DNA of 64,000 bases from Paludisphaera rhizosphaerae (GTDB taxonomy: Bacteria > Planctomycetota > Planctomycetia > Isosphaerales > Isosphaeraceae): contig NZ_JAALCR010000001.1 in assembly GCF_011065895.1 (NCBI RefSeq), forward strand, positions 186,001-250,000, written 5' to 3'. This document shows, piece by piece, positions 1-64,000 of this stretch; the first letter of the stretch is position 1; each line of letters starts with the position of its first letter. Under the pieces are notes generated by a model, which saw nothing but the letters and a program-made list of their open reading frames with translations, did not search any database and was not told the origin of the DNA. The translations under genes were made by a program, and so were the position numbers.

Positions 1-2158
1 GGAAGCCGCGGCCGGGCCTCAGCGCGTAGCCGGCCAGGTTGAACCATCGCGACTCATGACGGGGGCTCTTGAGCCGCTGGTCGGCCAGGTCGCGGAGTGG
101 TTCCCAGAGGGCTCGCAGCGCGGAGGGCGGCCAGCCCTCGCGGGGGACGTCGAGCACCTCTTCCAGCCGCTTCACCAGCCGCGCAGGGCCGTCGTCGGCG
201 TTGGCCGCCGAGGCCGGAGCCTGGAACGCGGTCTGCACGGCGGCGACCGCAGCGTCGAGTTCGCCCTGTTCGACGACGATCCGGTCGGTCTCGACGTCGG
301 CGACGGTCTCACGCTTCTGGCCCCCTTCGGCGGCTCCGCGAAGCTGGATCTGGAGCCGCCAGCGTCGGTCGTCCGTTCGAGACTGGCACCAAAGCTCGAT
401 GGTCCCGACCTCGGTCACCCGAGCGGCGAGGTTGACGGCTGCGCGCTCGGCCTTAGCTTTCCGGCCGACGCGCATCAGGCTCTGGAGCGGGGGAAGCTCA
501 CGGATCGAGTCCGGGTCGGCCGCCACCAGATCGCCGGGGCGGTCGTCCGGGCGGACCGAGCTGCTGGCGAGCGGGAAGACGACGGGTTGTCCCATGAGCA
601 GGTCGAAGTCGCGATCCTTGATCTCGATCTCGTCCCCTTCCTCGGCGTCGCGAGGGACGACGCAGAGCCAGGGCTTGCCGGGCGTGTCGCTCTCGAGCCC
701 GACGTAGAACGACCGCGCGGTGCCGCCGCCGATGCGGATGCCGCCGCCTCGGCGGACGACCCCGTAGTAGGCCGCCCCATGGGCCACGGCCAGGTCGAGC
801 GAGACGTTCGTGAGCACTCGGGGCTCGTAAGGCGGCCCTGGGTCGTCGGTGAACCACGAGGCGACGACCTGGACCACACGGTCGCGGATCACGGCCGGCG
901 TCAGGGCGCCGCCGTTGAAGAGGATCGCATCTGGACGTGCGGGGCGATCGTCGGCGGCGTGGCCATCGGGACCGGCGGCGTGCGTTGGATGCCTGCGAAG
1001 AAAGGCCGAGAGATGCTTTGGGACGGCGGGATCGGCGACGAACGGCAGGCCGAATTCCTGAAGCCCCGACTTGGCCCCTCGCGTCGGCTCCTCGCCCCGG
1101 CCGACCGAGGGGAAGAAGCCGTCGAGTGCGATCCGACGCACCTCGTCGCGGGAAAGCTCCGACTGGATGCTGCCGCCGATGATCCGCGAGCCTCGGCCGG
1201 CGATCGTGACCGGCCAGCGCTCCGGAGCGGTCTGCCCCGGCGCGGCGGGGGCCAGCAGCTTCTCCTTGGCCGTCCGGCAGGCGAACCGCAGGGCGCTCCA
1301 TTGCTCGCCGTCAAGCTTAAGGCCTCCGAGCTTCCGCTCCACGTGATGGGCCAGCGCGAGGTCGATATTGTCGCCGCCCAGCATGAGGTGGTCGCCCACT
1401 GCGACGCGGCGGAAGCCCGGCCCGGTGGGGGTCTCGGCGACGGTGATCAGGCTGAAGTCCGTCGTGCCGCCGCCGATGTCGCAGACCAGAATCAACTCAC
1501 CGGCTCGGACCTCCTTCTGCCAGCGGTCCTGGTGCGTCACGATCCAGCAGTAGAACGCGGCTTGCGGCTCTTCCAGGAGCGTCACCGACTCCAGCCCGGC
1601 TTTCTTCGCCGCCGCCAGCGTCAACTCGCGGGCGGCCTCGTCGAAGGAAGCGGGGACCGTCAGGACGATCTCCTGCTTCTCCAGTCGGTGCGCTTCATCC
1701 CCCTTCGAAACGGCGTGGTTCCAGGCGTCGCGGATGTGGATGAGGTAGTCGGCCGAGGCCTCCACAGGCGAGATCTTCCGGACCTCCGGAGGCGCTCCCC
1801 AGGGGAGGATGGCCGCCTCGCGGTCGACGCCCGGGTGGCAGAGCCAGCTCTTGGCGCTGGAGACCAGCCGGCTCGGAACCTTCGCTCCCTGCCCTCGCGC
1901 GAACTCGCCGACGATCCGGCCTGAGCCGTCGCTCCAGGGGAGAGTCGCCGCGCCCGGCGGCAGTTCGGGCCCGCCGGCCAGGTAGACGAACGACGGCAGC
2001 ATCGCCCGAGGAGCGGTTTCAGCAGGCGCCACCAACTGCGGGACCTCGAACGCCCGGATGTCGGCTGCGGGCCGCTCCCTCCCCTTGGTGTCGACGTACG
2101 ACACCGCGCAGTTGGTGGTCCCCAGGTCGATCCCGACAATGTAACGTGATCGCGACAT
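1..2158 (-). CDS. Hsp70-family chaperone-like ATPase with start of DUF3731 domain (3' end outside window)
   Basis: A DnaK-like actin-fold ATPase; the family binds and hydrolyses ATP, but the client of this subfamily is unknown. The ATG at 2158-2156 begins MSRSRYIVGIDLGTTNCAV, the phosphate-1 loop, and a phosphate-2 loop (CDIGGGTTDFSLI) follows near 1470-1490. The frame is open for 719 codons to the window edge, well past the 604-codon length of the paralogue at 22237-24051. The last visible residues (W..LRDLADQ..SPRHESRWFNLAGYALRPG) look like the start of DUF3731, which marks the longer partner of the Hsp70/DUF2760/Hsp70 set known in many bacteria. The C-terminus is missing because of the window boundary, not because the gene is broken. 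The two paralogues share the N-terminal residues and the VSSAKSWL-type segment, so they are clear relatives. Confidence 0.9.
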   Translation of the reverse strand, partial: MSRSRYIVGIDLGTTNCAVSYVDTKGRERPAADIRAFEVPQLVAPAETAPRAMLPSFVYLAGGPELPPGAATLPWSDGSGRIVGEFARGQGAKVPSRLVSSAKSWLCHPGVDREAAILPWGAPPEVRKISPVEASADYLIHIRDAWNHAVSKGDEAHRLEKQEIVLTVPASFDEAARELTLAAAKKAGLESVTLLEEPQAAFYCWIVTHQDRWQKEVRAGELILVCDIGGGTTDFSLITVAETPTGPGFRRVAVGDHLMLGGDNIDLALAHHVERKLGGLKLDGEQWSALRFACRTAKEKLLAPAAPGQTAPERWPVTIAGRGSRIIGGSIQSELSRDEVRRIALDGFFPSVGRGEEPTRGAKSGLQEFGLPFVADPAVPKHLSAFLRRHPTHAAGPDGHAADDRPARPDAILFNGGALTPAVIRDRVVQVVASWFTDDPGPPYEPRVLTNVSLDLAVAHGAAYYGVVRRGGGIRIGGGTARSFYVGLESDTPGKPWLCVVPRDAEEGDEIEIKDRDFDLLMGQPVVFPLASSSVRPDDRPGDLVAADPDSIRELPPLQSLMRVGRKAKAERAAVNLAARVTEVGTIELWCQSRTDDRRWRLQIQLRGAAEGGQKRETVADVETDRIVVEQGELDAAVAAVQTAFQAPASAANADDGPARLVKRLEEVLDVPREGWPPSALRALWEPLRDLADQRLKSPRHESRWFNLAGYALRPGRGF

Positions 2159-2278
2159 CCGCAGCCCTTCTCAACACCTACCAGGCGACGCTGTTACATG
2201 CAGCGCATGAACGATCGGGTCCATCATAGTCGCCCGCCTGCCCTGCTCCAACCGGACGGGCCGACGGGGTTCGCTCGC

Positions 2279-3346
2279 TCAGGCTGCTGAGCCGATCGCT
2301 CGAATCAACCGAGGCCGGACGACCGCCCAGACGCGATCCGGGCTGACCTCGTCGTGGCATTCGAGGCGGTCGCACGTTTTGAGGAAGCTCGGGGCGCACC
2401 AGACACAGCTTTTAACGACGGCGGCGCGAGGGCCGTACGGGCCCGTCAACCTCGGCTCGGTGCAGGTGTAGATCCCGACCACCGACGCCCCCGCCGCGGC
2501 CGCCAGGTGGAGCGGTCCCGTGTCGTTGGAGAGGTAGACGTCGGCCCGTCGCGATAGCGCGCCCAACTGCAGGAGCGTGGTCGAGCCGCAGAGATCCAGC
2601 ACGGGCGTTCGACCAAGGCTCGCGCGCAGGCTGTCGACCAGTTCGCGATCCTCGGGCGCCCCTACAGCCACGATCCCCGCGCCGAATTCGGCGACCGCTC
2701 GCCGAGCGACCTCGGCAAAGTGTTCTACCGGCCAGCGCTTGGTCGCCCAACGCGACCCGGCGTTCAGCACGAGCGTCGGGCGGGGCGTTCCTGCGAGCGT
2801 TTCGTCGGCCCAGCTCTCGTCTTCTGCGCTAATCGGTAGGGTGAACTCAGGTTCGGAAGGATGACCGCCCAGGGCCTCGGCCACGATCATCACCCGGTCG
2901 ACGGCGTGGACCTCCGTCCGAGCCGCGTCGACGCAGTGGGTGTAAAACCATCGTGCCCCCTCGCGTGCGTCCTGAAGGCCGACGCGAACCGGGGCCCGCG
3001 TTGCGGCCGTCATGAGGCCGGAGCGTAGCAGACCCTGCAGGTCGATCGTCAGATCGAACCGTTCCTGCGCAAGAGTCCGACAGAGGCGCGATAGCCCTCG
3101 CACCCCCTTCACCGAGATCCCCGAAGGCCCCTTGTCGTAGGGAATCACCCGGTCCAGATCAGCCCGGTTCTCCAGCAGGCTTCGGAACGACCCGGCGACC
3201 ACCCAGCTCAGGTGGGCGTCTGGCCATAGTCTGCGAAGCTCCGGGAGGATAGGTAAAGAATGGACGACGTCGCCGAGTGAGCTGGGTTTGATGATGCAGA
3301 TCCGCCTCGGCGGCCTTCGCGCGAGGATTTCCGACAACGATCCCAT
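2279..3346 (-). CDS. Glycosyltransferase family 9 (heptosyltransferase-like)
   Basis: Probable heptosyltransferase of the ADP-heptose:LPS family (GT9), a GT-B enzyme adding sugars to lipopolysaccharide core at the inner face of the cytoplasmic membrane. The N-terminal motif RICIIKPSSLGDVVHSLP is the family acceptor-side signature. The C-terminal SNDTGPLHLAAAAG block is the nucleotide-sugar site. I chose the ATG at 3346 (MGSLSEILARRPP), giving 355 residues, because the Rossmann start follows at the usual distance; a TTG 72 bases upstream would also be open. The exact sugar and acceptor cannot be read from the sequence. It is divergent from the hydrolase at 3446. With the LptB- and LptD-like proteins in this window it fits an LPS-bearing outer membrane. 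Confidence 0.88.
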   Translation of the reverse strand: MGSLSEILARRPPRRICIIKPSSLGDVVHSLPILPELRRLWPDAHLSWVVAGSFRSLLENRADLDRVIPYDKGPSGISVKGVRGLSRLCRTLAQERFDLTIDLQGLLRSGLMTAATRAPVRVGLQDAREGARWFYTHCVDAARTEVHAVDRVMIVAEALGGHPSEPEFTLPISAEDESWADETLAGTPRPTLVLNAGSRWATKRWPVEHFAEVARRAVAEFGAGIVAVGAPEDRELVDSLRASLGRTPVLDLCGSTTLLQLGALSRRADVYLSNDTGPLHLAAAAGASVVGIYTCTEPRLTGPYGPRAAVVKSCVWCAPSFLKTCDRLECHDEVSPDRVWAVVRPRLIRAIGSAA

Positions 3347-3445
3347 GGCCGGGAGACTCCGTTTCCCGTAACTTCCGAAAGGGGGCCGCAGCCTATCTCG
3401 GACCCCGATTCCCGACAACCCGGCTTTCGCACGGAGGCCCCGCCG

Positions 3446-4429
3446 ATGTTCGTCGCCTCGTTGCTCTTAGGAACGATCCTCGGGCTCGCCCCTCCCGAGC
3501 GCGGCGAGGTCGAGTTCCGGCCTGGTCCTCGCGAAGTCGAGGTCCCGGAGCGCTTCCGGTTGGAGCCGGCGACGTTCGCGTTCGAACGGACGCTGGTCTA
3601 CGACGCCGGCCGGTACACGGTGTCAAAGCTGACGTTCCCTTCGCCGATCACGTCCCCCGACGAGGCCAACAACACAGTCCACGCCGAGTTCTTCGATCCC
3701 GTCGGCTTTCCCGGCAAGCGGCCGGCGGTGGTCGTGCTGCACATCCTGGGCTCGGACTTTCCGCTGTCTCGCTACCTGGCCGCGCGGCTGGCCGACCGGG
3801 GCGTCGCGGCCCTCTTCGTGAAGCTGCCGTACTACGGCGAGCGTCGTCCGTTGAACGGGCCGGGGCCAGTCCCCCGCAAGTTCCTTTCGGAGGACATCGA
3901 GCGGACGATGAACTCGATGCGACAGGGCGTCTGCGATGTCCGTCGCGCCCTGCGTTGGCTGGCTTCGCGCCCCAATATCGACCCGGAACGACTGGGGATG
4001 ACCGGAATCAGCCTGGGCGGAATCGTCTCCTCAATCGTGACCTCCGTGGATCCCGACGTGCAGACTGCCGCGCTGCTGCTGGCGGGGGGGGATCTGGCGA
4101 AAGTCCTCTGGGAAATGCCCGAGACGGCTCCCTTCCGCGAGTCGTGGACGGCGTCTGGCAAAACCATGGCTGACCTGAAGGCTCTCACCGACCCCTACGA
4201 TCCACTGACCTACGCGCGGGGGATGGCCGGAAAGAAGGTGCTCATGATCGCCGGCTCGGTCGATGAAGTGATCCCGCCAGCGTCAGCCCAGGCGCTTTGG
4301 GAAACCGCGGGAAAGCCGGAGATTCTCTGGTACGAGTGCGGCCATTACTCCGCCGCGGGCTATTTGCTGCCGGGGATCCGAAGGGCCGTGGAGTTCCTGG
4401 GAGGCGAGCCTCCGCCGCCGTCGCCCTGA
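3446..4429 (+). CDS. Alpha/beta hydrolase, probably exported
   Basis: Serine hydrolase of the alpha/beta fold, nearest in look to dienelactone-hydrolase or acetyl-xylan-esterase types; substrate unknown. The 327-residue protein begins with a short hydrophobic stretch (MFVASLLLGTILGLA) that could be a signal peptide. The nucleophile elbow is GISLGG (GxSxG), near residue 191. A later GSVDEVIPP supplies the expected acidic residue region, and CGHYSAAGY the probable catalytic histidine. DNA around 4084 carries a run of eight G bases inside the LLLAGGDL coding segment, but the frame runs through it intact. It is divergent from the GT9 gene, with about 100 bp between the starts. Confidence 0.8.
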   Translation: MFVASLLLGTILGLAPPERGEVEFRPGPREVEVPERFRLEPATFAFERTLVYDAGRYTVSKLTFPSPITSPDEANNTVHAEFFDPVGFPGKRPAVVVLHILGSDFPLSRYLAARLADRGVAALFVKLPYYGERRPLNGPGPVPRKFLSEDIERTMNSMRQGVCDVRRALRWLASRPNIDPERLGMTGISLGGIVSSIVTSVDPDVQTAALLLAGGDLAKVLWEMPETAPFRESWTASGKTMADLKALTDPYDPLTYARGMAGKKVLMIAGSVDEVIPPASAQALWETAGKPEILWYECGHYSAAGYLLPGIRRAVEFLGGEPPPPSP

Positions 4430-4532
4430 CGCGGGCGGTCGCGATTGTCAGATCAGGCGCGCGGGGTTATCCTGCGCCGCGATCGAGTCATTTAGCTGAG
4501 CGTTCGTAACATGGTGCGGAAAGGGTCATAAC

Positions 4533-4946
4533 ATGGCGGCCTCCGTCACGAGCGTCTTTCTCTACGTGAAGGACGTTCGCCGTTCACTGGAATTCTATAA
4601 CGAGGTCGTCGGCGCTGAGGTCGTGCAGGTCCACGCCGAGCAGGAGAACGGCCCCTTCGCGCTGGCTATCCTGCGGATCGACGCGTTTACGATCATGCTG
4701 CACGCCCAGGACGCACACACCGAGGAGTTCGCCGACACCCGTCTGGGCGTCGGCATTCATCTCCAACTTCAGGTCGACGACGTCGACGCCTTCTATCAGA
4801 AGTGCATCGACGAGGGAGCAATGCTCAGCGTCTCCGGCGAGCCGGCCGACCAGGAATGGGGCTGGCGCGAGTTCGCGCTTCGCGATCCCGACGGCTTCGT
4901 CTGGTCGGTCTATCAAGACAAGTCCGAAGGTCAGTGGACCGGCTGA
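4533..4946 (+). CDS. VOC-family (glyoxalase/bleomycin-resistance-like) protein
   Basis: Vicinal-oxygen-chelate fold protein of 137 residues. It opens with SVFLYVKDVRRSLEFYNEVV, the first beta-alpha-beta unit of this fold, and closes with FALRDPDGFVWSVYQ, where the glutamate/aspartate metal ligand region and final strand usually lie. HLQLQVDDVDAFYQK forms the second half. Members range from glyoxalase I to antibiotic-binding proteins and many of unknown role, so no substrate is claimed. Its last 16 bases overlap, tail to tail, the end of the rsmE gene on the other strand. Confidence 0.85.
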   Translation: MAASVTSVFLYVKDVRRSLEFYNEVVGAEVVQVHAEQENGPFALAILRIDAFTIMLHAQDAHTEEFADTRLGVGIHLQLQVDDVDAFYQKCIDEGAMLSVSGEPADQEWGWREFALRDPDGFVWSVYQDKSEGQWTG

Positions 4947-5641
4947 ACCCGGGCCAGAACCGCCGCCGCGCCGGCGACCGCCGCGGTTTCGACTCGAAGG
5001 ATCGGCGCGGCGAGTCGAACGGCCGTCCAGCCTCGCTTGATCGCCGTCGCCACCTCGTCCTCGGTCAGACCTCCTTCCGGCCCGATGACGAGCCGGACCG
5101 AATCGCCCGATCGGATCGCCGGCCAGGCGGAAGGTTCCGCTCCCGAAGGATCGGCGAGCAAGCGGACGCCCCCGTCTCGGCCGAGGAAGTCCAGGAGCCC
5201 TTCCGGAGCGCCCAGTTCCATGAGCCGGTTCCGCCCCGACTGCTTGGACGCCTCGATGATCGCCCGGCGTAGGCGATCCAGTTTCGATCCGCGTGGATCG
5301 ACGACCGATCGGGCCGTGGCAAGCGGGACGACGCGCGCCACCCCCAACTCGACGGCTTTCTCGACCAACCAATCGAATCGGTCCCCCTTGGGAACGGCCG
5401 CACCGATCTCGATGGCGACTGCCGCCGGCCGGTCGGGGAGCGGGGAGCCTTCGGCCTCCAGTGCGGCCGTTTTGCCGGTCTCGACAACCCTTGCGGCTGT
5501 GGCGGCCCCCCGACCGTCGAAAACCTCCACGAGATCCCCCACGCCGTGCCGGCAGACTCGGACGAGATGCTTGGATTCGTCGGCGTCGAGACGATAGCGA
5601 CCATCGATCGGAGGCTCGGGGCAGTAAAAGCGCTGGGACAC
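4931..5641 (-). CDS. rsmE: 16S rRNA m3U1498 methyltransferase RsmE
   Basis: SPOUT-class methyltransferase that methylates N3 of U1498 in 16S rRNA using S-adenosylmethionine. The N-terminal PUA-like part reads SQRFYCPEPPIDG...HLVRVCRHGVGD. The C-terminal knot carries LVIGPEGGLTEDEV and the trailing LAAPILRVETAAVAG, both family hallmarks. I start it at GTG 5641-5639 (V-SQRFYC), giving 236 residues, the normal length; the frame is open further upstream but that sequence is unlike the family. The gene converges on and overlaps the VOC gene by 16 bp. Its start lies 56 bp from the divergent ATPase gene at 5698. Confidence 0.92.
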   Translation of the reverse strand: MSQRFYCPEPPIDGRYRLDADESKHLVRVCRHGVGDLVEVFDGRGAATAARVVETGKTAALEAEGSPLPDRPAAVAIEIGAAVPKGDRFDWLVEKAVELGVARVVPLATARSVVDPRGSKLDRLRRAIIEASKQSGRNRLMELGAPEGLLDFLGRDGGVRLLADPSGAEPSAWPAIRSGDSVRLVIGPEGGLTEDEVATAIKRGWTAVRLAAPILRVETAAVAGAAAVLARVQPVH

Positions 5642-5697
5642 GATCGGACCTCGGCCAGTGGAAGGAATCCGGTATCGTGATTTTAGAGAGCGGGAGC

Positions 5698-6444
5698 ATG
5701 TGGCGACACTGGGGGCTGGACCGAGACCCCTTCCTCGGCCCGTCGCGATTCGTTCCCCTGGCGGAGCATCGCGAGGCCGTCGAACGTCTGCGGTACACGG
5801 TCGAGGCCGGCCAGCCTCTCGCCTGGCTGACGGGCGGCGAGGGGCTCGGGAAATCGATCGTGCTGCGACAGGCTCTCGCGGAAATCCGTCGTGCGGACCG
5901 TCGGATCGTGCTCGTCGAGAATCCAGTCGACGCCCCCTCGCTCTGGAGGATGTTGGCCGATCAGATCGAGGGGAAGATCGGTCCCGCGACGGAACGAGCC
6001 GAGACCTGGATACGCCTGGAACGTGCGGCCAAGGTCTGTACGATCCAGGGCAGGCGACTCGTGCTTGCAATCGACGGCGGAGAAGGGCTCGATCGTGGCG
6101 ACCTCCAACGGCTGGCCCGGCTCGAGGGGGCGACGATTCTGCTGGCCCAGCGCGATCCTGACGTGAGCGCGGCGCCGTGGACGCTCGCGATCCGACTACG
6201 GCCTCTTACCCGTTCCGATGCAGAGAACTACCTGACTGCTCGCTTGGCGGCCGTGGGCTGTCGTGAGCCCATCTTCACCCCGAGGGCCGTCGTCCGTCTC
6301 CACGCCGCGGCGCGGGGCGTACCCCGAGGCATGAACCAGTTAGCCTCAATGGCCTTGATCGCGGCGGCGATGAGGGGGATGGAAGCCGTTTCGTCGGAGG
6401 TCGTCGACGGTGTCGCCCTCGAATGCCGGGCGGCCGGCGATTGA
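5698..6444 (+). CDS. ExeA/GspA-like AAA ATPase
   Basis: P-loop ATPase of the ExeA/TniB-like type, 248 residues. It opens WGLDRDPFLGPSR, the usual lead-in of ExeA-like proteins (compare 'GL...PF'). Walker A TGGEGLGKS is at residues 45-53 and a Walker B-like strand LVLAIDGGEG at about 121-130. The lid region LRPLTRSDAENYLTARL resembles the sensor-2 part of this group, followed by GVPRGMNQLASMALI. Relatives assemble secretion machinery or act with transposition proteins; no secretin, GspB or transposase gene is adjacent, so the role is open. The start codon is the ATG after GGGAGC at 5692-5697. Confidence 0.8.
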   Translation: MWRHWGLDRDPFLGPSRFVPLAEHREAVERLRYTVEAGQPLAWLTGGEGLGKSIVLRQALAEIRRADRRIVLVENPVDAPSLWRMLADQIEGKIGPATERAETWIRLERAAKVCTIQGRRLVLAIDGGEGLDRGDLQRLARLEGATILLAQRDPDVSAAPWTLAIRLRPLTRSDAENYLTARLAAVGCREPIFTPRAVVRLHAAARGVPRGMNQLASMALIAAAMRGMEAVSSEVVDGVALECRAAGD

Positions 6445-6553
6445 TTTGGACCGCGCCGGTCGGGGTGGATGGAGGACGACTTTCGGTGCTACAATGACCT
6501 TGGCCAGAAATCTCCGCCCGAACGTCGTATCCCCTGCCAGGATCCCCCCCCAG

Positions 6554-7090
6554 ATGAATGAAACGCCGATCCCGCTCCGCGACCCGGCGAAGGCCGCTTT
6601 CCTCGCCTGGCTCGTCCCCGGCCTGGGGCACTACTACCAGGGCCGCACGGGGAAGGCGTGGCTGTACGCAATTTGCATCCTGGGGCTGTACGCCGTCGGC
6701 TTCTATCTGGGCGAAGGCAAGAACGTCTACTGGCGCTGGGTCAGCCCGTTCAACACCGACAAATTCATGCTCCACTATGTGGGCCAGTTCTTCGTCGGCC
6801 TCCCCGCCCTGCCGGCTCTGATTCAGGCGACGATTCACCACTTCAGCCCGGATTCGAACTTCCTCGGGGGCTTCATGGCCGAGCCCTCGACCAACGTGTT
6901 GAACGCACTCCTCGACAAGGGGAAGCCCTACGAGATCGGCCTGATCTACACGACGGTCGCCGGTCTGCTCAACGTCCTCGCGATCTACGACGCCTACGAA
7001 GGGCCCGCCTACGGAACCGGCGAGGAGCCCGAGGAAGCCCCGGCCGACCCTGCCCAGGCCGGCGCCGTCCAGGCGGGAGGTACGGCCTGA
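6554..7090 (+). CDS. Small membrane protein with TM2-like repeat, planctomycete DUF6677-like
   Basis: Integral membrane protein of 178 residues. The segment AAFLAWLVPGLGHYYQGRTG followed by AWLYAICILGLYAVGF resembles the TM2 domain pattern of a hydrophobic helix, GxGHxYxG turn and second helix. Two more hydrophobic stretches lie near FVGLPALPALIQ and IYTTVAGLLNVLAI, and the tail is acidic and alanine/proline rich. I recall similar proteins in planctomycetes classed as DUF6677, but this is from memory. The ATG at 6554 is preferred over the 48-codon-longer reading, whose extra part is not protein-like. Its stop overlaps the next start (TGATG), so the two are probably translated together. Confidence 0.72.
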   Translation: MNETPIPLRDPAKAAFLAWLVPGLGHYYQGRTGKAWLYAICILGLYAVGFYLGEGKNVYWRWVSPFNTDKFMLHYVGQFFVGLPALPALIQATIHHFSPDSNFLGGFMAEPSTNVLNALLDKGKPYEIGLIYTTVAGLLNVLAIYDAYEGPAYGTGEEPEEAPADPAQAGAVQAGGTA

Positions 7091-7278
7091 TGAACGCTCC
7101 CTCGAACGTCTACTGGCTGATCCTGCCGTTGGTCGTCGCGATCAGCCTGGTCTACACGGCCTCGCGCTACGAGTCCTGGCCTGTGATCTGGTTCCGATCG
7201 CTGCGTCTCTGCCTCTGGATTCTCGCGGCCCTCATCGGAACCACGGCCGTTCTGCTGCTGGTCAACACTCAGAGCTGA
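7090..7278 (+). CDS. Small two-helix membrane protein
   Basis: A 62-residue protein beginning MNAPSNVYWLILPLVVAIS, with a second hydrophobic helix LWILAALIGTTAVLLLV at its end. Between them lies an aromatic and basic stretch (TASRYESWPVIWFRSLR). The start shares one base with the upstream stop (TGATG), which argues for translational coupling with the TM2-like protein and for a real gene despite its size. It converges with and overlaps by 17 bp the membrane protein gene on the minus strand. No family recognised. Confidence 0.7.
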   Translation: MNAPSNVYWLILPLVVAISLVYTASRYESWPVIWFRSLRLCLWILAALIGTTAVLLLVNTQS

Positions 7279-8746
7279 CCGATTCCGACGCGGCTTTCGC
7301 CCGCATTGGCCAGAGCAGCCAGGCCGCGCTCACCATCTGGAACAGGATCAGCGGCGCGAACTGGAGCCACTGCCAGCTGGGCGATAGCCTCGCCACGCTC
7401 CTGCCACCGATCAGCCCGCCAAGATTCCTGGTGAACCGCTCGCCGATCCACCATGTCGGCCTGGGATCGCCCTTCCAGAGCGGCCAAACGGCCTCCATCA
7501 GCGGGTCGAGCACGTCCTGAGGCAGCCGTGCGCCCACCCCCTGGAAGAGGAGCATCAGGACAGCGCCAGCCAGCGTCAGTAAGACGGCCAGCGACCACGC
7601 GGCCTGTTTCCAACGTCCGGCCTCCGCGAGGACCGCAGCCACCGGAATCATCGCGAACGGCAGCAGGGGGACCAGCAGTCGAGGCCCCGTCGACCATCCA
7701 CCAGACCACTCGGGATAGCTGAGGTTGACCAGAAAGACCGCCGCCGACGCCGCCAGCGAGACGATCGCCGTCCCCCGGCGACGACCGGCAAGCAGTAAAA
7801 CCCAACCCGGCGCCGCCAGCGCCAGGATCGGCGCGTAGAAGAGCAGGCCGCGATGTCGCCCCCAGATCAGGGCCAGCGCTCGACTCCAGTCTGGCTTTCC
7901 CAGTCCCAGTGGATTCGCCCGGCTATGCACCTTGGCGAACTGGTCGGTGGCGTGATGGAAATACCCCATGTCGAGCGGGCCGCCGAACGCCAGCATGTTG
8001 TACACGACGAGCAGCAAGGCCGGCAGGAAGGCCCCGAGGCCGAAGTAGACCAACGCTTCCCACTTTCGAAATCGCGCGATGCACTGGCCCAACAGGTAGA
8101 ACCCCAGAATCGCGGAGACCGGGCCGACTTGAAGCTCGATGACTGCTGCGTAGGAGGCCAGCAGGCCGGCGAGGAAGACCCAGAGGCCGTCACGGCGGGG
8201 CGACTTGCGAGATAGTAGCGCGAACGAGGCGATCAGGGCGAAGGCTGACGCCTGATGCCCGTAGGCCAGGGTCGCGTAGACGTACGCGGGCGTCGCCAAC
8301 CCATACGCCAGGGCGACCAGGACGGCGGCCCGTCGTGAGCAGCCCAGGTCGCGAGCGATCCCCATCAGCACGACGGCCGCGGCCGCCGTCAACGCGCCGG
8401 AAGTCGCGAGCGTCACCCCATAGTCGGCCGGCCAGTAGGCCAGCGCGCGACCTCCCAAAGGGTGTGGCGGTACGCCGCGCGCGTAACGCTCGAGCACATA
8501 GGGAGCCGTGGCGAGGAACGGGTAGCCCGGAAGCTTGTCGCTGTAGAAATGTCCCCGAAAGTAGGCCTTGTCGCCGGTCTGGCCATCCAGTCCGTCGATT
8601 GAGAGCGTGCCTCGGTCGACCAGTGAGTAAGCCAGCATCAACCGGCTGGCGGTGTTCCAGTCGCGCGAGTGCCAGAAATAGGCGTAGCTCGTCAGCAGGA
8701 CGAGAAAGACGCCGACCCTCGCCCGGGTCCAGGCTCGATCCATCAA
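7262..8746 (-). CDS. Polytopic membrane protein, GT39/ArnT-like glycosyltransferase candidate
   Basis: A 494-residue protein with about ten or more hydrophobic helices, consistent with the GT-C superfamily that transfers sugars from lipid carriers on the outer side of the membrane. After the first helix comes a periplasmic-type loop with RLMLAYSLVDRGTLSIDG and SDKLPGYPFLATAPYVL; the DKLPGYP element recalls the D-K-PP/PG region of this superfamily. Substrates are not predictable. The start ATG overlaps the stop of the gene upstream (ATGA at 8743-8746), so both are likely expressed as one unit. Its 3' end overlaps the small membrane gene by 17 bp. Confidence 0.72.
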   Translation of the reverse strand: MMDRAWTRARVGVFLVLLTSYAYFWHSRDWNTASRLMLAYSLVDRGTLSIDGLDGQTGDKAYFRGHFYSDKLPGYPFLATAPYVLERYARGVPPHPLGGRALAYWPADYGVTLATSGALTAAAAVVLMGIARDLGCSRRAAVLVALAYGLATPAYVYATLAYGHQASAFALIASFALLSRKSPRRDGLWVFLAGLLASYAAVIELQVGPVSAILGFYLLGQCIARFRKWEALVYFGLGAFLPALLLVVYNMLAFGGPLDMGYFHHATDQFAKVHSRANPLGLGKPDWSRALALIWGRHRGLLFYAPILALAAPGWVLLLAGRRRGTAIVSLAASAAVFLVNLSYPEWSGGWSTGPRLLVPLLPFAMIPVAAVLAEAGRWKQAAWSLAVLLTLAGAVLMLLFQGVGARLPQDVLDPLMEAVWPLWKGDPRPTWWIGERFTRNLGGLIGGRSVARLSPSWQWLQFAPLILFQMVSAAWLLWPMRAKAASESVSSEC

Positions 8747-10098
8747 CTCGGCTCCACCCTCGGTTTGAGGCCCACCAACCAGCCCAGGGCGTCCCAGGCG
8801 GCCACGATCACAGTTGCTCCCAGCAGGGCGAAGGGCGCCTGGATGGGTAACAGGTAACGATCCCAGGCCATCGGCAGGTAAAGCGTGACGACCGTCAAGG
8901 CGATCAACGCCCAGAGGCCGACCGCCCAGGCTGCTGGGGCCTCGCGACGCCGGAACTGCACCCGGCCCATCGCCGCGGAGTACCCAAGCCCTATCAGGGC
9001 TATCGGCAGCCAGACGAAGGCTCCCCAGTCCTGGACTCTGTCATACCGAATGGTCGAATCCGACTTCGTCGGTCCGAAGGGCCCGAACCGGCCAAAGCCC
9101 TGTACCGCAGCCACCTTCACGCGCTCACGGATCGACCTGAGTGCGTTGTGTGGAAAGTTCTGCTGCTGTCCGGCCGACATTGCCCGCCGGTGCTGGATCA
9201 GGAAGCGGAACCTGCCCCCAACGCTCATCTCGGCGAGACGTTGGGCCTCCGCGTTGTTCGGGGCCGGGTTGCGGGCCGTCATGAACGGGTTCAGCGCCAG
9301 GAAGACGAACCAGGCGACGACGACCGCGACGAGGCTCCCCACCGCGAAGCGGAGCCAGCCGTAACGATCGCCGCGAGGGATCATCCAGGCCATCCCAGCC
9401 CACGCGGCGATCGTCATGATTGCCAAGAGACCGTTGAACTTCGACAGGATCGACAGGGCCGTCGCGACGCCCGCCGCAGGGAGCCCCCACATCGCCCATC
9501 GGCCGGGATTCATGATGAGAGCGCGGTTCCATGCGGCCAGGGCCAGCGCAAGAGCCGTCAGAAGGAACGCCTCGCACGGGGCCTCGGTCATCGCTCGGTG
9601 TGCGTGCAGCGCGTAGAGGGGGTTCAGCATCAGAATGAACCCGGCCAGAACTCCCGCTCGAAAGTCGAATGCCAGCCACCCGATCACTGCGAGCGCCACG
9701 CAGCCCACCGCGCCCAGCAACACGAAAGGGATGCGAGAGATCGTCAGCACCCGAGGCGGTCCGTACGTGTTATAGCCGGCGTACCAGGCCCGGGCGGCTT
9801 CGGGGCCCGGCAGACGCTCTCGCGCGACGTGGAGCGTCACGCCGATGAGGTACTTCGGCAGCGGAACGAGGTCGTAGGCGGGGAACTCCAGCCAGGCGGG
9901 GTCGTTCCACCGGCCGGAGAAATAGAGGTCGGTGTAATAGCTCTGGCTGATGTAGGCGTACTCGTCGACGAACGGGGCGTCTCCGAGTTTCGCGGCGAAG
10001 ACGGCCGTTGCGACGATTCCAAGCACTGCCAAAGCCCAGAGGCGAGACCTTGCCGAGGGCGTAGAGTCTGCCGGATTCGCGGGTCGTGGAGGGGTCAT
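8743..10098 (-). CDS. Polytopic membrane glycosyltransferase (GT39/ArnT-like)
   Basis: A 451-residue membrane protein with a GT-C layout. The first helix is followed by GDAPFVDEYAYISQSYYTD, where the acidic pair in the first outer loop is the catalytic signature of lipid-carrier-dependent glycosyltransferases such as ArnT and PMT. Many further helices follow, including FVLLGAVGCVALAVIGWLAF and a segment HRAMTEAPCEAFLLTALAL that resembles the family's H..M.E motif. The enzyme probably moves a sugar from a polyprenyl carrier to an envelope acceptor. It sits immediately upstream of, and overlaps by four bases, the related membrane gene ending at 7262. Confidence 0.78.
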   Translation of the reverse strand: MTPPRPANPADSTPSARSRLWALAVLGIVATAVFAAKLGDAPFVDEYAYISQSYYTDLYFSGRWNDPAWLEFPAYDLVPLPKYLIGVTLHVARERLPGPEAARAWYAGYNTYGPPRVLTISRIPFVLLGAVGCVALAVIGWLAFDFRAGVLAGFILMLNPLYALHAHRAMTEAPCEAFLLTALALALAAWNRALIMNPGRWAMWGLPAAGVATALSILSKFNGLLAIMTIAAWAGMAWMIPRGDRYGWLRFAVGSLVAVVVAWFVFLALNPFMTARNPAPNNAEAQRLAEMSVGGRFRFLIQHRRAMSAGQQQNFPHNALRSIRERVKVAAVQGFGRFGPFGPTKSDSTIRYDRVQDWGAFVWLPIALIGLGYSAAMGRVQFRRREAPAAWAVGLWALIALTVVTLYLPMAWDRYLLPIQAPFALLGATVIVAAWDALGWLVGLKPRVEPS

Positions 10099-10652
10099 CG
10101 AGGCGACTTCCCGCGTGAAGCCTGGGAAACTTTACCGACTTAACGAAATGGACTTACGCGCCCATTGTAGAACCCCTTCGGAATTTTTGGCAACGCCCCG
10201 CTCGTCGGCTAAGTTTCGGTGACGGCCCAGATTCACGGGGTCGTTGAGACGGTCGCGAACCCTGGGAAACCAGGATTCGGGAGCGGGACTGAGGTCCAGT
10301 CGGTCGGCGTGACGTCCTCGGGGACGTTTGCCGACGGCGAGAACTCTGGGCTGCTGCCGATCGCGGCCACCGCCAGCGTGCGGGAACCTTCGACCTCCTT
10401 GATACGGCACCCCGAGAACTCCCGATGCGCGCTCCATCCTCCAGTCCGTGGGCGGATCCCGATCGGTCCTCCGGCGACGGTTCATCTCGTCCCGAGACGC
10501 TGATGAAGTCTTCCCGTCGCGCGACGGCCCGTTCGCGATCTGAGGCGGCTGGAACTCCCGGAGGAACCCCTCCGGCCGCGCTTCCACGATCGAGGGGCGG
10601 CCTGCGAGGGGCCTTTGTGCATCGGGCTTCTATCACACGGGAGAAACATGCG
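10099..10652. other. 554-bp divergent intergenic region
   Basis: This stretch separates the minus-strand membrane glycosyltransferase from the plus-strand lipoprotein. I saw no protein-like reading frame with a family match, no tRNA and no convincing terminator. A short A/T-richer patch (GGAATTTTTGGCAA near 10180-10193) stands out from the GC-rich surroundings. The region presumably holds promoters for both genes, but no clear -35/-10 pair could be assigned. A ribosome-binding GGGAGA lies just before the lipoprotein ATG. Confidence 0.5.
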
Positions 10653-12227
10653 ATGTTCAGCTTGAGCTGGTTGCGTGAACGCGGCCAGACGCGCGCCCGG
10701 CCGTCGCCTCGGCGGCGGACTGCGAAGGCAGTCGCGCTCGGGTTTCTGGTCGCGACCACGATGTTGCAGACGGGCTGCCGCTCAGGCGGCTTCGGCAACG
10801 GCTGCAGTCTCTTCAGCCCCTGCGGCTTCCCCGCACGGGCCACCAGCCGCATCATGCAGCCTTTCCGTCGCATCGGCGGGGGCGGGGCCTGCGGCGACGG
10901 CTGCGGCCAGCCTGGTTGCGATTCCCCGGTCGTCTACGACTCGCCGGGTATGGTCGTGTCGCCGGCGGTGCCGCTCGGCGCTCCGACCACCATCGTCCCT
11001 GGGGGGGCCGCGGTTCCTTCCACGGTCGCTCCAACCGACTCGCCCACGAGTCTGGAGGCGCTCCCCTCCGCGGCGCCAGACGCAGCTCCTTCGCGAAGCT
11101 CGGGAGTTCGTCGGCCGTCGTCGACCTCAAGCTATGACACTCGACGTCCGGTGCAGAACCCGGGCGTCGACCTGACCTCCGCTCCGGCCACTCGGACGAC
11201 GCGGACGCCCGCCTCCGATCCCGGAAGCGTCCTCGACAATCTGCCGCCCCTCGACGTTCCCCCTGAAGTCGCCGGGCGCAACGACAACACCCAGGCGGCT
11301 CCCGCCGCCGTGAAGACCGGGGCGAGCGGGGCGGCCCCCGCCGCCTCGTCGGCTCCCTCCCCGACGCCGACCACGACCTCGGCCTCGCCGCACGACCCCA
11401 TCGGTGGTCGTGCGGAGGGGGCCGGGAGCCTCCGTGATACAGCTTTGGCCGCCGCCCCCGCCCCGGACGTCGATAATGCGGCGAACGGGGCGGTCGGCGT
11501 CGCGCGGTTCGTTCCCGTCGACCTCAAGCTGGCCGGCGGCAGCGCCCCGACGACCGTCGGTCTCGGTTGGCTCGCGGAGAAGGGGTACAAGACGGTTCTC
11601 GACCTTCGCGATCCCTCCAAAATCGACCCGACCTTCATGGGCGAGGCCGCCCGTCGCGGTCTGCGCTACGTGTCGTTTCCGACCGATCTCGCCAGGCTCG
11701 ACCGCAACCACGTCGAGCGGTTCTCCGCCGAGTTGGCGCTCGACGCCGCCCGGCCCCTCTATTTCTTCGACGAGGACGGCCGGACCGCCGGAGCCCTCTG
11801 GTACGTCCGCTCCGCACTCAACGACAAGGTCGGCTGGGACGTCGCCCGTCGCGATGCGGAAAGCATGGGCCTGATCGACGCCGCATCGTGGAAGGTCGTC
11901 CGCGATTTCGTCGACGCCAGCCTGGGGACGAAGACTGCTGCGCCGGTCGAAACCCCCAAGCCCTCCCCCGCTCCGACGGCTCCCGTGCCCAAGCAGGCGC
12001 ACGCGCCCGCCGAGCATCACCTTGCGGACGCCTCGACGCCCGTCGCCGTTCCCGAACCTCCGAAGCCTGTCCGCGGCTCGGACGATTACTCTGACGCCTG
12101 GAAGTCGGTCGCCGCGCTGTTTCTCACCGGCCTGACATTCCGCGCGGCGTTCATCGGCCGAGCGTCGATCGCCACCATCCGGGCGCGGACTCGGGCCAGT
12201 CTTCCTGCACCCTCGCCTCGATCCTGA
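10653..12227 (+). CDS. Lipoprotein with low-complexity linker and inactive DUF442/phosphatase-like domain
   Basis: A 524-residue putative lipoprotein. RRRTAKAVALGFLVATTMLQTGC gives a basic, hydrophobic signal ending in lipobox LQTGC with Cys42. A cysteine/glycine-rich stretch (GDGCGQPGC) and about 200 residues rich in Ala, Pro, Ser and Thr follow. Residues about 285-415 look like a tyrosine-phosphatase-fold domain of the DUF442 kind: GWLAEKGYKTVLDLRD, RRGLRYVSFPTD, then FDEDGRTAGALW where active relatives have HCxxGxR...ALW. His, Cys and Arg are thus replaced by Phe, Asp and Thr, so catalysis is not expected. The end (ALFLTGLTFRAAFIG) is hydrophobic. Start chosen for the GGGAGA site. The last 77 bp overlap the pseudouridine synthase gene. 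Confidence 0.75.
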   Translation: MFSLSWLRERGQTRARPSPRRRTAKAVALGFLVATTMLQTGCRSGGFGNGCSLFSPCGFPARATSRIMQPFRRIGGGGACGDGCGQPGCDSPVVYDSPGMVVSPAVPLGAPTTIVPGGAAVPSTVAPTDSPTSLEALPSAAPDAAPSRSSGVRRPSSTSSYDTRRPVQNPGVDLTSAPATRTTRTPASDPGSVLDNLPPLDVPPEVAGRNDNTQAAPAAVKTGASGAAPAASSAPSPTPTTTSASPHDPIGGRAEGAGSLRDTALAAAPAPDVDNAANGAVGVARFVPVDLKLAGGSAPTTVGLGWLAEKGYKTVLDLRDPSKIDPTFMGEAARRGLRYVSFPTDLARLDRNHVERFSAELALDAARPLYFFDEDGRTAGALWYVRSALNDKVGWDVARRDAESMGLIDAASWKVVRDFVDASLGTKTAAPVETPKPSPAPTAPVPKQAHAPAEHHLADASTPVAVPEPPKPVRGSDDYSDAWKSVAALFLTGLTFRAAFIGRASIATIRARTRASLPAPSPRS

Positions 12228-12852
12228 CCGGCTCCCCTTTTGTGGGGTGAGTGAAAATCAACTCTCGCGCATGCAGCGCGATCCTCGGCTCGCCGTCCAG
12301 CGCCCGCACCAATCGCTTGGAGCCGTACTTCCGATCGCCGACGATCGGCATTCCCCTGCCTGCCAACTGCACCCGCAGTTGATGGCTTCTCCCGGTCTTC
12401 GGCCGGAGCGCCAGCTTGGTGAGCCCTCCCTCCGAGTGCAGCACCTCGAAGGCCACCCGCGCGATCTTGCCCTCGCCCTCGGCAGTCGCCCGCACGACGT
12501 TCGTTCGCCGATCCTTCTCCAGATGATCGACCCATTCGCCGGAGTCGGTTTCGGGACGCCCCTCGACGATCGCCCAGTAGAGTTTGGAGATCTCGCCAAG
12601 GCGGAACTGATCGGCGAGTCTCCCTGCGGCCTTGCTCGTCCGGGCAATCAACACCACCCCCGACGTCGGCCGGTCGAGCCTGTGGACCAGGCCGACGTAG
12701 ACGTTGCCGGGCTTGTCGTACTTCTCCCGCCAGTAGTCGGCGGTCCAGGAGACGAGGCTGGGCTCCCCGGTCTCGTCCCCCTGAGAGAGCATTCCCGCCG
12801 GCTTGTTCACGACCAGGCAATGGTTGTCTTCGAAGAGGATCTCAGGCGTCAT
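12151..12852 (-). CDS. RluA-family pseudouridine synthase
   Basis: A 233-residue pseudouridine synthase converting specific uridines in rRNA or tRNA to pseudouridine. The catalytic motif HRLDRPTSGVVLIA contains the essential Asp. VVNKPAGM near the N-terminus and KTGRSHQLRVQLA with GDRKYG in the C-terminal half are RluA-family landmarks. No S4 domain is present, so it resembles the compact RluA/TruC types; which RNA position it modifies cannot be told. Its start overlaps the truD stop (ATGA, 12849-12852). The 3' end runs 77 bp into the lipoprotein gene on the other strand. Confidence 0.9.
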   Translation of the reverse strand: MTPEILFEDNHCLVVNKPAGMLSQGDETGEPSLVSWTADYWREKYDKPGNVYVGLVHRLDRPTSGVVLIARTSKAAGRLADQFRLGEISKLYWAIVEGRPETDSGEWVDHLEKDRRTNVVRATAEGEGKIARVAFEVLHSEGGLTKLALRPKTGRSHQLRVQLAGRGMPIVGDRKYGSKRLVRALDGEPRIALHARELIFTHPTKGEPVRIEARVQEDWPESAPGWWRSTLGR

Positions 12853-14027
12853 GAGCCGGTCCCCGCGGCCTCCGTGAGTCGCTTGACCAGCATCGTCGCG
12901 TAGGCCCCCTTCGGCAGCGAGAACTCCAGCCGAACCGCCTTTTTGTTTCGGTGCAACTCGTCGTTCATCACTTCGGAGGCCACGTTGCCCAGCGGGATCA
13001 AAGGCTTTCGCGTCCCCTTCGAGAAGAAGACGTCCTTGAGCTTCTTCACCCGGACGTCGGCCCAGGCCAGGCCGAACGCGGCCATGACCTCAACGGCGAT
13101 CTCGCCGAGGGGCCCCTCCGGGACGGGTGTGCGCGACGAAGGGAGTGGGATGGCTGTTCGATCGATGAGTTCCCGCTGATCCTGGTCGAGTCCGACGGGG
13201 AACGTCAGCGCGCCGACCTTCAGACCGACCTCGACCCGCTGCTCAGGCCGCGTGTTCCGCTGGATCCAGCCGTCGAGGATCAGGTTCCAGAGCCAGCTCT
13301 GGAAGGCTGCAAAGTACAGGCTGCGGAGGTCGCGCTTGATCCGGGCGAACGCACCGGCGAAGTCGGTCGGGTGATCGACCAGATAGGTGACGATGCTCCG
13401 CTCCGACGAGCGGTCGAGCGCCGCCTTGGCCGCAGGCCAATCTCCCCAGTGCTCGCGGAGGGCGGCCTTGCGAGCCTTCGTGTCGGAGCGGTCGAACGGG
13501 TTCGGATCGGCGAGCGCCAGCCGTAGGGCCTTCTCGTAGTCTTCTTTGAGCCAGGCGTGGGCGATGAACTCACCAGAGTAGCCGACCGAGCCGAATCGCT
13601 GGTCGTCGAAGTAGTTCGGCACCCCGTCGTTCCCCGCCGCGGCGAGTTGCCGGCCGGCTTCGGCGGCGGCGCCCTCGGTCATGTCGCGCATCACGACGGC
13701 GAAGCGGTTGCCGGAGAAGTCCTGCGGGCCGAACGCTCGCTCAAGCTTGCCGAGCGGTTCCAGCGTGAGATTCGGCTGCTGGATCGGGTGGGCGGGGCCT
13801 TCGAAGATGGTCAGATACTGCACGGTGACGGCGTGCCGGTCTTTGAGCCCGCCGTAGGCGACTCGTCCGCGAGGGATGTTCCATCGGCGGCAGATCGCGT
13901 CGACAGCCTCGATGGTGCCGATCCCGGTCTTGGTGAGGCGGTAGTAGGTGTATCGGCCGCGGTCGGAGGGGACGGCGGTCGGCAGTTCCTCGACGCGGAA
14001 ATCCTCGGGCTGTCGCTTGAGCTTCAT
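12849..14027 (-). CDS. truD: tRNA pseudouridine(13) synthase TruD
   Basis: TruD makes pseudouridine at position 13 of tRNA-Glu. The 392-residue protein starts MKLKRQPEDFRVEE, typical of the family (PEDF.V.E), and carries the catalytic GGLKDRHAVTVQ with the essential Asp. NYFDDQRFGS is the second family motif. The TRUD insertion domain sits between this motif and the C-terminal strand block. It is the middle gene of a minus-strand cluster overlapping by four bases both upstream (cinA) and downstream (RluA-family), so the three are probably one transcript joining two RNA-modifying enzymes with a nucleotide-salvage enzyme. Confidence 0.94.
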   Translation of the reverse strand: MKLKRQPEDFRVEELPTAVPSDRGRYTYYRLTKTGIGTIEAVDAICRRWNIPRGRVAYGGLKDRHAVTVQYLTIFEGPAHPIQQPNLTLEPLGKLERAFGPQDFSGNRFAVVMRDMTEGAAAEAGRQLAAAGNDGVPNYFDDQRFGSVGYSGEFIAHAWLKEDYEKALRLALADPNPFDRSDTKARKAALREHWGDWPAAKAALDRSSERSIVTYLVDHPTDFAGAFARIKRDLRSLYFAAFQSWLWNLILDGWIQRNTRPEQRVEVGLKVGALTFPVGLDQDQRELIDRTAIPLPSSRTPVPEGPLGEIAVEVMAAFGLAWADVRVKKLKDVFFSKGTRKPLIPLGNVASEVMNDELHRNKKAVRLEFSLPKGAYATMLVKRLTEAAGTGS

Positions 14028-15298
14028 CGTGATTCGGGCTTGTCCGGCCAGGTCTTCAGGGTGGTTCGGACCCAGTTGAGGGCCTGCTTCGTCGACCGAC
14101 TCTGGACGACGTCGCGGGGCTGCTCGGGGCCGATTTCAAGGCGGCGGGTCTCAACGCCGTCGTGGGTCGCCAGGCCGAGATAGACCAGACCGACCGGTTT
14201 TTCGGGCGTGCCGCCATCGGGGCCGGCGATGCCCGTCGTGCTGACGGCGACGTCCACGCCGAATCGTCTGCGCGCCCCTTCGGCCATCGCCGCGGCGACC
14301 TCCGGGCTGACCGCGCCGTGGGCTGCGATGAGATCGGCGGGGACGTCAAGGAGGGCCGTCTTGGCCGAGTTCGCGTAGCTGACGACGCCGCCGTTATAGT
14401 ACGCGCTGACGCCGGGGATCGCGGTGATTTTGTGGGCGATCAGGCCGCCGGTGCAGGATTCGGCCGTGGCAAGCGTCGCTCCGGTGCGTTTCAGCTCCCC
14501 GATGAGGGATTCGGCGACGTCCGTCGAGCCTTCACCGAGAACGAGCGGCCCGAAGCGCTTGCGGATCTCCTCGGCGGTCTCCTGAGTCTGGGCCCAGGCG
14601 GCTTCGGGCGTCAGCCCTTCGCCGCGAATCCGAAAACTGATGGTGGCGTCGCTGGCCGTGATTCCGACTTCTGGAATGTGGCCTCGGGCGGTCAGGTCGA
14701 GCGCTTCGGCCTCGATGTCGGACTCGCCCTTGCCGAACAGGGCGATCTTGCGGTGAACGATCACCCGTTCGATCCAGTGCCTCAGGCGCAGGCGGGGAAC
14801 CACCTGCTCCTCGAACATCCGGTGCATCTCGTAAGGGACGCCGGGCATTGCGGCGAAGACGGCCGAGCCGATCGTCATCCAGACGCCGGGGGCGGTGCCG
14901 ATTGGGTTCGGCAGGGCTTCGGCGCCATCGGGCAACTGGGCCTGGACGCGGTTCCGTTCGGACATCGGCCGATTGCGACGGGCGAATAGCGCGGCGATGG
15001 CAGCCAACGACTCTGCGTCCTCGCGCAGGCCGACGCCGACGCAGCGGGCCAATGCCTCGCGAGTGAGGTCGTCCTGGGTCGGGCCGAGGCCGCCGGTGGT
15101 CAGGACCAGGTCAGCACGTCCGGCTGCCAGCTTGAACGCGGCGACGTGGTCGTCCATGTCGTCGCCGATGGTCGTATGGAACCGGGTCTCAATTCCCAGG
15201 CCGCCGAGCGCCAGACTGAGCCATCGGCTGTTGGTGTCGAGGTTCTGGCCGCTGACCAGCTCGCTGCCGATTGAGATGATCTCCGCCTTCAGAGGCAT
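14024..15298 (-). CDS. cinA: CinA-family NMN amidohydrolase
   Basis: CinA proteins join an N-terminal MoaB/MogA-like domain to a C-terminal nicotinamide-mononucleotide deamidase domain used in pyridine nucleotide salvage. The 424-residue protein starts MPLKAEIISIGSELVSGQ and has TTGGLGPTQDDLTREA in the N-terminal domain. The C-terminal half carries TAESCTGGLIAHKIT and STTGIAGPDGGTPEKPVGLVY, where the family's Ser/Thr nucleophile region lies. The ATG at 15298 is favoured over an 84-codon-longer open frame because the family starts at MxxxAEIIxIGxEL. Its stop overlaps the truD start. Confidence 0.92.
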   Translation of the reverse strand: MPLKAEIISIGSELVSGQNLDTNSRWLSLALGGLGIETRFHTTIGDDMDDHVAAFKLAAGRADLVLTTGGLGPTQDDLTREALARCVGVGLREDAESLAAIAALFARRNRPMSERNRVQAQLPDGAEALPNPIGTAPGVWMTIGSAVFAAMPGVPYEMHRMFEEQVVPRLRLRHWIERVIVHRKIALFGKGESDIEAEALDLTARGHIPEVGITASDATISFRIRGEGLTPEAAWAQTQETAEEIRKRFGPLVLGEGSTDVAESLIGELKRTGATLATAESCTGGLIAHKITAIPGVSAYYNGGVVSYANSAKTALLDVPADLIAAHGAVSPEVAAAMAEGARRRFGVDVAVSTTGIAGPDGGTPEKPVGLVYLGLATHDGVETRRLEIGPEQPRDVVQSRSTKQALNWVRTTLKTWPDKPESR

Positions 15299-15548
15299 CG
15301 CCGGGCTCCGGGCCGGGGCCGCCGTCAAGGTCGGCGTCGGCCGACGAATGGGCCCCTGGCACCAATCTATACGCCGCCACGAACTTGCGATACCCCGGCG
15401 GCGTCTGGAAGGCGTCGCGAATGGGTGGGCGATGGTTGCGAAGCCCCCCGTCTGGTGGGGTATGATTAAGGCGGCCAGTGCTCCGCCTAGCAGAACGACG
15501 CGGCATCCGTGCTCCTCGCAACCATCGCGTGAGTGGAGAGCCTCGATC

Positions 15549-16151
15549 ATGGGGGTGAGCGTACTTCAACGGCCCACACTCGTCCTGAACCGCCACTGGC
15601 AGCCGGTCCACGTCGCCCCGGTGGCGAGGGCCCTAGTGCTGCTCTGGAACGAGGCGGCCCACGTCGTCGATCCCGACGACTTTCAGCTGTACACCTGGAG
15701 CGATTGGGCCACGATGGCTCCTCGCGCCGGCGAACCGTTCATTCGAACGGTCCGCTTCAACCTCCGGGTTCCGGAGGTGCTGACGCTCACGCGCCACGAC
15801 CGACCCCGGTACAACACGGTGACGTTCAGCCGCCGCAACCTGTTCAAACGCGACCACGCCACCTGCCAGTACTGCGGCGGGCGGCCGGGGACTGAGGAAT
15901 TGACGATCGACCACGTCGTCCCGCGAGCCCAGGGGGGCCAGACGACCTGGGAAAACTGCGTCCTCGCCTGCGTGGCCTGCAACTCGAGAAAAGCCAATCG
16001 GACGCCCGACCAGGCGGCCATGAAGCTCAAGCGGCCTCCGTTCCGACCGGCGTGGAAGCCGCTGTACGACGCCTCGACGGTGCGAATCGCCAGTTGGTCT
16101 CGCTTCCTGAGCGACGCCTACTGGAACGTCCCTCTGCTCGACTCCGACTGA
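15549..16151 (+). CDS. HNH endonuclease
   Basis: A 200-residue protein of the HNH family common in planctomycetes and cyanobacteria. It opens with RPTLVLNRHWQPVHVAPVAR, the conserved lead of this subgroup. A zinc pair is formed by CQYC (106-109) and CVAC (141-144). The HNH core is IDHVVPRAQGG with ENCVLACVACN. Target DNA and role are unknown; members often stand alone without restriction genes, as here, so this is not evidence for a restriction system. A GGAG ribosome site precedes the ATG. The gene is divergent from cinA across about 250 bp and is followed by a strong terminator. Confidence 0.88.
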   Translation: MGVSVLQRPTLVLNRHWQPVHVAPVARALVLLWNEAAHVVDPDDFQLYTWSDWATMAPRAGEPFIRTVRFNLRVPEVLTLTRHDRPRYNTVTFSRRNLFKRDHATCQYCGGRPGTEELTIDHVVPRAQGGQTTWENCVLACVACNSRKANRTPDQAAMKLKRPPFRPAWKPLYDASTVRIASWSRFLSDAYWNVPLLDSD

Positions 16152-16164
16152 CCCGCCGAAATCC

Positions 16165-16196
16165 AAAGGGCGCGGGGAACCATCCCCGCGCCCTTT
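16165..16196 (+). terminator. Strong intrinsic terminator-like hairpin
   Basis: A perfect 14-bp stem (AAAGGGCGCGGGGA paired with TCCCCGCGCCCTTT) with a four-base ACCA loop begins 13 bases after the HNH stop codon. The 3' arm ends TTTC. The A-tract on the 5' arm lets it work in either direction. It separates the HNH gene from the LptD-like gene. Confidence 0.85.
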
Positions 16197-16464
16197 CTCG
16201 CCTTGACCGCGCAGGGGAGTCTGGATACCGTCCCCGGCGAACATCCTTTCGCGCTCACGTCTTGACCCGGTTCCCCGTTCCCATCTGGCGCCCAATTCGG
16301 GCGCGGCCGCGGGGAAGAACGACGACCGATCGACTGCGACGGCCTTCGGGCCGGAGCGCTCTTCGACCGTCGAACGACCGGGACGGACGGGACGCCGTCA
16401 GCCGCGGAACGGCCAGGGAAGGTCGCCCGCAGTTCTGTCACGTCGGTCGTATCCGGGAGGCAAC
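16197..16464. other. Leader region before LptD-like gene
   Basis: Between the terminator and the GTG start at 16465 I see no coding frame with family resemblance and no RNA gene. The stretch presumably contains the promoter and 5' leader of the large outer-membrane gene. A very good ribosome site, GGGAGG, occupies 16455-16460, with four bases before the GTG. Confidence 0.5.
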
Positions 16465-19400
16465 GTGCGCGAGCACGACCAACCCAGACGTCGCATGCTG
16501 TTCCGCGTGCGCTTGGGGTTCATCCTAGCGGCCTCGCTCTGCGGCCTTGTCGCCGCGGCCGAGGATCCGCGCGCAGCCCTCGCCGGTCTCGTCGAGCCGA
16601 TCGAACTGGTGGCCGCCCGCGCCGTCGTCTGGGACGACCCTGACGGCCGTTGGGTCGTGCTGACCGGCAAGGCTTCCGCCGTTCAGGCGGGTCGCGGCGC
16701 CGCGGCGGAGAACCTGGTGGTTCGGATCACCACTCACAAGGCCGACGGCGGCACGATCTTCCAGACGGAACTCTACCCTGAGGGCGAGGTGCGCGCTCCG
16801 AAGTCCGGCGAGGAGCCGCGCGCCATCCTTCGTACGACCACGGACGTCAAAGTGAAGTCCATGGTCGATCGAGTCAAGTCGCCCCCGCGCGAGCTGGCTG
16901 CGCTGCTGGAACGCGCTGGCTTTCCGGCTGCGGTCCCGGCGGTGAACGATCCTCCCGGCCCCTTGCCGCGCGAGGTGATCGAGGCCCAGGCGGTCGTCCC
17001 AGCGCCTGCTCGTCACGATCCCGAGGTCAAGCCTGCGCAAGGCTTTGATCCGCAGGAACCCCCGTCGATCGAGCTGCCCCCGATCGACGCAACACCTGAG
17101 GTTCAGGTCCCCAATCTGGATCGAGATTTCGACCCCGCTCCGGAGCCGGAAATGCTCCCGGCTCCCCTGCCTGGCGACGTCGACGATCCGTTGGAGACTC
17201 CCGGGCTCGCCCCCCTGCCCGGCTTCAACGACAACGAGCCCGCGCCCCCGCTTCGGCCCGATCAACCTCGAGTCGCACCCGGCGCGGCCACGCCTGGGTT
17301 CCGCGGCCCGGTGCTGCCCGGTTCGGAAAAGCGCAGCACCCTGATCTCCCCGCGCAGTGCTCGACCGTTGGATGTGAAGGAGTTCCGCAACGAAGGGACG
17401 CACACGATCATCGTCCGCGGCGGCGTGCAGGTGGTCTCCGAGATCCCCGGCCAGGGCACGGTCGACATATCCGCTGAGAGCGCCGTCATCTGGCGGCATC
17501 CCGACCCGAAGAAGGACGACGTCGTCGGTCCCCAGGGCGAGCGGATCGAGGACCCGGCTCAGCCGATGGAGATCTACCTGGAGGGGAACGTTATTCTCCG
17601 ACAGGATGAGAACCAATGGGCCGGCCGAGCCGATCAGAGGACCTTCCGCGCCGACAAGCTCTACTACGATTTCGTGACCGAGCGGATCATGGCCGTGCAG
17701 GGCCAGGTGGACGTCTTCGCCCCCAATCTCATCTCGCCGATGAAGTTGAAGGCGCCGCGACTGGAGCAGTTCCGACCGGTCGTCGTCGGCCCCGACGGTC
17801 AGTATGTGCTGGGCAAGGATCCGGAGATCCGCGCCGACCGGACGGTGTCGACCGGCAGCCGGTTTCCCAACCCTGCCTACAAGATCTATAACCGGTCGAT
17901 CACGCTGACCCGACAGGCGACCAGGGCCACCGACCCGAACAGCGGCAAGCCGATGGCCGGGGACCCTCAAGAGCAGGTCTGGCGTTATGACGCTCGGACC
18001 AACCTCTTCTTCATGGGCCCCATCCCCATCTTCTACTGGCCGCGGTTCGTCGGTGAGACAGACGACCTTGACCCGCCGCTTCGAATGATCGGCTTCCGGA
18101 CCAACAACTACTTCGGCCAGCAGCTTCTCACCGACTGGAACGGCTTCAAGCTGTTCGGTATCAAACGGCCCAGCCAGATCGACAACTGGAACGTCGACAT
18201 CGACTACCTCAGCGCCCGGACCAAGACCTTCCCGGCGCTGGGCAGCGAACTCGGCTGGTACGGGGCCGACCTGATCAGCGACCTCCGCGACCCCTATCGT
18301 CGCGACCGCTTTACCAGCAACACCTTCACGAAGGACTACTTCGGCTACTTCGACATCTGGGGTCTTCAGGACAAGGGGATCGACGTCCTGGGCTCCGGGC
18401 CGGCGATCGTCACCAACGGCCCCCCGGGCGCAGGGAGCGTCGGCTACCAGCGGTCGGGCGTGCCCGCGTTCCAGGACATCCGCGGCCGGTTCAACATCCG
18501 CCACATGCAGCGGTTCATCCCCGACGACGAGGATCACCCGTTCGAGGATCTCCGGCTCCAGACCGAAGTCGCCTACACCTCCGACCGCCACTTCCTCGAA
18601 GAGTATTACAAACGGCTCTTCGACGCCGGTATGGATCAGGAGACGCTGGTTTTCGGCCAGTGGCAGCGGAACAACTGGGCGATGAGCCTCCAGACCGAGG
18701 CCAACCTTCAGGACTTCCTCACCGACACCCAGTGGCTTCCCAAGTTCGACTACTACCGCCTTGGCGACACGTTCCTCGGCGACCGGCTGGTCTACTTCAA
18801 TCACACGGGGGTCGACTACGCCAACACGCACACCGACATCATGGTGAACAACCATAACTTGTTCCCCTTGAAGGTCGGCAGCTCTGACCTGGCGTTCATC
18901 CCGTTCGACCCGATCTCGAACACCAGCGGCGTATTTTCGGCCGGCCGCGGCTACACGAACCACGAGGTGGATCTGCCGCTGAACTTCGGCGACGTCCTCC
19001 GGGTCGTCCCCTATCTCCAGGGGCAGGCCACGGGCTGGACCGACCAGATCGGCGGCGGCTACTTCAACCAGTTGAGCACCGGGGCCCAGGGAAGACTCTG
19101 GGGGGCGGCCGGCGTCCACGCCGAGACGACCATGTGGAAGGTCTACTCGGGCGTCGACAGCGAGCTGTTCAACATCCACGGCCTGAACAACAAGGTCAGC
19201 TTCTTCGGCGACTATCGGACGGCCTATTCGACGGTCCAGTTGAACAACCTGGCGATCCAGGACGACCTCGACGACAACACGTACGAGTACGTCAGGCGCT
19301 ATTTCGCGATCACCCTCTGGAACAACGGCCTGCTGCCGTACAACTACGACCCCCGGCACCTGATCCTGCGCCGAACGCTCTCGCCGATCTCAGGGCCGAA

Positions 19401-20076
19401 CGACGTCCAGGCGTCGATCGAAACCCTCAATTTCGGCGTTCACCAGCGGCTCCAGACCAAGCGAGGGCCCGAAGGAAAGCGGCGGATCGTCGACTGGATG
19501 ACGCTCGACGCCTCGACGACCTACTTCCCCAACGCCCAGCGCGACAACATGGGCAAGCCCTGGGGACAGACGATGTACAACTACCAGTGGTTCCTGGGAG
19601 ACCGAACCAGTATCATCTCGACCGGGTGGTTCGAGTACTGGAACCTCATCGGCAGCACGCCCCAGGACAACTACCTGGTCAACACGTTTAACCCGAAGGG
19701 GCTGAACTTCATTACCACGGGCGTCATGCTGTCACGCCCCCCTCGCGGAAGCGTTTACATCGGCTACAGCGTCATCAACTCGGGGATGATCGAGACCTCG
19801 GCCCTGAACGTATCGATGAGCTACTGGCTGAGCCCCAAGTGGTATGGGACCTTCTCGAACTCCTACGACTTCGGCAACAAGGTGCCTCTGGGCTCGATGT
19901 TCTCGTTCACCCGAATCGGCGCCGACTACCTGACGTCGATCGGCCTGTCGGTGGACCCGCAGCGGCAAAGCTATATGTTCGCGTTCCAGATCTCGCCGCG
20001 GCTCGCGCCGACGCTCCGGCTCGGGTCGGGGACGGGTTTGAACCAGTTCGACTCGCGGCTGGCGCCGGTCCAGTAA
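16465..20076 (+). CDS. LptD/OstA-like outer membrane protein
   Basis: A 1203-residue exported protein that looks like the planctomycete counterpart of LptD/OstA, the outer-membrane translocon that inserts lipopolysaccharide. A signal peptide (RRRMLFRVRLGFILAASLCGLVAAA) leads. Residues about 30-145 and 305-415 have OstA-type beta-jellyroll features, for example EIYLEGNVILRQ and FRADKLYYDFVTERIMAVQG. A proline-rich linker of about 130 residues separates these blocks. The last 700 residues are rich in alternating aromatic strands (FGYFDIWGL, YFNHTGVDYA, YIGYSVINSGMIETSALNVSMSY), as in a beta barrel. GTG start with GGGAGG. The assignment is by architecture and motif feel, not alignment; a different barrel protein with OstA-like domains remains possible. 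Confidence 0.72.
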   Translation: MREHDQPRRRMLFRVRLGFILAASLCGLVAAAEDPRAALAGLVEPIELVAARAVVWDDPDGRWVVLTGKASAVQAGRGAAAENLVVRITTHKADGGTIFQTELYPEGEVRAPKSGEEPRAILRTTTDVKVKSMVDRVKSPPRELAALLERAGFPAAVPAVNDPPGPLPREVIEAQAVVPAPARHDPEVKPAQGFDPQEPPSIELPPIDATPEVQVPNLDRDFDPAPEPEMLPAPLPGDVDDPLETPGLAPLPGFNDNEPAPPLRPDQPRVAPGAATPGFRGPVLPGSEKRSTLISPRSARPLDVKEFRNEGTHTIIVRGGVQVVSEIPGQGTVDISAESAVIWRHPDPKKDDVVGPQGERIEDPAQPMEIYLEGNVILRQDENQWAGRADQRTFRADKLYYDFVTERIMAVQGQVDVFAPNLISPMKLKAPRLEQFRPVVVGPDGQYVLGKDPEIRADRTVSTGSRFPNPAYKIYNRSITLTRQATRATDPNSGKPMAGDPQEQVWRYDARTNLFFMGPIPIFYWPRFVGETDDLDPPLRMIGFRTNNYFGQQLLTDWNGFKLFGIKRPSQIDNWNVDIDYLSARTKTFPALGSELGWYGADLISDLRDPYRRDRFTSNTFTKDYFGYFDIWGLQDKGIDVLGSGPAIVTNGPPGAGSVGYQRSGVPAFQDIRGRFNIRHMQRFIPDDEDHPFEDLRLQTEVAYTSDRHFLEEYYKRLFDAGMDQETLVFGQWQRNNWAMSLQTEANLQDFLTDTQWLPKFDYYRLGDTFLGDRLVYFNHTGVDYANTHTDIMVNNHNLFPLKVGSSDLAFIPFDPISNTSGVFSAGRGYTNHEVDLPLNFGDVLRVVPYLQGQATGWTDQIGGGYFNQLSTGAQGRLWGAAGVHAETTMWKVYSGVDSELFNIHGLNNKVSFFGDYRTAYSTVQLNNLAIQDDLDDNTYEYVRRYFAITLWNNGLLPYNYDPRHLILRRTLSPISGPNDVQASIETLNFGVHQRLQTKRGPEGKRRIVDWMTLDASTTYFPNAQRDNMGKPWGQTMYNYQWFLGDRTSIISTGWFEYWNLIGSTPQDNYLVNTFNPKGLNFITTGVMLSRPPRGSVYIGYSVINSGMIETSALNVSMSYWLSPKWYGTFSNSYDFGNKVPLGSMFSFTRIGADYLTSIGLSVDPQRQSYMFAFQISPRLAPTLRLGSGTGLNQFDSRLAPVQ

Positions 20077-20107
20077 GGTCCGACGCCCTTCCGCCGGCCA
20101 GCCGAGG

Positions 20108-20653
20108 ATGAGGCGAGCAGCCGTCAAAGCCATGCCCGAACCGATCTCGAAGGACCGAACCACCCTCGCGGAGGGCTCCGAGTCGCAGACTTCGGAGACT
20201 CGCGGCCTGTTGCCCGTGCCCGAGTTCGACGAGAAGCGACTGCAGCTCCAGCTTGAGGACGCCCCAGGAGTCTCCTCGCAGGCCGACCGCCGCGGCACCA
20301 AGGGCAAGCTCACCGCGGGCTTCCGCGGCCTCAAGGAGGCGATCCGCGGCGACTCCAGCTTCTACGCTCACGCCTATCGAGGCGTGATGATCGTCATCAT
20401 CGCCGCCGTTCTTCAGGTGAACGTCTGGAGCTGGTGCCTGTTGATCCTCGGCGGCGCCATGGTCTTGCTCGCCGAACTTTGCCACAGCGCGGTCGACACC
20501 CTCGCCCGTGCGATCGGCGATCCCGATGAGCCCCGCCTCACCATCGCCCGAGAGATCGCCGCCGCCGGAGTCCTCGTCGTGGCCTTCACTTCAGGGGCCG
20601 TGACGACGCTTGTGCTGACGACCCAACTCATCCAACTCTTCGGATGGCGTTGA
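20108..20653 (+). CDS. DgkA-family diacylglycerol/undecaprenol kinase
   Basis: Small membrane kinase of the DgkA family, phosphorylating diacylglycerol or undecaprenol. The 181-residue protein has a soluble N-terminal part of about 75 residues, then GFRGLKEAIRGDSSFYAHAY, the amphipathic lead of the family, followed by three hydrophobic helices. The central LLAELCHSAVDTLARAIGD matches the family catalytic stretch (AE.xNTAIExxvD), with the essential Glu kept though the Asn is replaced by His. Undecaprenol kinase activity would fit the envelope genes nearby, but specificity cannot be read. An internal ATG at 20132 could be the true start. Confidence 0.82.
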   Translation: MRRAAVKAMPEPISKDRTTLAEGSESQTSETRGLLPVPEFDEKRLQLQLEDAPGVSSQADRRGTKGKLTAGFRGLKEAIRGDSSFYAHAYRGVMIVIIAAVLQVNVWSWCLLILGGAMVLLAELCHSAVDTLARAIGDPDEPRLTIAREIAAAGVLVVAFTSGAVTTLVLTTQLIQLFGWR

Positions 20654-20748
20654 TGAAAAATTGCTTGCACTGTTGAATCGACGCTGGGACGGATGCAGGA
20701 TGGGGGCTGCACTCTTGCTCCCGCCTGTCTCTCCCCAGGGTTGAGTCC

Positions 20749-22218
20749 ATGCGTAGGTTCAGCTTCGGCGACGCCGTTGATCGCAAGGTCGTTGTGATCG
20801 ATGTGCAGGGTAAGACGTTGACCGTCGTCCGCATGAATCCCGACGGCTCCAGCAATCGTCAGGAGAAGTCTCTTCCCACGGACGCCGCTGCTGAGGCCGC
20901 TTCGGACAAACTCGCCCAGGAACTGACGTCACGGGGTTACGTCGAGCACGGCGCGAAGGCCGCCCCCTCCCGAGTCGCGGCCGCACCGGCGGTCTCGAAG
21001 GCTCAGGCCGCCTCGCCCAAAAAGCCGAAGCCACCAGTCGAGGAGCCTCCTCCGCCCAGCCTCTTCGATGACCTGGAGGCGGAGGACGTCGAGTCATCGT
21101 CGCCGCCCATGGCTCGACTGGCTCCCATGCCCAGCCCTGAGGCTTCCGTCTCGCCGCCGAAGAAGAAAAAGAAGAAGTCGGGGAAGAAACGGGGAGCGAC
21201 CACGGGCAACCCGGATGCGCTGGATAAACGAGTGATCGCAGCCGTCGCGGCGGTCGGTCTTCTACTCGTCGGCGGCGCGGGGTACATGCTCTACGACGTC
21301 TTTCTGAAGCCTCCCTCGATCGTCGGCATCTGGAAGGGGTCGATGGTTGAGCACGAAATCAGCCGGTCGATGAGCTATACGGCCTACGCACTGACGCTCG
21401 ACGCAGCCAAGAACGCCACGTTCTCGATCGGCGACGGCATGTCCGCGTCCGGCACCTATTCCGTTAAGGGGAACCGCCTGTTCCTGAAACTCAAGGACGA
21501 GGACGGCGAGGAGATCGATCAGGAATTCAAAATCAACCTCGGACGATCCTCGCTTGCTCTGATCGAGCCGGCGTCCAACAAGCTACTGGTCGATCTCGTT
21601 CGTCAGTTCGAACAGCCTGCCTCGCCCGTCGCCGCGGCGAAATCGAAAGCGGCTGCAGCGAAAGCGCTCGTCGACGATGGGGATCGGACCGTCAACCCCG
21701 AGGCCGACAAGGCCCTGGCCTCTGTGGAGTTGGGTGCGAAAGACGGCGCGTTCCGGCTTCGCCACCCGCCCGGTTGGACCGTGCAGACCGGGGGCAAGGC
21801 CGACAACACGTATTCGTACATCCTGCTAGATAAGGGGGCGGCGAAGATCACCGTCTATGCCGACATCACGGGCGCTCTTGTCTCAGGCGCCGATTCCGCA
21901 AATCCCGGCGACTTCCCCGAGGGGAGCGAGTTCGCCCCCATCCAGAAGGCCCACGAGCACTACGCCAAGTCGGCCGGCGACGACTTGAGCGGCTACCAGG
22001 AGAGCAAGCCCGAGGTCTTCAAGGACTTCGGTTTCGGCGAGGGCCGGTTGTCCGTCTTCACGGCTTCCGCCGGGATGTTCAGCGGCAAGCTGAAGGGCTA
22101 CCACGTCACGGGACTTACGCGCGATCGGCGGATCTCGTTGCTCGCCTACGGCCCCGAGGCGGATTTCGCCAAGCTCCGGCCGACGTTTCTCGCCGTGGCT
22201 CGCAGTCTGGCGAGATGA
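20749..22218 (+). CDS. Membrane-anchored protein with N-terminal WGR-like domain
   Basis: A 489-residue protein of unknown function. Residues 1-67 resemble a bacterial WGR domain: MRRFSFGDAVDRKVVVIDVQ at the start and AASDKLAQELTSRGYVE at the end follow its pattern, but the WGR triplet is not kept (VVRMNPDG instead). A Pro/Ala/Lys linker with KKKKKK at 138-143 leads to one transmembrane helix (about 161-183). The outer part starts PPSIVGIWKGSMVE, like lipocalin-type domains, continues through a Lys/Ala-rich linker, and ends in a domain with FRLRHPPGWTVQTGG and ITVYADITGAL. The topology would place the WGR-like part in the cytoplasm. It is followed convergently by the Hsp70 gene 18 bp away. 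Confidence 0.78.
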   Translation: MRRFSFGDAVDRKVVVIDVQGKTLTVVRMNPDGSSNRQEKSLPTDAAAEAASDKLAQELTSRGYVEHGAKAAPSRVAAAPAVSKAQAASPKKPKPPVEEPPPPSLFDDLEAEDVESSSPPMARLAPMPSPEASVSPPKKKKKKSGKKRGATTGNPDALDKRVIAAVAAVGLLLVGGAGYMLYDVFLKPPSIVGIWKGSMVEHEISRSMSYTAYALTLDAAKNATFSIGDGMSASGTYSVKGNRLFLKLKDEDGEEIDQEFKINLGRSSLALIEPASNKLLVDLVRQFEQPASPVAAAKSKAAAAKALVDDGDRTVNPEADKALASVELGAKDGAFRLRHPPGWTVQTGGKADNTYSYILLDKGAAKITVYADITGALVSGADSANPGDFPEGSEFAPIQKAHEHYAKSAGDDLSGYQESKPEVFKDFGFGEGRLSVFTASAGMFSGKLKGYHVTGLTRDRRISLLAYGPEADFAKLRPTFLAVARSLAR

Positions 22219-22236
22219 GGAGCACGAGCGTCGCGA

Positions 22237-24051
22237 TCAATCCTCGCCCGGCTCGCGGACGTTGAACTCCAGCTTCCAGCGGCGGTCGTCGCGGGTGCTG
22301 AGGCACGAAAGCTGGAGCGTCCCGACCTCGTCGACGTGCGAATGAAGCCGGACGGGGACTGTGGCTCCTTCGGAATCGCCCTCGACAGGGAGAGCGGTTT
22401 CCAGCGGGGCGAGTTCCTGGATCTCCTCCGGATTCCAGCGTTCGACGACCGCGCCGATGGGATCGTCGCGGCGGGTTGTGGAGCTGAGGAACCGGAAGAC
22501 GGCCGGCTCGCCGACGACCAGGCCCAAATCGGCGGCGGGGACGTCGGCCTGGGTCCCCTCCTCCATCCCCATCGGGACGATGCAAAGGGCCTTCACGGCC
22601 GGGGCCACGCCCGGCACCGCCGGCGCGGAGGTCTCCAGACCGACGTAGTACGAACGCGCCACGCCGCCCCGGATCCTCACACCTCGTCCCCGGCGGACCT
22701 GTCCGTAGTAGGCGGCCCCGCGCGCCACGGCCAGATCGAGGTCGTTGGAATGCAGTTCGGGAACCGTGCGGCCGGCCCAGCTGGACAGGACGTCCAGGAC
22801 ACGCTGACGAAGGACGTCGGCCTTGAATACGCCGCCGTTGAAGAGGACGGCCGAGGGATGGATCATCGTCCCTTCAGCGTGCAGCGAGCCCGCCTGGCGG
22901 TTGAGGAAACGGGCGAGGTGCCGGGTGATGGCGGGATCGGCCGCGTAGGGGAGGCCAATCTCCGTCAGGCCCACGCGACGCCCCTTCGCCGGCTGGTCAG
23001 TCGGTTCGCAGATCGGCAGGAAGCCGTCGACGAGGACGTTCGTCAGGGTGTCACGGTCAAGCTCGGCCTTGATCGAGCCGCCGATGACCTTCGACCCACG
23101 GCCGAGGATCGAAACTGGGGCCGACTTCTTCTTGGGGTCGGCGAAGAGGGCTTCCTTGGCGGCCCGGCAGGCGTGATTCAGCGCCACGCGTTGGGCGGAG
23201 TCGAGCCCGTCCATTCCCTGGGGGAGAGTGCCGGCGACTGCATACGCCAGCGCGAGGTCCATGTTGTCGCCGCCGAGCAGGATGTGCTCGCCGACGGCGA
23301 GCCGCGAGAGCGCCAGGTCGCCGCCCTCCTCGGTGACGGCGATCAGGGTGAAGTCGGTGGTGCCGCCGCCGACGTCGCAGACCAGGACCACGTCGCCGAC
23401 CTTCACCTGCTTCCGCCAGCGGTCGCCCGCCTCGGCGAGCCAGGCGTAGAAGGCGGCCTGGGGCTCTTCGAGGAGCGTGACCCCCGTCAGCCCGGCCTTG
23501 GCGGCAGCCTCGACGGTCAACTCGCGGGCGACGGCGTCGAAGGAGGCGGGGACCGTTAACAGGATCTCCTGAGACTCCAGGCGGTCGCCGGCGGCCTGGC
23601 CGAGACTGGCGTTCCAGGCATCCCGGAGATGTTCCAAATAGGCGGCCGACGCCTCCACGGGGGAGACCTTCGCGACCTCTGGGGGAGCCGTCCAGGGAAG
23701 TATGCCGGCGCGGCGGTCGACGCCCGCGTGCGAGAGCCAGCTCTTGGCCGAGCTGACGAGCCGACCGGGCGACTTGGCCCCGTGGTCCCGAGCGAAGACG
23801 CCGACGGCCCGGTCGGCGTCCTTCTTCCAGGGGAGATCGAGCGCGCCGGCGGGAAACTCCTTCGGCGCAGCGAGGTAAAGGAACGAGGGGAGCAGCGGCC
23901 GGGGAGAGACGTCGTTGAGGCCGACGACCTGGGGGAGGGCGAGCTGTTCAATCGGCGCGGTCGCCTTGGGGTCGTCGCCGGCGGCGGCCTCGGCGTAGGC
24001 CAGGGAGCTGTTGGTGGTCCCCAGGTCCACGCCCACGACGTATCGCGACAT
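22237..24051 (-). CDS. Hsp70-family protein, short form, partner of DUF2760
   Basis: A 604-residue DnaK-like ATPase. MSRYVVGVDLGTTNSSLAYA is phosphate loop 1, and VVLVCDVGGGTTDFTLIAV is loop 2. The actin-like fold continues to GVFKADVLRQRVLDVLS (the adenosine motif region), and the protein ends with a beta-rich C-terminal part (LQLSCLSTRDDRRWKLEFNV). It lacks the DUF3731 extension of the paralogue at 1-2158. A DUF2760 gene lies 41 bp upstream on the same strand, the arrangement known for this Hsp70 subgroup, so the two are probably co-transcribed and work together. The client process is not known for the family. Confidence 0.92.
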   Translation of the reverse strand: MSRYVVGVDLGTTNSSLAYAEAAAGDDPKATAPIEQLALPQVVGLNDVSPRPLLPSFLYLAAPKEFPAGALDLPWKKDADRAVGVFARDHGAKSPGRLVSSAKSWLSHAGVDRRAGILPWTAPPEVAKVSPVEASAAYLEHLRDAWNASLGQAAGDRLESQEILLTVPASFDAVARELTVEAAAKAGLTGVTLLEEPQAAFYAWLAEAGDRWRKQVKVGDVVLVCDVGGGTTDFTLIAVTEEGGDLALSRLAVGEHILLGGDNMDLALAYAVAGTLPQGMDGLDSAQRVALNHACRAAKEALFADPKKKSAPVSILGRGSKVIGGSIKAELDRDTLTNVLVDGFLPICEPTDQPAKGRRVGLTEIGLPYAADPAITRHLARFLNRQAGSLHAEGTMIHPSAVLFNGGVFKADVLRQRVLDVLSSWAGRTVPELHSNDLDLAVARGAAYYGQVRRGRGVRIRGGVARSYYVGLETSAPAVPGVAPAVKALCIVPMGMEEGTQADVPAADLGLVVGEPAVFRFLSSTTRRDDPIGAVVERWNPEEIQELAPLETALPVEGDSEGATVPVRLHSHVDEVGTLQLSCLSTRDDRRWKLEFNVREPGED

Positions 24052-24092
24052 GCTTCAGGCTCTCCTCGAAGGGCCGTCGCCGGCCGATTGGC

Positions 24093-24569
24093 TCAGGGGA
24101 TCTCGACCTCGGCCGGGGAGAGGACGGAGGAATCGTCGCGGGCGACCGGAAGGGCCGGCAGGTGGACCGACCGAACCCGCCAGCCGTGATGCTTCAGGAC
24201 TCCGAGGAACGGCGGCCGGCCGTCGATGTTGCCGATCAGCCGAACGGCGGCTGGATCGAAATCGGCCGGAACGCGGACCTGGGACTCCTCGGGGCCTTCG
24301 AGGATCGGCTCGATAGTCAGGTAGTCGTGGAGGGTTTTACGGCATCCGCGATGGATGTCGCGAACGGCGGCGCCGATCTGGGAGTCGGAATAGGCGTCGA
24401 TGTCCTCCTCCAGGAAGTCCACCAGCCGGCCGTCGCGCTGAAGGACCGCTAGAATCCGGAGATCCGGGCCGGTGGGCTTGTCCGAGTAGAGGGGTTTAAC
24501 CCGGGCCGCGAAGTCGGGGTCCGTCAGGATCCGCCAGAAGGTCCGGAGCGACAGCCAGAAGCGGTTCAA
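24093..24569 (-). CDS. DUF2760 protein
   Basis: A 158-residue protein of DUF2760, a family regularly encoded beside Hsp70-like genes. I start it at TTG 24569 (NRFWLSLRTFWRILTDPDFA), because family members begin with this tryptophan-rich helix and an AGGGA site lies upstream; an ATG 27 codons further up would add unrelated sequence. Conserved-looking parts are LRILAVLQRDGRLVDFLEED, IHRGCRKTLHDYLTIEPI and LIGNIDGRPPFLGVLKHHGW. The function is unknown, but genetic linkage suggests it is a cofactor or client adaptor for the Hsp70 proteins. It probably leads the transcript that continues into the Hsp70 gene. Confidence 0.86.
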   Translation of the reverse strand: MNRFWLSLRTFWRILTDPDFAARVKPLYSDKPTGPDLRILAVLQRDGRLVDFLEEDIDAYSDSQIGAAVRDIHRGCRKTLHDYLTIEPILEGPEESQVRVPADFDPAAVRLIGNIDGRPPFLGVLKHHGWRVRSVHLPALPVARDDSSVLSPAEVEIP

Positions 24570-24853
24570 GCGTATTCCCTCGCGATCACGTGAGGTCGGC
24601 GTCGGACGACGACCGACGGAGTCGATCGATCTTAACATCCAGCCGGCCATGAGAAAACGTTCCGTCAGGGGACTCCTCGAATATCATGGGCACCACGAAT
24701 TGCAGCCTGGGAAAAACGTGCGGTAAGATGGAGTGCACCTCCGGCGCATCATTTCGGATGAACCCCGGACCGGCTGAAGGCGGCCCGGTCGTCGTCGGGT
24801 GATTCGAGACGGGAGCAGAGTGGGGTCGTGTCGCCCAGGGAGTCGTCGTTGTT

Positions 24854-25216
24854 ATGAGCACTTTCAGCACGCGTGACGAATCCGGAGTCTTGATCGTCAC
24901 CTTCAACGATCCCTCCGGGCTCAACGACTTCCGAAACACCCCCCTGCGCGACGCCCTTTTCGAACTGGTTCAGGATCGTGAAGAGCCCCGCGCGGCTCTC
25001 AACATGGCGAACGTGGACTACCTTTCCAGCTCAGGCGTGGCGATCCTCGTCGGCCTCAAGCGCCGGGTGGAGACCCGAGGCGGGAAGGTGGCGCTCTACA
25101 AACTGCAGCCCGCCGTACGCGATTTGCTGCATGTGATGAAGCTCGATCGGTATTTCGCCATCCTCGACGATGAGGACGCCGCCCTCTCCGAGCTTCGCCC
25201 CGCTCCTTCGGTCTAA
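24854..25216 (+). CDS. STAS-domain anti-sigma factor antagonist-like protein
   Basis: A single STAS domain of 120 residues. The core strand and helix MANVDYLSSSGVAILVGLKR carries the serine pair where anti-sigma-factor kinases phosphorylate SpoIIAA-type proteins. A glycine-rich turn and KLQPAVRDLLHVMKLDRYF follow as in the family. Such proteins take part in partner switching that controls sigma factors or enzymes. No serine kinase or phosphatase of that pathway is encoded nearby, so its partner lies elsewhere. It is divergent from the DUF2760 gene across about 280 bp. Confidence 0.88.
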   Translation: MSTFSTRDESGVLIVTFNDPSGLNDFRNTPLRDALFELVQDREEPRAALNMANVDYLSSSGVAILVGLKRRVETRGGKVALYKLQPAVRDLLHVMKLDRYFAILDDEDAALSELRPAPSV

Positions 25217-25516
25217 TCGTCTTCTCCGTTCTCCTCGATTCCCTCGTCCCCCAAGACTCCCCATAGTGCCGCGTCGCATGAAGTCGACATGCGGCGGTCG
25301 CCGAACAAGAGAGGCGTAAGCGATTCGCGCTGGAGCGACCGGAGCCCGCGCCTGGGGCCATGTCAAGGCGAGGGAGTCCGCAGTTCGGGGCGGCTCGTGC
25401 ATCTGTCCGACTTGGCCGGATGACCAACCGATTCACGGAGGGTGGCCCGCCGAACTGGTCCTTGGTCTTGCACCGAGGTCCGCTGGCGACCGGGCTGCTG
25501 GGGAAGGGAGTCTTCC
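25217..25516. other. Intergenic region before the large exported protein
   Basis: No protein-like frame or RNA gene is apparent. A nine-pair hairpin (CGTCGCATG paired with CATGCGGCG, 25272-25296) lies 55 bases after the STAS stop; it has no T-tract, so its role as terminator is doubtful. A strong ribosome site GGGAAGGGAG occupies 25501-25510, six bases before the chosen ATG. Confidence 0.45.
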
Positions 25517-27319
25517 ATGGGAAGCATGCGGAGTGGGTCCAGGAGGTCCGCCACGGCCCGGCGCAGTCGGTTCCGGGCGATCGAGACGCTGGAAACCCGG
25601 CAGCTGATGGCGTCAAACATCGCGAGCTACCTCTCGCCGTACATCCCGACGGACCTTTACGTCCGCAACCCGGAGACGGGCCAGAAGGAGTCCGTGTCCG
25701 CGGCCTCGCTCTACACTCACCACAACGTCAACGGCGCTCTGGTGAGCAACGAGGGGAAGATCGTCACCGGTAAGGACCGCGCCGGCGATGAGTGGACGAT
25801 CACCGTCCACGGCCCCGGCAAGGTCATCGTCACTGACACCACCCCGAACGACGGGGCCCTCGACGACGACATCGACACGATCCAGATCGTCGGCTCGAAT
25901 ATCAATTCGACCTATGTCACCGGCTCCACGTCCGCCTCGGTCCGCACGTTGACCGACGGGCTCGTCAACTTCAACCGGCTGATCGCGACCTCGGGGGTCA
26001 AGTCGGTCCAGCTCAACGGCTTCGATCTGACGAACCAAGTCTCGCCCGCGGTCTCCTCGACGACGGGGATCTACCTACTGGGCGGCGCTCGCTCGCTTGA
26101 GTTCCACGACATCGTGGGCCTGTTTGACACCGCCAATGGCGCGACGCCGATTCAGATTCAGATCGGCCAGGCCAACTACCCGTCGAACGTCAAGACGTCG
26201 ATCTATCTTGACTCGATCTACAACTCCGTCTTCGACTCGAACTCGACGACGATCCCGACCGACCCGATCACGTCCCCCTGGGTCCAGTTCACGGTCAACG
26301 GCGTTCTCCAGAACTTCAGCATTGTCTCGACGACCCAGTCTGCGGTCTCTCCGAACTACGTGGAGGCCTCGCAGCAAGGGACCGTCGACGTCTGGACGGG
26401 CGTGCCGGTGTCGGGCCCGGCTCCAGCCGCCTACCAGTTCTTTTACAACGTCGTGGGGACAACCGGTCGGACGTCGGTCCAGACCGTCTCCGTCGGCAAC
26501 CTCAAGGTCCGCGGCTCGGCTAAGAACTTCACCGTCCAACGCGACACCACGCCGTTCACGTCGTCGACGAGCGGCGTGAAGTCGATCCGCAACGCGGATT
26601 TCGGCGGCACGGCCGACGGCGTGGCCCTGGACGTTCAGGGAACGATCGGCCGACTACGGTTCCGTCGCGGCCTGGGCGATTCGAAGGGCGTCTTCACCTC
26701 CTCGACCCAGACGCCGTCGACCGACCAGAACTCCGAAACTCAGACCGTCTTGCTGCCCGCCACCAAGTACGGTTATCCACTCGGGTCGACGGGATACGCA
26801 GCCGACGGGCTGGTTTCTGGCGCCATCCGGGCTCGCCGGATCGGGTCGCTGAAAGCCACGGCCGCCAACGTCTCGTACGTCACGGCTCAGAATCCGGACT
26901 ACGTGTCGCTCCGTGGCGGCGGAACGCCGACCGTGACCTCCACCTTCGGCGACGCCATCACCAACTCGTCGATCACCACCACGGGTTCGATCGGCAGTGT
27001 TTCGGTCGATGGCAACCTGATCAACAGCAACGTGGCCTCGGGTTACGACTACCAGGCCCATCTCCAGGGCCTTTCAACCCTCCGTCAGCCCAGCCGGATC
27101 CGGTCGTACCGCCAGCGCGGCTCCCTGATCAACAGCCAGGTGACGGCCTCGACGACGCTGAACACGAACGGCTCCGTGACGTCGGCCGACATCGGCAACG
27201 GGTCGATCACCGGCCACGTTGACGGCAACGCCTACTCGACGGGCGGCCGCTCGGCGCTCGGGACCTACGGCGCGGGCGTGATCGCTCGGCGCAAGGTCGG
27301 CCGTCTGCCGGTCGGCTGA
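25517..27319 (+). CDS. Large exported surface protein with planctomycete LETRQLMA-type signal
   Basis: A 600-residue protein of unknown function. After a basic N-terminus (GSRRSATARRSRFRA) comes IETLETRQLMAS at residues 22-33, a form of the LExR-L-(L/M)-(S/A) motif found at the start of many large exported planctomycete proteins. The body is rich in Thr, Ser, Gly and Asn, with repeated beta-strand-like units such as GSIGSVSVDGNLINSNVASG and SADIGNGSITGHVDGN, and no cysteine-rich domains. This suggests an extended beta-helix or similar surface structure. No enzyme motif seen. The ATG at 25517 is preferred because of the GGGAAGGGAG site six bases before it. It is followed by a bidirectional terminator. 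Confidence 0.75.
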   Translation: MGSMRSGSRRSATARRSRFRAIETLETRQLMASNIASYLSPYIPTDLYVRNPETGQKESVSAASLYTHHNVNGALVSNEGKIVTGKDRAGDEWTITVHGPGKVIVTDTTPNDGALDDDIDTIQIVGSNINSTYVTGSTSASVRTLTDGLVNFNRLIATSGVKSVQLNGFDLTNQVSPAVSSTTGIYLLGGARSLEFHDIVGLFDTANGATPIQIQIGQANYPSNVKTSIYLDSIYNSVFDSNSTTIPTDPITSPWVQFTVNGVLQNFSIVSTTQSAVSPNYVEASQQGTVDVWTGVPVSGPAPAAYQFFYNVVGTTGRTSVQTVSVGNLKVRGSAKNFTVQRDTTPFTSSTSGVKSIRNADFGGTADGVALDVQGTIGRLRFRRGLGDSKGVFTSSTQTPSTDQNSETQTVLLPATKYGYPLGSTGYAADGLVSGAIRARRIGSLKATAANVSYVTAQNPDYVSLRGGGTPTVTSTFGDAITNSSITTTGSIGSVSVDGNLINSNVASGYDYQAHLQGLSTLRQPSRIRSYRQRGSLINSQVTASTTLNTNGSVTSADIGNGSITGHVDGNAYSTGGRSALGTYGAGVIARRKVGRLPVG

Positions 27320-27344
27320 TCAGGTCAGCAACCTGTAAACGCAC

Positions 27345-27382
27345 GCGAGGCGTCCCCGCCACCATTGGCCGGGACGCCTCGC
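27345..27382. terminator. Bidirectional terminator hairpin between convergent genes
   Basis: GCGAGGCGTCCC pairs perfectly with GGGACGCCTCGC (12 bp) around a 14-base loop that can form three more inner pairs. TCGTTTCG follows on the plus side. It lies 25 bases after the exported-protein stop and 26 bases before the fabH stop, so it can serve both genes. Confidence 0.78.
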
Positions 27383-27407
27383 TCGTTTCGAAGTCGTCGA
27401 GGTTTCT

Positions 27408-28493
27408 TCACCAGCGGAAGAGAACCGTGCCCCAGTTCAGGCCCGAGCCGAAGCCCGAGGTGAGCATCAGGTCGCCCTTCTCCAGCTTGCCCGCGCGGTT
27501 GATCTCGTCGAGGGCGATCGGCACGGAGCCGGCGGACGTGTTGCCGTAGCGTTCCAGGTTCTTGAAGACGGTGTCGCGATGGAAACCCAGCACGTCGCTG
27601 GCGGCGTGGATGATCCGCACGTTCGCCTGGTGCGGGACGAACCAGCGGACGTCGCCCACCGTCTGCCCGGCGTGGCCGAGGACGGACAGCGAGGAATCAG
27701 CCAGGATCCGGACGGCCCACTTGAAGATGGCTCGGCCGTCCATCGTCAGGTAGTGGAGCCCCTGCTCCACCGTCTCCGCCGTGGGAGGCATTCGGCTGCC
27801 GCCCGCGGGACGGGTCAGGAGGTCGGCCCCCGAGCCGTCGGAGCCGATCTGATAGGCCAGCAGGCCCTGATCCTTGGTGCCAGGTCCGAGCAGCACCGCT
27901 CCGGCGCCATCGCCGAACAGAGGGTAGCTCTTCTGATCGCCCGGATTGATGACCCGGCTGTTGCAGTCTCCACCAACGACCAGACAGCGGCGGCTGTTGC
28001 CCGTGCCGACGAACTGCGAGCCGATCACCAGGGCGAAGACGAACCCGGCGCAGGCGGCCTGGATGTCAAAACCTGCGCAGTTCAGCTTGAGGCGGTCCTG
28101 AACCAGGTTGGCCGTCGAGGGAAAGGCCATGTCCGGCGTGAACGTGGCCAGCACGAGCATGTCGACGTCGGCCGGGTCGCAGTCGGCGTCGTCCAAACAG
28201 CGGCGGACGGCCTCGACGCAGAGATCGCTGGTGGCCTCGTGAGGCAGGGCGAACCGGCGTTCGTGGATGCCCGTCCGGTTGACGATCCATTCCGGGTCGA
28301 AGCCCAGCGTGTCCTGGAGGTCCAGGTTGCTCACCACCTGTTCCGGCACATAGCTGCCGGTTCCCAGGATCTGGACGCCGGTCAGCGAGCGCGTCCGGGG
28401 GGCGATGTGGGGCTGCCCGTTGCTGGACGTCGCATGGCGGGGCTCGGGAACCGCCAATCGGACGCCGCCGATCTCACCATTGGTACCGGCCAT
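27408..28493 (-). CDS. fabH: 3-oxoacyl-ACP synthase III
   Basis: FabH condenses acetyl-CoA with malonyl-ACP to start fatty-acid synthesis. The 361-residue protein has the full catalytic triad: Cys148 in DIQAACAGFVFA, His288 in VPHQANVRI and Asn318 in RYGNTSAGS. The family's own start corresponds to GVQILGTGSYVPEQVV at residue 39, so the ATG at 28493 gives an N-terminal extension of about 38 residues; the translation start may be further in. The GFGSGLNWGTVLFRW end is intact. It stands alone rather than in a fab cluster, and converges on the exported-protein gene. Confidence 0.92.
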   Translation of the reverse strand: MAGTNGEIGGVRLAVPEPRHATSSNGQPHIAPRTRSLTGVQILGTGSYVPEQVVSNLDLQDTLGFDPEWIVNRTGIHERRFALPHEATSDLCVEAVRRCLDDADCDPADVDMLVLATFTPDMAFPSTANLVQDRLKLNCAGFDIQAACAGFVFALVIGSQFVGTGNSRRCLVVGGDCNSRVINPGDQKSYPLFGDGAGAVLLGPGTKDQGLLAYQIGSDGSGADLLTRPAGGSRMPPTAETVEQGLHYLTMDGRAIFKWAVRILADSSLSVLGHAGQTVGDVRWFVPHQANVRIIHAASDVLGFHRDTVFKNLERYGNTSAGSVPIALDEINRAGKLEKGDLMLTSGFGSGLNWGTVLFRW

Positions 28494-28746
28494 TCTGCTT
28501 TTTTTCTCACAAGGATCGGGGCGACGGAGCGTGTCGAGCCCGCTCCGACCTAATCGGGTGAGTCGGCAGGAAGGGCGCACGAGCTCGGGTGCGCCAACGT
28601 CCCCCGGCTCAACGCACGGCGCCGAATGTGACGAGGGTGATTCAGGGAAGGACCTGAATATACTGGTTATCGGCTGAAGCAACCATACCAATGCGGAATT
28701 TGCGGGTTCTTCCCAGAACAACGCCGCGTCTGACCCGGAGCCTTGA

Positions 28747-29169
28747 TTGCACGTCCCCGAGCACGTCGTTCGTCTCAACGCCGCCTGGGAGGCACTGGAC
28801 CCGGACGATCCGTCGTCGCGGCGATTCCGGGTGAGTCTCCCCGTCGACTGGCGGAGCTTATCCTGGCCGGGCGGAAACCTGCCTCGGCGACTTCGCCTTT
28901 CGCGTCGATTCGGCCGACCGGCCGGCCTGGAACCGAATTCGCCGGCGGCTCGCGCCCGACTTTTGATCGACGGAGCCGCCGCCGTGGTCGCCGTCGAATT
29001 CAACGATCGGCCGGTGCCGTGGGACTCGGCCGCGCCGGGCCGGCTGGTCGTCGAACTCCCCGTGCTGGAGGGGCGTAATCTGGCGACCATCGAGATTGCA
29101 GTCGCGGAGGCCCCGGGAGCCTGGGGAGGAGTCACGCTCGTCTTCGGCGGCGAGGTGGGCTCTGGTTAA
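28747..29169 (+). CDS. Hypothetical protein, likely beta-sandwich
   Basis: A 140-residue protein with a TTG start, supported by GGAG six bases upstream. Strand-like segments ARLLIDGAAAVVAVEFNDRPV and LVVELPVLEGRNLATIEIAV resemble the jelly-roll of sugar-binding or glycosidase accessory domains, with an RGRN-like loop typical of those folds, but the match is only by eye. No signal peptide or membrane helix. The gene is divergent from fabH by about 250 bp and precedes a membrane protein gene in the same direction. Confidence 0.55.
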   Translation: MHVPEHVVRLNAAWEALDPDDPSSRRFRVSLPVDWRSLSWPGGNLPRRLRLSRRFGRPAGLEPNSPAARARLLIDGAAAVVAVEFNDRPVPWDSAAPGRLVVELPVLEGRNLATIEIAVAEAPGAWGGVTLVFGGEVGSG

Positions 29170-29256
29170 CTACCTTGGCGGGCCGAGACGTGGCCGGGTA
29201 CGATCAGCGAGTCGCGCTCTCGACCTCACTCGGCTCCCGCTAGGTCCAGACGTCTC

Positions 29257-30033
29257 ATGCAAGAAGAAGCCGTCGACTTTCCCAAAGCCTATCGATGGTC
29301 CCGGCTCGGCTTCTTCCTTATGGCCCTGGGGCTGGTCCCAACCTGCATTCTGGAGGTCGCCGTCCTGGTCGGCCGATTCTCCGAGCCCCGTCTCCTGCGG
29401 TGGATCGCCAGGTCCGGCCTGCTTGAAATCACCGATACGCTGGTTCCGTGGGCGACCCTCGCCGGGGCGACGCTCCTCTGGACCGCCTGGGAACTTCCCA
29501 GCTGGAGGAGGCGGGCCGGCCTCCTGATGACGATGTGCCTCGTCGACGTCGCCTGCTGGTTCGTCGCTCTGGGCGACCCGAACGGAATGGGAGAACATGC
29601 GTTCTTCCGCAACCAGTTGGGAGCCGCCCTGGGGTGGGCTCAGTTCGCCCTGATCGCCTCTCTCTCGGGGGACGTTTTGGTCCACCTGGGTGTGGAGCAG
29701 GCCGAGGAATCCTCAAAGTCCACGCGGTCGTTGGCAGCCACCGGCGCCGTTGTCTGGATGCTTCTGTTCGTGGAAACGACGGACCTGCAGGCCGGCTGGC
29801 CCTTGCAGCGAGCGCCGGCGATCACCCTTCATGCAAGGCTGTTGTGGCTCGCCAATACCGTGATCCACACGATCTGCCTGATCCAGGTCTCCGCGCTGGT
29901 CGTCGCGGCCTTCCGCCGCCTCAACGACGTCGGCCGCTTGGAGGACGAGGATCCCAAGGCCCTTCGAGAGATGGACGACTTCGATGATTACGTCGGCGCC
30001 GCCCTGAAGGACGATCGCCGGTCGGAGTCGTGA
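29257..30033 (+). CDS. Polytopic membrane protein of unknown function
   Basis: A 258-residue protein with about five hydrophobic helices: SRLGFFLMALGLVPTCILEV, LVPWATLAGATLLWTAW, LLMTMCLVDVACWFVAL, LAATGAVVWMLLFVE and LLWLANTVIHTICLIQVSAL. The N-terminal tail is short and the C-terminal 45 residues are acidic and soluble (EDEDPKALREMDDFDDYV). No family recognised. Its stop lies ten bases from the ispH stop on the other strand. Confidence 0.68.
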   Translation: MQEEAVDFPKAYRWSRLGFFLMALGLVPTCILEVAVLVGRFSEPRLLRWIARSGLLEITDTLVPWATLAGATLLWTAWELPSWRRRAGLLMTMCLVDVACWFVALGDPNGMGEHAFFRNQLGAALGWAQFALIASLSGDVLVHLGVEQAEESSKSTRSLAATGAVVWMLLFVETTDLQAGWPLQRAPAITLHARLLWLANTVIHTICLIQVSALVVAAFRRLNDVGRLEDEDPKALREMDDFDDYVGAALKDDRRSES

Positions 30034-30043
30034 TCTGACGGAT

Positions 30044-31009
30044 TCAGGAATGCGCGACGGCCGCGGGAGGTTCGCCGCCGGCGATCAGCTCGCGGAGCGA
30101 CTTCGGCAGAGGGAAGTGGACGGCTTCCTCGCGGATGACGGCCTCCTCGATCGTCGCGCCGTGCTGCGTCTGGAGGTACTCCACGCACTCCTGAACGACG
30201 TTCTCCGGAGCGCTCGCTCCGGCCGTGATCAGGACGGTTTCTACCCCCTGAAACCAGGACGGCTGGATCTCGGAAACGCCGTCGATCAGGTGCGACGGGA
30301 TGCCCATCCCGGCGGCGATTTCGGCCAGGCGTCGGCTGTTCGAGCTGTTCTGGCTCCCCAGGACGAGAACCACGTCAGCCCGCGCGGCCAACTCGCGGAC
30401 GGCCTCCTGGCGGTTCTGAGTCGCGTAGCAGATGTCGTCCTTGGGCGGGTTGGCGATTTTCGGGAACCGCTTCCGAAGCGCCGCGATGACGATATTGGCG
30501 TCGTCGACGCTCAATGTCGTCTGGGTCAAATAGGCGACCTTCTCCGGATCGGCGATCTGAAGCTTGTCGACGTCCTCGGCCGTCTCCACGAGGACCATCT
30601 GGTCCGGGGCTTCGCCCATGGTGCCGATAACCTCGTCGTGCCCCTCATGGCCGATGAGGACGATCGTGTAGCCCGACTTGGCGTAGCGGATCGCCTCAAG
30701 ATGGACCTTGGTGACGAGCGGGCAGGTGGCGTCGATGGCCAGGAGTTTTCGCGCTCTGGCCTGGGCGCGGATCTCGGGCGAGACGCCGTGGGCGCTATAA
30801 AGCAGCGGCGAGCCTTCCGGAACCTCTTCGAGAGACTCGACGAACACGACCCCTTCCCGCGTGAATCGGTCGACCACGTACTTGTTGTGGACGATCTCGT
30901 GGTACACGTAGACCGGGGGCCCGAAGAAAGCGACCGCGCGTTCGAGGCATTCGATCGCCATGTTGACCCCGGCGCAGAAGCCTCGGGGGTTGGCCAGGAG
31001 GATTTTCAT
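30044..31009 (-). CDS. ispH: 4-hydroxy-3-methylbut-2-enyl diphosphate reductase IspH
   Basis: IspH is the last enzyme of the MEP isoprenoid pathway; its [4Fe-4S] cluster reduces HMBPP to IPP and DMAPP. The 321-residue protein has the three cluster cysteines in PRGFCAGV (Cys12), DATCPLVTKVH and ICYATQNRQEA. The substrate histidines lie in VYHEIVHNKYVV and LIGHEGHDEV. GSQNSSNSRRL and APENVVQECVEYL complete the family pattern. Length and start (MKILLANPRGFCAG) are as usual. It provides precursors for undecaprenol and quinones, linked in purpose to the polyprenyl-dependent envelope enzymes in this window. Confidence 0.95.
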   Translation of the reverse strand: MKILLANPRGFCAGVNMAIECLERAVAFFGPPVYVYHEIVHNKYVVDRFTREGVVFVESLEEVPEGSPLLYSAHGVSPEIRAQARARKLLAIDATCPLVTKVHLEAIRYAKSGYTIVLIGHEGHDEVIGTMGEAPDQMVLVETAEDVDKLQIADPEKVAYLTQTTLSVDDANIVIAALRKRFPKIANPPKDDICYATQNRQEAVRELAARADVVLVLGSQNSSNSRRLAEIAAGMGIPSHLIDGVSEIQPSWFQGVETVLITAGASAPENVVQECVEYLQTQHGATIEEAVIREEAVHFPLPKSLRELIAGGEPPAAVAHS

Positions 31010-31096
31010 CGGGCGGTGGCTCCTCGTCGCGGTCGTAAGGGGTCGGCCGTCATCCTACCGGACGGCCGTGCGTCTCGTGAAGACGGATCGCGACGG

Positions 31097-31903
31097 TCAG
31101 CGGCTGGCCGAGACTTCCTTGAAGAACTCCACGAGCATCTCGGGCGTCTTCGGCGGGATCTCGTGGCCGCCCTTGTGGATGTACTCCACGAGCGGAGCGT
31201 TCGCCCGCGATGGGAAATACACTCCCAACCCGCCTAGACTCCAGGGACGGCCGACGGCCTCGCAGGCGTTGTCCTTCCGGATGCGGTCCAATCCGGCGCG
31301 CTGACCGTCGAACTTCGCCACGGCGTCGTTCCGGCCGGCGACGTGAAGGCAGGGCTTGGGTGGGAGGTGCTCAAATCGCTCCACGGGTTGGGTTCCAATC
31401 GCCGCGATTGCGGCGACCTTCTCCGGCCTTAACGCCCACAGCAAGTACGAAAACCTTGCCCCGTTGGAGTGCCCCGCGGAGAAGATCCGGTGGGCGTCGA
31501 CATGTTGGTCGGTCGTCAGGGTGGCGAGAATGGCGTCGAAGAACTTCAGATCGCGGTCGCCGTACTGGCCGAGGTCGAATTGCCAGCCGGCCTGCTTCCC
31601 CTCAGGATCGGAAACGCGGCCGGTGGTCGGCAGACCCTGGGGATACACGACGACCGCCTCGGGCCAGAGCTTCTCGACGTGCAGCGCCGCGGCGATGTAC
31701 TCCATCCGCCCGCCGTGTCCGTGCCAGACGAGGACGACGGGGGCACCCTCGGGCTTCGCCGGCAGGTGGACGAGCGCCTTCCGCGTTGCGTCGTCCACCT
31801 TCCATTCCCAGGTCGCGAGCCTCGTCGCGACTGGCGTCTGCGCCAGGACTTGCCCCGAGACCGCGATCGCCGCCGCAACGACGCAGACGAAGTACCTGAA
31901 CAT
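31097..31903 (-). CDS. Exported esterase, LpqC/PHB-depolymerase-like
   Basis: A 268-residue secreted serine esterase of the poly(3-hydroxybutyrate) depolymerase/feruloyl esterase group. MFRYFVCVVAAAIAVSGQVLAQ is a clear signal peptide, which fixes the start at ATG 31903. HGHGGRMEY is the oxyanion region, FSAGHSNGARF holds the nucleophile Ser (GHSNG), and KGGHEIPP the probable catalytic His. True substrate unknown; polymer or plant-ester hydrolysis are both possible. It is divergent from the DUF433 gene across 93 bp. Confidence 0.82.
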   Translation of the reverse strand: MFRYFVCVVAAAIAVSGQVLAQTPVATRLATWEWKVDDATRKALVHLPAKPEGAPVVLVWHGHGGRMEYIAAALHVEKLWPEAVVVYPQGLPTTGRVSDPEGKQAGWQFDLGQYGDRDLKFFDAILATLTTDQHVDAHRIFSAGHSNGARFSYLLWALRPEKVAAIAAIGTQPVERFEHLPPKPCLHVAGRNDAVAKFDGQRAGLDRIRKDNACEAVGRPWSLGGLGVYFPSRANAPLVEYIHKGGHEIPPKTPEMLVEFFKEVSASR

Positions 31904-31921
31904 CCCCAAACTCCATTTCCG

Positions 31922-31950
31922 CTGACCGGAAGTTCCGCGCCGGATAAAAT
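31922..31950 (+). promoter_or_regulatory. Candidate sigma-70-like promoter for DUF433/DUF5615 pair
   Basis: CTGACC (31922-31927) and TAAAAT (31945-31950) are 17 bases apart, matching four of six and five of six positions of the consensus. They lie 47 bp before the DUF433 ATG. Planctomycete promoter rules are poorly known to me, so this is only a candidate. Confidence 0.3.
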
Positions 31951-31996
31951 AACCCACAGGAGCGACTCCCCCGTCAAAACTGAGGAGGCCGAGTCC

Positions 31997-32332
31997 ATGT
32001 CGGTCGCGCCGCCGGTCATTCAACAACACATCGTCGCAACGCCCGAGACTTGCGGCGGCCAGCCGCGGATGGCGGGAAGTCGAATCAAGGTCAAGGAGGT
32101 CGCCGTCTGCCGAGTCCATCTGGGAATGACCCCGGAGGAGATGGCGGCTGAGTGGCCGCACGTCGGCCTGGCCGCGATCCACGCTGCTCTGTCGTATTAC
32201 TATGACAACCGTGAGGCGATCGACGCAGAGATTCTCGCTGATGAGAAGTGGGTGGAAAAGCAGCGCGAAAGGTCGCCGCGACTCCTGAAAAACGAGCAGC
32301 CTCCGGAAGAGGAGGAAGACACGGCTCAGTAA
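31997..32332 (+). CDS. DUF433 protein (VapB45-like antitoxin candidate)
   Basis: A 111-residue DUF433 protein, a family that acts as antitoxin or DNA-binding partner to PIN-like DUF5615 proteins. GGQPRMAGSRIKVKEVAV is the conserved lead, and LGMTPEEMAAEWPHVGLAAI is the winged-helix-like central helix pair. HAALSYYYDNREAIDAEI completes the family signature, and an acidic tail follows. GAGGAGG eight bases before the ATG is a strong ribosome site that fixes the start. The next gene, 87 bp on, is the expected DUF5615 partner. Confidence 0.85.
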   Translation: MSVAPPVIQQHIVATPETCGGQPRMAGSRIKVKEVAVCRVHLGMTPEEMAAEWPHVGLAAIHAALSYYYDNREAIDAEILADEKWVEKQRERSPRLLKNEQPPEEEEDTAQ

Positions 32333-32419
32333 AGGCCCCCACCCGAACGGTTCAGCCAGTCACATCTGCCCCTAAAGTCTCGCTTCCACCCACTGGACCA
32401 GCGCTAGATAAGGTTCGAG

Positions 32420-32754
32420 ATGCCGAGGACGATTCGCTTTCACCTCGACGAAGACGTGAATCCCGTCATCGCTCGTGAACTTCGGAAGCGTGACATCGAT
32501 GTCACCACGTCTCAAGAGGCCGGCCTGCTCGGAACTGTGGATGGGGAGCAAATTGCATCCGCACTCGTGGATGGTCGGGTACTCGTGACCCAAGACAACG
32601 ACCACTTGAGGCTTCACGCTCAAGGCGTCGCCCATTCGGGGATCGCGAACTGCCATCGCCAAAATATCGCCTGGGGAATCTGCTTGGTTGTCTGGAGTTA
32701 CTCTGGGAGACGAGTGAGCCCGATGATCTAGCCGGCCATGTCGAATTCCTCTGA
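32420..32754 (+). pseudogene. DUF5615 PIN-like toxin gene, apparently frameshifted
   Basis: The frame from ATG 32420 gives TIRFHLDEDVNPVIARELRK and VLVTQDNDHLRLHAQG, the acidic nuclease-like motifs of DUF5615 (Mut7-C/PIN-like) proteins. After NIAWG, in a run of four G bases at 32673-32676, the zero frame drifts into CLVVWSYSGRR and stops at 32731. The frame one base back reads on as NLLGCLELLWETSEPDDLAG and then HVEFL before TGA at 32752-32754, which is the normal end of the family. One extra G would restore a 112-residue protein. Real mutation, phase variation or a sequencing error are all possible. As it stands the toxin lacks its native C-terminus. Confidence 0.8.
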
Positions 32755-32798
32755 GGCGATCTCTCACAGTCGGTCGTTCGCTTGTCCCCCCTCGCATT

Positions 32799-32822
32799 CG
32801 TCTGATAGACTTCCGACAGACG
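32799..32822 (+). promoter_or_regulatory. Small hairpin in pyrR leader
   Basis: CGTCTG pairs with CAGACG around a 12-base loop 26 bases before the pyrR GTG. PyrR regulates by binding leader hairpins in some bacteria, but the known PyrR-binding consensus is not evident here and no terminator follows. Regulatory role is only a suggestion. Confidence 0.2.
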
Positions 32823-32847
32823 GAAACGCCCCAGGGAAGAGACCGAG

Positions 32848-33420
32848 GTGGCCTGGATGGGACGGGAAGACGAGGTGCGGACCTGTGACGCCGGCGAGAC
32901 CGGCGAACTGATCCGGGGAATGGCCGGGCGGATCTGGGACGGCTCAGCGCCCGGGACTTCGCCCCGATTGATCGGCGTTCGTTCCCGAGGCGTGACGCTG
33001 GCCGAACGGCTGGCGGCCGAGGGGATCGAGCAGGGACTCGGCGAGGCCGTCGTCGGGGCCGTCGACATCACGCTTTATCGCGACGACCTTGACAAGGCCC
33101 GACGCTGGCCCGTTCTTCGCGGGACCGACATCCCCTTCGACGTGGACGGCGCCGACGTCGTCCTAGTCGACGACGTGCTGTTCACCGGGCGGACCATCCG
33201 GGCCGCCATCAACGCGATCTGCGATCTCGGCCGGCCGGCGCGAATCCGTCTCGCCGTCCTGGTTGATCGGGGATGGCGTGAGCTGCCGATCCAGCCCGAC
33301 GTCGTCGGGCTGACTCTCGACACCCATCGTCGCGACCGCGTCCAGGTCCGGCTCCGGCCGTTCGACGCGACCGACGAGATCGTCACGATCCCGGCGGCCC
33401 CCCGCCTCTCCCCTTCCTGA
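32848..33420 (+). CDS. pyrR: PyrR, pyr operon regulator/uracil phosphoribosyltransferase
   Basis: A 190-residue PRTase-fold protein. The PRPP loop is [32 protein letters not shown] and [10 protein letters not shown] are typical PyrR stretches that separate it from Upp. In Bacillus-type systems it binds pyr mRNA in response to UMP and also makes UMP from uracil. GTG start with a GGGAAG site upstream. It heads the cluster pyrR-pyrB-pyrC, with 13 bp to pyrB, so regulation of pyrimidine synthesis is the natural role. Confidence 0.92.
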
Positions 33421-33433
33421 GAGGAGCCCTCGC

Positions 33434-34444
33434 GTGTCGACCGCATCCGCCGCTGCCTCCGCGTCGCGAAGACCGTCCGACGACGAACCGGACGATGCGC
33501 CGTTCGTCTGGACCCGAAAGCACCTGCTGGGCCTGGAAGACCTCTCGCGCGAGGAAATCCTCGCGGTCCTCGACACCGCCGAGTCCTTCGCCGAGGTCTC
33601 CAGACGGGATCGCAAGAAGGTGCCCGCTCTCCTGGGCCGCATCGTTTTCAACCTCTTTTTCGAGAACTCCACCCGCACTCGAACGAGCTTCAGCCTGGCC
33701 GCCAAGCGGCTCTCGGCCGACGTTCAGGACTTCTCCGCGAGCGTCTCCAGCATCTCCAAGGGCGAGACGTTCATCGACACCGCCAAGAACATCGAGGCGA
33801 TGGGCTGCGACGTGATGGTCGTCCGGCACCCGACGCCGGGCGCTCCCCACCTGCTCTCCCAGCATGTTTCTTCGTCGATCATCAACGCAGGCGACGGCGC
33901 GCACGAGCACCCCACGCAAGGGCTGCTCGACCTGATGACCATCCGCCAGGCCAAGGGGAAGATCGAGGGCCTGACCGTCGCGCTCCTCGGCGACATCTCC
34001 CACTCGCGCGTCGCCCGCTCCAACATCTGGGGTCTGCTCAAGCTGGGCGCGAAGGTCATCCTCTGCGGCCCGCCGACCCTCGTTCCCAGGTCGATGGAAC
34101 GCCTCGGCTGCGAGGTCGCCTATCGCCTGGAAGACGTCCTGCCCCGCTGCGACGTCATCAACGTTCTGCGAATCCAGTTCGAGCGCCAGCAAGGGGGGCT
34201 GTTCCCCTCGGTCGGCGAATATTCGCAGTTTTACATGATGACCCAGGATCGCGTGCGACTCGCCAAGCCGGACCTGCTGATCCTCGCTCCCGGCCCGATC
34301 AACCGGGGCGTCGAGTTGACCCCCGAGGTCGCCGACGGCAAGCACTCGGCCATCCTCGACCAGGTGACCAACGGCTTGGCCGTCCGCATGGCCGTCCTTT
34401 ACCTCCTCAGCGGCAAGATGGACGCCCGTCCCGCCGGTGAGTGA
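33434..34444 (+). CDS. pyrB: Aspartate carbamoyltransferase catalytic subunit
   Basis: PyrB joins carbamoyl phosphate and aspartate, the committed step of pyrimidine synthesis. The 336-residue protein has the carbamoyl-phosphate motif FFENSTRTRTSF, the HPTQGLLDLMTI helix, and the aspartate-binding region with APGPINRGVEL. The first 25 residues (Ser/Ala-rich, then DDEPDDAP) extend beyond the usual start, and the GTG at 33434 might not be the true one. No pyrI gene adjoins; some bacteria pair PyrB with an active or inactive dihydroorotase, and pyrC follows directly. Confidence 0.95.
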   Translation: MSTASAAASASRRPSDDEPDDAPFVWTRKHLLGLEDLSREEILAVLDTAESFAEVSRRDRKKVPALLGRIVFNLFFENSTRTRTSFSLAAKRLSADVQDFSASVSSISKGETFIDTAKNIEAMGCDVMVVRHPTPGAPHLLSQHVSSSIINAGDGAHEHPTQGLLDLMTIRQAKGKIEGLTVALLGDISHSRVARSNIWGLLKLGAKVILCGPPTLVPRSMERLGCEVAYRLEDVLPRCDVINVLRIQFERQQGGLFPSVGEYSQFYMMTQDRVRLAKPDLLILAPGPINRGVELTPEVADGKHSAILDQVTNGLAVRMAVLYLLSGKMDARPAGE

Positions 34445-34490
34445 TCCTCTCCCGACCCCTCTCGTATCGAGCGCATCAAGGACCCTCGCC

Positions 34491-35801
34491 TTGCCCACCA
34501 TCCAGATCACCGGCGGCCGGATCATCGACCCCTCGCAGGACATCGACCAGATCGGCGACGTCTGGATCAGCGGCGGCCGGATCGTCCCCAGCGACGGCGG
34601 CCACGACCACGCCGACGTCGTCGTTGACGCCAGAGGCAAGATCGTCTGCCCGGGGCTGATCGACGTCCACGTCCATCTTCGTGAGCCCGGCCAGGAAGAA
34701 GACGAGACGATCGCAACCGGGGCCGCCGCGGCGCTGGCGGGGGGCGTGACGTCCGTCGCCTGCATGCCCAACACCCTGCCGCCGATCGACACCCAGGCCG
34801 CCGCCGAGTTCGTCGTCCTCCAGGGTCGGCGAGCCAAGCAGGCCAACGTCTTCCCCGTCGGCTGCGTGAGCAAGGGCCGCAAGGGCGAAGAGTTGGCGGG
34901 ACTCGGCCAGTTGGTGGCCGGCGGAGCCGTCGCCTTCACTGACGACGGCGCCCCGGTCTCGAACGCCGGCCTCATGCGGCGGGCGCTTGAATACTCGAAG
35001 ATGTTCGACCTGGTCATCATGCAGCACTGCCAGGTCATGGAGTTGACCGTCGGCGGCGTGATGAACGAGGGGTTCGAATCGATGCGGCTCGGCCTGGGCG
35101 GGATGCCCGCGGCGGCCGAGGACATTATGGTCGCCCGCGACATCCGCCTCGCCGAGATCACCGGCGGCCGGCTGCACATCCAGCACATCTCCACTGCGAG
35201 GGCCGTCGAGCTGGTCCGCGAAGGCAAGCGCCGGGGGATCCGCGTCACAGCCGAGGCCTGCCCACACCACTTCACCCTGACCGATGAAAAGCTGCGGAGC
35301 TTCGACTCCAACTTCAAGATGAACCCCCCGCTCCGCACGGCCGACGACGTCGCCGCGGTGATCGAGGGCCTCAAGGACGGCACCATCGAGATCCTCTGCA
35401 CCGACCACGCCCCCCATGCTCGCGAGAAGAAGATGCGCGAGCTGGACCAGGCCCCGTTCGGAATCGTCGGCCTGGAAACTCTGCTGCCGATGACCGTCAC
35501 CTACCTGATCGAGCCTGGCCATCTGACCTGGTCCGAGGCGATCCGCAAGCTCACCATCAACGCGGCGAATCTCATCAACCTGAAGAACAAGGGCTCTCTC
35601 CGCCCCGGCGCGGACGCCGACGTCACGGTCATCGACCCCTCGACGACCTGGACCATTCAGGCCAACCAGTTCCGCAGCAAGAGTTGGAACACCCCCTACG
35701 ACGGCTGGGAGGTCCGCGGCCGGGCCCACACCGTCATCGTCCACGGCGAGGTCCGCCATACGCTGGGCGGGATCGTGCAAGAGTCCGCCGCGTCGGCTTG
35801 A
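34491..35801 (+). CDS. pyrC: Dihydroorotase (class I)
   Basis: PyrC cyclises carbamoyl aspartate to dihydroorotate. HVHLREPGQEEDETI carries the zinc-binding HxH, and CTDHAPHAREKK the catalytic Asp and flanking residues. HIQHIS and EACPHHFTL provide further metal histidines. So the active site is complete, unlike the inactive class that only supports PyrB. I prefer TTG 34491 (LPTIQITGGRIIDP) as start, because AAGGA lies eight bases before it and the family begins there. A GTG at 34437 that overlaps the pyrB stop is the alternative and would add 18 residues. Confidence 0.92.
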   Translation: MPTIQITGGRIIDPSQDIDQIGDVWISGGRIVPSDGGHDHADVVVDARGKIVCPGLIDVHVHLREPGQEEDETIATGAAAALAGGVTSVACMPNTLPPIDTQAAAEFVVLQGRRAKQANVFPVGCVSKGRKGEELAGLGQLVAGGAVAFTDDGAPVSNAGLMRRALEYSKMFDLVIMQHCQVMELTVGGVMNEGFESMRLGLGGMPAAAEDIMVARDIRLAEITGGRLHIQHISTARAVELVREGKRRGIRVTAEACPHHFTLTDEKLRSFDSNFKMNPPLRTADDVAAVIEGLKDGTIEILCTDHAPHAREKKMRELDQAPFGIVGLETLLPMTVTYLIEPGHLTWSEAIRKLTINAANLINLKNKGSLRPGADADVTVIDPSTTWTIQANQFRSKSWNTPYDGWEVRGRAHTVIVHGEVRHTLGGIVQESAASA

Positions 35802-35873
35802 AAGGCCTGCGTCCTCCCCTAAACTTGTTTGGCGGTTTGATTTTGGGGGGGACGTTACCACGCGGCGGGACGC

Positions 35874-36575
35874 ATGCGCTGGCTCATCGACGGCTACAAT
35901 GTGATGCACGTCGCGGGGATCGCCGAGAGCGGCATGGGGCGCGAGCGCTTCCGCAAGGCTCGGCGACGGTTCCTCGACCAGATCGCCCAGGCGATGGGGG
36001 ATATGACAGGTGAGACCACCGTCGTCTTCGACGCCAACAAGCCACCGGCCGACTTCCCGATCGAGTCGAACTATCGAGGGATGACGATCGTCTTCGCCCT
36101 CGCCGACGCCAGCGCGGACGCCCGGATCGAACGGATTCTCGCCAAACACTCGACTCCCAAGGCCCTCACGGTCGTCTCCAGCGACCGTGAGGTTCGGCAG
36201 TCCGCCACCCGCCGTAAGGCCCGAGCGATGAAGGCGGACGAGTTCCTGGATCGCCTGCCGACCCTCGCCTACGAACGTCGCCTCCCTCTGAATTCCGGCC
36301 CCGACCCGGAGGCCGCGCGTCACGCACCGGCCCTCGACGACGCCGAGCGGGCCTACTGGCAGCAGGTTTTCGGGGCCGTCGACGCCCCCGAGCCCAATCC
36401 GACGGGCTCGTCGAAGAAGTCTTCCACGTCGAACGGGGCTCCCCCCGCGCCGGACCGTCGACGGGTTGAACGCCCGCGCGACCTGGACGTGCGCGACGTA
36501 CCGGACCTCCGATCCGCGATGCTTACCGACGCCGATATCGCAGCCATCCGCCGTGAAGTCGACATGGAAGGATGA
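35874..36575 (+). CDS. NYN-domain (YacP-like) RNase family protein
   Basis: A 233-residue protein with an N-terminal NYN/PIN-like domain. RWLIDGYNVMH is the opening acidic motif, TTVVFDANKPP and DASADARIERIL follow, and VVSSDREVRQSA is the last acidic strand. YacP/Rae1 in Bacillus cleaves mRNA on the ribosome; activity here is inferred only from the fold. The C-terminal 90 residues are charged and low-complexity (DDAERAYWQQVFG, then SSKKSSTSN). It lies between pyrC and sucC with no sign of a shared operon. Confidence 0.82.
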   Translation: MRWLIDGYNVMHVAGIAESGMGRERFRKARRRFLDQIAQAMGDMTGETTVVFDANKPPADFPIESNYRGMTIVFALADASADARIERILAKHSTPKALTVVSSDREVRQSATRRKARAMKADEFLDRLPTLAYERRLPLNSGPDPEAARHAPALDDAERAYWQQVFGAVDAPEPNPTGSSKKSSTSNGAPPAPDRRRVERPRDLDVRDVPDLRSAMLTDADIAAIRREVDMEG

Positions 36576-36732
36576 TTGGTCCAAGGTTCGGCTGCCAGGT
36601 GCTCTTATGGCGTCCGGAGCCGTCTTGCGGTAAAAATGAACGAATCATCGTCCGCCGGTGCGAACCCGACGGTCGACTCTCGGCGGAGTCCGCCGTTCCC
36701 GATCCTTCTCCCCGAATTCAGGGCCGCTTTGA

Positions 36733-37986
<1,254 letters not shown>

Positions 37987-38055
37987 TCGCCCCTGCTCCG
38001 CCGTTCATACGCGACGATCGCTCCACCCATACGCATCCCACGGAATCGAAATCCC

Positions 38056-38937
38056 ATGAGCATTCTGGTCGGCAAGAACACTCGCCTCATCTGCCAGGGA
38101 ATCACCGGCAAATCGGGCGCGTTCCACTCGGAGAAGTGCAAGGAGTACGGCACGAACCTCGTCGGCGGCGTCACCCCCGGCCGCGGCGGCGAGACCGCCC
38201 TCGGCGTGCCCGTTTTTGACACGTGCAAGGAGGCCGTCGCGGCCACCGGCGCGAACGCCACGATGATCTTCGTCCCGCCCCCGGGCGCGGCCGACGCCAT
38301 CGTGGAAGCCGCCGACGCCGGCATCCCCGTGATCATCGCCATCACCGAGGGCATCCCCGTCCTCGACATGGCCAAGGCCGTCGAGTACCTCAAGCTCTAC
38401 CACCCCGAGGCTCGGCTGATCGGCCCGAATTGCCCGGGGGTCATTACTCCGGGCGAGTGCAAGATCGGCATCATGCCCGGCTATATCCACAAGCCGGGTC
38501 GAATCGGCGTCGTCAGCCGCTCGGGCACCTTGACCTATGAGGCCGTCTGGCAGCTCACGCAGCTCGGCATCGGCCAGAGCACCTGCGTCGGCATCGGCGG
38601 CGACCCGGTCAACGGCACGAGCTTCGTCGACGTTCTCAAAATGTTCGAGGCCGACCCGGACACCGACGCCGTCCTGATGATGGGCGAGATCGGCGGCAAC
38701 GCCGAGGAAGAGGCGGCCGCGTACAAGGCCTCCGGCAAGTTCACCAAGCCGCTGGCCGCGTTCATCGCCGGCCAGACCGCTCCTCCGGGCAAGCGCATGG
38801 GCCACGCCGGCGCAATCATCTCCGGCGGATCGGGCAAGGCGTCCGACAAGATCGCCGCCCTGGAAGGGGCGGGGATCCGCGTGGCCAAGAGCCCGGCCGA
38901 CATGGGCCTGGTCCTCAAGCAGACCATCGGCGCTTGA
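38056..38937 (+). CDS. sucD: Succinate-CoA ligase alpha subunit
   Basis: SucD binds CoA and carries the phosphohistidine of succinyl-CoA synthetase. [21 protein letters not shown] is the usual start (CoA-binding domain), [19 protein letters not shown] the conserved loop, and [15 protein letters not shown] contains the phosphorylated His. 293 residues is the normal length. The TGA stop overlaps the TTG start of the Nudix gene (TTGA at 38934-38937), linking the TCA enzyme to a nucleotide hydrolase in one transcript. Confidence 0.96.
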
Positions 38938-39491
38938 GCGGCCACGAGAATCCCTGGAGAACCGTCTCCAGCCGTCGGGTCTACGAGAACCCCTGGATCA
39001 AGGTCCGCGAGGATCAGGTGATCCGGCCCGACGGTCAGCCAGGGATTTACGGCGTCGTCGAGTTCCAGAACCGCGCCGTGGGCGTTCTCCCCGTTGAGGA
39101 CGACGGTTCGGTCTGGCTCGTCGGCCAGCATCGCTATCCACTCAACGTTTACTCGTGGGAGATGCCTGAAGGGGGCTGCCCCGCTGGCGAATCCCCCGAG
39201 GAGGCGGTCCTGCGCGAGTTGAAGGAAGAGACCGGGATCACCTGCAACCGGCTGGAACTGGTCTCAACCTGTCATCTCTCCAACTCCGTCAGCGACGAGG
39301 TCGCCTACATCTACCGGGCGACCGGTCTGACCCACGGTGAGAGCCAGCCCGAAGGCAGCGAGCGGCTGGACGTGCGCCGGGTCTCCTGGGAAGAGGCCTG
39401 GCGAAGATACCGGGAAGGCGAGATCACGGACTCGATGACCGTCGTCGCCATCCTGGAAGAGGCGGTCAGACGCCTCGAAGGGGAGAGATAA
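38934..39491 (+). CDS. Nudix hydrolase, ADP-ribose-pyrophosphatase-like
   Basis: A 185-residue Nudix enzyme. The box [20 protein letters not shown] with TGI after it fits GX5EX7REUXEEXGU exactly. The lead ([20 protein letters not shown], then GQHRYPL) and the proline/glutamate spacing are those of the ADP-ribose pyrophosphatase group, though other nucleoside diphosphate derivatives are possible. TTG start overlapping the sucD stop indicates coupled translation. It converges with the amidase gene. Confidence 0.88.
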
Positions 39492-39510
39492 ACCCGCGTC
39501 CCTGCGGGTT
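39491..39510. terminator. Short hairpin between convergent Nudix and amidase genes
   Basis: AACCCGC pairs with GCGGGTT around a six-base loop, right after the Nudix stop. On the minus strand three T bases follow (TTTATC), so it may end the amidase transcript better than the Nudix one. Weak candidate. Confidence 0.4.
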
Positions 39511-39554
39511 GGAGATGGAGCTTCAGAGTTTCTCGACGTGAGGATCGGCCCGGC

Positions 39555-40781
39555 TCAGCGGGCAGGCGGGACCAGGCGGGGAACTTCAACCTCGCTGTCC
39601 TGCAAACGCCAGGCGGTCGGCACGGCTCGGCGCGTGGCGGCGGTCGGGGTCGGACGGGCGTCGGCCTGGGCGGCGGCCGGCCGAGGGGCGACGACCAGCG
39701 CGTCGGTCGGGAAGTGCTTGCCCGGGCAAACGGTCGGCGTGGCGGCCATGTGCGAGTGCGTCTCCAGCCGATCCTGGTCGATCTTGTAGCGTTCGCTCAG
39801 GTAGGCCACGAGCGACTTGAGGGCGGCCGTCTGACGGGGCGTCGGCGGGGCCTTCTCGAAGTCGCCGATCAGGCAGATGCCGATGCCGTATTCGTCCATG
39901 TCGGCCCGCTTCGCGTTGCGGCAGTGGACCCCGTGCTTCTGGTTGATCCAGCGCTGGGAGACTTCGATCTGACCATCGCCGCTGCCGGTGCCGTTTCCGA
40001 TCACGAAGTGGTAGCCGCAGCCGTCCAGCCCCAGCAGCTTGCGGTGCTCGGCGTCGATGTCGGAGTACGACCCCGTTTCCGTCGCGCTGTGGTGGACGAC
40101 GACGTACTTCCAGGGGCGGTCGACCTTGTTGGGGAAGTAAAGGTCGTTGACCTCGTCGTTGACGAAGTAACCCGCCAGGGCGTCGGACGTGCTGGTGCGA
40201 CGGACCACGCCGGCCGTGGAGGTCGTCCGCAGGCTGTTGCCGCCGCTCCCCATGCTCGTCGGGCTGGAGGCCGGGGCGGCGAGATCGGGGACGGACGACT
40301 TGGCCTTGGAATCGATCGGCGGCCGGAGGCTGCGCGAGCGGCTGCTGCTCGTGGCGGCCGGGATGTCGTCGAGCAAGGGCTCAGGGGCCGCTGTCGGCTG
40401 CCGCTCGCTGCTCGTGCTCGGCGTACGGCGGGACGTCGACGCCGGGGACGGGGGTGAGGGGTCTACGGACGAGTCGAGAGCCCCGCTGGGGGTGCTGATG
40501 ACCGGTTCGCCGCTTCGGGTCGAACTTCCCTGAATCACGGTCGAGCCCGGTTCAACGACGGTCGATCCCGTGCCGCCGCAGCTTGAGCAACCGCCGCCGG
40601 CGCCGTTGCAACTCGTGCAAGGGCTGGGGGCCACGACCGCGCGGGGGGCGGCCATGACGGGTCGCAGAACGGAACGCCTGTGATTGCAGCCCGCCGTCAG
40701 CAGCATGCCGACGGCCGCGGCCGCGAGGCACGCCCGCTGGGCGCGCAGAACGATCGGGGCCTGTCTACTGGTGGCCATCAT
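39555..40781 (-). CDS. PGRP/N-acetylmuramoyl-L-alanine amidase lipoprotein
   Basis: A 408-residue lipoprotein with a C-terminal peptidoglycan-recognition/amidase_2 domain. The signal ends in lipobox LLTAGC (Cys32). Two CxxCxGxG motifs, CTSCNGAG and CSSCGGTG (residues 55-72), recall the DnaJ zinc finger. A Ser/Pro/Thr linker of about 140 residues follows. The enzyme domain shows VVVHHSATETGSYSDIDAEH, DGCGYHFVIG, GIGICLIGDFEK and THSHMAATPTVCPGKHFP, giving the His-His-Cys zinc ligands of the family. It would cleave the bond between muramic acid and L-alanine, supporting the presence of peptidoglycan. Start ATG 40781 (a second ATG follows at once). Confidence 0.85.
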   Translation of the reverse strand: MMATSRQAPIVLRAQRACLAAAAVGMLLTAGCNHRRSVLRPVMAAPRAVVAPSPCTSCNGAGGGCSSCGGTGSTVVEPGSTVIQGSSTRSGEPVISTPSGALDSSVDPSPPSPASTSRRTPSTSSERQPTAAPEPLLDDIPAATSSSRSRSLRPPIDSKAKSSVPDLAAPASSPTSMGSGGNSLRTTSTAGVVRRTSTSDALAGYFVNDEVNDLYFPNKVDRPWKYVVVHHSATETGSYSDIDAEHRKLLGLDGCGYHFVIGNGTGSGDGQIEVSQRWINQKHGVHCRNAKRADMDEYGIGICLIGDFEKAPPTPRQTAALKSLVAYLSERYKIDQDRLETHSHMAATPTVCPGKHFPTDALVVAPRPAAAQADARPTPTAATRRAVPTAWRLQDSEVEVPRLVPPAR

Positions 40782-41208
40782 CCCATCTCCTGGTCGGGCG
40801 GATCATTCGCTCGACATCCCGGGTCGAGCCTCGACACCCATGAATCGCAAGAGCGATGCCGAACCACCGGCCGCACGATCATGGCGAGGGACCAAGAATC
40901 CCGACTTCGACTGAAGTCTACACGCCGATCGGCCGAAGGGCGGGTTTCCCAGAGAATTTTGCAAGAAATCCTCAAGTCCGGGGCGAGCGCCGCCGCTTCC
41001 CGGCTTGTAAAAACGACAATCGATTGCAAGATTCAGCATTCGTCGACGTGTCGAGGCGACGGTCGCGAGGACTGCGAGGATCTGGATGATGGGGAGGTTT
41101 TCGCGGCCCTCGCGGACGAAGTCGATCCTGAGGGTCGCTCGCCCGCACGCAGGCGCGACGCTGGCGACGTTGGACAGGAATCGGTATGCTCGAAACTCTG
41201 ATCGGCTG
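40782..41208. other. Gene-free stretch upstream of an orphan terminator
   Basis: No reading frame with recognisable family or good codon pattern is seen on either strand, although frames are open by chance in this GC-rich DNA. A patch near 40960-41035 is more A/T-rich than its surroundings. Since an intrinsic terminator follows at 41209, the stretch could encode a small RNA read rightwards. That is inference only. Confidence 0.4.
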
Positions 41209-41239
41209 AAGGCCCCCGACATCGCGGAGGGCCTTTTTT
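41209..41239 (+). terminator. Intrinsic terminator with T-tract, no gene upstream
   Basis: AAGGCCC pairs with GGGCCTT, with an inner CCG/CGG, and TTTTTT ends the structure: a classic rho-independent terminator for rightward transcription. The nearest upstream gene is on the opposite strand, and leuS starts 320 bases downstream, so the transcript it ends is unidentified. Confidence 0.8.
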
Positions 41240-41280
41240 GCTGATCGTCGCGGATTCTGGGCAGGCTCGGCGAAGATGGT

Positions 41281-41430
41281 CTTCCCCCCTCGCGGGGGAA
41301 GACAGACCCCAAGGGGGTCAGATGAGGGGGACGACCGCCGTCGAACGCGCATTCAATGCAGCGACCTCGAAGCGACGCCGATCCCCCCTCATCCGGCCCT
41401 TCGGGCCACCTTCCCCCGCGAGGGGGGAAG
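41281..41430. repeat. 150-bp element with 21-bp perfect inverted arms
   Basis: The 21-base arm at 41281-41301 is the exact reverse complement of 41410-41430. Each arm is itself nearly palindromic (CTTCCCCC...GGGGGAAG). An inner pair, GATGAGGGGG at 41321-41330 and its complement at 41383-41393, strengthens the fold. The middle holds about 50 unpaired bases. It resembles REP/MITE-like intergenic repeats; open frames within it would give the PPHPALRATFPREGG type of spurious peptide. Confidence 0.75.
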
Positions 41431-41560
41431 GCCGTTAACGATCGCACCCACCCACATCCAACACGGTCGACATTGCTGACGGTCGTGACGATTCGATAAA
41501 GAGAGGTCGAGACGCGCCGGGGGCCACAAAGCCCACCGCCGCGTCGGAGAGTCCAACGCC

Positions 41561-44449
41561 ATGCCCGCGTACCACCCGCAGCGGATCGAGCCCAAGTGGC
41601 AGGCTTACTGGGAGAGTCGCAACACCTTCGCGACTCCCGACCTCGATCGGTCGCGGCCGAAGCTATACATCCTCGATATGTTCCCCTACCCCAGTGGCGC
41701 GGGGCTGCACGTCGGCCACCCCGAAGGGTACACGGCCACCGACATCGTCTGCCGCTTCAAGCGGATGAAGGGGTTCAACGTCCTGCACCCGATGGGCTGG
41801 GACGCCTTTGGCCTCCCCGCCGAGCAGTACGCGGTCCAGACCAACACCCACCCGCGGATCACGACCCAGGCGAACATCGACAACTTCCGCCGCCAGATCA
41901 AGTCGCTGGGCTTCTCCTACGACTGGTCGCGCGAGATCGACACGACCGACCCCTCGTACTACAAGTGGACCCAATGGATCTTCCTGAAGATCCACGACAC
42001 CTGGTACGACGCCGACTTCGAGTGGACCGACCCCCAGGGCCGCGCCCGCAAGGGCAAGGGCCGCCCGATCGCCGAACTGCCGATCCCCACCGGAGTCGAT
42101 CCCGACGCCTATCGCGACTCGAAGCGCCTCGCCTATCGCGCCGAGGTCCCCGTCAACTGGTGCCCGGCCCTCGGCACGGTCCTCGCCAACGAGGAAGTCA
42201 TCGACGGCAAATCCGAGCGCGGGGGGCATCCCGTCGTCCGGATGCCACTGACCCAGTGGATGCTCCGGATCACGGCCTACGGCGACCGCCTCATCGAGGA
42301 CCTCGACGTCGTCGACTGGCCCAAGCCGATCAAGGACATGCAGCGCAACTGGGTCGGCCGCAGCGAGGGGGCCGAGGTCGACTTCCCCATCGTGCTGGGC
42401 GGCCAGGCCCCTGCCCGTCCCGTCGGCCTCTTCCCCGAGGTTCCCGCCGAGGGCGTCATCCGGGTCTACACGACCCGTCCCGACACCCTCTTCGGCGCGA
42501 CCTACATGGTGCTAGCCCCCGAGCACTCGCTCGTCGACCGGATTACCACGCCCGAGCAGAAAGCGGCCGTGGCCGCCTACCGCGAGCAGGCCGCGCGAAA
42601 GAGCGACCTCGACCGCACGGACCTCGCCAAGACCAAGACGGGCGTTTTCACCGGCGGCCATGCCGTGAACCCCGCCACCGGCGAGCCGATTCCCGTCTGG
42701 ATCGCCGACTACGTCCTGATGGGCTACGGCACCGGTGCGATCATGGCCGTCCCCGCGCACGACGAGCGCGACTTCGAGTTCGCCAAGACCTTCGACCTGC
42801 CGATCCGGGCCGTCGTCGAGCCCCCCGCCGCCTGGCTCCTGGCGAATGCCTCCCCCAGCCGCGAGGACGCCCCGGCCGATCCCGCCAAGCTCCTGCAAGC
42901 TTACAAGGCCGACCCCGGCGCGTTCATCGGCGTCTTCCACGACGAGGGTGTCTCGATTCAGTCGCGCAACGCCGAGTTCGTCCTCGAAGGCAAGCCCACC
43001 TCTGAGGCCAAGCCGGCGATCACCGCCTGGCTGTCGGGGAGGGGCGTGGGGCGCAAGGCGGTCAATTACAAGCTCCGCGACTGGCTATTCTCCCGCCAGC
43101 GATACTGGGGCGAGCCCTTCCCCGTCGTCCTCGACGAGAACGACCGCGTCACGGCGCTCGGAGAGGACGAACTTCCGGTTCTGCTCCCCGACCTTGACGA
43201 CTTCAAGCCGACCGGAAGCCCCGAGCCGCCGCTGAGCAAGGCGAAGACGTGGGTGACCTACTCGGAGAAGCTCCGGCGCGAGATCAACACGATGCCCCAG
43301 TGGGCCGGCTCGTGCTGGTACTACCTCCGCTATATCGACCCCACGAACCCCGACCGCGGCTGGGATCCCGAGAAGGAGAAGTACTGGCTCCCCGTCGACC
43401 TCTACGTCGGCGGCGCGGAGCACGCCGTGCTCCACCTGCTCTACAGCCGGTTCTGGCACAAGCTGCTCTTTGACCGCGGCCTTGTCAGCACGCCGGAGCC
43501 GTTCCAGCGCCTCGTCAATCAGGGGATGATCCTGGGCGAGACCGAGTACACCGGCTATCGCGAGCCTTCCGGCGCGTGGGTGCCGGTCGGGCAGGTCGCG
43601 TTCAACGAGCACGGCACGCCCGCCCGCAAGGGGGACGCTTCGAACGTGCTGGAGACCGTGAAGCTCGACGAGGAGACTGTCGTCAAGAAGGGTGAAGGGT
43701 TCGTCCTCAAGGATTCGCCCGACGTCCGGATCGACGCCCGCGCTCACAAGATGTCCAAGAGCCGGGGGAACGTCATCAACCCCGACGTGGTCGTCTCGGA
43801 ATACGGCGCCGACAGCCTGCGTCTCTACGAGATGTTCATGGGCCCGCTTGAGGCGGTGAAGCCCTGGAGCATGAAGGGCGTCGAGGGCGTCTATCGCTTC
43901 CTGGGCCGGGCCTGGCGGATGATCGTGGACTCCGAGGCCGAGGAGGTGAAGGCCGACCCCCACGTCGTCGACGTGGAGCCGACTCCCGAGCAGGCCAAGC
44001 TGATCGCCCGGACGATCGCCGCGGTGGGCGACGACTACGAGGCTCTCCGGTTCAACACGGCCGTCAGCCGGCTGATGGAGTTCGTCAACGCCTTCACCGG
44101 GGCCGAGGTCCGGCCCAAGCAGGCAATGGAGACGTTCACGCTCCTGCTCGCCCCGATGGCTCCGCACGTCGCCGAGGAACTGTGGGAGATCCTTGGCCAT
44201 CGCGAGACGCTCGCCTACGAGCCCTGGCCGGCTTTCGACCCGGCCCTGCTCAAGGACGACGAGGTCGAGATCCCCGTCCAGATCCTGGGCAAGCTCCGCG
44301 GCAAGATCGTCGTCCCGGCCGACTCCGACGCTCAGGCGATCGAGGCCATCGCCAGGGCCGACGAACGCATCGCGGCTCTGCTGGAAGGGAAAACCGTCCG
44401 CAAGGTGATCGTCGTCCCCGGCAAGCTGATCAACTTCGTGGCGAACTGA
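41561..44449 (+). CDS. leuS: Leucyl-tRNA synthetase
   Basis: Class I aminoacyl-tRNA synthetase charging tRNA-Leu. The 962-residue protein starts [16 protein letters not shown] and has the HIGH-type motif in [13 protein letters not shown]. The CP1 editing domain ([19 protein letters not shown]), the ARHDERDF-like editing pocket ([12 protein letters not shown]) and [13 protein letters not shown] follow. The C-terminal anticodon and tail domains end with [15 protein letters not shown]. It is longer than E. coli LeuS (about 860), with extra residues in the editing and zinc-domain regions. No T-box was seen before it; the upstream 120 bases follow the inverted repeat. Confidence 0.97.
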
Positions 44450-44495
44450 CGGGGACGGCCGGGAATCGTCCACCTCGATCTGGAGGAAGGGACGC

Positions 44496-45680
44496 ATGAA
44501 GGTCGCCATCAACGGGGCGGGCGTCGCGGGGCCCGCCCTGGCCTACTGGCTTCATCGGGGCGGTCACGAGGTCGTCCTGATCGAGAAGGCCCCCGAGTTT
44601 CGCACCGGCGGCTACATCATCGATTTTTGGGGCGTGGGGTACACGGTCGCGGAACGGATGGGGATCTTGCCGGCCGTGAAGCAGGCCGGCTATCTGGTCC
44701 GAGAGCTTCGGATCGTCGACGAGCACGGAAACAGAGTCGGCGGCTTCGACGCCTCTATCTTTCACCGCCTGGCCGACGGCCGCTTCACCAGCGTCGCCCG
44801 CGGCGATCTCGCGAAGGCGATTTACAGCACTATCGAGGGTCGTGTGGAGACCATGTTCTCCAACAGCATCGCGGCCCTGGAAGAGAGCGATGATTACATC
44901 CGAGTTTCCTTCGAACGCGGCTCGCCGCGCGACTTCGACCTGGTGGTCGGCGCGGATGGGCTGCATTCGACTGTAAGGGAGTTGGCCTTCGGACCCGAAA
45001 GCCGATTCGAGCGGCGGCTTGGCTACGGCGTGGCGGCCGTGGAGGTCGAGGGATATCAGCCTCGCGACGAACTCGTGTATGTCGCGTATGCCATGCCGGG
45101 CCGGCAGGTCGCTCGGTTCGCTCTTCGCGACGATCGGACGTTGTTTCTCTTCATCTTCGTCGACGAGGAGGTTGAGGGGGCCAAGCCTCACGATGTTGCG
45201 GGGCGGAAGAGGCTCCTGCATCGGGTTTTCGGCGACGGCGGTTGGGAATGTTCCCGGATCCTGGAGGCCGTCGATCAGGTCCACGACGTGTACTTTGACA
45301 ACGTCAGCCAGATCCGGATGGACGCCTGGTCGAAAGGACGGGTCGTCCTGGTCGGAGACGCCGCCGCGTGCGCATCGCTCCTCGCCGGCGAAGGGGCCGG
45401 GCTGGGTTTGACCGAGGCCTATGTCCTGGCCGGCGAACTGTTCCGGGCGCCCGGCGACCACCCGGAGGCCTTCCGACGCTACGAGGAGCGGTTGCGAGGG
45501 TTTGTGGAAGGGAAGCAGAAATCGGCGAAGGGATTCGCCTCGACGTTCGCCCCCAAAACGCGGTTCGGAATCTGGTTCCGCAACCTGGCCACACGCTTGA
45601 TGGCGGCGGATCCGGTAGCTCGCGTTCTATCCGGCGGCATGGTTCGGGACGATTTCGAGCTTCCGGACTATGGGATGTAG
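44496..45680 (+). CDS. FAD-dependent monooxygenase
   Basis: A 394-residue flavoprotein of the PHBH/TetX-like group A. The dinucleotide fold is INGAGVAGPALAYWLHRGGH with LIEKAP ending the second strand. VVGADGLHSTVRE is the DG motif and GRVVLVGDAAACASLLAGEG the GD motif. Such enzymes hydroxylate aromatic or polyketide-type substrates using NAD(P)H and oxygen; geranylgeranyl-reductase-like roles are less likely. It follows leuS by 46 bp on the same strand, perhaps by chance. Ribosome site GGAGGAAGGG lies before the ATG. Confidence 0.86.
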   Translation: MKVAINGAGVAGPALAYWLHRGGHEVVLIEKAPEFRTGGYIIDFWGVGYTVAERMGILPAVKQAGYLVRELRIVDEHGNRVGGFDASIFHRLADGRFTSVARGDLAKAIYSTIEGRVETMFSNSIAALEESDDYIRVSFERGSPRDFDLVVGADGLHSTVRELAFGPESRFERRLGYGVAAVEVEGYQPRDELVYVAYAMPGRQVARFALRDDRTLFLFIFVDEEVEGAKPHDVAGRKRLLHRVFGDGGWECSRILEAVDQVHDVYFDNVSQIRMDAWSKGRVVLVGDAAACASLLAGEGAGLGLTEAYVLAGELFRAPGDHPEAFRRYEERLRGFVEGKQKSAKGFASTFAPKTRFGIWFRNLATRLMAADPVARVLSGGMVRDDFELPDYGM

Positions 45681-45896
45681 GCGGGGCTGCGTCCTCTCAT
45701 GAGCCGCCCCAGGAGATGAAAAAACGGCTCGTATGGCCTATGTTGCGCTGGGGAAGCCCGAATAATTCGTGAGAAGGGCTCCGTCGTTACTCGGTGGTTT
45801 GCTTCGGCGGCCGCCAGATCGACGGCGGGACGCGACCTCTACCGAACATGGTCGAGTCGCCTCTGACAGGGCGAACGTCGGCCTGGGAGAAGGCAC

Positions 45897-46964
45897 ATGA
45901 ACCGGCGATTGGTTTTCGCGATCGGACTGGGACTGACGGCGGCGATGACGGCGGCTTCGCCGGCTCGGGCGCAATGGGGATATCCGCGGGGTTACGGCGG
46001 CTATGGGATGAGCAAGTGGGGGGCCGACCCGGGCGCCGGCTACATGGCCGGCCTGGGGGCGTTCGCTCGCGGGCAAGGCGTCTACCAGTTGGAGAAGGCC
46101 AAGGCCGACGCCATCAACGTGGTGACGATGGAGAAATGGAACAAGGCCCTTCGCGCCCGCCAGATCCAGCTCGCGAAGGACGACGAGTTCCGATTCGCCA
46201 AGCGCGAGGCCGAGCGACAGGATCGAGTCGCCCGGATGGACGTCCAGGACGGAACGTCGCTGAACGCTCTCCTCCTGGACATCCTCGATTCGGACCCCAC
46301 GGTCGCTCGCACAGGCAAGACGGCGACGCCTCTGAGCGCGGCGGCGATCCGCGAGATCCCCTTCGAGTGGAACAGCGAGGCGATCACCCTCTGCCTCGAC
46401 CAGATGACCGGCGACGGAGCGATGCCGTCGCTGCTGGCGACGCCTCGCTACGAGGCCGAACGCGCCGCCCTCCGCGCGGCGGTCGTCCCCGCGCTGGAAG
46501 AGGATCGAAAGGGCTCCGTGAAGCCGGCGACCCTGGACAGCGTCCGCAGCGCCGTGGCGAGGTTCCGCGCGGCCTTCCTGAAGCAGTCCAGCGAGCTTGA
46601 ATCGGGCTACAGCGACGCCAAGGACTACCTGACGACCCTCGACAGCCTGACCCGGCTCCTGAACGACCCAAGCATGAAGGCCTTCCTGAGCCAGCTCGAC
46701 GACAAGCAGGAGCGGACCGTCGGCGACCTGATCGCTTTCATGAACTCCTTCAACCTCCGGTTCGGCCCGGCCGCCACGGAGCGGCAGATCCAGATCTACG
46801 AGCGCCTGGTCCCTGCCCTGGCCGCCGTGCGCGAATCCGCCGTCGCCACCCGAGCCGCCACAACCACCCCCGACGCCGACGGCTCCGGCCTCCGTTCCGC
46901 CGCCAGAAACGCCTTCCGAGGCATGAACTGGAGCGAACTCGACGCCCACGGCCGCGCTCGCTGA
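45897..46964 (+). CDS. Secreted protein of unknown function
   Basis: A 355-residue exported protein. MNRRLVFAIGLGLTAAMTAA is a signal peptide, ending near SPARAQ. A Gly/Tyr-rich patch (QWGYPRGYGGYGMSKWG) is followed by a long helical region with heptad-like charge (KALRARQIQLAKDDEFRFAK) and a domain containing DSLTRLLNDPSMKAFLSQLD. No catalytic motif or known family seen. A GGGAGAAGG site precedes the ATG. It converges with the next gene across a hairpin. Confidence 0.7.
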   Translation: MNRRLVFAIGLGLTAAMTAASPARAQWGYPRGYGGYGMSKWGADPGAGYMAGLGAFARGQGVYQLEKAKADAINVVTMEKWNKALRARQIQLAKDDEFRFAKREAERQDRVARMDVQDGTSLNALLLDILDSDPTVARTGKTATPLSAAAIREIPFEWNSEAITLCLDQMTGDGAMPSLLATPRYEAERAALRAAVVPALEEDRKGSVKPATLDSVRSAVARFRAAFLKQSSELESGYSDAKDYLTTLDSLTRLLNDPSMKAFLSQLDDKQERTVGDLIAFMNSFNLRFGPAATERQIQIYERLVPALAAVRESAVATRAATTTPDADGSGLRSAARNAFRGMNWSELDAHGRAR

Positions 46965-46979
46965 GCGTCGACGTCCTCT

Positions 46980-47017
46980 CCGATCCCACGAGCGCCGCGA
47001 GGCTCTCGTAGGATCGG
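46980..47017. terminator. Hairpin between convergent genes
   Basis: CCGATCC and ACGAG pair with CTCGT and GGATCGG across one C-A mismatch, giving 12 pairs around a 12-base loop. No clear T-tract follows. It lies between stops 45897-46964 (+) and 47021 (-), so it may serve both. Confidence 0.45.
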
Positions 47018-47020
47018 GGT

Positions 47021-47542
47021 TCATGGCGATATCGGTGGCGCCGCCTCCTCGGCGACCATTGATTGAGTTGGCAGAGACGCATCGAAGAGGATACGGGGCG
47101 TCGATTCCGGGCCGCGCTTCAGGACGTCGAGAAACTCGTCCGTGTTGGCCACGCTCAGGTCCTCATAAGGCCTTCGGTGATAGGTCATAACGCTCACCCG
47201 ACCCCCACTCAGATAACAGGAGACTCGCAGGCCGTAATGCAGGTCGGTGCAACCCTGCTCTTCCATCATCCGGCGGAGGGCGTCCTGGGTTGGAGGGTCG
47301 GTGAGCAAGGAAACGGCGGCGGCGAGGCCGGCGAACCCAGCCCCGACCCAGCTTTCCTCCAACACCATACGGACGACTTCGAACTCTTCACCCGATATGG
47401 GGTCGTCCATCGCCGCCTGGTCCAGCGAATGGAGATGCCAGGGGATAACGACGATCAGAGCCGAGAGGACGACGTAAACGAGCGACCCTGATCGATGGGC
47501 GACGCCCCTCCTCATACCGAAGCTCGAATTATGAAAGCGCAT
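47021..47542 (-). CDS. Small single-helix membrane protein
   Basis: A 173-residue protein of unknown function. The ATG at 47542 is backed by a very strong AGGAGGGG site, so I prefer it to a longer open frame. One membrane helix (SGSLVYVVLSALIVVIPW) follows a short cytoplasmic tail. The outer part has VGAGFAGLAAAVSLLTD and a Cys pair (EQGCTDLHYGLRVSCYL) that could form a disulfide, plus MTYHRRPYEDLSVANTDEFL. No family recognised. Confidence 0.65.
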   Translation of the reverse strand: MRFHNSSFGMRRGVAHRSGSLVYVVLSALIVVIPWHLHSLDQAAMDDPISGEEFEVVRMVLEESWVGAGFAGLAAAVSLLTDPPTQDALRRMMEEQGCTDLHYGLRVSCYLSGGRVSVMTYHRRPYEDLSVANTDEFLDVLKRGPESTPRILFDASLPTQSMVAEEAAPPISP

Positions 47543-48321
47543 GGGGACCCCTCCTGACGCAGCGTTGCGTCGGCGTCTTTCCACCCGAACTCGGTTCGGA
47601 TCAACACCTCACGAAGAGGGCTCTGAAGCCTCTATTGGGCGTTCAGAGCGGTCGTTCTCACGCGGAGGCTTAGTGCTAAGCAGATCAACCGCCTCATCAC
47701 GGAAACGTCTTTGTTCGTCGTCGTCCAAGTTGATCCCGGCGAGCGCCATGTCGAAACAGCTTCGGGCTCTTGCCTCGTCGCCGCTCGGTTTCGTCTCAAA
47801 GGACAATGCGAAATCCGAGGCCAGCCAGCTTCAGTGGATCTTCCGGAATTCCGAATTTACGGCCATGCCCAGGCTGCTGGGGAGCCAGGCCTTGGTGTCG
47901 CGCCTATGTCGTTGAGCCATGGTAGGGACAAGGGAGTCGGTGACCCCAGCGCTATATCATTTCGAATCGCGCTGGCGTTCGCCCTTTCTGGCTTCGGCCC
48001 CTACTGAAGCTGCAAGACAGAAAGTCGGCAGGTCCCGGGTTGGTCGCCGCCTCGATCATGCGAGCTTGGGATTTCTCTCGAGGGGAGCGATCACAATTGT
48101 CGGTCGTGCACCACATTTCTAGATGAAGCCGCCTTTTGCGAGCAGCGTCGACGCGTCGCCGGAGATCGGGAGAGACGCGAGAAGATCGATGGAAAATCGA
48201 CCAAACGAACCCAACGCGCGGGGACCGTGGCTAACTCTAATAGCCTTTCCAGCAAGCGACTTATGGAGTTCGCTCTCGCATCAGGAGCGCGCGGGCGAAC
48301 CCAATCGAACCCGCCTTCAGG
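47543..48321. other. Mostly non-coding stretch of about 780 bp
   Basis: No intact gene is seen between the membrane protein gene and the LptB-like gene. The right part (47900-48320) is visibly less GC-biased than its neighbours and has poor coding pattern on both strands. The only protein-like trace is a broken minus-strand frame at 47609-47920, listed separately. No tRNA or terminator with a T-tract was found. Confidence 0.45.
47609..47920 (-). pseudogene. Possible gene remnant with in-frame TGA
   Basis: From ATG 47920 the frame gives MAQRHRRDTKAWLPSSLGM and continues to a TGA at 47833-47831, then stays open for 73 further codons with a protein-like pattern (ALAGINLDDDEQRRFRDEAV) to a stop at 47609. 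Read through, it is about 103 residues. A TGG-to-TGA change would explain it. No family recognised, and the ribosome site is weak, so this could be chance. Confidence 0.25.
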
Positions 48322-49458
48322 TCACTTGTCGTACAGGTCGTCGATGTTGAAGCCGGGGGGGATCTGGTTGACCTGAATCGAGTGGGAGTCGCCCGGGACG
48401 TAGCCGCGATCTTCGTTGACGATGGTGCTCTGAACATCCTCCGGGTCGTCGGGCTCGACGAGGCGGGTCGGGAGCGGAGGTGCGGTGGTCGGCTTGGGTG
48501 TGGTGGGCCGAGGTCCGGAGACGCTCGGGATTCTCACCGTCGGCGGGCCGGGCGGTTTGGGGGGAGCCGTTGAGGCGGGAGCGGACAACGGGGCCGGCGG
48601 CGAGGCGGCCTCGGGTGTGGAGGTGGGAGCAGGAGTGGGATGAGCGTCCTTGGACGATTCCGAGGGCGGCAGCGAGGGCTGGGTGCGGGCGATTGAGGAC
48701 ATCGGCTTGTGAGAGTCCGACAGCAGGTGGCCGCCGTCGAAGCGCTCGCCGATGTAGTGGCGACGGACCTCGGCATTGTTGAGGATCTGCTCGCGGTCGC
48801 CGTAAGCAAAGACGCGGCCTTCACGGATGACGTAGCAGCGGTCGGTGACTTCCAGGGTCTCGCGGAACTGGTGGTCGGTGAGGAGGATCCCGATGTGGAA
48901 CGTGTCGACGAGGTCGCGGATCTGCTCCTGGATCTCGCCGACCGTCTTGGGGTCAATGCCCGCGAACGGCTCGTCGAGCATGATCAGCTTGGGGTCGGTG
49001 ATCAGAGCGCGAGCGATCTCGGTACGACGACGCTCGCCGCCGGAGACCATGTGGGCCTTCGTGTGGCGGATCTTGTTCAGGCCGAACCGATCCATCAGGT
49101 CGTTCAGGCGGTCCTTCTTCTGCTTGCGGGACATGTCCCGCCGCGTCTCCAGGATCGCCATCAGGTTCTGCTCGACGGTCAACTGGCGGAAGACGCTGGA
49201 GTCCTGGGCCAGATATCCCATCCCCGCGCGGGCGCGGAGGTACATCGGCAGCCGGGTGACGTCGCGGCCGTCGAAGACGACGGAGCCCCCGTCGGCGTCG
49301 ATCAGGCCGATCGTCATGCGGAAGCTCGTCGTCTTGCCCGCTCCGTTGGGGCCGAGAAGGCCGACGACCTCGCCCTGGTCGACGTCGAACTCGACGCCGT
49401 TGACCACCTGGCGACGGCCGTACCACTTCTCCAGGCCACGGACTTCCAGCAGGGCCAT
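48322..49458 (-). CDS. lptB: LptB-like ABC transporter ATPase with long C-terminal tail
   Basis: ATPase of the LPS export ABC transporter LptBFG. Walker A GPNGAGKTT is at residues 36-44, the Q-loop at YLAQDSSVF, signature MVSGGERRR (137-145), Walker B LIMLDEP (158-164) and switch LTDHQFRE with His195. AGMGYLAQDSSVFRQLTVEQ and the DPF-like region fit LptB rather than LivF-type proteins. The ABC core ends near residue 245; a tail of about 130 residues rich in Pro, Thr and Ser follows, with an ordered-looking end (GDSHSIQVNQIPPGFNIDDL). LptF, LptG and LptC are not in the window. It fits the LptD-like gene at 16465. Confidence 0.88.
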   Translation of the reverse strand: MALLEVRGLEKWYGRRQVVNGVEFDVDQGEVVGLLGPNGAGKTTSFRMTIGLIDADGGSVVFDGRDVTRLPMYLRARAGMGYLAQDSSVFRQLTVEQNLMAILETRRDMSRKQKKDRLNDLMDRFGLNKIRHTKAHMVSGGERRRTEIARALITDPKLIMLDEPFAGIDPKTVGEIQEQIRDLVDTFHIGILLTDHQFRETLEVTDRCYVIREGRVFAYGDREQILNNAEVRRHYIGERFDGGHLLSDSHKPMSSIARTQPSLPPSESSKDAHPTPAPTSTPEAASPPAPLSAPASTAPPKPPGPPTVRIPSVSGPRPTTPKPTTAPPLPTRLVEPDDPEDVQSTIVNEDRGYVPGDSHSIQVNQIPPGFNIDDLYDK

Positions 49459-49527
49459 CGCTCGATCCTCCGTGATCGCGAGGGGTTGCGCTCGGGCTTT
49501 TCGCTTCGGCGGCCAATCCGCCCCGGG

Positions 49528-51270
49528 TCACCGAATCCAGCGCATCCGCTCGAAGTACGGGCGGAAGGGGATCCGGAAGTCGCGGTTGCTGGTCAGGTTG
49601 GGACCGAACGGAACGCCGTGGGGCCAGTAGACGTAGAACGCCTTGCCGGTGACCAGGCTGCGAGGAACCTCCCAGGACTTGCGATCGAAGACGTCCCAGG
49701 CCCGGTCGCTCGAATCCCAGCCGCGGCTGTCCTTGCTCCGAGGGCTGTTGTCCCCCATCATCATGAACCGATCCGAGCCCAGCTCGTACTCCTCCTTGCC
49801 CACCTTCGCCAGGTTCGGGAACCGGGCAGGGTCGGAGAGGAAATCGAACAGCTCGGAAGGTCGCCGGGGCTCCCGATCATCCCAGACCGAGGCGTAATCG
49901 GTATAACCCGGCGTCTGGGTATAGTAGATATCGCGTTTCAGGACAAGGTCGCTCGCCGTGACGATTGCGCCTCGGGCGGAGATAGCCGCCGGCGAGAGAT
50001 CGGCCGAGGTGGGGACCGGGACCTCGTCCCCACGGTCGAACTCGGCACCCTGACCCCCGACGGCGCGACCGTCGATCAGCAGGGTCAGGCGGTCGTCGAC
50101 GTTCCCGAACTCCAGCCGACGCTTCCCAGCCCCGATCATGGGCGTGTCGAACTCAGCCAAGGTCTCCTCGCCCCGGACGAAGCGGCCCTTCCCGGTGCCG
50201 ACGTCGATTGCGGCGAAGTGTCGGACGCCCCCCTTGACCAGTTCCAGACGCACCTCTCCCTTCTCGGAGTGGACTTCCAGATCGGCCGCGAGGGTCAGGT
50301 CGCCGACCCAGTGCGGCTGAAGCCAGGCGTTTCGGGTGTCGCCCCGGGTCTGGGTCAGGTCGGAGTTCTCGGCGGGCAGGTTGGTGTTGTACGAGTAAAA
50401 GTCGGTAATCAGGGTCGCCCGGGGAGGATGGGTCGGAGTCCGATCGTTGAGGAGCGCCTCCCATTGTTCGGGCTCGGCGACCAGGTGGCGATATCGGAGG
50501 TCCGACCAGTCCTCCGTCGGCTTTTCGATCCTGTAGATACTCTTGCCCGGCTCGACAACCGCCCAGCCCTGTTCGGCCGGGCTCCAGCGTCGCCATTCGG
50601 CGCGGTCGCGCAGGGAACGGGCCTGATGGGCGTCTTCGTAGACGGCGATCTGCATGCTCCGGAGGTGGTCCATCGGCTTGCGCTGGAGCTTGAATTCGGA
50701 GCCGTCCGGGGGCTTGATGTAGATGTCGCCGTGATGGACGCGAATGGTCTCGCCGGGGAGGCCGATGAGCCGCTTGATGTAGCTGACCTCGGGCTCTTCG
50801 GGGTATCGGAAGACGACGACGTCGAACCGTTCCGGCGGCGAGGCCCCGGGAAGGAACGGCAGGTCGTAGGGGAACATCGAGACCAGGATCCGGTCCCCCT
50901 TGTAGCTGGGTTCGGCGTCGAGTCGGGTCGTCTGGTTGCGGCAGTTGACGCAAACCCCGGAGTAGACGGAGCGCAGCGGTCCGAAGCCCTCGATCTCCTC
51001 CGAAGCGTTCACGGCGAAGGTGAAGCCGCACTGGGGGCAAGTCACCTCCTTGTGCCGGCCCATGAGCGTGGGGGCCATCGAACCCGTTGGGATGACGAAA
51101 GCCTGGGCCTCGAAGCCCCGGACGAGGAGGGCGGCCACCGCGGCGACGACGAGGGCCTCAACGGTCTCCCGGAGGCTGTCGCTGGAGCGTTTGGCCGGCT
51201 GGGAGTCGAGGGTTCCCGGAGCCGGGCGAGCGGCGGTGGGGGCAGGGTTCGAGGCGGCGGTCCGTCCCAT
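49528..51270 (-). CDS. lepB: Signal peptidase I, enlarged, with zinc ribbon and beta-rich insertion
   Basis: A 580-residue type I signal peptidase, about twice the usual length. One helix (about 36-52) precedes PTGSMAPTLMG with nucleophile Ser64. A four-Cys zinc-ribbon-like insertion follows (CPQC at 78-81, CVNC at 107-110). The general base is Lys166 in YIKRLIGLPGE, and box E is MMGDNSPRSKDSRGW near the C-terminus. Between them lie roughly 300 extra residues with beta-sandwich character (DLEVHSEKGEVRLELVKGG, LEFGNVDDRLTLLIDG). The Ser/Lys pair is intact, so it should be active. Start ATG 51270 is chosen over a longer frame with low-complexity lead. A paralogue follows upstream, 67 bp away. 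Confidence 0.92.
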   Translation of the reverse strand: MGRTAASNPAPTAARPAPGTLDSQPAKRSSDSLRETVEALVVAAVAALLVRGFEAQAFVIPTGSMAPTLMGRHKEVTCPQCGFTFAVNASEEIEGFGPLRSVYSGVCVNCRNQTTRLDAEPSYKGDRILVSMFPYDLPFLPGASPPERFDVVVFRYPEEPEVSYIKRLIGLPGETIRVHHGDIYIKPPDGSEFKLQRKPMDHLRSMQIAVYEDAHQARSLRDRAEWRRWSPAEQGWAVVEPGKSIYRIEKPTEDWSDLRYRHLVAEPEQWEALLNDRTPTHPPRATLITDFYSYNTNLPAENSDLTQTRGDTRNAWLQPHWVGDLTLAADLEVHSEKGEVRLELVKGGVRHFAAIDVGTGKGRFVRGEETLAEFDTPMIGAGKRRLEFGNVDDRLTLLIDGRAVGGQGAEFDRGDEVPVPTSADLSPAAISARGAIVTASDLVLKRDIYYTQTPGYTDYASVWDDREPRRPSELFDFLSDPARFPNLAKVGKEEYELGSDRFMMMGDNSPRSKDSRGWDSSDRAWDVFDRKSWEVPRSLVTGKAFYVYWPHGVPFGPNLTSNRDFRIPFRPYFERMRWIR

Positions 51271-51337
51271 GTGATTCGGGTCTCGTGGGCGGTGGGTGGT
51301 GGGCTGTCCCAGCCGGCATTGGGTGCGGGAGGGGCCG

Positions 51338-52786
51338 TTAGTGAATGTAACGAATTCGCCGAGGATCCGGAATCCAATACAACGATCGGCCGAAGACCTC
51401 AAGCGAGACGACCCGGCCGGGAAGATGCACGAGAAACGGCTTTCCCAGGAACAACTCGCGCCGGACGACCGGGCCCTGCGGCCAGAACCGCGAGTCGTTC
51501 GAGACCGGGCTGTTGTCGCCGAGGACGAAGTATTCCCCGTCCTTCAAAGGGTACGCCTCCAGGACGCCGTTCGGCCGCCGATTCGCGAGGTTCTGGGCGT
51601 TCGTGTAGTAGACGTCGCGATAGACCTTCAACTCCGGGACCAGCAGCGAGCCTCCCCGAACGCCCAGGGCGATCGGCGATTCGTCGTTCCAGGGGGAGTC
51701 GGTCGGGTCGTCGTAGTCGAGCGGCTCGAACAGGAGCGAGCCGTCGACGCTCGCCAGCAGACGGCCGTCAAAGATCGAGGCTTCCACGGTATGCGGGGCC
51801 TCGGAATGGGCCATCGGGTTGGACCTCACGAAGACCTTCTGCAAGGATCCATTGCGGGTCACCTCGACTGGTCCGTCGACCCCGACCGGAATCCGGACGA
51901 CGAAGCGATCGCCCGCCGACCGAAGGCTCAGCGCGATCGATTGGACGCCCGGGCCAGGCTGCACGCGGGCTTCCAGGCCGACGTCATGAACGGGGTTGTC
52001 GGAGCGGCCGTCGGCTCCGTTGTAGCCGTAGTAGTCACGAATCGGGGCGTAACGCTCGAGCGAAGGGTCCCAGTTTCGATAGACGACCCAGTCGTCGGCG
52101 TCGGAGGTTCCACTCGCCGGGTCGTGACGGAAGCCCTCGGGCGTCCGGCTCCAGCCGGTGGCCTCGGGGCGGAGCGAGGCCCCTCTGCGATACGACCAGC
52201 GCGGGTAACGGTCGGAGTCGGCTGGGGAGTACCGGCTGTCGTGGACCAGGATCCGCATGGCGCGGACGTCTTCCAACCGCTTCTTCGCCGGCTCGCCGTC
52301 GATCCAGACGTCGCCGCGGACGATCCGAACCGACTCGCCCGGGAGGCCCACCACGCGTTTGACGTAAGCCTGCGAGGGGTCGCCGGGATAGTGGAAGACG
52401 GCGACCTCCCAGCGCTCCGGAGCGCGGAAGTCGTAGAGGAACTTCTGAACCAGCACCCGGTCGCCGTTGCAGGCCACGACGGGGAGATCGTCGAAGCCGG
52501 CGCGGCCGCAGTTGGGGCAGGCCGGCCGCGGCAGCGGCGACTCGTCGTCCAGCCCGACGTCGAAGACGAACTTGCAGTTAGGGCAAGTCAACTCGCGGTG
52601 GTGGCCCAGCAGCGTCGGGGCCATCGAGCCCGTGGGGACCACGTAGGCCTCGGCCGAGAAGGTTCGGAACAGCAGGACGCCGACGCAAAGCGCCACCAGC
52701 AGCTCCACCGTCTGGCGCAGAACGCCCGGAGCCGACGCGTCGTCGACTTCGGGCGAGACTGGGCTGATGGTGGGCGTGTCGTCCAT
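51338..52786 (-). CDS. lepB: Second signal peptidase I with zinc ribbon and insertion
   Basis: A 482-residue paralogue of the neighbouring signal peptidase. One helix (ELLVALCVGVLLFRTF) leads to PTGSMAPTLLG with Ser54. Four cysteines form the ribbon (CPNC at 68-71, CPNC at 90-93). Lys143 lies in YVKRVVGLPGE, and the final box is VLGDNSPVSNDSRFWP. The insertion is shorter and different in sequence (VQSIALSLRSAGDRFVVRIP, HTVEASIFDGRLLASVDG). Both copies keep catalytic residues, so the pair may divide substrates. lepA lies directly upstream, as signal peptidase follows lepA in many bacteria. Confidence 0.92.
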   Translation of the reverse strand: MDDTPTISPVSPEVDDASAPGVLRQTVELLVALCVGVLLFRTFSAEAYVVPTGSMAPTLLGHHRELTCPNCKFVFDVGLDDESPLPRPACPNCGRAGFDDLPVVACNGDRVLVQKFLYDFRAPERWEVAVFHYPGDPSQAYVKRVVGLPGESVRIVRGDVWIDGEPAKKRLEDVRAMRILVHDSRYSPADSDRYPRWSYRRGASLRPEATGWSRTPEGFRHDPASGTSDADDWVVYRNWDPSLERYAPIRDYYGYNGADGRSDNPVHDVGLEARVQPGPGVQSIALSLRSAGDRFVVRIPVGVDGPVEVTRNGSLQKVFVRSNPMAHSEAPHTVEASIFDGRLLASVDGSLLFEPLDYDDPTDSPWNDESPIALGVRGGSLLVPELKVYRDVYYTNAQNLANRRPNGVLEAYPLKDGEYFVLGDNSPVSNDSRFWPQGPVVRRELFLGKPFLVHLPGRVVSLEVFGRSLYWIPDPRRIRYIH

Positions 52787-52843
52787 GCAGGCTCGTCCGC
52801 TTCGGAAAGGGGGGACCGACTCGGCGGCGACGCCGGAGGGGGG

Positions 52844-54649
52844 TCAATCCTCGCTGTCGTCGAGGACCGAGAGGAAGGCCTCCTGGGAGATCTCCACGTT
52901 CCCCACCTGCTTCATACGCTTCTTGCCTTCTTTTTGCTTTTCGAGGAGCTTCCGTTTCCGCGAAATGTCGCCGCCGTAGCACTTGGCGGTGACGTTCTTC
53001 CGCAGAGCGGAGATCGTCTCGCGGGCGACCACCCGACTTCCGATGGCGGCCTGGATGGCGACCTCGAACTGGTGCCGGTCGATCTCACCCCGGAGCTTCT
53101 TGACCAGCTTGCGGCCGCGGCGGTCGGCGTGGGCGCGGTGGACGACGATCGAGAGTGCGTCGACCTTCTGGCCGGCCACCAGGATGTCGAGCCGACAGAG
53201 GTCGTCGGCCCGGAATCCCATCAGCTCGTAGTCCATCGTGCCGTAGCCGCGAGTGGCGCTTTTGAGCTTGTCGTAGAGGTCGTAGATCATCTCGGCCATC
53301 GGCAGTTCGTACGTCAAGATGGCGCGGGAGGACGAGAGGTACTCGGTCTTGATGTAGGTCCCGCGGCGATCCTCGCAGAGCTGCATGATCGCGCCGATGT
53401 TTTCGGTCGGCAGGATGAAATTGATCTTGGCGATGGGCTCGCGGAACTCCTCGATGTCGCCCGGATCGGGAATGCGGGTCGGGTTCGAGATGTGGAGCGT
53501 CACGCCCTTCTTGGTCAGGATCTCATAGGTGACGTTCGGGGCCGTTTGGACGAGGGCGAGGTTGCTCTCTCGTTCGAGCCGCTGCTGGACGATCTCCATG
53601 TGGAGCATGCCCAGGAAGCCGCAGCGGAAGCCGAACCCCAGCGCGTCGGAAGTCTCCGGCTCGAAGGTGAAACTGCAATCGTTGAGCGCGAGCTTCTGGA
53701 GGGCCGTGCGCAGGTCGTCGAACTGATTGTGCGAGGCCGGGAAAAGGCCGCAGAAGACGACCTGGACGGGCTCTTCATAGCCCGGGAGGGCCTCGGCCGC
53801 CGGGTGGGGGACCTGGGTGATTGTGTCGCCGATGCGGACGTCCGAGAGCTGCTTGATGTTGGCGACGACGTAGCCGACCTGGCCGACGCCCAAATCCTGA
53901 CAGGCGACCTCGCGAGGTCGGAACCGGCCCAGACCGATGACGTCGTGATCGGTTCCGCCAGCCATAAGCCGGATCTTCTGGCCGACCTTCAAAACGCCGT
54001 CGACGACGCGGACGTAGACGACGACGCCCTGATAGTCGTCGAACTTCGAGTCGAAGATGAGGGCTCGCAGGGGCTTGGTTGGATCGCCGGAAGGGGGCGG
54101 GACGCGTTCGATGATCGCCTTGAAGAGATCGGTGACGCCCACGCCGGTCTTGCCGCTGACGGCGAGAACCTCGCTCGGATCGATTCCGAGCGTGGTCATG
54201 ATCTCTTCCTTGATCTCATCGGGCCGAGCCGCCTGCATGTCGATCTTGTTGAGCGCCGGAACGATGGCGAGGTCGCTGGCGACTGCAAGGTAGGCGTTGG
54301 CGACGGTCTGCGCCTGGACGCCCTGGGTGGAGTCGACGAGGAGGATGGCGCCCTCGCAGGCGGCGAGCGAGCGGGAGACCTCGTAGTGGAAGTCGACGTG
54401 ACCCGGGGTGTCGATCAGGTTCAGCTCGTACGTCTGCCCTTCAAGGACGTAGTTGATCGCGACCGCGCGGGCCTTGATGGTGATGCCCCGTTCGCGCTCC
54501 AGGTCCATGTCGTCCAGGAGCTGCTCGCGGAATTCGCGCTGGCTGATCGCCCCGGACTGGAGCAGGATCTGGTCGGCCAGAGTGCTCTTGCCGTGGTCGA
54601 TGTGGGCGACGATGGAGAAATTACGGATGTACTTGGGGTCGAAGGCCAT
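52844..54649 (-). CDS. lepA: Translation elongation factor 4 (LepA)
   Basis: A ribosomal GTPase of 601 residues that acts on stalled or initiating ribosomes. G1 is AHIDHGKSTLADQILLQ, G3 DTPGHVDFHYEVSRSLA, and G4 NKIDMQAARPD. The EF-4 specific C-terminal domain ends with YGGDISRKRKLLEKQKEGKK. The normal start is MAFDPKYIRNFSIVAHIDHG. It is followed by the two signal peptidase genes on the same strand, repeating the lepA-lepB order known from enterobacteria. Confidence 0.96.
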   Translation of the reverse strand: MAFDPKYIRNFSIVAHIDHGKSTLADQILLQSGAISQREFREQLLDDMDLERERGITIKARAVAINYVLEGQTYELNLIDTPGHVDFHYEVSRSLAACEGAILLVDSTQGVQAQTVANAYLAVASDLAIVPALNKIDMQAARPDEIKEEIMTTLGIDPSEVLAVSGKTGVGVTDLFKAIIERVPPPSGDPTKPLRALIFDSKFDDYQGVVVYVRVVDGVLKVGQKIRLMAGGTDHDVIGLGRFRPREVACQDLGVGQVGYVVANIKQLSDVRIGDTITQVPHPAAEALPGYEEPVQVVFCGLFPASHNQFDDLRTALQKLALNDCSFTFEPETSDALGFGFRCGFLGMLHMEIVQQRLERESNLALVQTAPNVTYEILTKKGVTLHISNPTRIPDPGDIEEFREPIAKINFILPTENIGAIMQLCEDRRGTYIKTEYLSSSRAILTYELPMAEMIYDLYDKLKSATRGYGTMDYELMGFRADDLCRLDILVAGQKVDALSIVVHRAHADRRGRKLVKKLRGEIDRHQFEVAIQAAIGSRVVARETISALRKNVTAKCYGGDISRKRKLLEKQKEGKKRMKQVGNVEISQEAFLSVLDDSED

Positions 54650-54964
54650 AAATCAGGTCCGATGACATGGATCGGTCGTCCCGAACGCGATGTGCGTCGG
54701 TCCTCGACGTCCAGGCGGCGCGGTCGTGGGAGGGCGTTGGAAGCTCCGCGCCGCGGTGCGCGGGGGGCTGGGCCGGGCCCGTCCACGGCGGCGGCGATTG
54801 TTCCGGTAGTGGGCCCACCCGTTAAAGATTATATTGGATGGAAGTCGTCACGAGAAGCCGGCTTGTCCCGGGCTCGGCGGCGTCGCTCAGTTCCGCCCCC
54901 GCCGCGCCCGACTGCTTCTCGTCAAGGGCCCGGCGCCTGGGGCCTCGTTTCAGCAGGTGCGGTC
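54650..54964. other. Divergent region between lepA and FIST gene
   Basis: No gene seen. An A/T-rich patch around 54819-54836 (TTAAAGATTATATTGGA) is striking in this GC-rich DNA and is a plausible promoter core for the plus-strand FIST gene or for lepA, but a matching -35 box could not be assigned. Confidence 0.45.
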
Positions 54965-56137
54965 ATGAAATGCGTCTCGGCCCTGTCCACGGCTCGAAGC
55001 GCCAGCACGGCGTTTCACCAGATCCTTGAGCGTCTGGCCGCCGAGCCGGGAGCCGACGACGAGCCGGCCGACTTCACCCTCATCTTCAGCTCACGACATC
55101 ATGCACCCGTTCTGGGAAAGCTGTCGCAGGCGTTTCTGGAGCAGGATCGGACCAAGCACGTCCTCGGTTGCACGGGTGAGGCGATCGTTGGGGACGACCT
55201 AGAAGTCGAGAACAAGCCTGCCCTGGCGATCTGGTCGCTCTGGCACCCATCCATCGAGATTCAGCCCGTTCGCTTCGATCCCGGCGGGGGGCCGTTGCGG
55301 CAGGCGATGGGGGCCCTCGAAAAACCGGCCGAGTCGACGTTGATCCTGCTGGCCGACCCCTTCTCGTTCGGCATCGGCGACTGCCTCAAGGTGGCGAACG
55401 ACGGCTTTCCCGGACTTCGGATCATCGGCGGAATGGCCTCCGGAGCCGCCGAGCCGGGAGGAAACCGCCTCCTCCTCGACGGCGAGGCTTTCACCGACGG
55501 CGCGGTGGCGCTCCGGCTCTCAGGGCCTGTCGGCGTTCGGACCGTCGTCAGCCAGGGGTGTCGGCCGATCGGTCGCACGATGCTTGTCACCAAGGCCGAG
55601 CAGAACATCATCCGCGAACTGGGCCGTCGACCAGCCTTGGAGGCCCTTCGCGAGGTCTTTACCGACCTTCCCGAGGAGGACGTGGAGAAGGTTCAGGAGG
55701 GGCTCCACATCGGCCGGGTCATCAACGAATACCAGGAGTCGTTTCACCGGGGGGACTTCCTGGTCCGCAACGTCGTCGGGGCCGACGAATCCGGGTCGAT
55801 CCAGATCAGCGACCTGATCCGCGTCGGCCAGACGATCCAGTTCCACGTCCGCGACGCCGAGACGGCCGACGAGGACCTGCGCGAAAGCCTCCTCATGCGC
55901 CCCAAACGCGATCCAGGGGGGATGGAACCCGTCGGCGCCCTGCTCTTCTCGTGCAACGGCCGTGGCACGCGATTCTTCAAGACGCCCAACCACGACGTCT
56001 CGACCATCCATGAGGTCCTCGGTCCGATCCCAGTCGCCGGCTTCTTCGCGATGGGAGAGTTCGGCCCGATCGGCGGTCAGAACTTCGTCCACGGCTTCAC
56101 GGCGAGCGTTGCGGTCTTCGAGCGGCCTTCGATCTGA
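54965..56137 (+). CDS. FIST-domain protein
   Basis: A 390-residue protein made of FIST N and FIST C domains, a sensory module proposed to bind small ligands such as amino acids. FTLIFSSRHHAPVLGKLSQA is the N-domain opening, VLGCTGEAIVGDD its Cys/Gly loop, and FPGLRIIGGMASGA the family motif. The C domain ends GFFAMGEFGPIGGQNFVHGF, then TASVAVF. No kinase, methyl-acceptor or output domain is attached, so it may act as a free-standing sensor or enzyme. It is divergent from lepA and precedes icd by about 140 bp. Confidence 0.88.
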   Translation: MKCVSALSTARSASTAFHQILERLAAEPGADDEPADFTLIFSSRHHAPVLGKLSQAFLEQDRTKHVLGCTGEAIVGDDLEVENKPALAIWSLWHPSIEIQPVRFDPGGGPLRQAMGALEKPAESTLILLADPFSFGIGDCLKVANDGFPGLRIIGGMASGAAEPGGNRLLLDGEAFTDGAVALRLSGPVGVRTVVSQGCRPIGRTMLVTKAEQNIIRELGRRPALEALREVFTDLPEEDVEKVQEGLHIGRVINEYQESFHRGDFLVRNVVGADESGSIQISDLIRVGQTIQFHVRDAETADEDLRESLLMRPKRDPGGMEPVGALLFSCNGRGTRFFKTPNHDVSTIHEVLGPIPVAGFFAMGEFGPIGGQNFVHGFTASVAVFERPSI

Positions 56138-56274
56138 GGTCCGCCGCGGCACTTGCCCCCCCAGGCTGATTTTGACATGATCGACCGGCCGTAACGGGAG
56201 CGGCAGCTCCGTCACCGGCGCGGAATTTCGGAAGCAATGGTCCCACGAGCTGGCAAGAGTCAGGAGAGCGTTTC

Positions 56275-57573
56275 ATGGCGAGCCCGAAAGTCGAGGCTCC
56301 GGCGGGCGGCGAGAAGATCACCATCAAGGACGGCAGGCTGACCGTCCCCGACCGACCGATCATCCCGTTCATCGAGGGCGACGGCACTGGCCCCGACATC
56401 TGGCGAGCCAGCGTCCGCGTTCTGGACGCGGCCGTTGAGAAGGCGTACGGCGGCAAGAAGAAGATCGCCTGGGCCGAGGTCTACGCCGGCGGCAAGTCGC
56501 ACTCGCTGTTCAACACCTGGCTCCCGGACGAGACGGTCGACGCCTTCCGCGAGTACCTCGTCGGCATCAAGGGCCCGCTCACGACGCCCGTCGGCGGCGG
56601 TATCCGCTCGCTAAACGTGGCGCTCCGGCAGTTACTGGACCTCTACGTCTGCCTCCGCCCGGTGCGGTGGTTCAAGGGCGTCCCTTCGCCCGTGAAGCAC
56701 CCCGAGAAGGTGGACATGGTCATCTTCCGGGAGAACACCGAGGACGTCTACTCGGGCGTTGAGTTCGAGGCCGGCACCCCTGAGGTCAAGAAACTCCTCG
56801 AGTTCATCAAGACCGAGTTCCCCGCCTCCTACAAGAAGATCCGCTTCCCCGAAACCTCGGGCGTCGGCATCAAGCCGGTCTCCCTTGAGGGGAGCGAGCG
56901 GCTCATCCGGTCGGCCATCGAATACGCGATCGCCACCGGCCGGAAGAGCGTGACGCTCGTCCACAAGGGGAACATCATGAAGTTCACCGAGGGCGCGTTC
57001 CGCAACTACGGCTACGCCCTTGCCGAGCGTGAGTTCGCCGACAAGACGTACACCTGGGATCAGTGGGAGAAGACCAAGGCCGACAAGGGCGAGGAAGCCG
57101 CCAACGCGGAGCAGAAGGCCGCTCTGGCCGCCGGCAAGGTCCTCATCAAGGACGCCATCGCGGACATCGTCCTCCAGCAGGTCCTCACCCGGCCGACCGA
57201 CTTCGACGTCATCGCCACGATGAACCTCAACGGCGATTACCTGTCGGACGCCCTGGCCGCGCAGGTCGGCGGCATCGGCATCGCGCCGGGCGGCAACATC
57301 AACTACGCCACCGGCCACGCCGTCTTCGAGGCCACCCACGGCACCGCTCCCAAGTACGCCGACCTCGACCAGGTGAACCCTGGCTCGGTCGTCCTTTCGG
57401 GCGAGATGATGCTCCGCTACATGGGCTGGACCGAGGCCGCCGACCTCATCATCAAGGGGATGGACGGCGCGATCGACCAGAAGACCGTCACCTACGACTT
57501 CGCCCGCCTCATGGAAGGTGCGAAGCAGGTCAAGTGCAGCGAGTTCGCCACGGCGGTCATCTCCAAGATGTGA
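56275..57573 (+). CDS. icd: NADP-dependent isocitrate dehydrogenase
   Basis: Icd decarboxylates isocitrate to 2-oxoglutarate in the TCA cycle. The 432-residue protein has [17 protein letters not shown], the substrate serine/Arg region ([20 protein letters not shown]), [31 protein letters not shown] and [33 protein letters not shown] supplies the cofactor loop; its Lys and Tyr fit the NADP type. AGGAGAG precedes the ATG. It is unlinked to sucCD 18 kb away. Confidence 0.95.
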
Positions 57574-57587
57574 GCCGACGGGCTTCG

Positions 57588-57617
57588 GCCGAGGACGTCG
57601 TCGTCGACGTCCTCGGC
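57588..57617. terminator. 12-bp perfect hairpin after icd
   Basis: GCCGAGGACGTC pairs with GACGTCCTCGGC around a GTCGTC loop, 15 bases after the icd stop. It is stable but no T-tract follows, so termination may be weak or factor-aided. The GT4 start is 24 bases downstream. Confidence 0.5.
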
Positions 57618-57640
57618 AATCCCCGACCCCGAGGGCGTCT

Positions 57641-58801
57641 ATGCGCGTGACCCTGGTCACGGAAACCTTCCCTCCCCAGGTCAACGGCGTTTCACGCACC
57701 CTGGGAGAGTTGGCGCGCAGGCTCGGCGAGGGCGGCGACGCCGTGCAGGTCGTCTACCCCGATTACGGCGACCGTCCCAATCGACCCGACGCCTATCGCG
57801 TGGGTTCCTTCCAACTCCCGTTCTACCGGGAGATCCACGTCCCCCTGCCCCCCTTCAGTCGAGTCCATAAGGCGATCGACGCCTTCCGCCCCGACGTGAT
57901 CCATGTCGCCACCGAGGCCTTCCTCGGCTTCAGCGCGCTGCGCCACGCCTCCCGGCGATCGATCCCCATCGTCTCCAGCTTCCATACCAACTTCGATCAA
58001 TACAGCAGCCACTACGGCGTCGGCTGGGCGCGTTCGACGATCTGGCGCTACCTCCGGTGGTTCCACAACCGGACGAAGCAGACGTACGTCCCGTCGCGGA
58101 CGACGATCGACCTCCTTGAAGGCCGGGGCTTCGAGCGACTCGTCCTCTGGCCTCGGGGCGTTCACTCCTCGTTCTTCCGGCCCGACCGACCGGGCCGCGA
58201 TCGAATCCGGGCCGAGTTCGGCTGGGCGCCGGAGGACGTTGTGGTGAGCTACGTGAGCCGGATCGCCCCCGAGAAGAACGTCGACTTCCTGGCCGACGCT
58301 CTGGCGATCGTCGCCGAGCGCCGGCCGCAGGTACGCATCCTGTTCGTGGGCGATGGCCCGTCTCGCGAGGCGCTGGAGACTCGGATGGGGGGCGCGGTGA
58401 AATTCGCCGGCTACCGGACCGGGGACGACCTGGCCGACCACTACGCGGCGGGCGACGTCTTCGCCTTCACTAGCACCACGGAGACTTTCGGCAACGTCGT
58501 CCTGGAAGCGATGGCTTCGGGCATGCCGGTCGTCGCCCTTCGAGCCGGGGGCGTCGGCGAGATCGTCCGCGATGAGGAGACGGGGATCTTGCTCGACCCC
58601 GACGCCCCGCCGGACGCCTTCGCCCGTGCCTTGATTCGCCTGGCCGATCGCAACGAGGTGCGTCGCCGCATGGCCGAGGCCGCCCGCGCTTACGCTGAAT
58701 CGCAGAGCTGGGACGCCATTATGGACGGCCTTCGCGACCATTACGCCCAGGTCATCGCGGAGGCCCGCTCGACCCGCGAGACCTCGGCTACGGCGTCCTG
58801 A
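57641..58801 (+). CDS. Glycosyltransferase family 4 protein
   Basis: A 386-residue GT-B retaining glycosyltransferase. It begins MRVTLVTETFPPQVNGVSRT, typical of MgtA/PimB-type GT4 enzymes, and GLGW...TTIDLLEGRGFERL is the linker. The nucleotide-sugar region has YVSRIAPEKNVDFLADAL and the E-x7-E motif TETFGNVVLEAMASGMPVVA. It may make glycolipids such as diacylglycerol sugars, but the acceptor is unknown. It starts within 70 bp of icd's stop and overlaps the next minus-strand gene by 14 bp. Confidence 0.88.
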   Translation: MRVTLVTETFPPQVNGVSRTLGELARRLGEGGDAVQVVYPDYGDRPNRPDAYRVGSFQLPFYREIHVPLPPFSRVHKAIDAFRPDVIHVATEAFLGFSALRHASRRSIPIVSSFHTNFDQYSSHYGVGWARSTIWRYLRWFHNRTKQTYVPSRTTIDLLEGRGFERLVLWPRGVHSSFFRPDRPGRDRIRAEFGWAPEDVVVSYVSRIAPEKNVDFLADALAIVAERRPQVRILFVGDGPSREALETRMGGAVKFAGYRTGDDLADHYAAGDVFAFTSTTETFGNVVLEAMASGMPVVALRAGGVGEIVRDEETGILLDPDAPPDAFARALIRLADRNEVRRRMAEAARAYAESQSWDAIMDGLRDHYAQVIAEARSTRETSATAS

Positions 58802-60458
58802 GCGGGCCGGCGGTTCTGGAGCCGTCGAAGTTCTCGAAGGCCGCATAGCGATCTTTTGCGACCCACAAGCCCAGGTAACCGCCATCCGGGGGTGTCGGGA
58901 TGAGCCGCGAGGGGAGGTAATCCTCGTTCAGCAAGGCCTTCAGCGCCGGGAACGGGGGATAACCAACGAAGATCAACGGCGGACGTTTCGCGCGCAGGTC
59001 GTCCATGATCTCGGCGATCCTCGGCGTGATGATGGGGTGGGGCTTGTCGGCGAAGTCGCGCAGCAGGTTGTCCGTGAACAGGTGCCGGCTCGCACCGTCG
59101 AGATTGCCGTAGAAGAAGAGCGGGCTTTGCCAACCCCAGACGAACAGTTGCGGATTCTCGAAGACCTCCTTGCGCCGGCCGAGCTCCTTCCCCAACGTCC
59201 GGAGCGCGACCCACTGGCCGCCCCCCTTGTAGCGGACCGTGAGGTCCTGCGGAGGACACATCAGGTAGTCCCGGACCTGGAGGAAGGTCGTTCCCAGAGT
59301 TGCGGCGACGACCAACAGCAGGCCGGCGAGGTCGATCGGCCTGAACTTCGTCCGCAAGGCCGCCAGGCAGTCAGCCGCCGTGACGGCCGCGGCAAGGGCA
59401 ACGCCCGCGATGGGGAGGAGATAATAATGGGCCCAGTACATCCCGGGTAGCACCACCTCCGCCAGCGTCGCAGCCGTCCAACCGGCGGCGATCCGACGCG
59501 TCGGCGTGGTCGTCGGCGCGAAGGCGATGTGCATGAGGCACGCCGGTAGAATCGCCCACAACGGCCAGCTTCCCCGAGCCCACCAGACCAGATAGTTGGT
59601 CGTTCCGAAAGGCCAGGGAAGTCGGCCCTCCGGATCAGCATTGCCGGTGAACCAGCGAATCCATCCCGACGGAGCACCCTTCTCCGGAGCAAGGTCGGTC
59701 GCCATCGCCCGGCCGAATCGGAAGATGTCGTCGTAGGCGGAGACGCCTGCTCCCTGCACGACCAGGATCAACGCTGCGACCCCGAGCGTCAGCGCCAGCC
59801 CGAGGCTCAGACCACCGATAGCCTTCAGGCCCTCCTTCGATCGCCGCAGCGCCAGGGCGACGACGTAAACGCCGAGCGGCAGGATCGCGATCTGCTTCAC
59901 CAGCGTTGCCGCTCCGAGCGCCGCGCCCGCGAGGACGAAGATCCAGACCTTCCCCCGGTCCCAGCCCGCGACCATCAGCGCGAGCGAAGCGACCGAGAAG
60001 AAGTTCATGAAGTGCTCCATGTTCGACCCGTTGCCGTACAGGTATGGATCCGCGCTCAGGATCGCGAACAGGAACGCCGCCAGCGTCGCTGCGAACGCCC
60101 CCGACAGCCGCAACCCGAGCCACCAGACGAGGGCGATCGTCCCCAGGACGTAGGGGATCGGCAGCAGGCGGATGGCCGTCTCGGTGTAACCGAAAACCGC
60201 GATCGCCGCGGCGTAGAGCCAGTATCCCAGCGGCGGCTTGTTCTCGGTCAGGTCGCGATAGAGAACATCCCCGGCGAGGATCCGCCGCCCCATGTGGGCG
60301 TAGATCGCCTCGTCGCAGTCGAGCGGCTCCGACGGCCCCGTCGCCGCCGGCCAGAGGCGCAGGCCGGTGGCCTCGGCGATCGTCGGCGCGAAGGTGTGGG
60401 CGCGCCACCAGACGTCAAAGGCCAGCACGACCAGCAGAATGAGGAGCGACTTACGCAT
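58788..60458 (-). CDS. Polytopic membrane glycosyltransferase (GT39/ArnT-like)
   Basis: A 556-residue GT-C type protein with about ten helices. The first outer loop has LDCDEAIYAHMGRRILAGDV then LYRDLTENKPPLGYW, the acidic and KPP motifs of lipid-carrier-dependent glycosyltransferases. GSNMEHFMNFFSVASL is the second family-like helix. A soluble C-terminal portion of about 140 residues begins at LQVRDYLMCPPQDL. Sugar and acceptor are unknown. Its stop side overlaps GT4, and upstream lies a second membrane protein gene 13 bp away, so these form a small envelope cluster. Confidence 0.8.
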   Translation of the reverse strand: MRKSLLILLVVLAFDVWWRAHTFAPTIAEATGLRLWPAATGPSEPLDCDEAIYAHMGRRILAGDVLYRDLTENKPPLGYWLYAAAIAVFGYTETAIRLLPIPYVLGTIALVWWLGLRLSGAFAATLAAFLFAILSADPYLYGNGSNMEHFMNFFSVASLALMVAGWDRGKVWIFVLAGAALGAATLVKQIAILPLGVYVVALALRRSKEGLKAIGGLSLGLALTLGVAALILVVQGAGVSAYDDIFRFGRAMATDLAPEKGAPSGWIRWFTGNADPEGRLPWPFGTTNYLVWWARGSWPLWAILPACLMHIAFAPTTTPTRRIAAGWTAATLAEVVLPGMYWAHYYLLPIAGVALAAAVTAADCLAALRTKFRPIDLAGLLLVVAATLGTTFLQVRDYLMCPPQDLTVRYKGGGQWVALRTLGKELGRRKEVFENPQLFVWGWQSPLFFYGNLDGASRHLFTDNLLRDFADKPHPIITPRIAEIMDDLRAKRPPLIFVGYPPFPALKALLNEDYLPSRLIPTPPDGGYLGLWVAKDRYAAFENFDGSRTAGPLRTP

Positions 60459-60471
60459 CGTGCGACGTCCC

Positions 60472-62339
60472 TTAGCGGAGCCGGTAGAGGCGGACGGGGT
60501 AGAGCTGCCGGGGAGACGACCGGAACAACTCCTTGTTCTGCGTCAGCCCCACCGACGTTCGCACGCCTTCCAGATACGGTCCCCAGGATTCCGGGTCGAC
60601 ATGTTCGGGAGGCTCGAACGAGCCCCACAGGATGTGGGTCACGCCATACTGGCGGGCGACTTCCTCGATCCGCGCCGCACTGTAGTTCCGGGGCATGAGG
60701 ACCGTAGGACGGTCCGCGGCCACGCGCATTTCCCAGGGGAACCACGTCATGATCCGAGCGTCGGGCGGGACGGCGTCGGGGTGCTCCTTGATCCAGTCGG
60801 CCGTTTCGCGGAGGGCCGTCCAGTGGAGTTGGAAGGGCTTCTGGAACCACGAGGCATCGTAGGCCCAGGTCGGGTCCGCCCAGAGGAGCGCGACGTATGT
60901 CGCCGCCAGCCAGCCGAAGGCGCGGCGGTCGACGTTCAGCCGATCGAGCCACGCGAGCACTCCGGCCGCGGCCGTGGGGATCATGACCAGGTAGACCGGC
61001 AGATAGTATCGGCCAAGCTGCGCCACCTGGGTCACGTCGGCGATGCTCTTCACGGTCGCCGCGACGAACACGAGGAAGATCGTCGCCGAGAGCCAGTCCA
61101 CGTCGCGTCCCGGTTCGTTCCGCCCGTTCCGCAACCGTGACAAGTAGCCCGCGGCGAGCGGCAGGCCGACGATCATCGTCGAGTAGACGGCGATGATGAT
61201 CAGCGACTTGATCTTCACGCGGACGATCTCGGGAGCGTTCGCCGCTGTGTAGAACTGCTCGGGCCGGGTATTCCCCTGCTCGTAGTGGTGGACGGTCCAC
61301 GAGAAGTTGTATTCAAACAGGTTCGTGTACGAGTAGAACGGCCGGCCGTACTCCTTGTACGTCGCCCATCCCCAGGGGGCGATCACCAGCAGGGTGATCC
61401 CGACCCAGAGTGCGATCAGCAGCGGCCGCCGCCTCAGATTCACGAGCGCATTCAATCCCGAGGCCGCCGCCAACGCCAAACCGGTATTCCGCGCCAGGAT
61501 CGCCAGCCCGCCGCAAAGCCCCGCGACGAGGGTCCACCCTAACGCCGATTTTGCCCGGGCGCTGTTCCAGACCTCGGTGATCGTCCAGACGGCCAGGATC
61601 GCCGTGAGGGCGACGAGGCTCTCGCGCAGGACGAACCCGGCGTAGATCGCATGAACCGGCAAAATCGCCAGCACGCCGATCGACGCCAGCGCGATCCTTG
61701 GCCCGAACCGCCGCCGCGCCAGGCCGTAAAGGGCCGGGAAGGCGAGCAGGTTGATGACGAAGCTCGTGGCTTTGCCCACCGCCACGGTCGCGTCGAACGA
61801 CTCGCCGGGGACGACGCCGACCAGCCGGTAAACGGCCGCCCGAACGTAGGCGTCGAGCGGCGTGGCCCAGTCGTCGAGGACCCCCTCGTTCGAGCGGATG
61901 CGGGGATAATCGTTGAAGAAGCTTTCGACGTAATGCTTGACCGGCCCCTCGCCCCGATAGACCGACCGGGCGACCTCCAGGTAGTGGCTGCTGTCGCCGG
62001 GAACCAACGGCACGTTGCCGCCGCAGATCCAGGCCGCGGCGCGGATCGCGTAGCCTAGCCAGAAGATCGCCAGCGCCAGCCTGGCCTCGCGGCCGAGCCT
62101 CGGCGAGACGATCAAGCCGACCGCCCCCGTCAGCAGCCCGATCGTCAGGTGCCAGCGGAGCAGGACAAGCTGCGACGGCCTCCGGATCCGGGCGAGCATC
62201 GGGACTTCGTAAAACTGGTGGGCGATGAAGTCGAAGGCGTAATCGAGCCAGCCGAACGACCAGTCCGCCCAGCCAGCGACGACAACCAGGGCGATCAGGC
62301 CGACGCCCGCCGCGACCCTTCGCGAGGATGAACCGTCCA

Positions 62340-62340
<1 letters not shown>
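60472..62340 (-). CDS. Polytopic membrane protein, glycosyltransferase-like
   Basis: A 622-residue protein with about ten or more helices. The ATG at 62340 shares a base with the M28 peptidase stop (TGATG), which favours it over a longer open frame and couples the genes. Helices include AAGVGLIALVVVAGWADWS and LALAIFWLGYAIRAAAWI; the loop after it, NVPLVPGDSSHYLEVARSVY, resembles the acidic loop of GT-C enzymes. A region VLRESLVALTAILAVWTI matches their R-E helix. The end is soluble (PWEMRVAADRPTVLMPRNYS). No certain family beyond the fold. Confidence 0.75.

Positions 62341-64000
<1,660 letters not shown>

Follow-up and report, generated by a model that had tools for sequence, protein, structure and literature searches.

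Tandem type I signal peptidases of Planctomycetia with a predicted jelly-roll domain and a four-cysteine ribbon just after the catalytic serine motif

Signal peptidase I is essential, and most of what is known of its structure comes from LepB and SpsB. The two signal peptidases described here, A and B, share with E. coli LepB (MEROPS S26A; TIGR02227, PF10502) the Ser-Lys dyad, boxes B-E, the catalytic fold, a predicted N-terminal helix and an insertion between boxes D and E, known as domain II in LepB. They differ from it in possessing one predicted helix only, in a domain II of about 220-250 residues that is predicted to fold as a jelly roll, in an extra four-cysteine (C4) ribbon between boxes B and C and in being tandem paralogues. 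The S26 fold is also common to A, B and Streptococcus pyogenes SipA, described as signal-peptidase-like in an excerpt of PMC4049620, whereas the catalytic dyad is intact in A and B. PMC9360617 includes a section on signal peptidase I. Among open-licence PMC titles and abstract openings, we found no paper on a signal peptidase with this architecture, and novelty in print is thus not claimed.

The window, a 64,000-nucleotide stretch of the Paludisphaera rhizosphaerae genome, carries two signal peptidase genes side by side on the minus strand downstream of lepA, as a sequence-only reading had proposed. The features of the locus are as follows, with residues of B counted from its likely start.

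52844..54649, minus strand: lepA, conserved upstream neighbour (Pfam LepA_C 1.3e-48; synteny)
51338..52786, minus strand: SPase A, type I signal peptidase (S26), 482 aa, immediately 3' of lepA (ORF list, Pfam, predicted model)
52625..52627, minus strand: catalytic Ser54 of A (box B, GSM), position from residue number; invariant in 32/32 A rows
52508..52585, minus strand: C4 ribbon of A, C68-C71...C90-C93, between boxes B and C; invariant in 32/32 A rows, predicted strands 63-67 and 74-78
52358..52360, minus strand: catalytic Lys143 of A (box D); invariant in 32/32 A rows
51605..52261, minus strand: concanavalin-A-like jelly-roll insertion of A, about residues 176-394 (VIA-align of predicted model)
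49528..51270, minus strand: SPase B, 580 aa if translated from the likely start (ORF list, Pfam, predicted model)
51079..51081, minus strand: catalytic Ser64 of B (box B); invariant in 44/44 B rows
50941..51039, minus strand: C4 ribbon of B, C78-C81...C107-C110, between boxes B and C; invariant in 44/44 B rows, predicted strands 73-77, 84-88 and 102-106
50773..50775, minus strand: catalytic Lys166 of B (box D); invariant in 44/44 B rows
49921..50658, minus strand: concanavalin-A-like jelly-roll insertion of B, about residues 205-450 (VIA-align and Foldseek of predicted model)
48322..49458, minus strand: conserved neighbour on the downstream side, an lptB-like ATPase whose C-terminal tail is of low complexity (TIGR04406 329 bits, cut-off 240; synteny)

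Both genes encode complete type I signal peptidases that keep the Ser-Lys dyad. The ORFs match Pfam Peptidase_S26 (9.3e-32 for A, 2.4e-28 for B) and score above the cut-offs of PF10502 (110.7 and 99.7 bits, cut-off 22.9) and TIGR02227 (97 and 82.6, cut-off 47). The catalytic core of the A model aligns with LepB (3s04) at Z 16.5 over 146 residues (2.6 Å, 36% identity) and that of the B model at Z 11.8 over 169 residues (4.2 Å). A single helix is predicted before box B in each model, at residues 22-43 in A and 30-54 in B. Serine and lysine are both present in all 78 class homologues (BLAST matches over 60 bits), A and B copies alike, confirming the reading of the dyad made from the window sequence. 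Both copies are under purifying selection, with dN/dS of about 0.19-0.32.

The lepA-A-B-lptB order is retained in 18 of the 19 family genomes examined; in the remaining one (G010) the two halves of the run lie on separate contigs. The ORF of B is open to 51402 (624 aa), from where it would overlap the end of A. We place its likely start at 51270, corresponding to M45 of the ORF; homologues in several relatives are 574-582 aa long. A scan of the locus for promoters and terminators returned no promoter-like and one terminator-like site, with no excess over shuffles, and was uninformative. A third signal peptidase is encoded elsewhere in the genome, away from the pair.

The box B-box C loop of both copies contains a four-cysteine ribbon, read as CPNC..CPNC in A and CPQC..CVNC in B. 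The claim that such a ribbon follows directly after the catalytic serine holds for both copies and for most of their relatives, with the zinc remaining putative: an alignment of the 78 class homologues shows an all-or-none pattern, four cysteines in 74 and zero in four. With zinc ribbons such as Pfam Zn_ribbon_4 and Zn_ribbon_8, the ribbons of A and B have in common two CxxC knuckles, short strands and all-or-none loss. In contrast to those families, they would be extracytoplasmic by LepB topology, adjoin the catalytic motif of a protease and, in the window copies, score below every curated Pfam cut-off (Zn_ribbon_4 12.9 bits for A and 12.8 for B, cut-off 30.3); weak Pfam ribbon matches come from a few A and B relatives.

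Ribbon and insertion occur across the phylum Planctomycetota. In a 119-row phylum set, 72 rows have a C4 ribbon, five have eight cysteines, 11 have loops of 49-68 aa that lack cysteines and 31 (including the fragment L283) have no loop, while no row carries a single CxxC. The set gives no phylum frequency, as 48 added rows (L231 and L238 among them) were nearly all chosen by score. Likewise, the 241 of 392 genomes with ribbon-model matches are an overcount, with ribbonless signal peptidases also giving partial matches to the model (E 1e-3 to 1e-5). A limitation of the ribbon to the class Planctomycetia, suggested by its absence from 46 large signal peptidases of other classes (0/46), was overturned by the broader phylum search; those 46 came from high-scoring Pfam matches and were unrepresentative. 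Several gains or losses of the ribbon have taken place within the phylum. Since cysteine-less ribbon loops are also found in other classes, and since the cysteines were lost jointly and more than once with the dyad retained, the metal of the ribbon, if any, is probably structural rather than catalytic.

The insertions of A and B are predicted to form concanavalin-A-like jelly rolls. In VIA-align searches with the predicted models, the A insertion matches ERGIC-53 (Z 13.8, 168 aligned, 3.4 Å) and CBM66 (Z 12.8, 150 aligned, 3.2 Å), and the B insertion matches a galactocerebrosidase domain (Z 14.0, 168 aligned, 3.6 Å) and CBM66 (Z 12.9, 152 aligned, 3.0 Å), the latter also being its best Foldseek match (E 4.3e-8). 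The beta-sandwich proposed from sequence is thus borne out by both models, which show an ordered jelly roll in place of variable disordered sequence. The insertions do differ strongly in sequence, as had been stated, but they represent one homologous domain (hhalign E 5e-45) with one predicted fold. This domain occupies the site of the size-variable domain II of LepB, and, judged by the models, LepB-type domain II has become a concanavalin-A-like jelly roll in A and B. The predicted fold is that of concanavalin-A-like lectin/glucanase domains (CBM66, ERGIC-53 and the galactocerebrosidase C-terminal domain; Z 12-14), at an identity of only about 8-17%. In contrast to these domains, it sits inside a protease; the likeness is one of predicted fold.

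Sequence comparison traces A and B to a single old duplication, which took place in the ancestor of the class Planctomycetia or earlier. In the trees, B rows form a clade, and A and B together are set apart from the 77 other rows at 91, with the exception of L283, which fills 19% of columns and whose position was not used. The A/B trees are quick trees without bootstrap in which A branches are long; the class tree took in 26 of 42 class sources, and 21 rows (long branches and near-copies) were removed by hand before the phylum tree. One protein labelled A by BLAST (L051_5314) fell inside the B clade, and that label was rejected. Across the phylum, tandem duplication at the signal peptidase locus seems to have occurred about ten times.

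The substrate pocket of B is E. coli-like, while that of A is shifted, mostly carrying Val in place of Ile144. After removal of 11 duplicates (from 112 B and 86 A proteins), Ile86, Pro87 and Ile144 are found in 106/106 B sequences, whereas among 81 A sequences Val144 is present in 74, Tyr84 in 61 and Pro87 in only 34. Another 18 proteins (nine A, eight B and one other) gave no reading. We take these positions to belong to S1/S3, following E. coli work. Loss is one-sided as well. A survey of 80 loci, one of them without B (L155), found no signal peptidase upstream of B in 16 of the 72 loci with enough sequence; because similarity to B was the criterion for choosing these loci, loss of B could not appear among them. 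The C4 ribbon is missing in five of the 57 signal peptidases upstream of B. Three of these (L099, L118 and L135) start after box B and are incomplete, leaving two minimal A genes (L141 and L151), in which both ribbon and insertion are lost, to be counted as ribbon-less. One genome that is 97% complete (G041) contains B and no A.

Overall, the observed architecture, homology, conservation, synteny and loss pattern point to an explanation that we consider probable as a whole: two working signal peptidases with a jelly roll and a structural ribbon, B as the constant, housekeeping copy and A as a specialised one. Both would be active and membrane-anchored, cutting signal peptides off exported proteins at the outer face of the cytoplasmic membrane by means of the Ser-Lys dyad. 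The presumed zinc ribbon in the box B-box C loop, a sequence neighbour of the catalytic serine motif, would serve a structural role, and the predicted jelly roll would stand in for domain II. The early duplication would have given rise to the pair, kept within the lepA-A-B-lptB run. As the S1/S3 region of A is changed, its cleavage-site preference has probably shifted. The old A/B split, the one-sided loss and the pocket differences support the general idea of a division of labour raised from the sequence, with specificity being what we infer. Plain redundancy, in which both copies do the same job, the second gene serves for dosage or as a backup and drift accounts for the pocket differences, is rather unlikely. 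It would fit the shared neighbourhood and architecture, the purifying selection on both copies, the genome that manages with B alone and the presence of Val144, the main mark of A, in 13 of 45 readable signal peptidases of other classes. However, A and B are distinct class-wide with steady pocket differences, and the losses upstream of B, including the two minimal A genes, fall on one side, albeit among B-selected loci.

The more specific proposal that one copy handles ordinary signal peptides and the other long basic LExR-type signals found no support, and we regard it as very doubtful. LEPR-type matches do exist in the window genome, one LExR-type N-terminus lies within the window near 25589, and LEPR matches occur in 12 of 40 genomes of the class with the A/B pair compared to 32 of 352 elsewhere in the sampled phylum (Fisher p 0.0005, kinship uncorrected). 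Matches above cut-off are also found in 8/9 genomes with a ribbon or ribbon loop and 0/6 ribbonless ones. The LEPR model, at 24 positions, is a weak detector for which an E of 0.001 (13 of 58 genomes among relatives) is too strict. Against the proposal, 32 of the 44 LEPR-positive genomes come from outside the A/B-bearing class, and eight belong to families (f11, f32, f36, f38, f49 and f81) whose signal peptidases, where read, lack a ribbon after box B. The genome with most matches (G268, 21) has one ribbon signal peptidase match, and the B-only genome still has one match above cut-off; LEPR motifs thus also occur without A or the pair. It is unlikely that the jelly roll works as a true lectin and tethers the peptidase to envelope polysaccharide or glycosylated substrates: most of the structures it matches best bind or act on carbohydrates (CBM66, ERGIC-53, legume lectins, galectins) and lptB, encoding an LPS-export ATPase, adjoins the pair, but a common fold proves no function, concanavalin-A-like domains frequently bind no sugar, and the insertion is common to lineages whose neighbour genes differ. 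Signal-peptidase-like S26 members such as SipA offer a precedent for one copy being processing-dead, which is highly improbable here given that both copies keep serine and lysine in 78/78 rows.

For a phylum with unusual cell envelopes, the variable domain of an essential peptidase would be a jelly roll, a ribbon would lie beside its catalytic motif and the gene would have been duplicated in place about ten times. In a broader and quite improbable view, signal peptidase I of Planctomycetota acts as a regulated, glycan-aware processing station: its jelly roll would sense envelope sugars, its ribbon would work as a zinc or redox switch close to the active site, and the paralogues born from repeated local duplications would each follow their own cleavage rules, suited to different classes of exported protein. 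With this variation, the role of domain II can be tested comparatively, and natural pairs of signal peptidases could show how such an enzyme alters its cleavage preference.

Two paralogous type I signal peptidases (SPases), A and B, lie side by side downstream of lepA, as the sequence-only reading had it, and both match Peptidase_S26. The four genes of the locus share a single orientation and are separated by short intergenic gaps:

52844-54649, minus strand, lepA, directly upstream of A
51338-52786, minus strand, SPase A
49528-51402 (likely start 51270), minus strand, SPase B
48322-49458, minus strand, lptB-like ATPase, downstream of B

The order lepA-A-B-lptB is retained in 18 of 19 fetched genomes of the family; at Planctomycetia loci outside the family, the full order is found in 4/20 and A adjoins B in 15/20. 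Past its LptB domain, the lptB-like ATPase extends by about 138 C-terminal residues rich in Pro, Ala and Thr (48322-48738).

The architecture of A and B is real, conserved and belongs to a known enzyme. The Ser-Lys dyad is kept in both copies and in all 78 class homologues (BLAST >60 bits; 41 class loci plus the window). Structural models, built from alignments of the window and named-record relatives only (32 rows for A, 44 for B), reached mean pLDDT values of 86.6 (A) and 84.9 (B) with a pTM of 0.85 each; both predicted cores match E. coli LepB in a structure search, and both models place a single long helix ahead of box B. A literature search of open-licence articles found no published account of an SPase architecture combining ribbon and jelly roll.

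The insertion of A and B occupies the site of LepB's domain II, between boxes D and E, where 280 residues (A) or 340 residues (B) separate the Lys-Arg pair from GDN. Its anticipated beta-sandwich character is borne out by a concanavalin-A-like jelly roll in both predicted models, with Z scores of 12.3-14.0 to CBM66, ERGIC-53 and a galactocerebrosidase domain; CBM66 is the top Foldseek match for the B insertion. Among 76 rows scanned there was no consistent Pfam match in the insertion, the sole match being GLEYA in one B row (E 0.0076). The two insertions had been described as strongly different, which holds for their sequences, yet they are homologous (profile E 5.4e-45) and share a predicted fold. 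Because insertions of large SPases from other classes (46 rows) also align with A (E 6.6e-32) and B (E 6e-29), the insertion is, judged by these profiles, one domain widely inherited in the phylum. One article describes domain II as variable in size and without conserved motifs (PMC4049620), which fits a jelly-roll insertion at this site. A 340-residue SPase of genome G054 (L230:236-1258) has extra N-terminal hydrophobic stretches and a ribbon-like region without a jelly-roll-sized insertion.

Directly after box B, both copies carry the expected four-cysteine ribbon, formed by two CxxC knuckles. All four cysteines are present in 74/78 class relatives and none in the other four, which are B copies (L052, L069, L070, L072). 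In the 119-row set, 72 rows have four cysteines and five have eight; another 11 have a loop (49-68 residues) that lacks cysteines, and the loop itself is missing from 31, including one fragment. One knuckle alone occurs in 0/119. The eight-cysteine double ribbons are at L291, L292 and L306 (family f48), L295 (f102) and L311 (f65). Cys-less rows keep the loop and often show TGY or TG at the position of others' CG. Taken with the intact dyad, this pattern indicates that a putative metal site would stabilize the module and take no part in catalysis. The three ribbon states require at least nine changes on the 119-row tree. Where the box B ribbon is absent, some SPases have cysteine pairs, either CxxC or more loosely spaced, at other loops: between boxes C and D in L189, L195, L209 and L221, and within the jelly-roll insertion in L193 and L206. 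These are possible independent ribbon gains.

In the same tree B rows form a clade (starred support 99), and A plus B are separated from the 77 other rows at 91, fragment L283 excepted. Tandem pairs outside the class group within their own families, with starred support for f80 (96), f25 (96), f12 (99), f31 (99), f24 (100) and f46 (100) and unstarred values for f9 (L290; 90) and f49 (91); the f33 pair does so in a separate tree (95, starred). About ten duplications, A/B included, would thus have occurred at this SPase locus, a count that rests on quick trees with some branches unstarred.

Pocket positions are numbered by E. coli LepB with the catalytic serine taken as Ser90, and positions 84, 86, 87 and 144 presumably line the S1/S3 region. 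One review numbers this serine Ser91 (PMC9360617). After removal of duplicate genes, B has Ile86, Pro87 and Ile144 in 106/106 and Phe84 in 103/106. A (n = 81) has Val144 in 74, Tyr84 in 61, Val86 in 41, Ile86 in 37 and Pro87 in 34. In SPases of other classes (n = 45), residue 144 is Ile in 31 and Val in 13. Among 79 named-record loci with B, an SPase lies upstream in 56, none in 16 despite >3 kb of sequence, and seven are too short; these loci were picked by similarity to B, so B's constancy there reflects their selection. The case for B as the retained copy is instead based on the loci that lack A and on G041, a 97% complete genome with B alone. A is a minimal SPase without ribbon and insertion in Botrimarina colliarenosi (182 residues, L141:5788-6336) and Adhaeretor mobilis (236 residues, L151:5035-5745). 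Within the genus, both copies are under purifying selection.

The proposal that one copy handles LExR-type signals and the other ordinary signal peptides was examined with the LEPR-8K model (NF012209), a short and insensitive model searched at E 0.03 in 392 phylum genomes. Matches occur in 44, each with at least one above the family cut-off, and are commoner in the class (12/40 versus 32/352; Fisher p 0.0005, uncorrected for kinship); in a smaller sample, 8/9 ribbon or loop genomes and 0/6 ribbonless ones have a match above cut-off. Enrichment and split both favor the proposal, and because of them the motif may have some link with lineage or ribbon. However, 32 of the 44 positive genomes fall outside the class with the A/B pair, G268 has 21 matches with one ribbon SPase match, and B-only G041 has one match above cut-off, so the motif does not require the pair. 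The ribbon, too, seems dispensable for it: eight positive genomes (G062, G087, G107, G109, G128, G205, G210, G278) come from families in which the SPases examined have no ribbon after box B. These results thus do not support assigning LExR signals to one copy, which we consider very unlikely even with the class enrichment counted. Near 25589 on the plus strand of the window, a reading frame with LETRQLMAS after a basic N-terminus represents an LExR-type signal.

The source genome also encodes a third, B-like SPase on a separate contig, within a gene run at L316:6694-11678 (counterparts in L317-L319). All four genus genomes examined (G000-G003) have genes for an ECF sigma factor, an anti-sigma-like protein and a sulfatase downstream of this copy; in G003 the sulfatase lies about 3.8 kb further on. 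These neighbors suggest that the third copy is a conditionally expressed peptidase.
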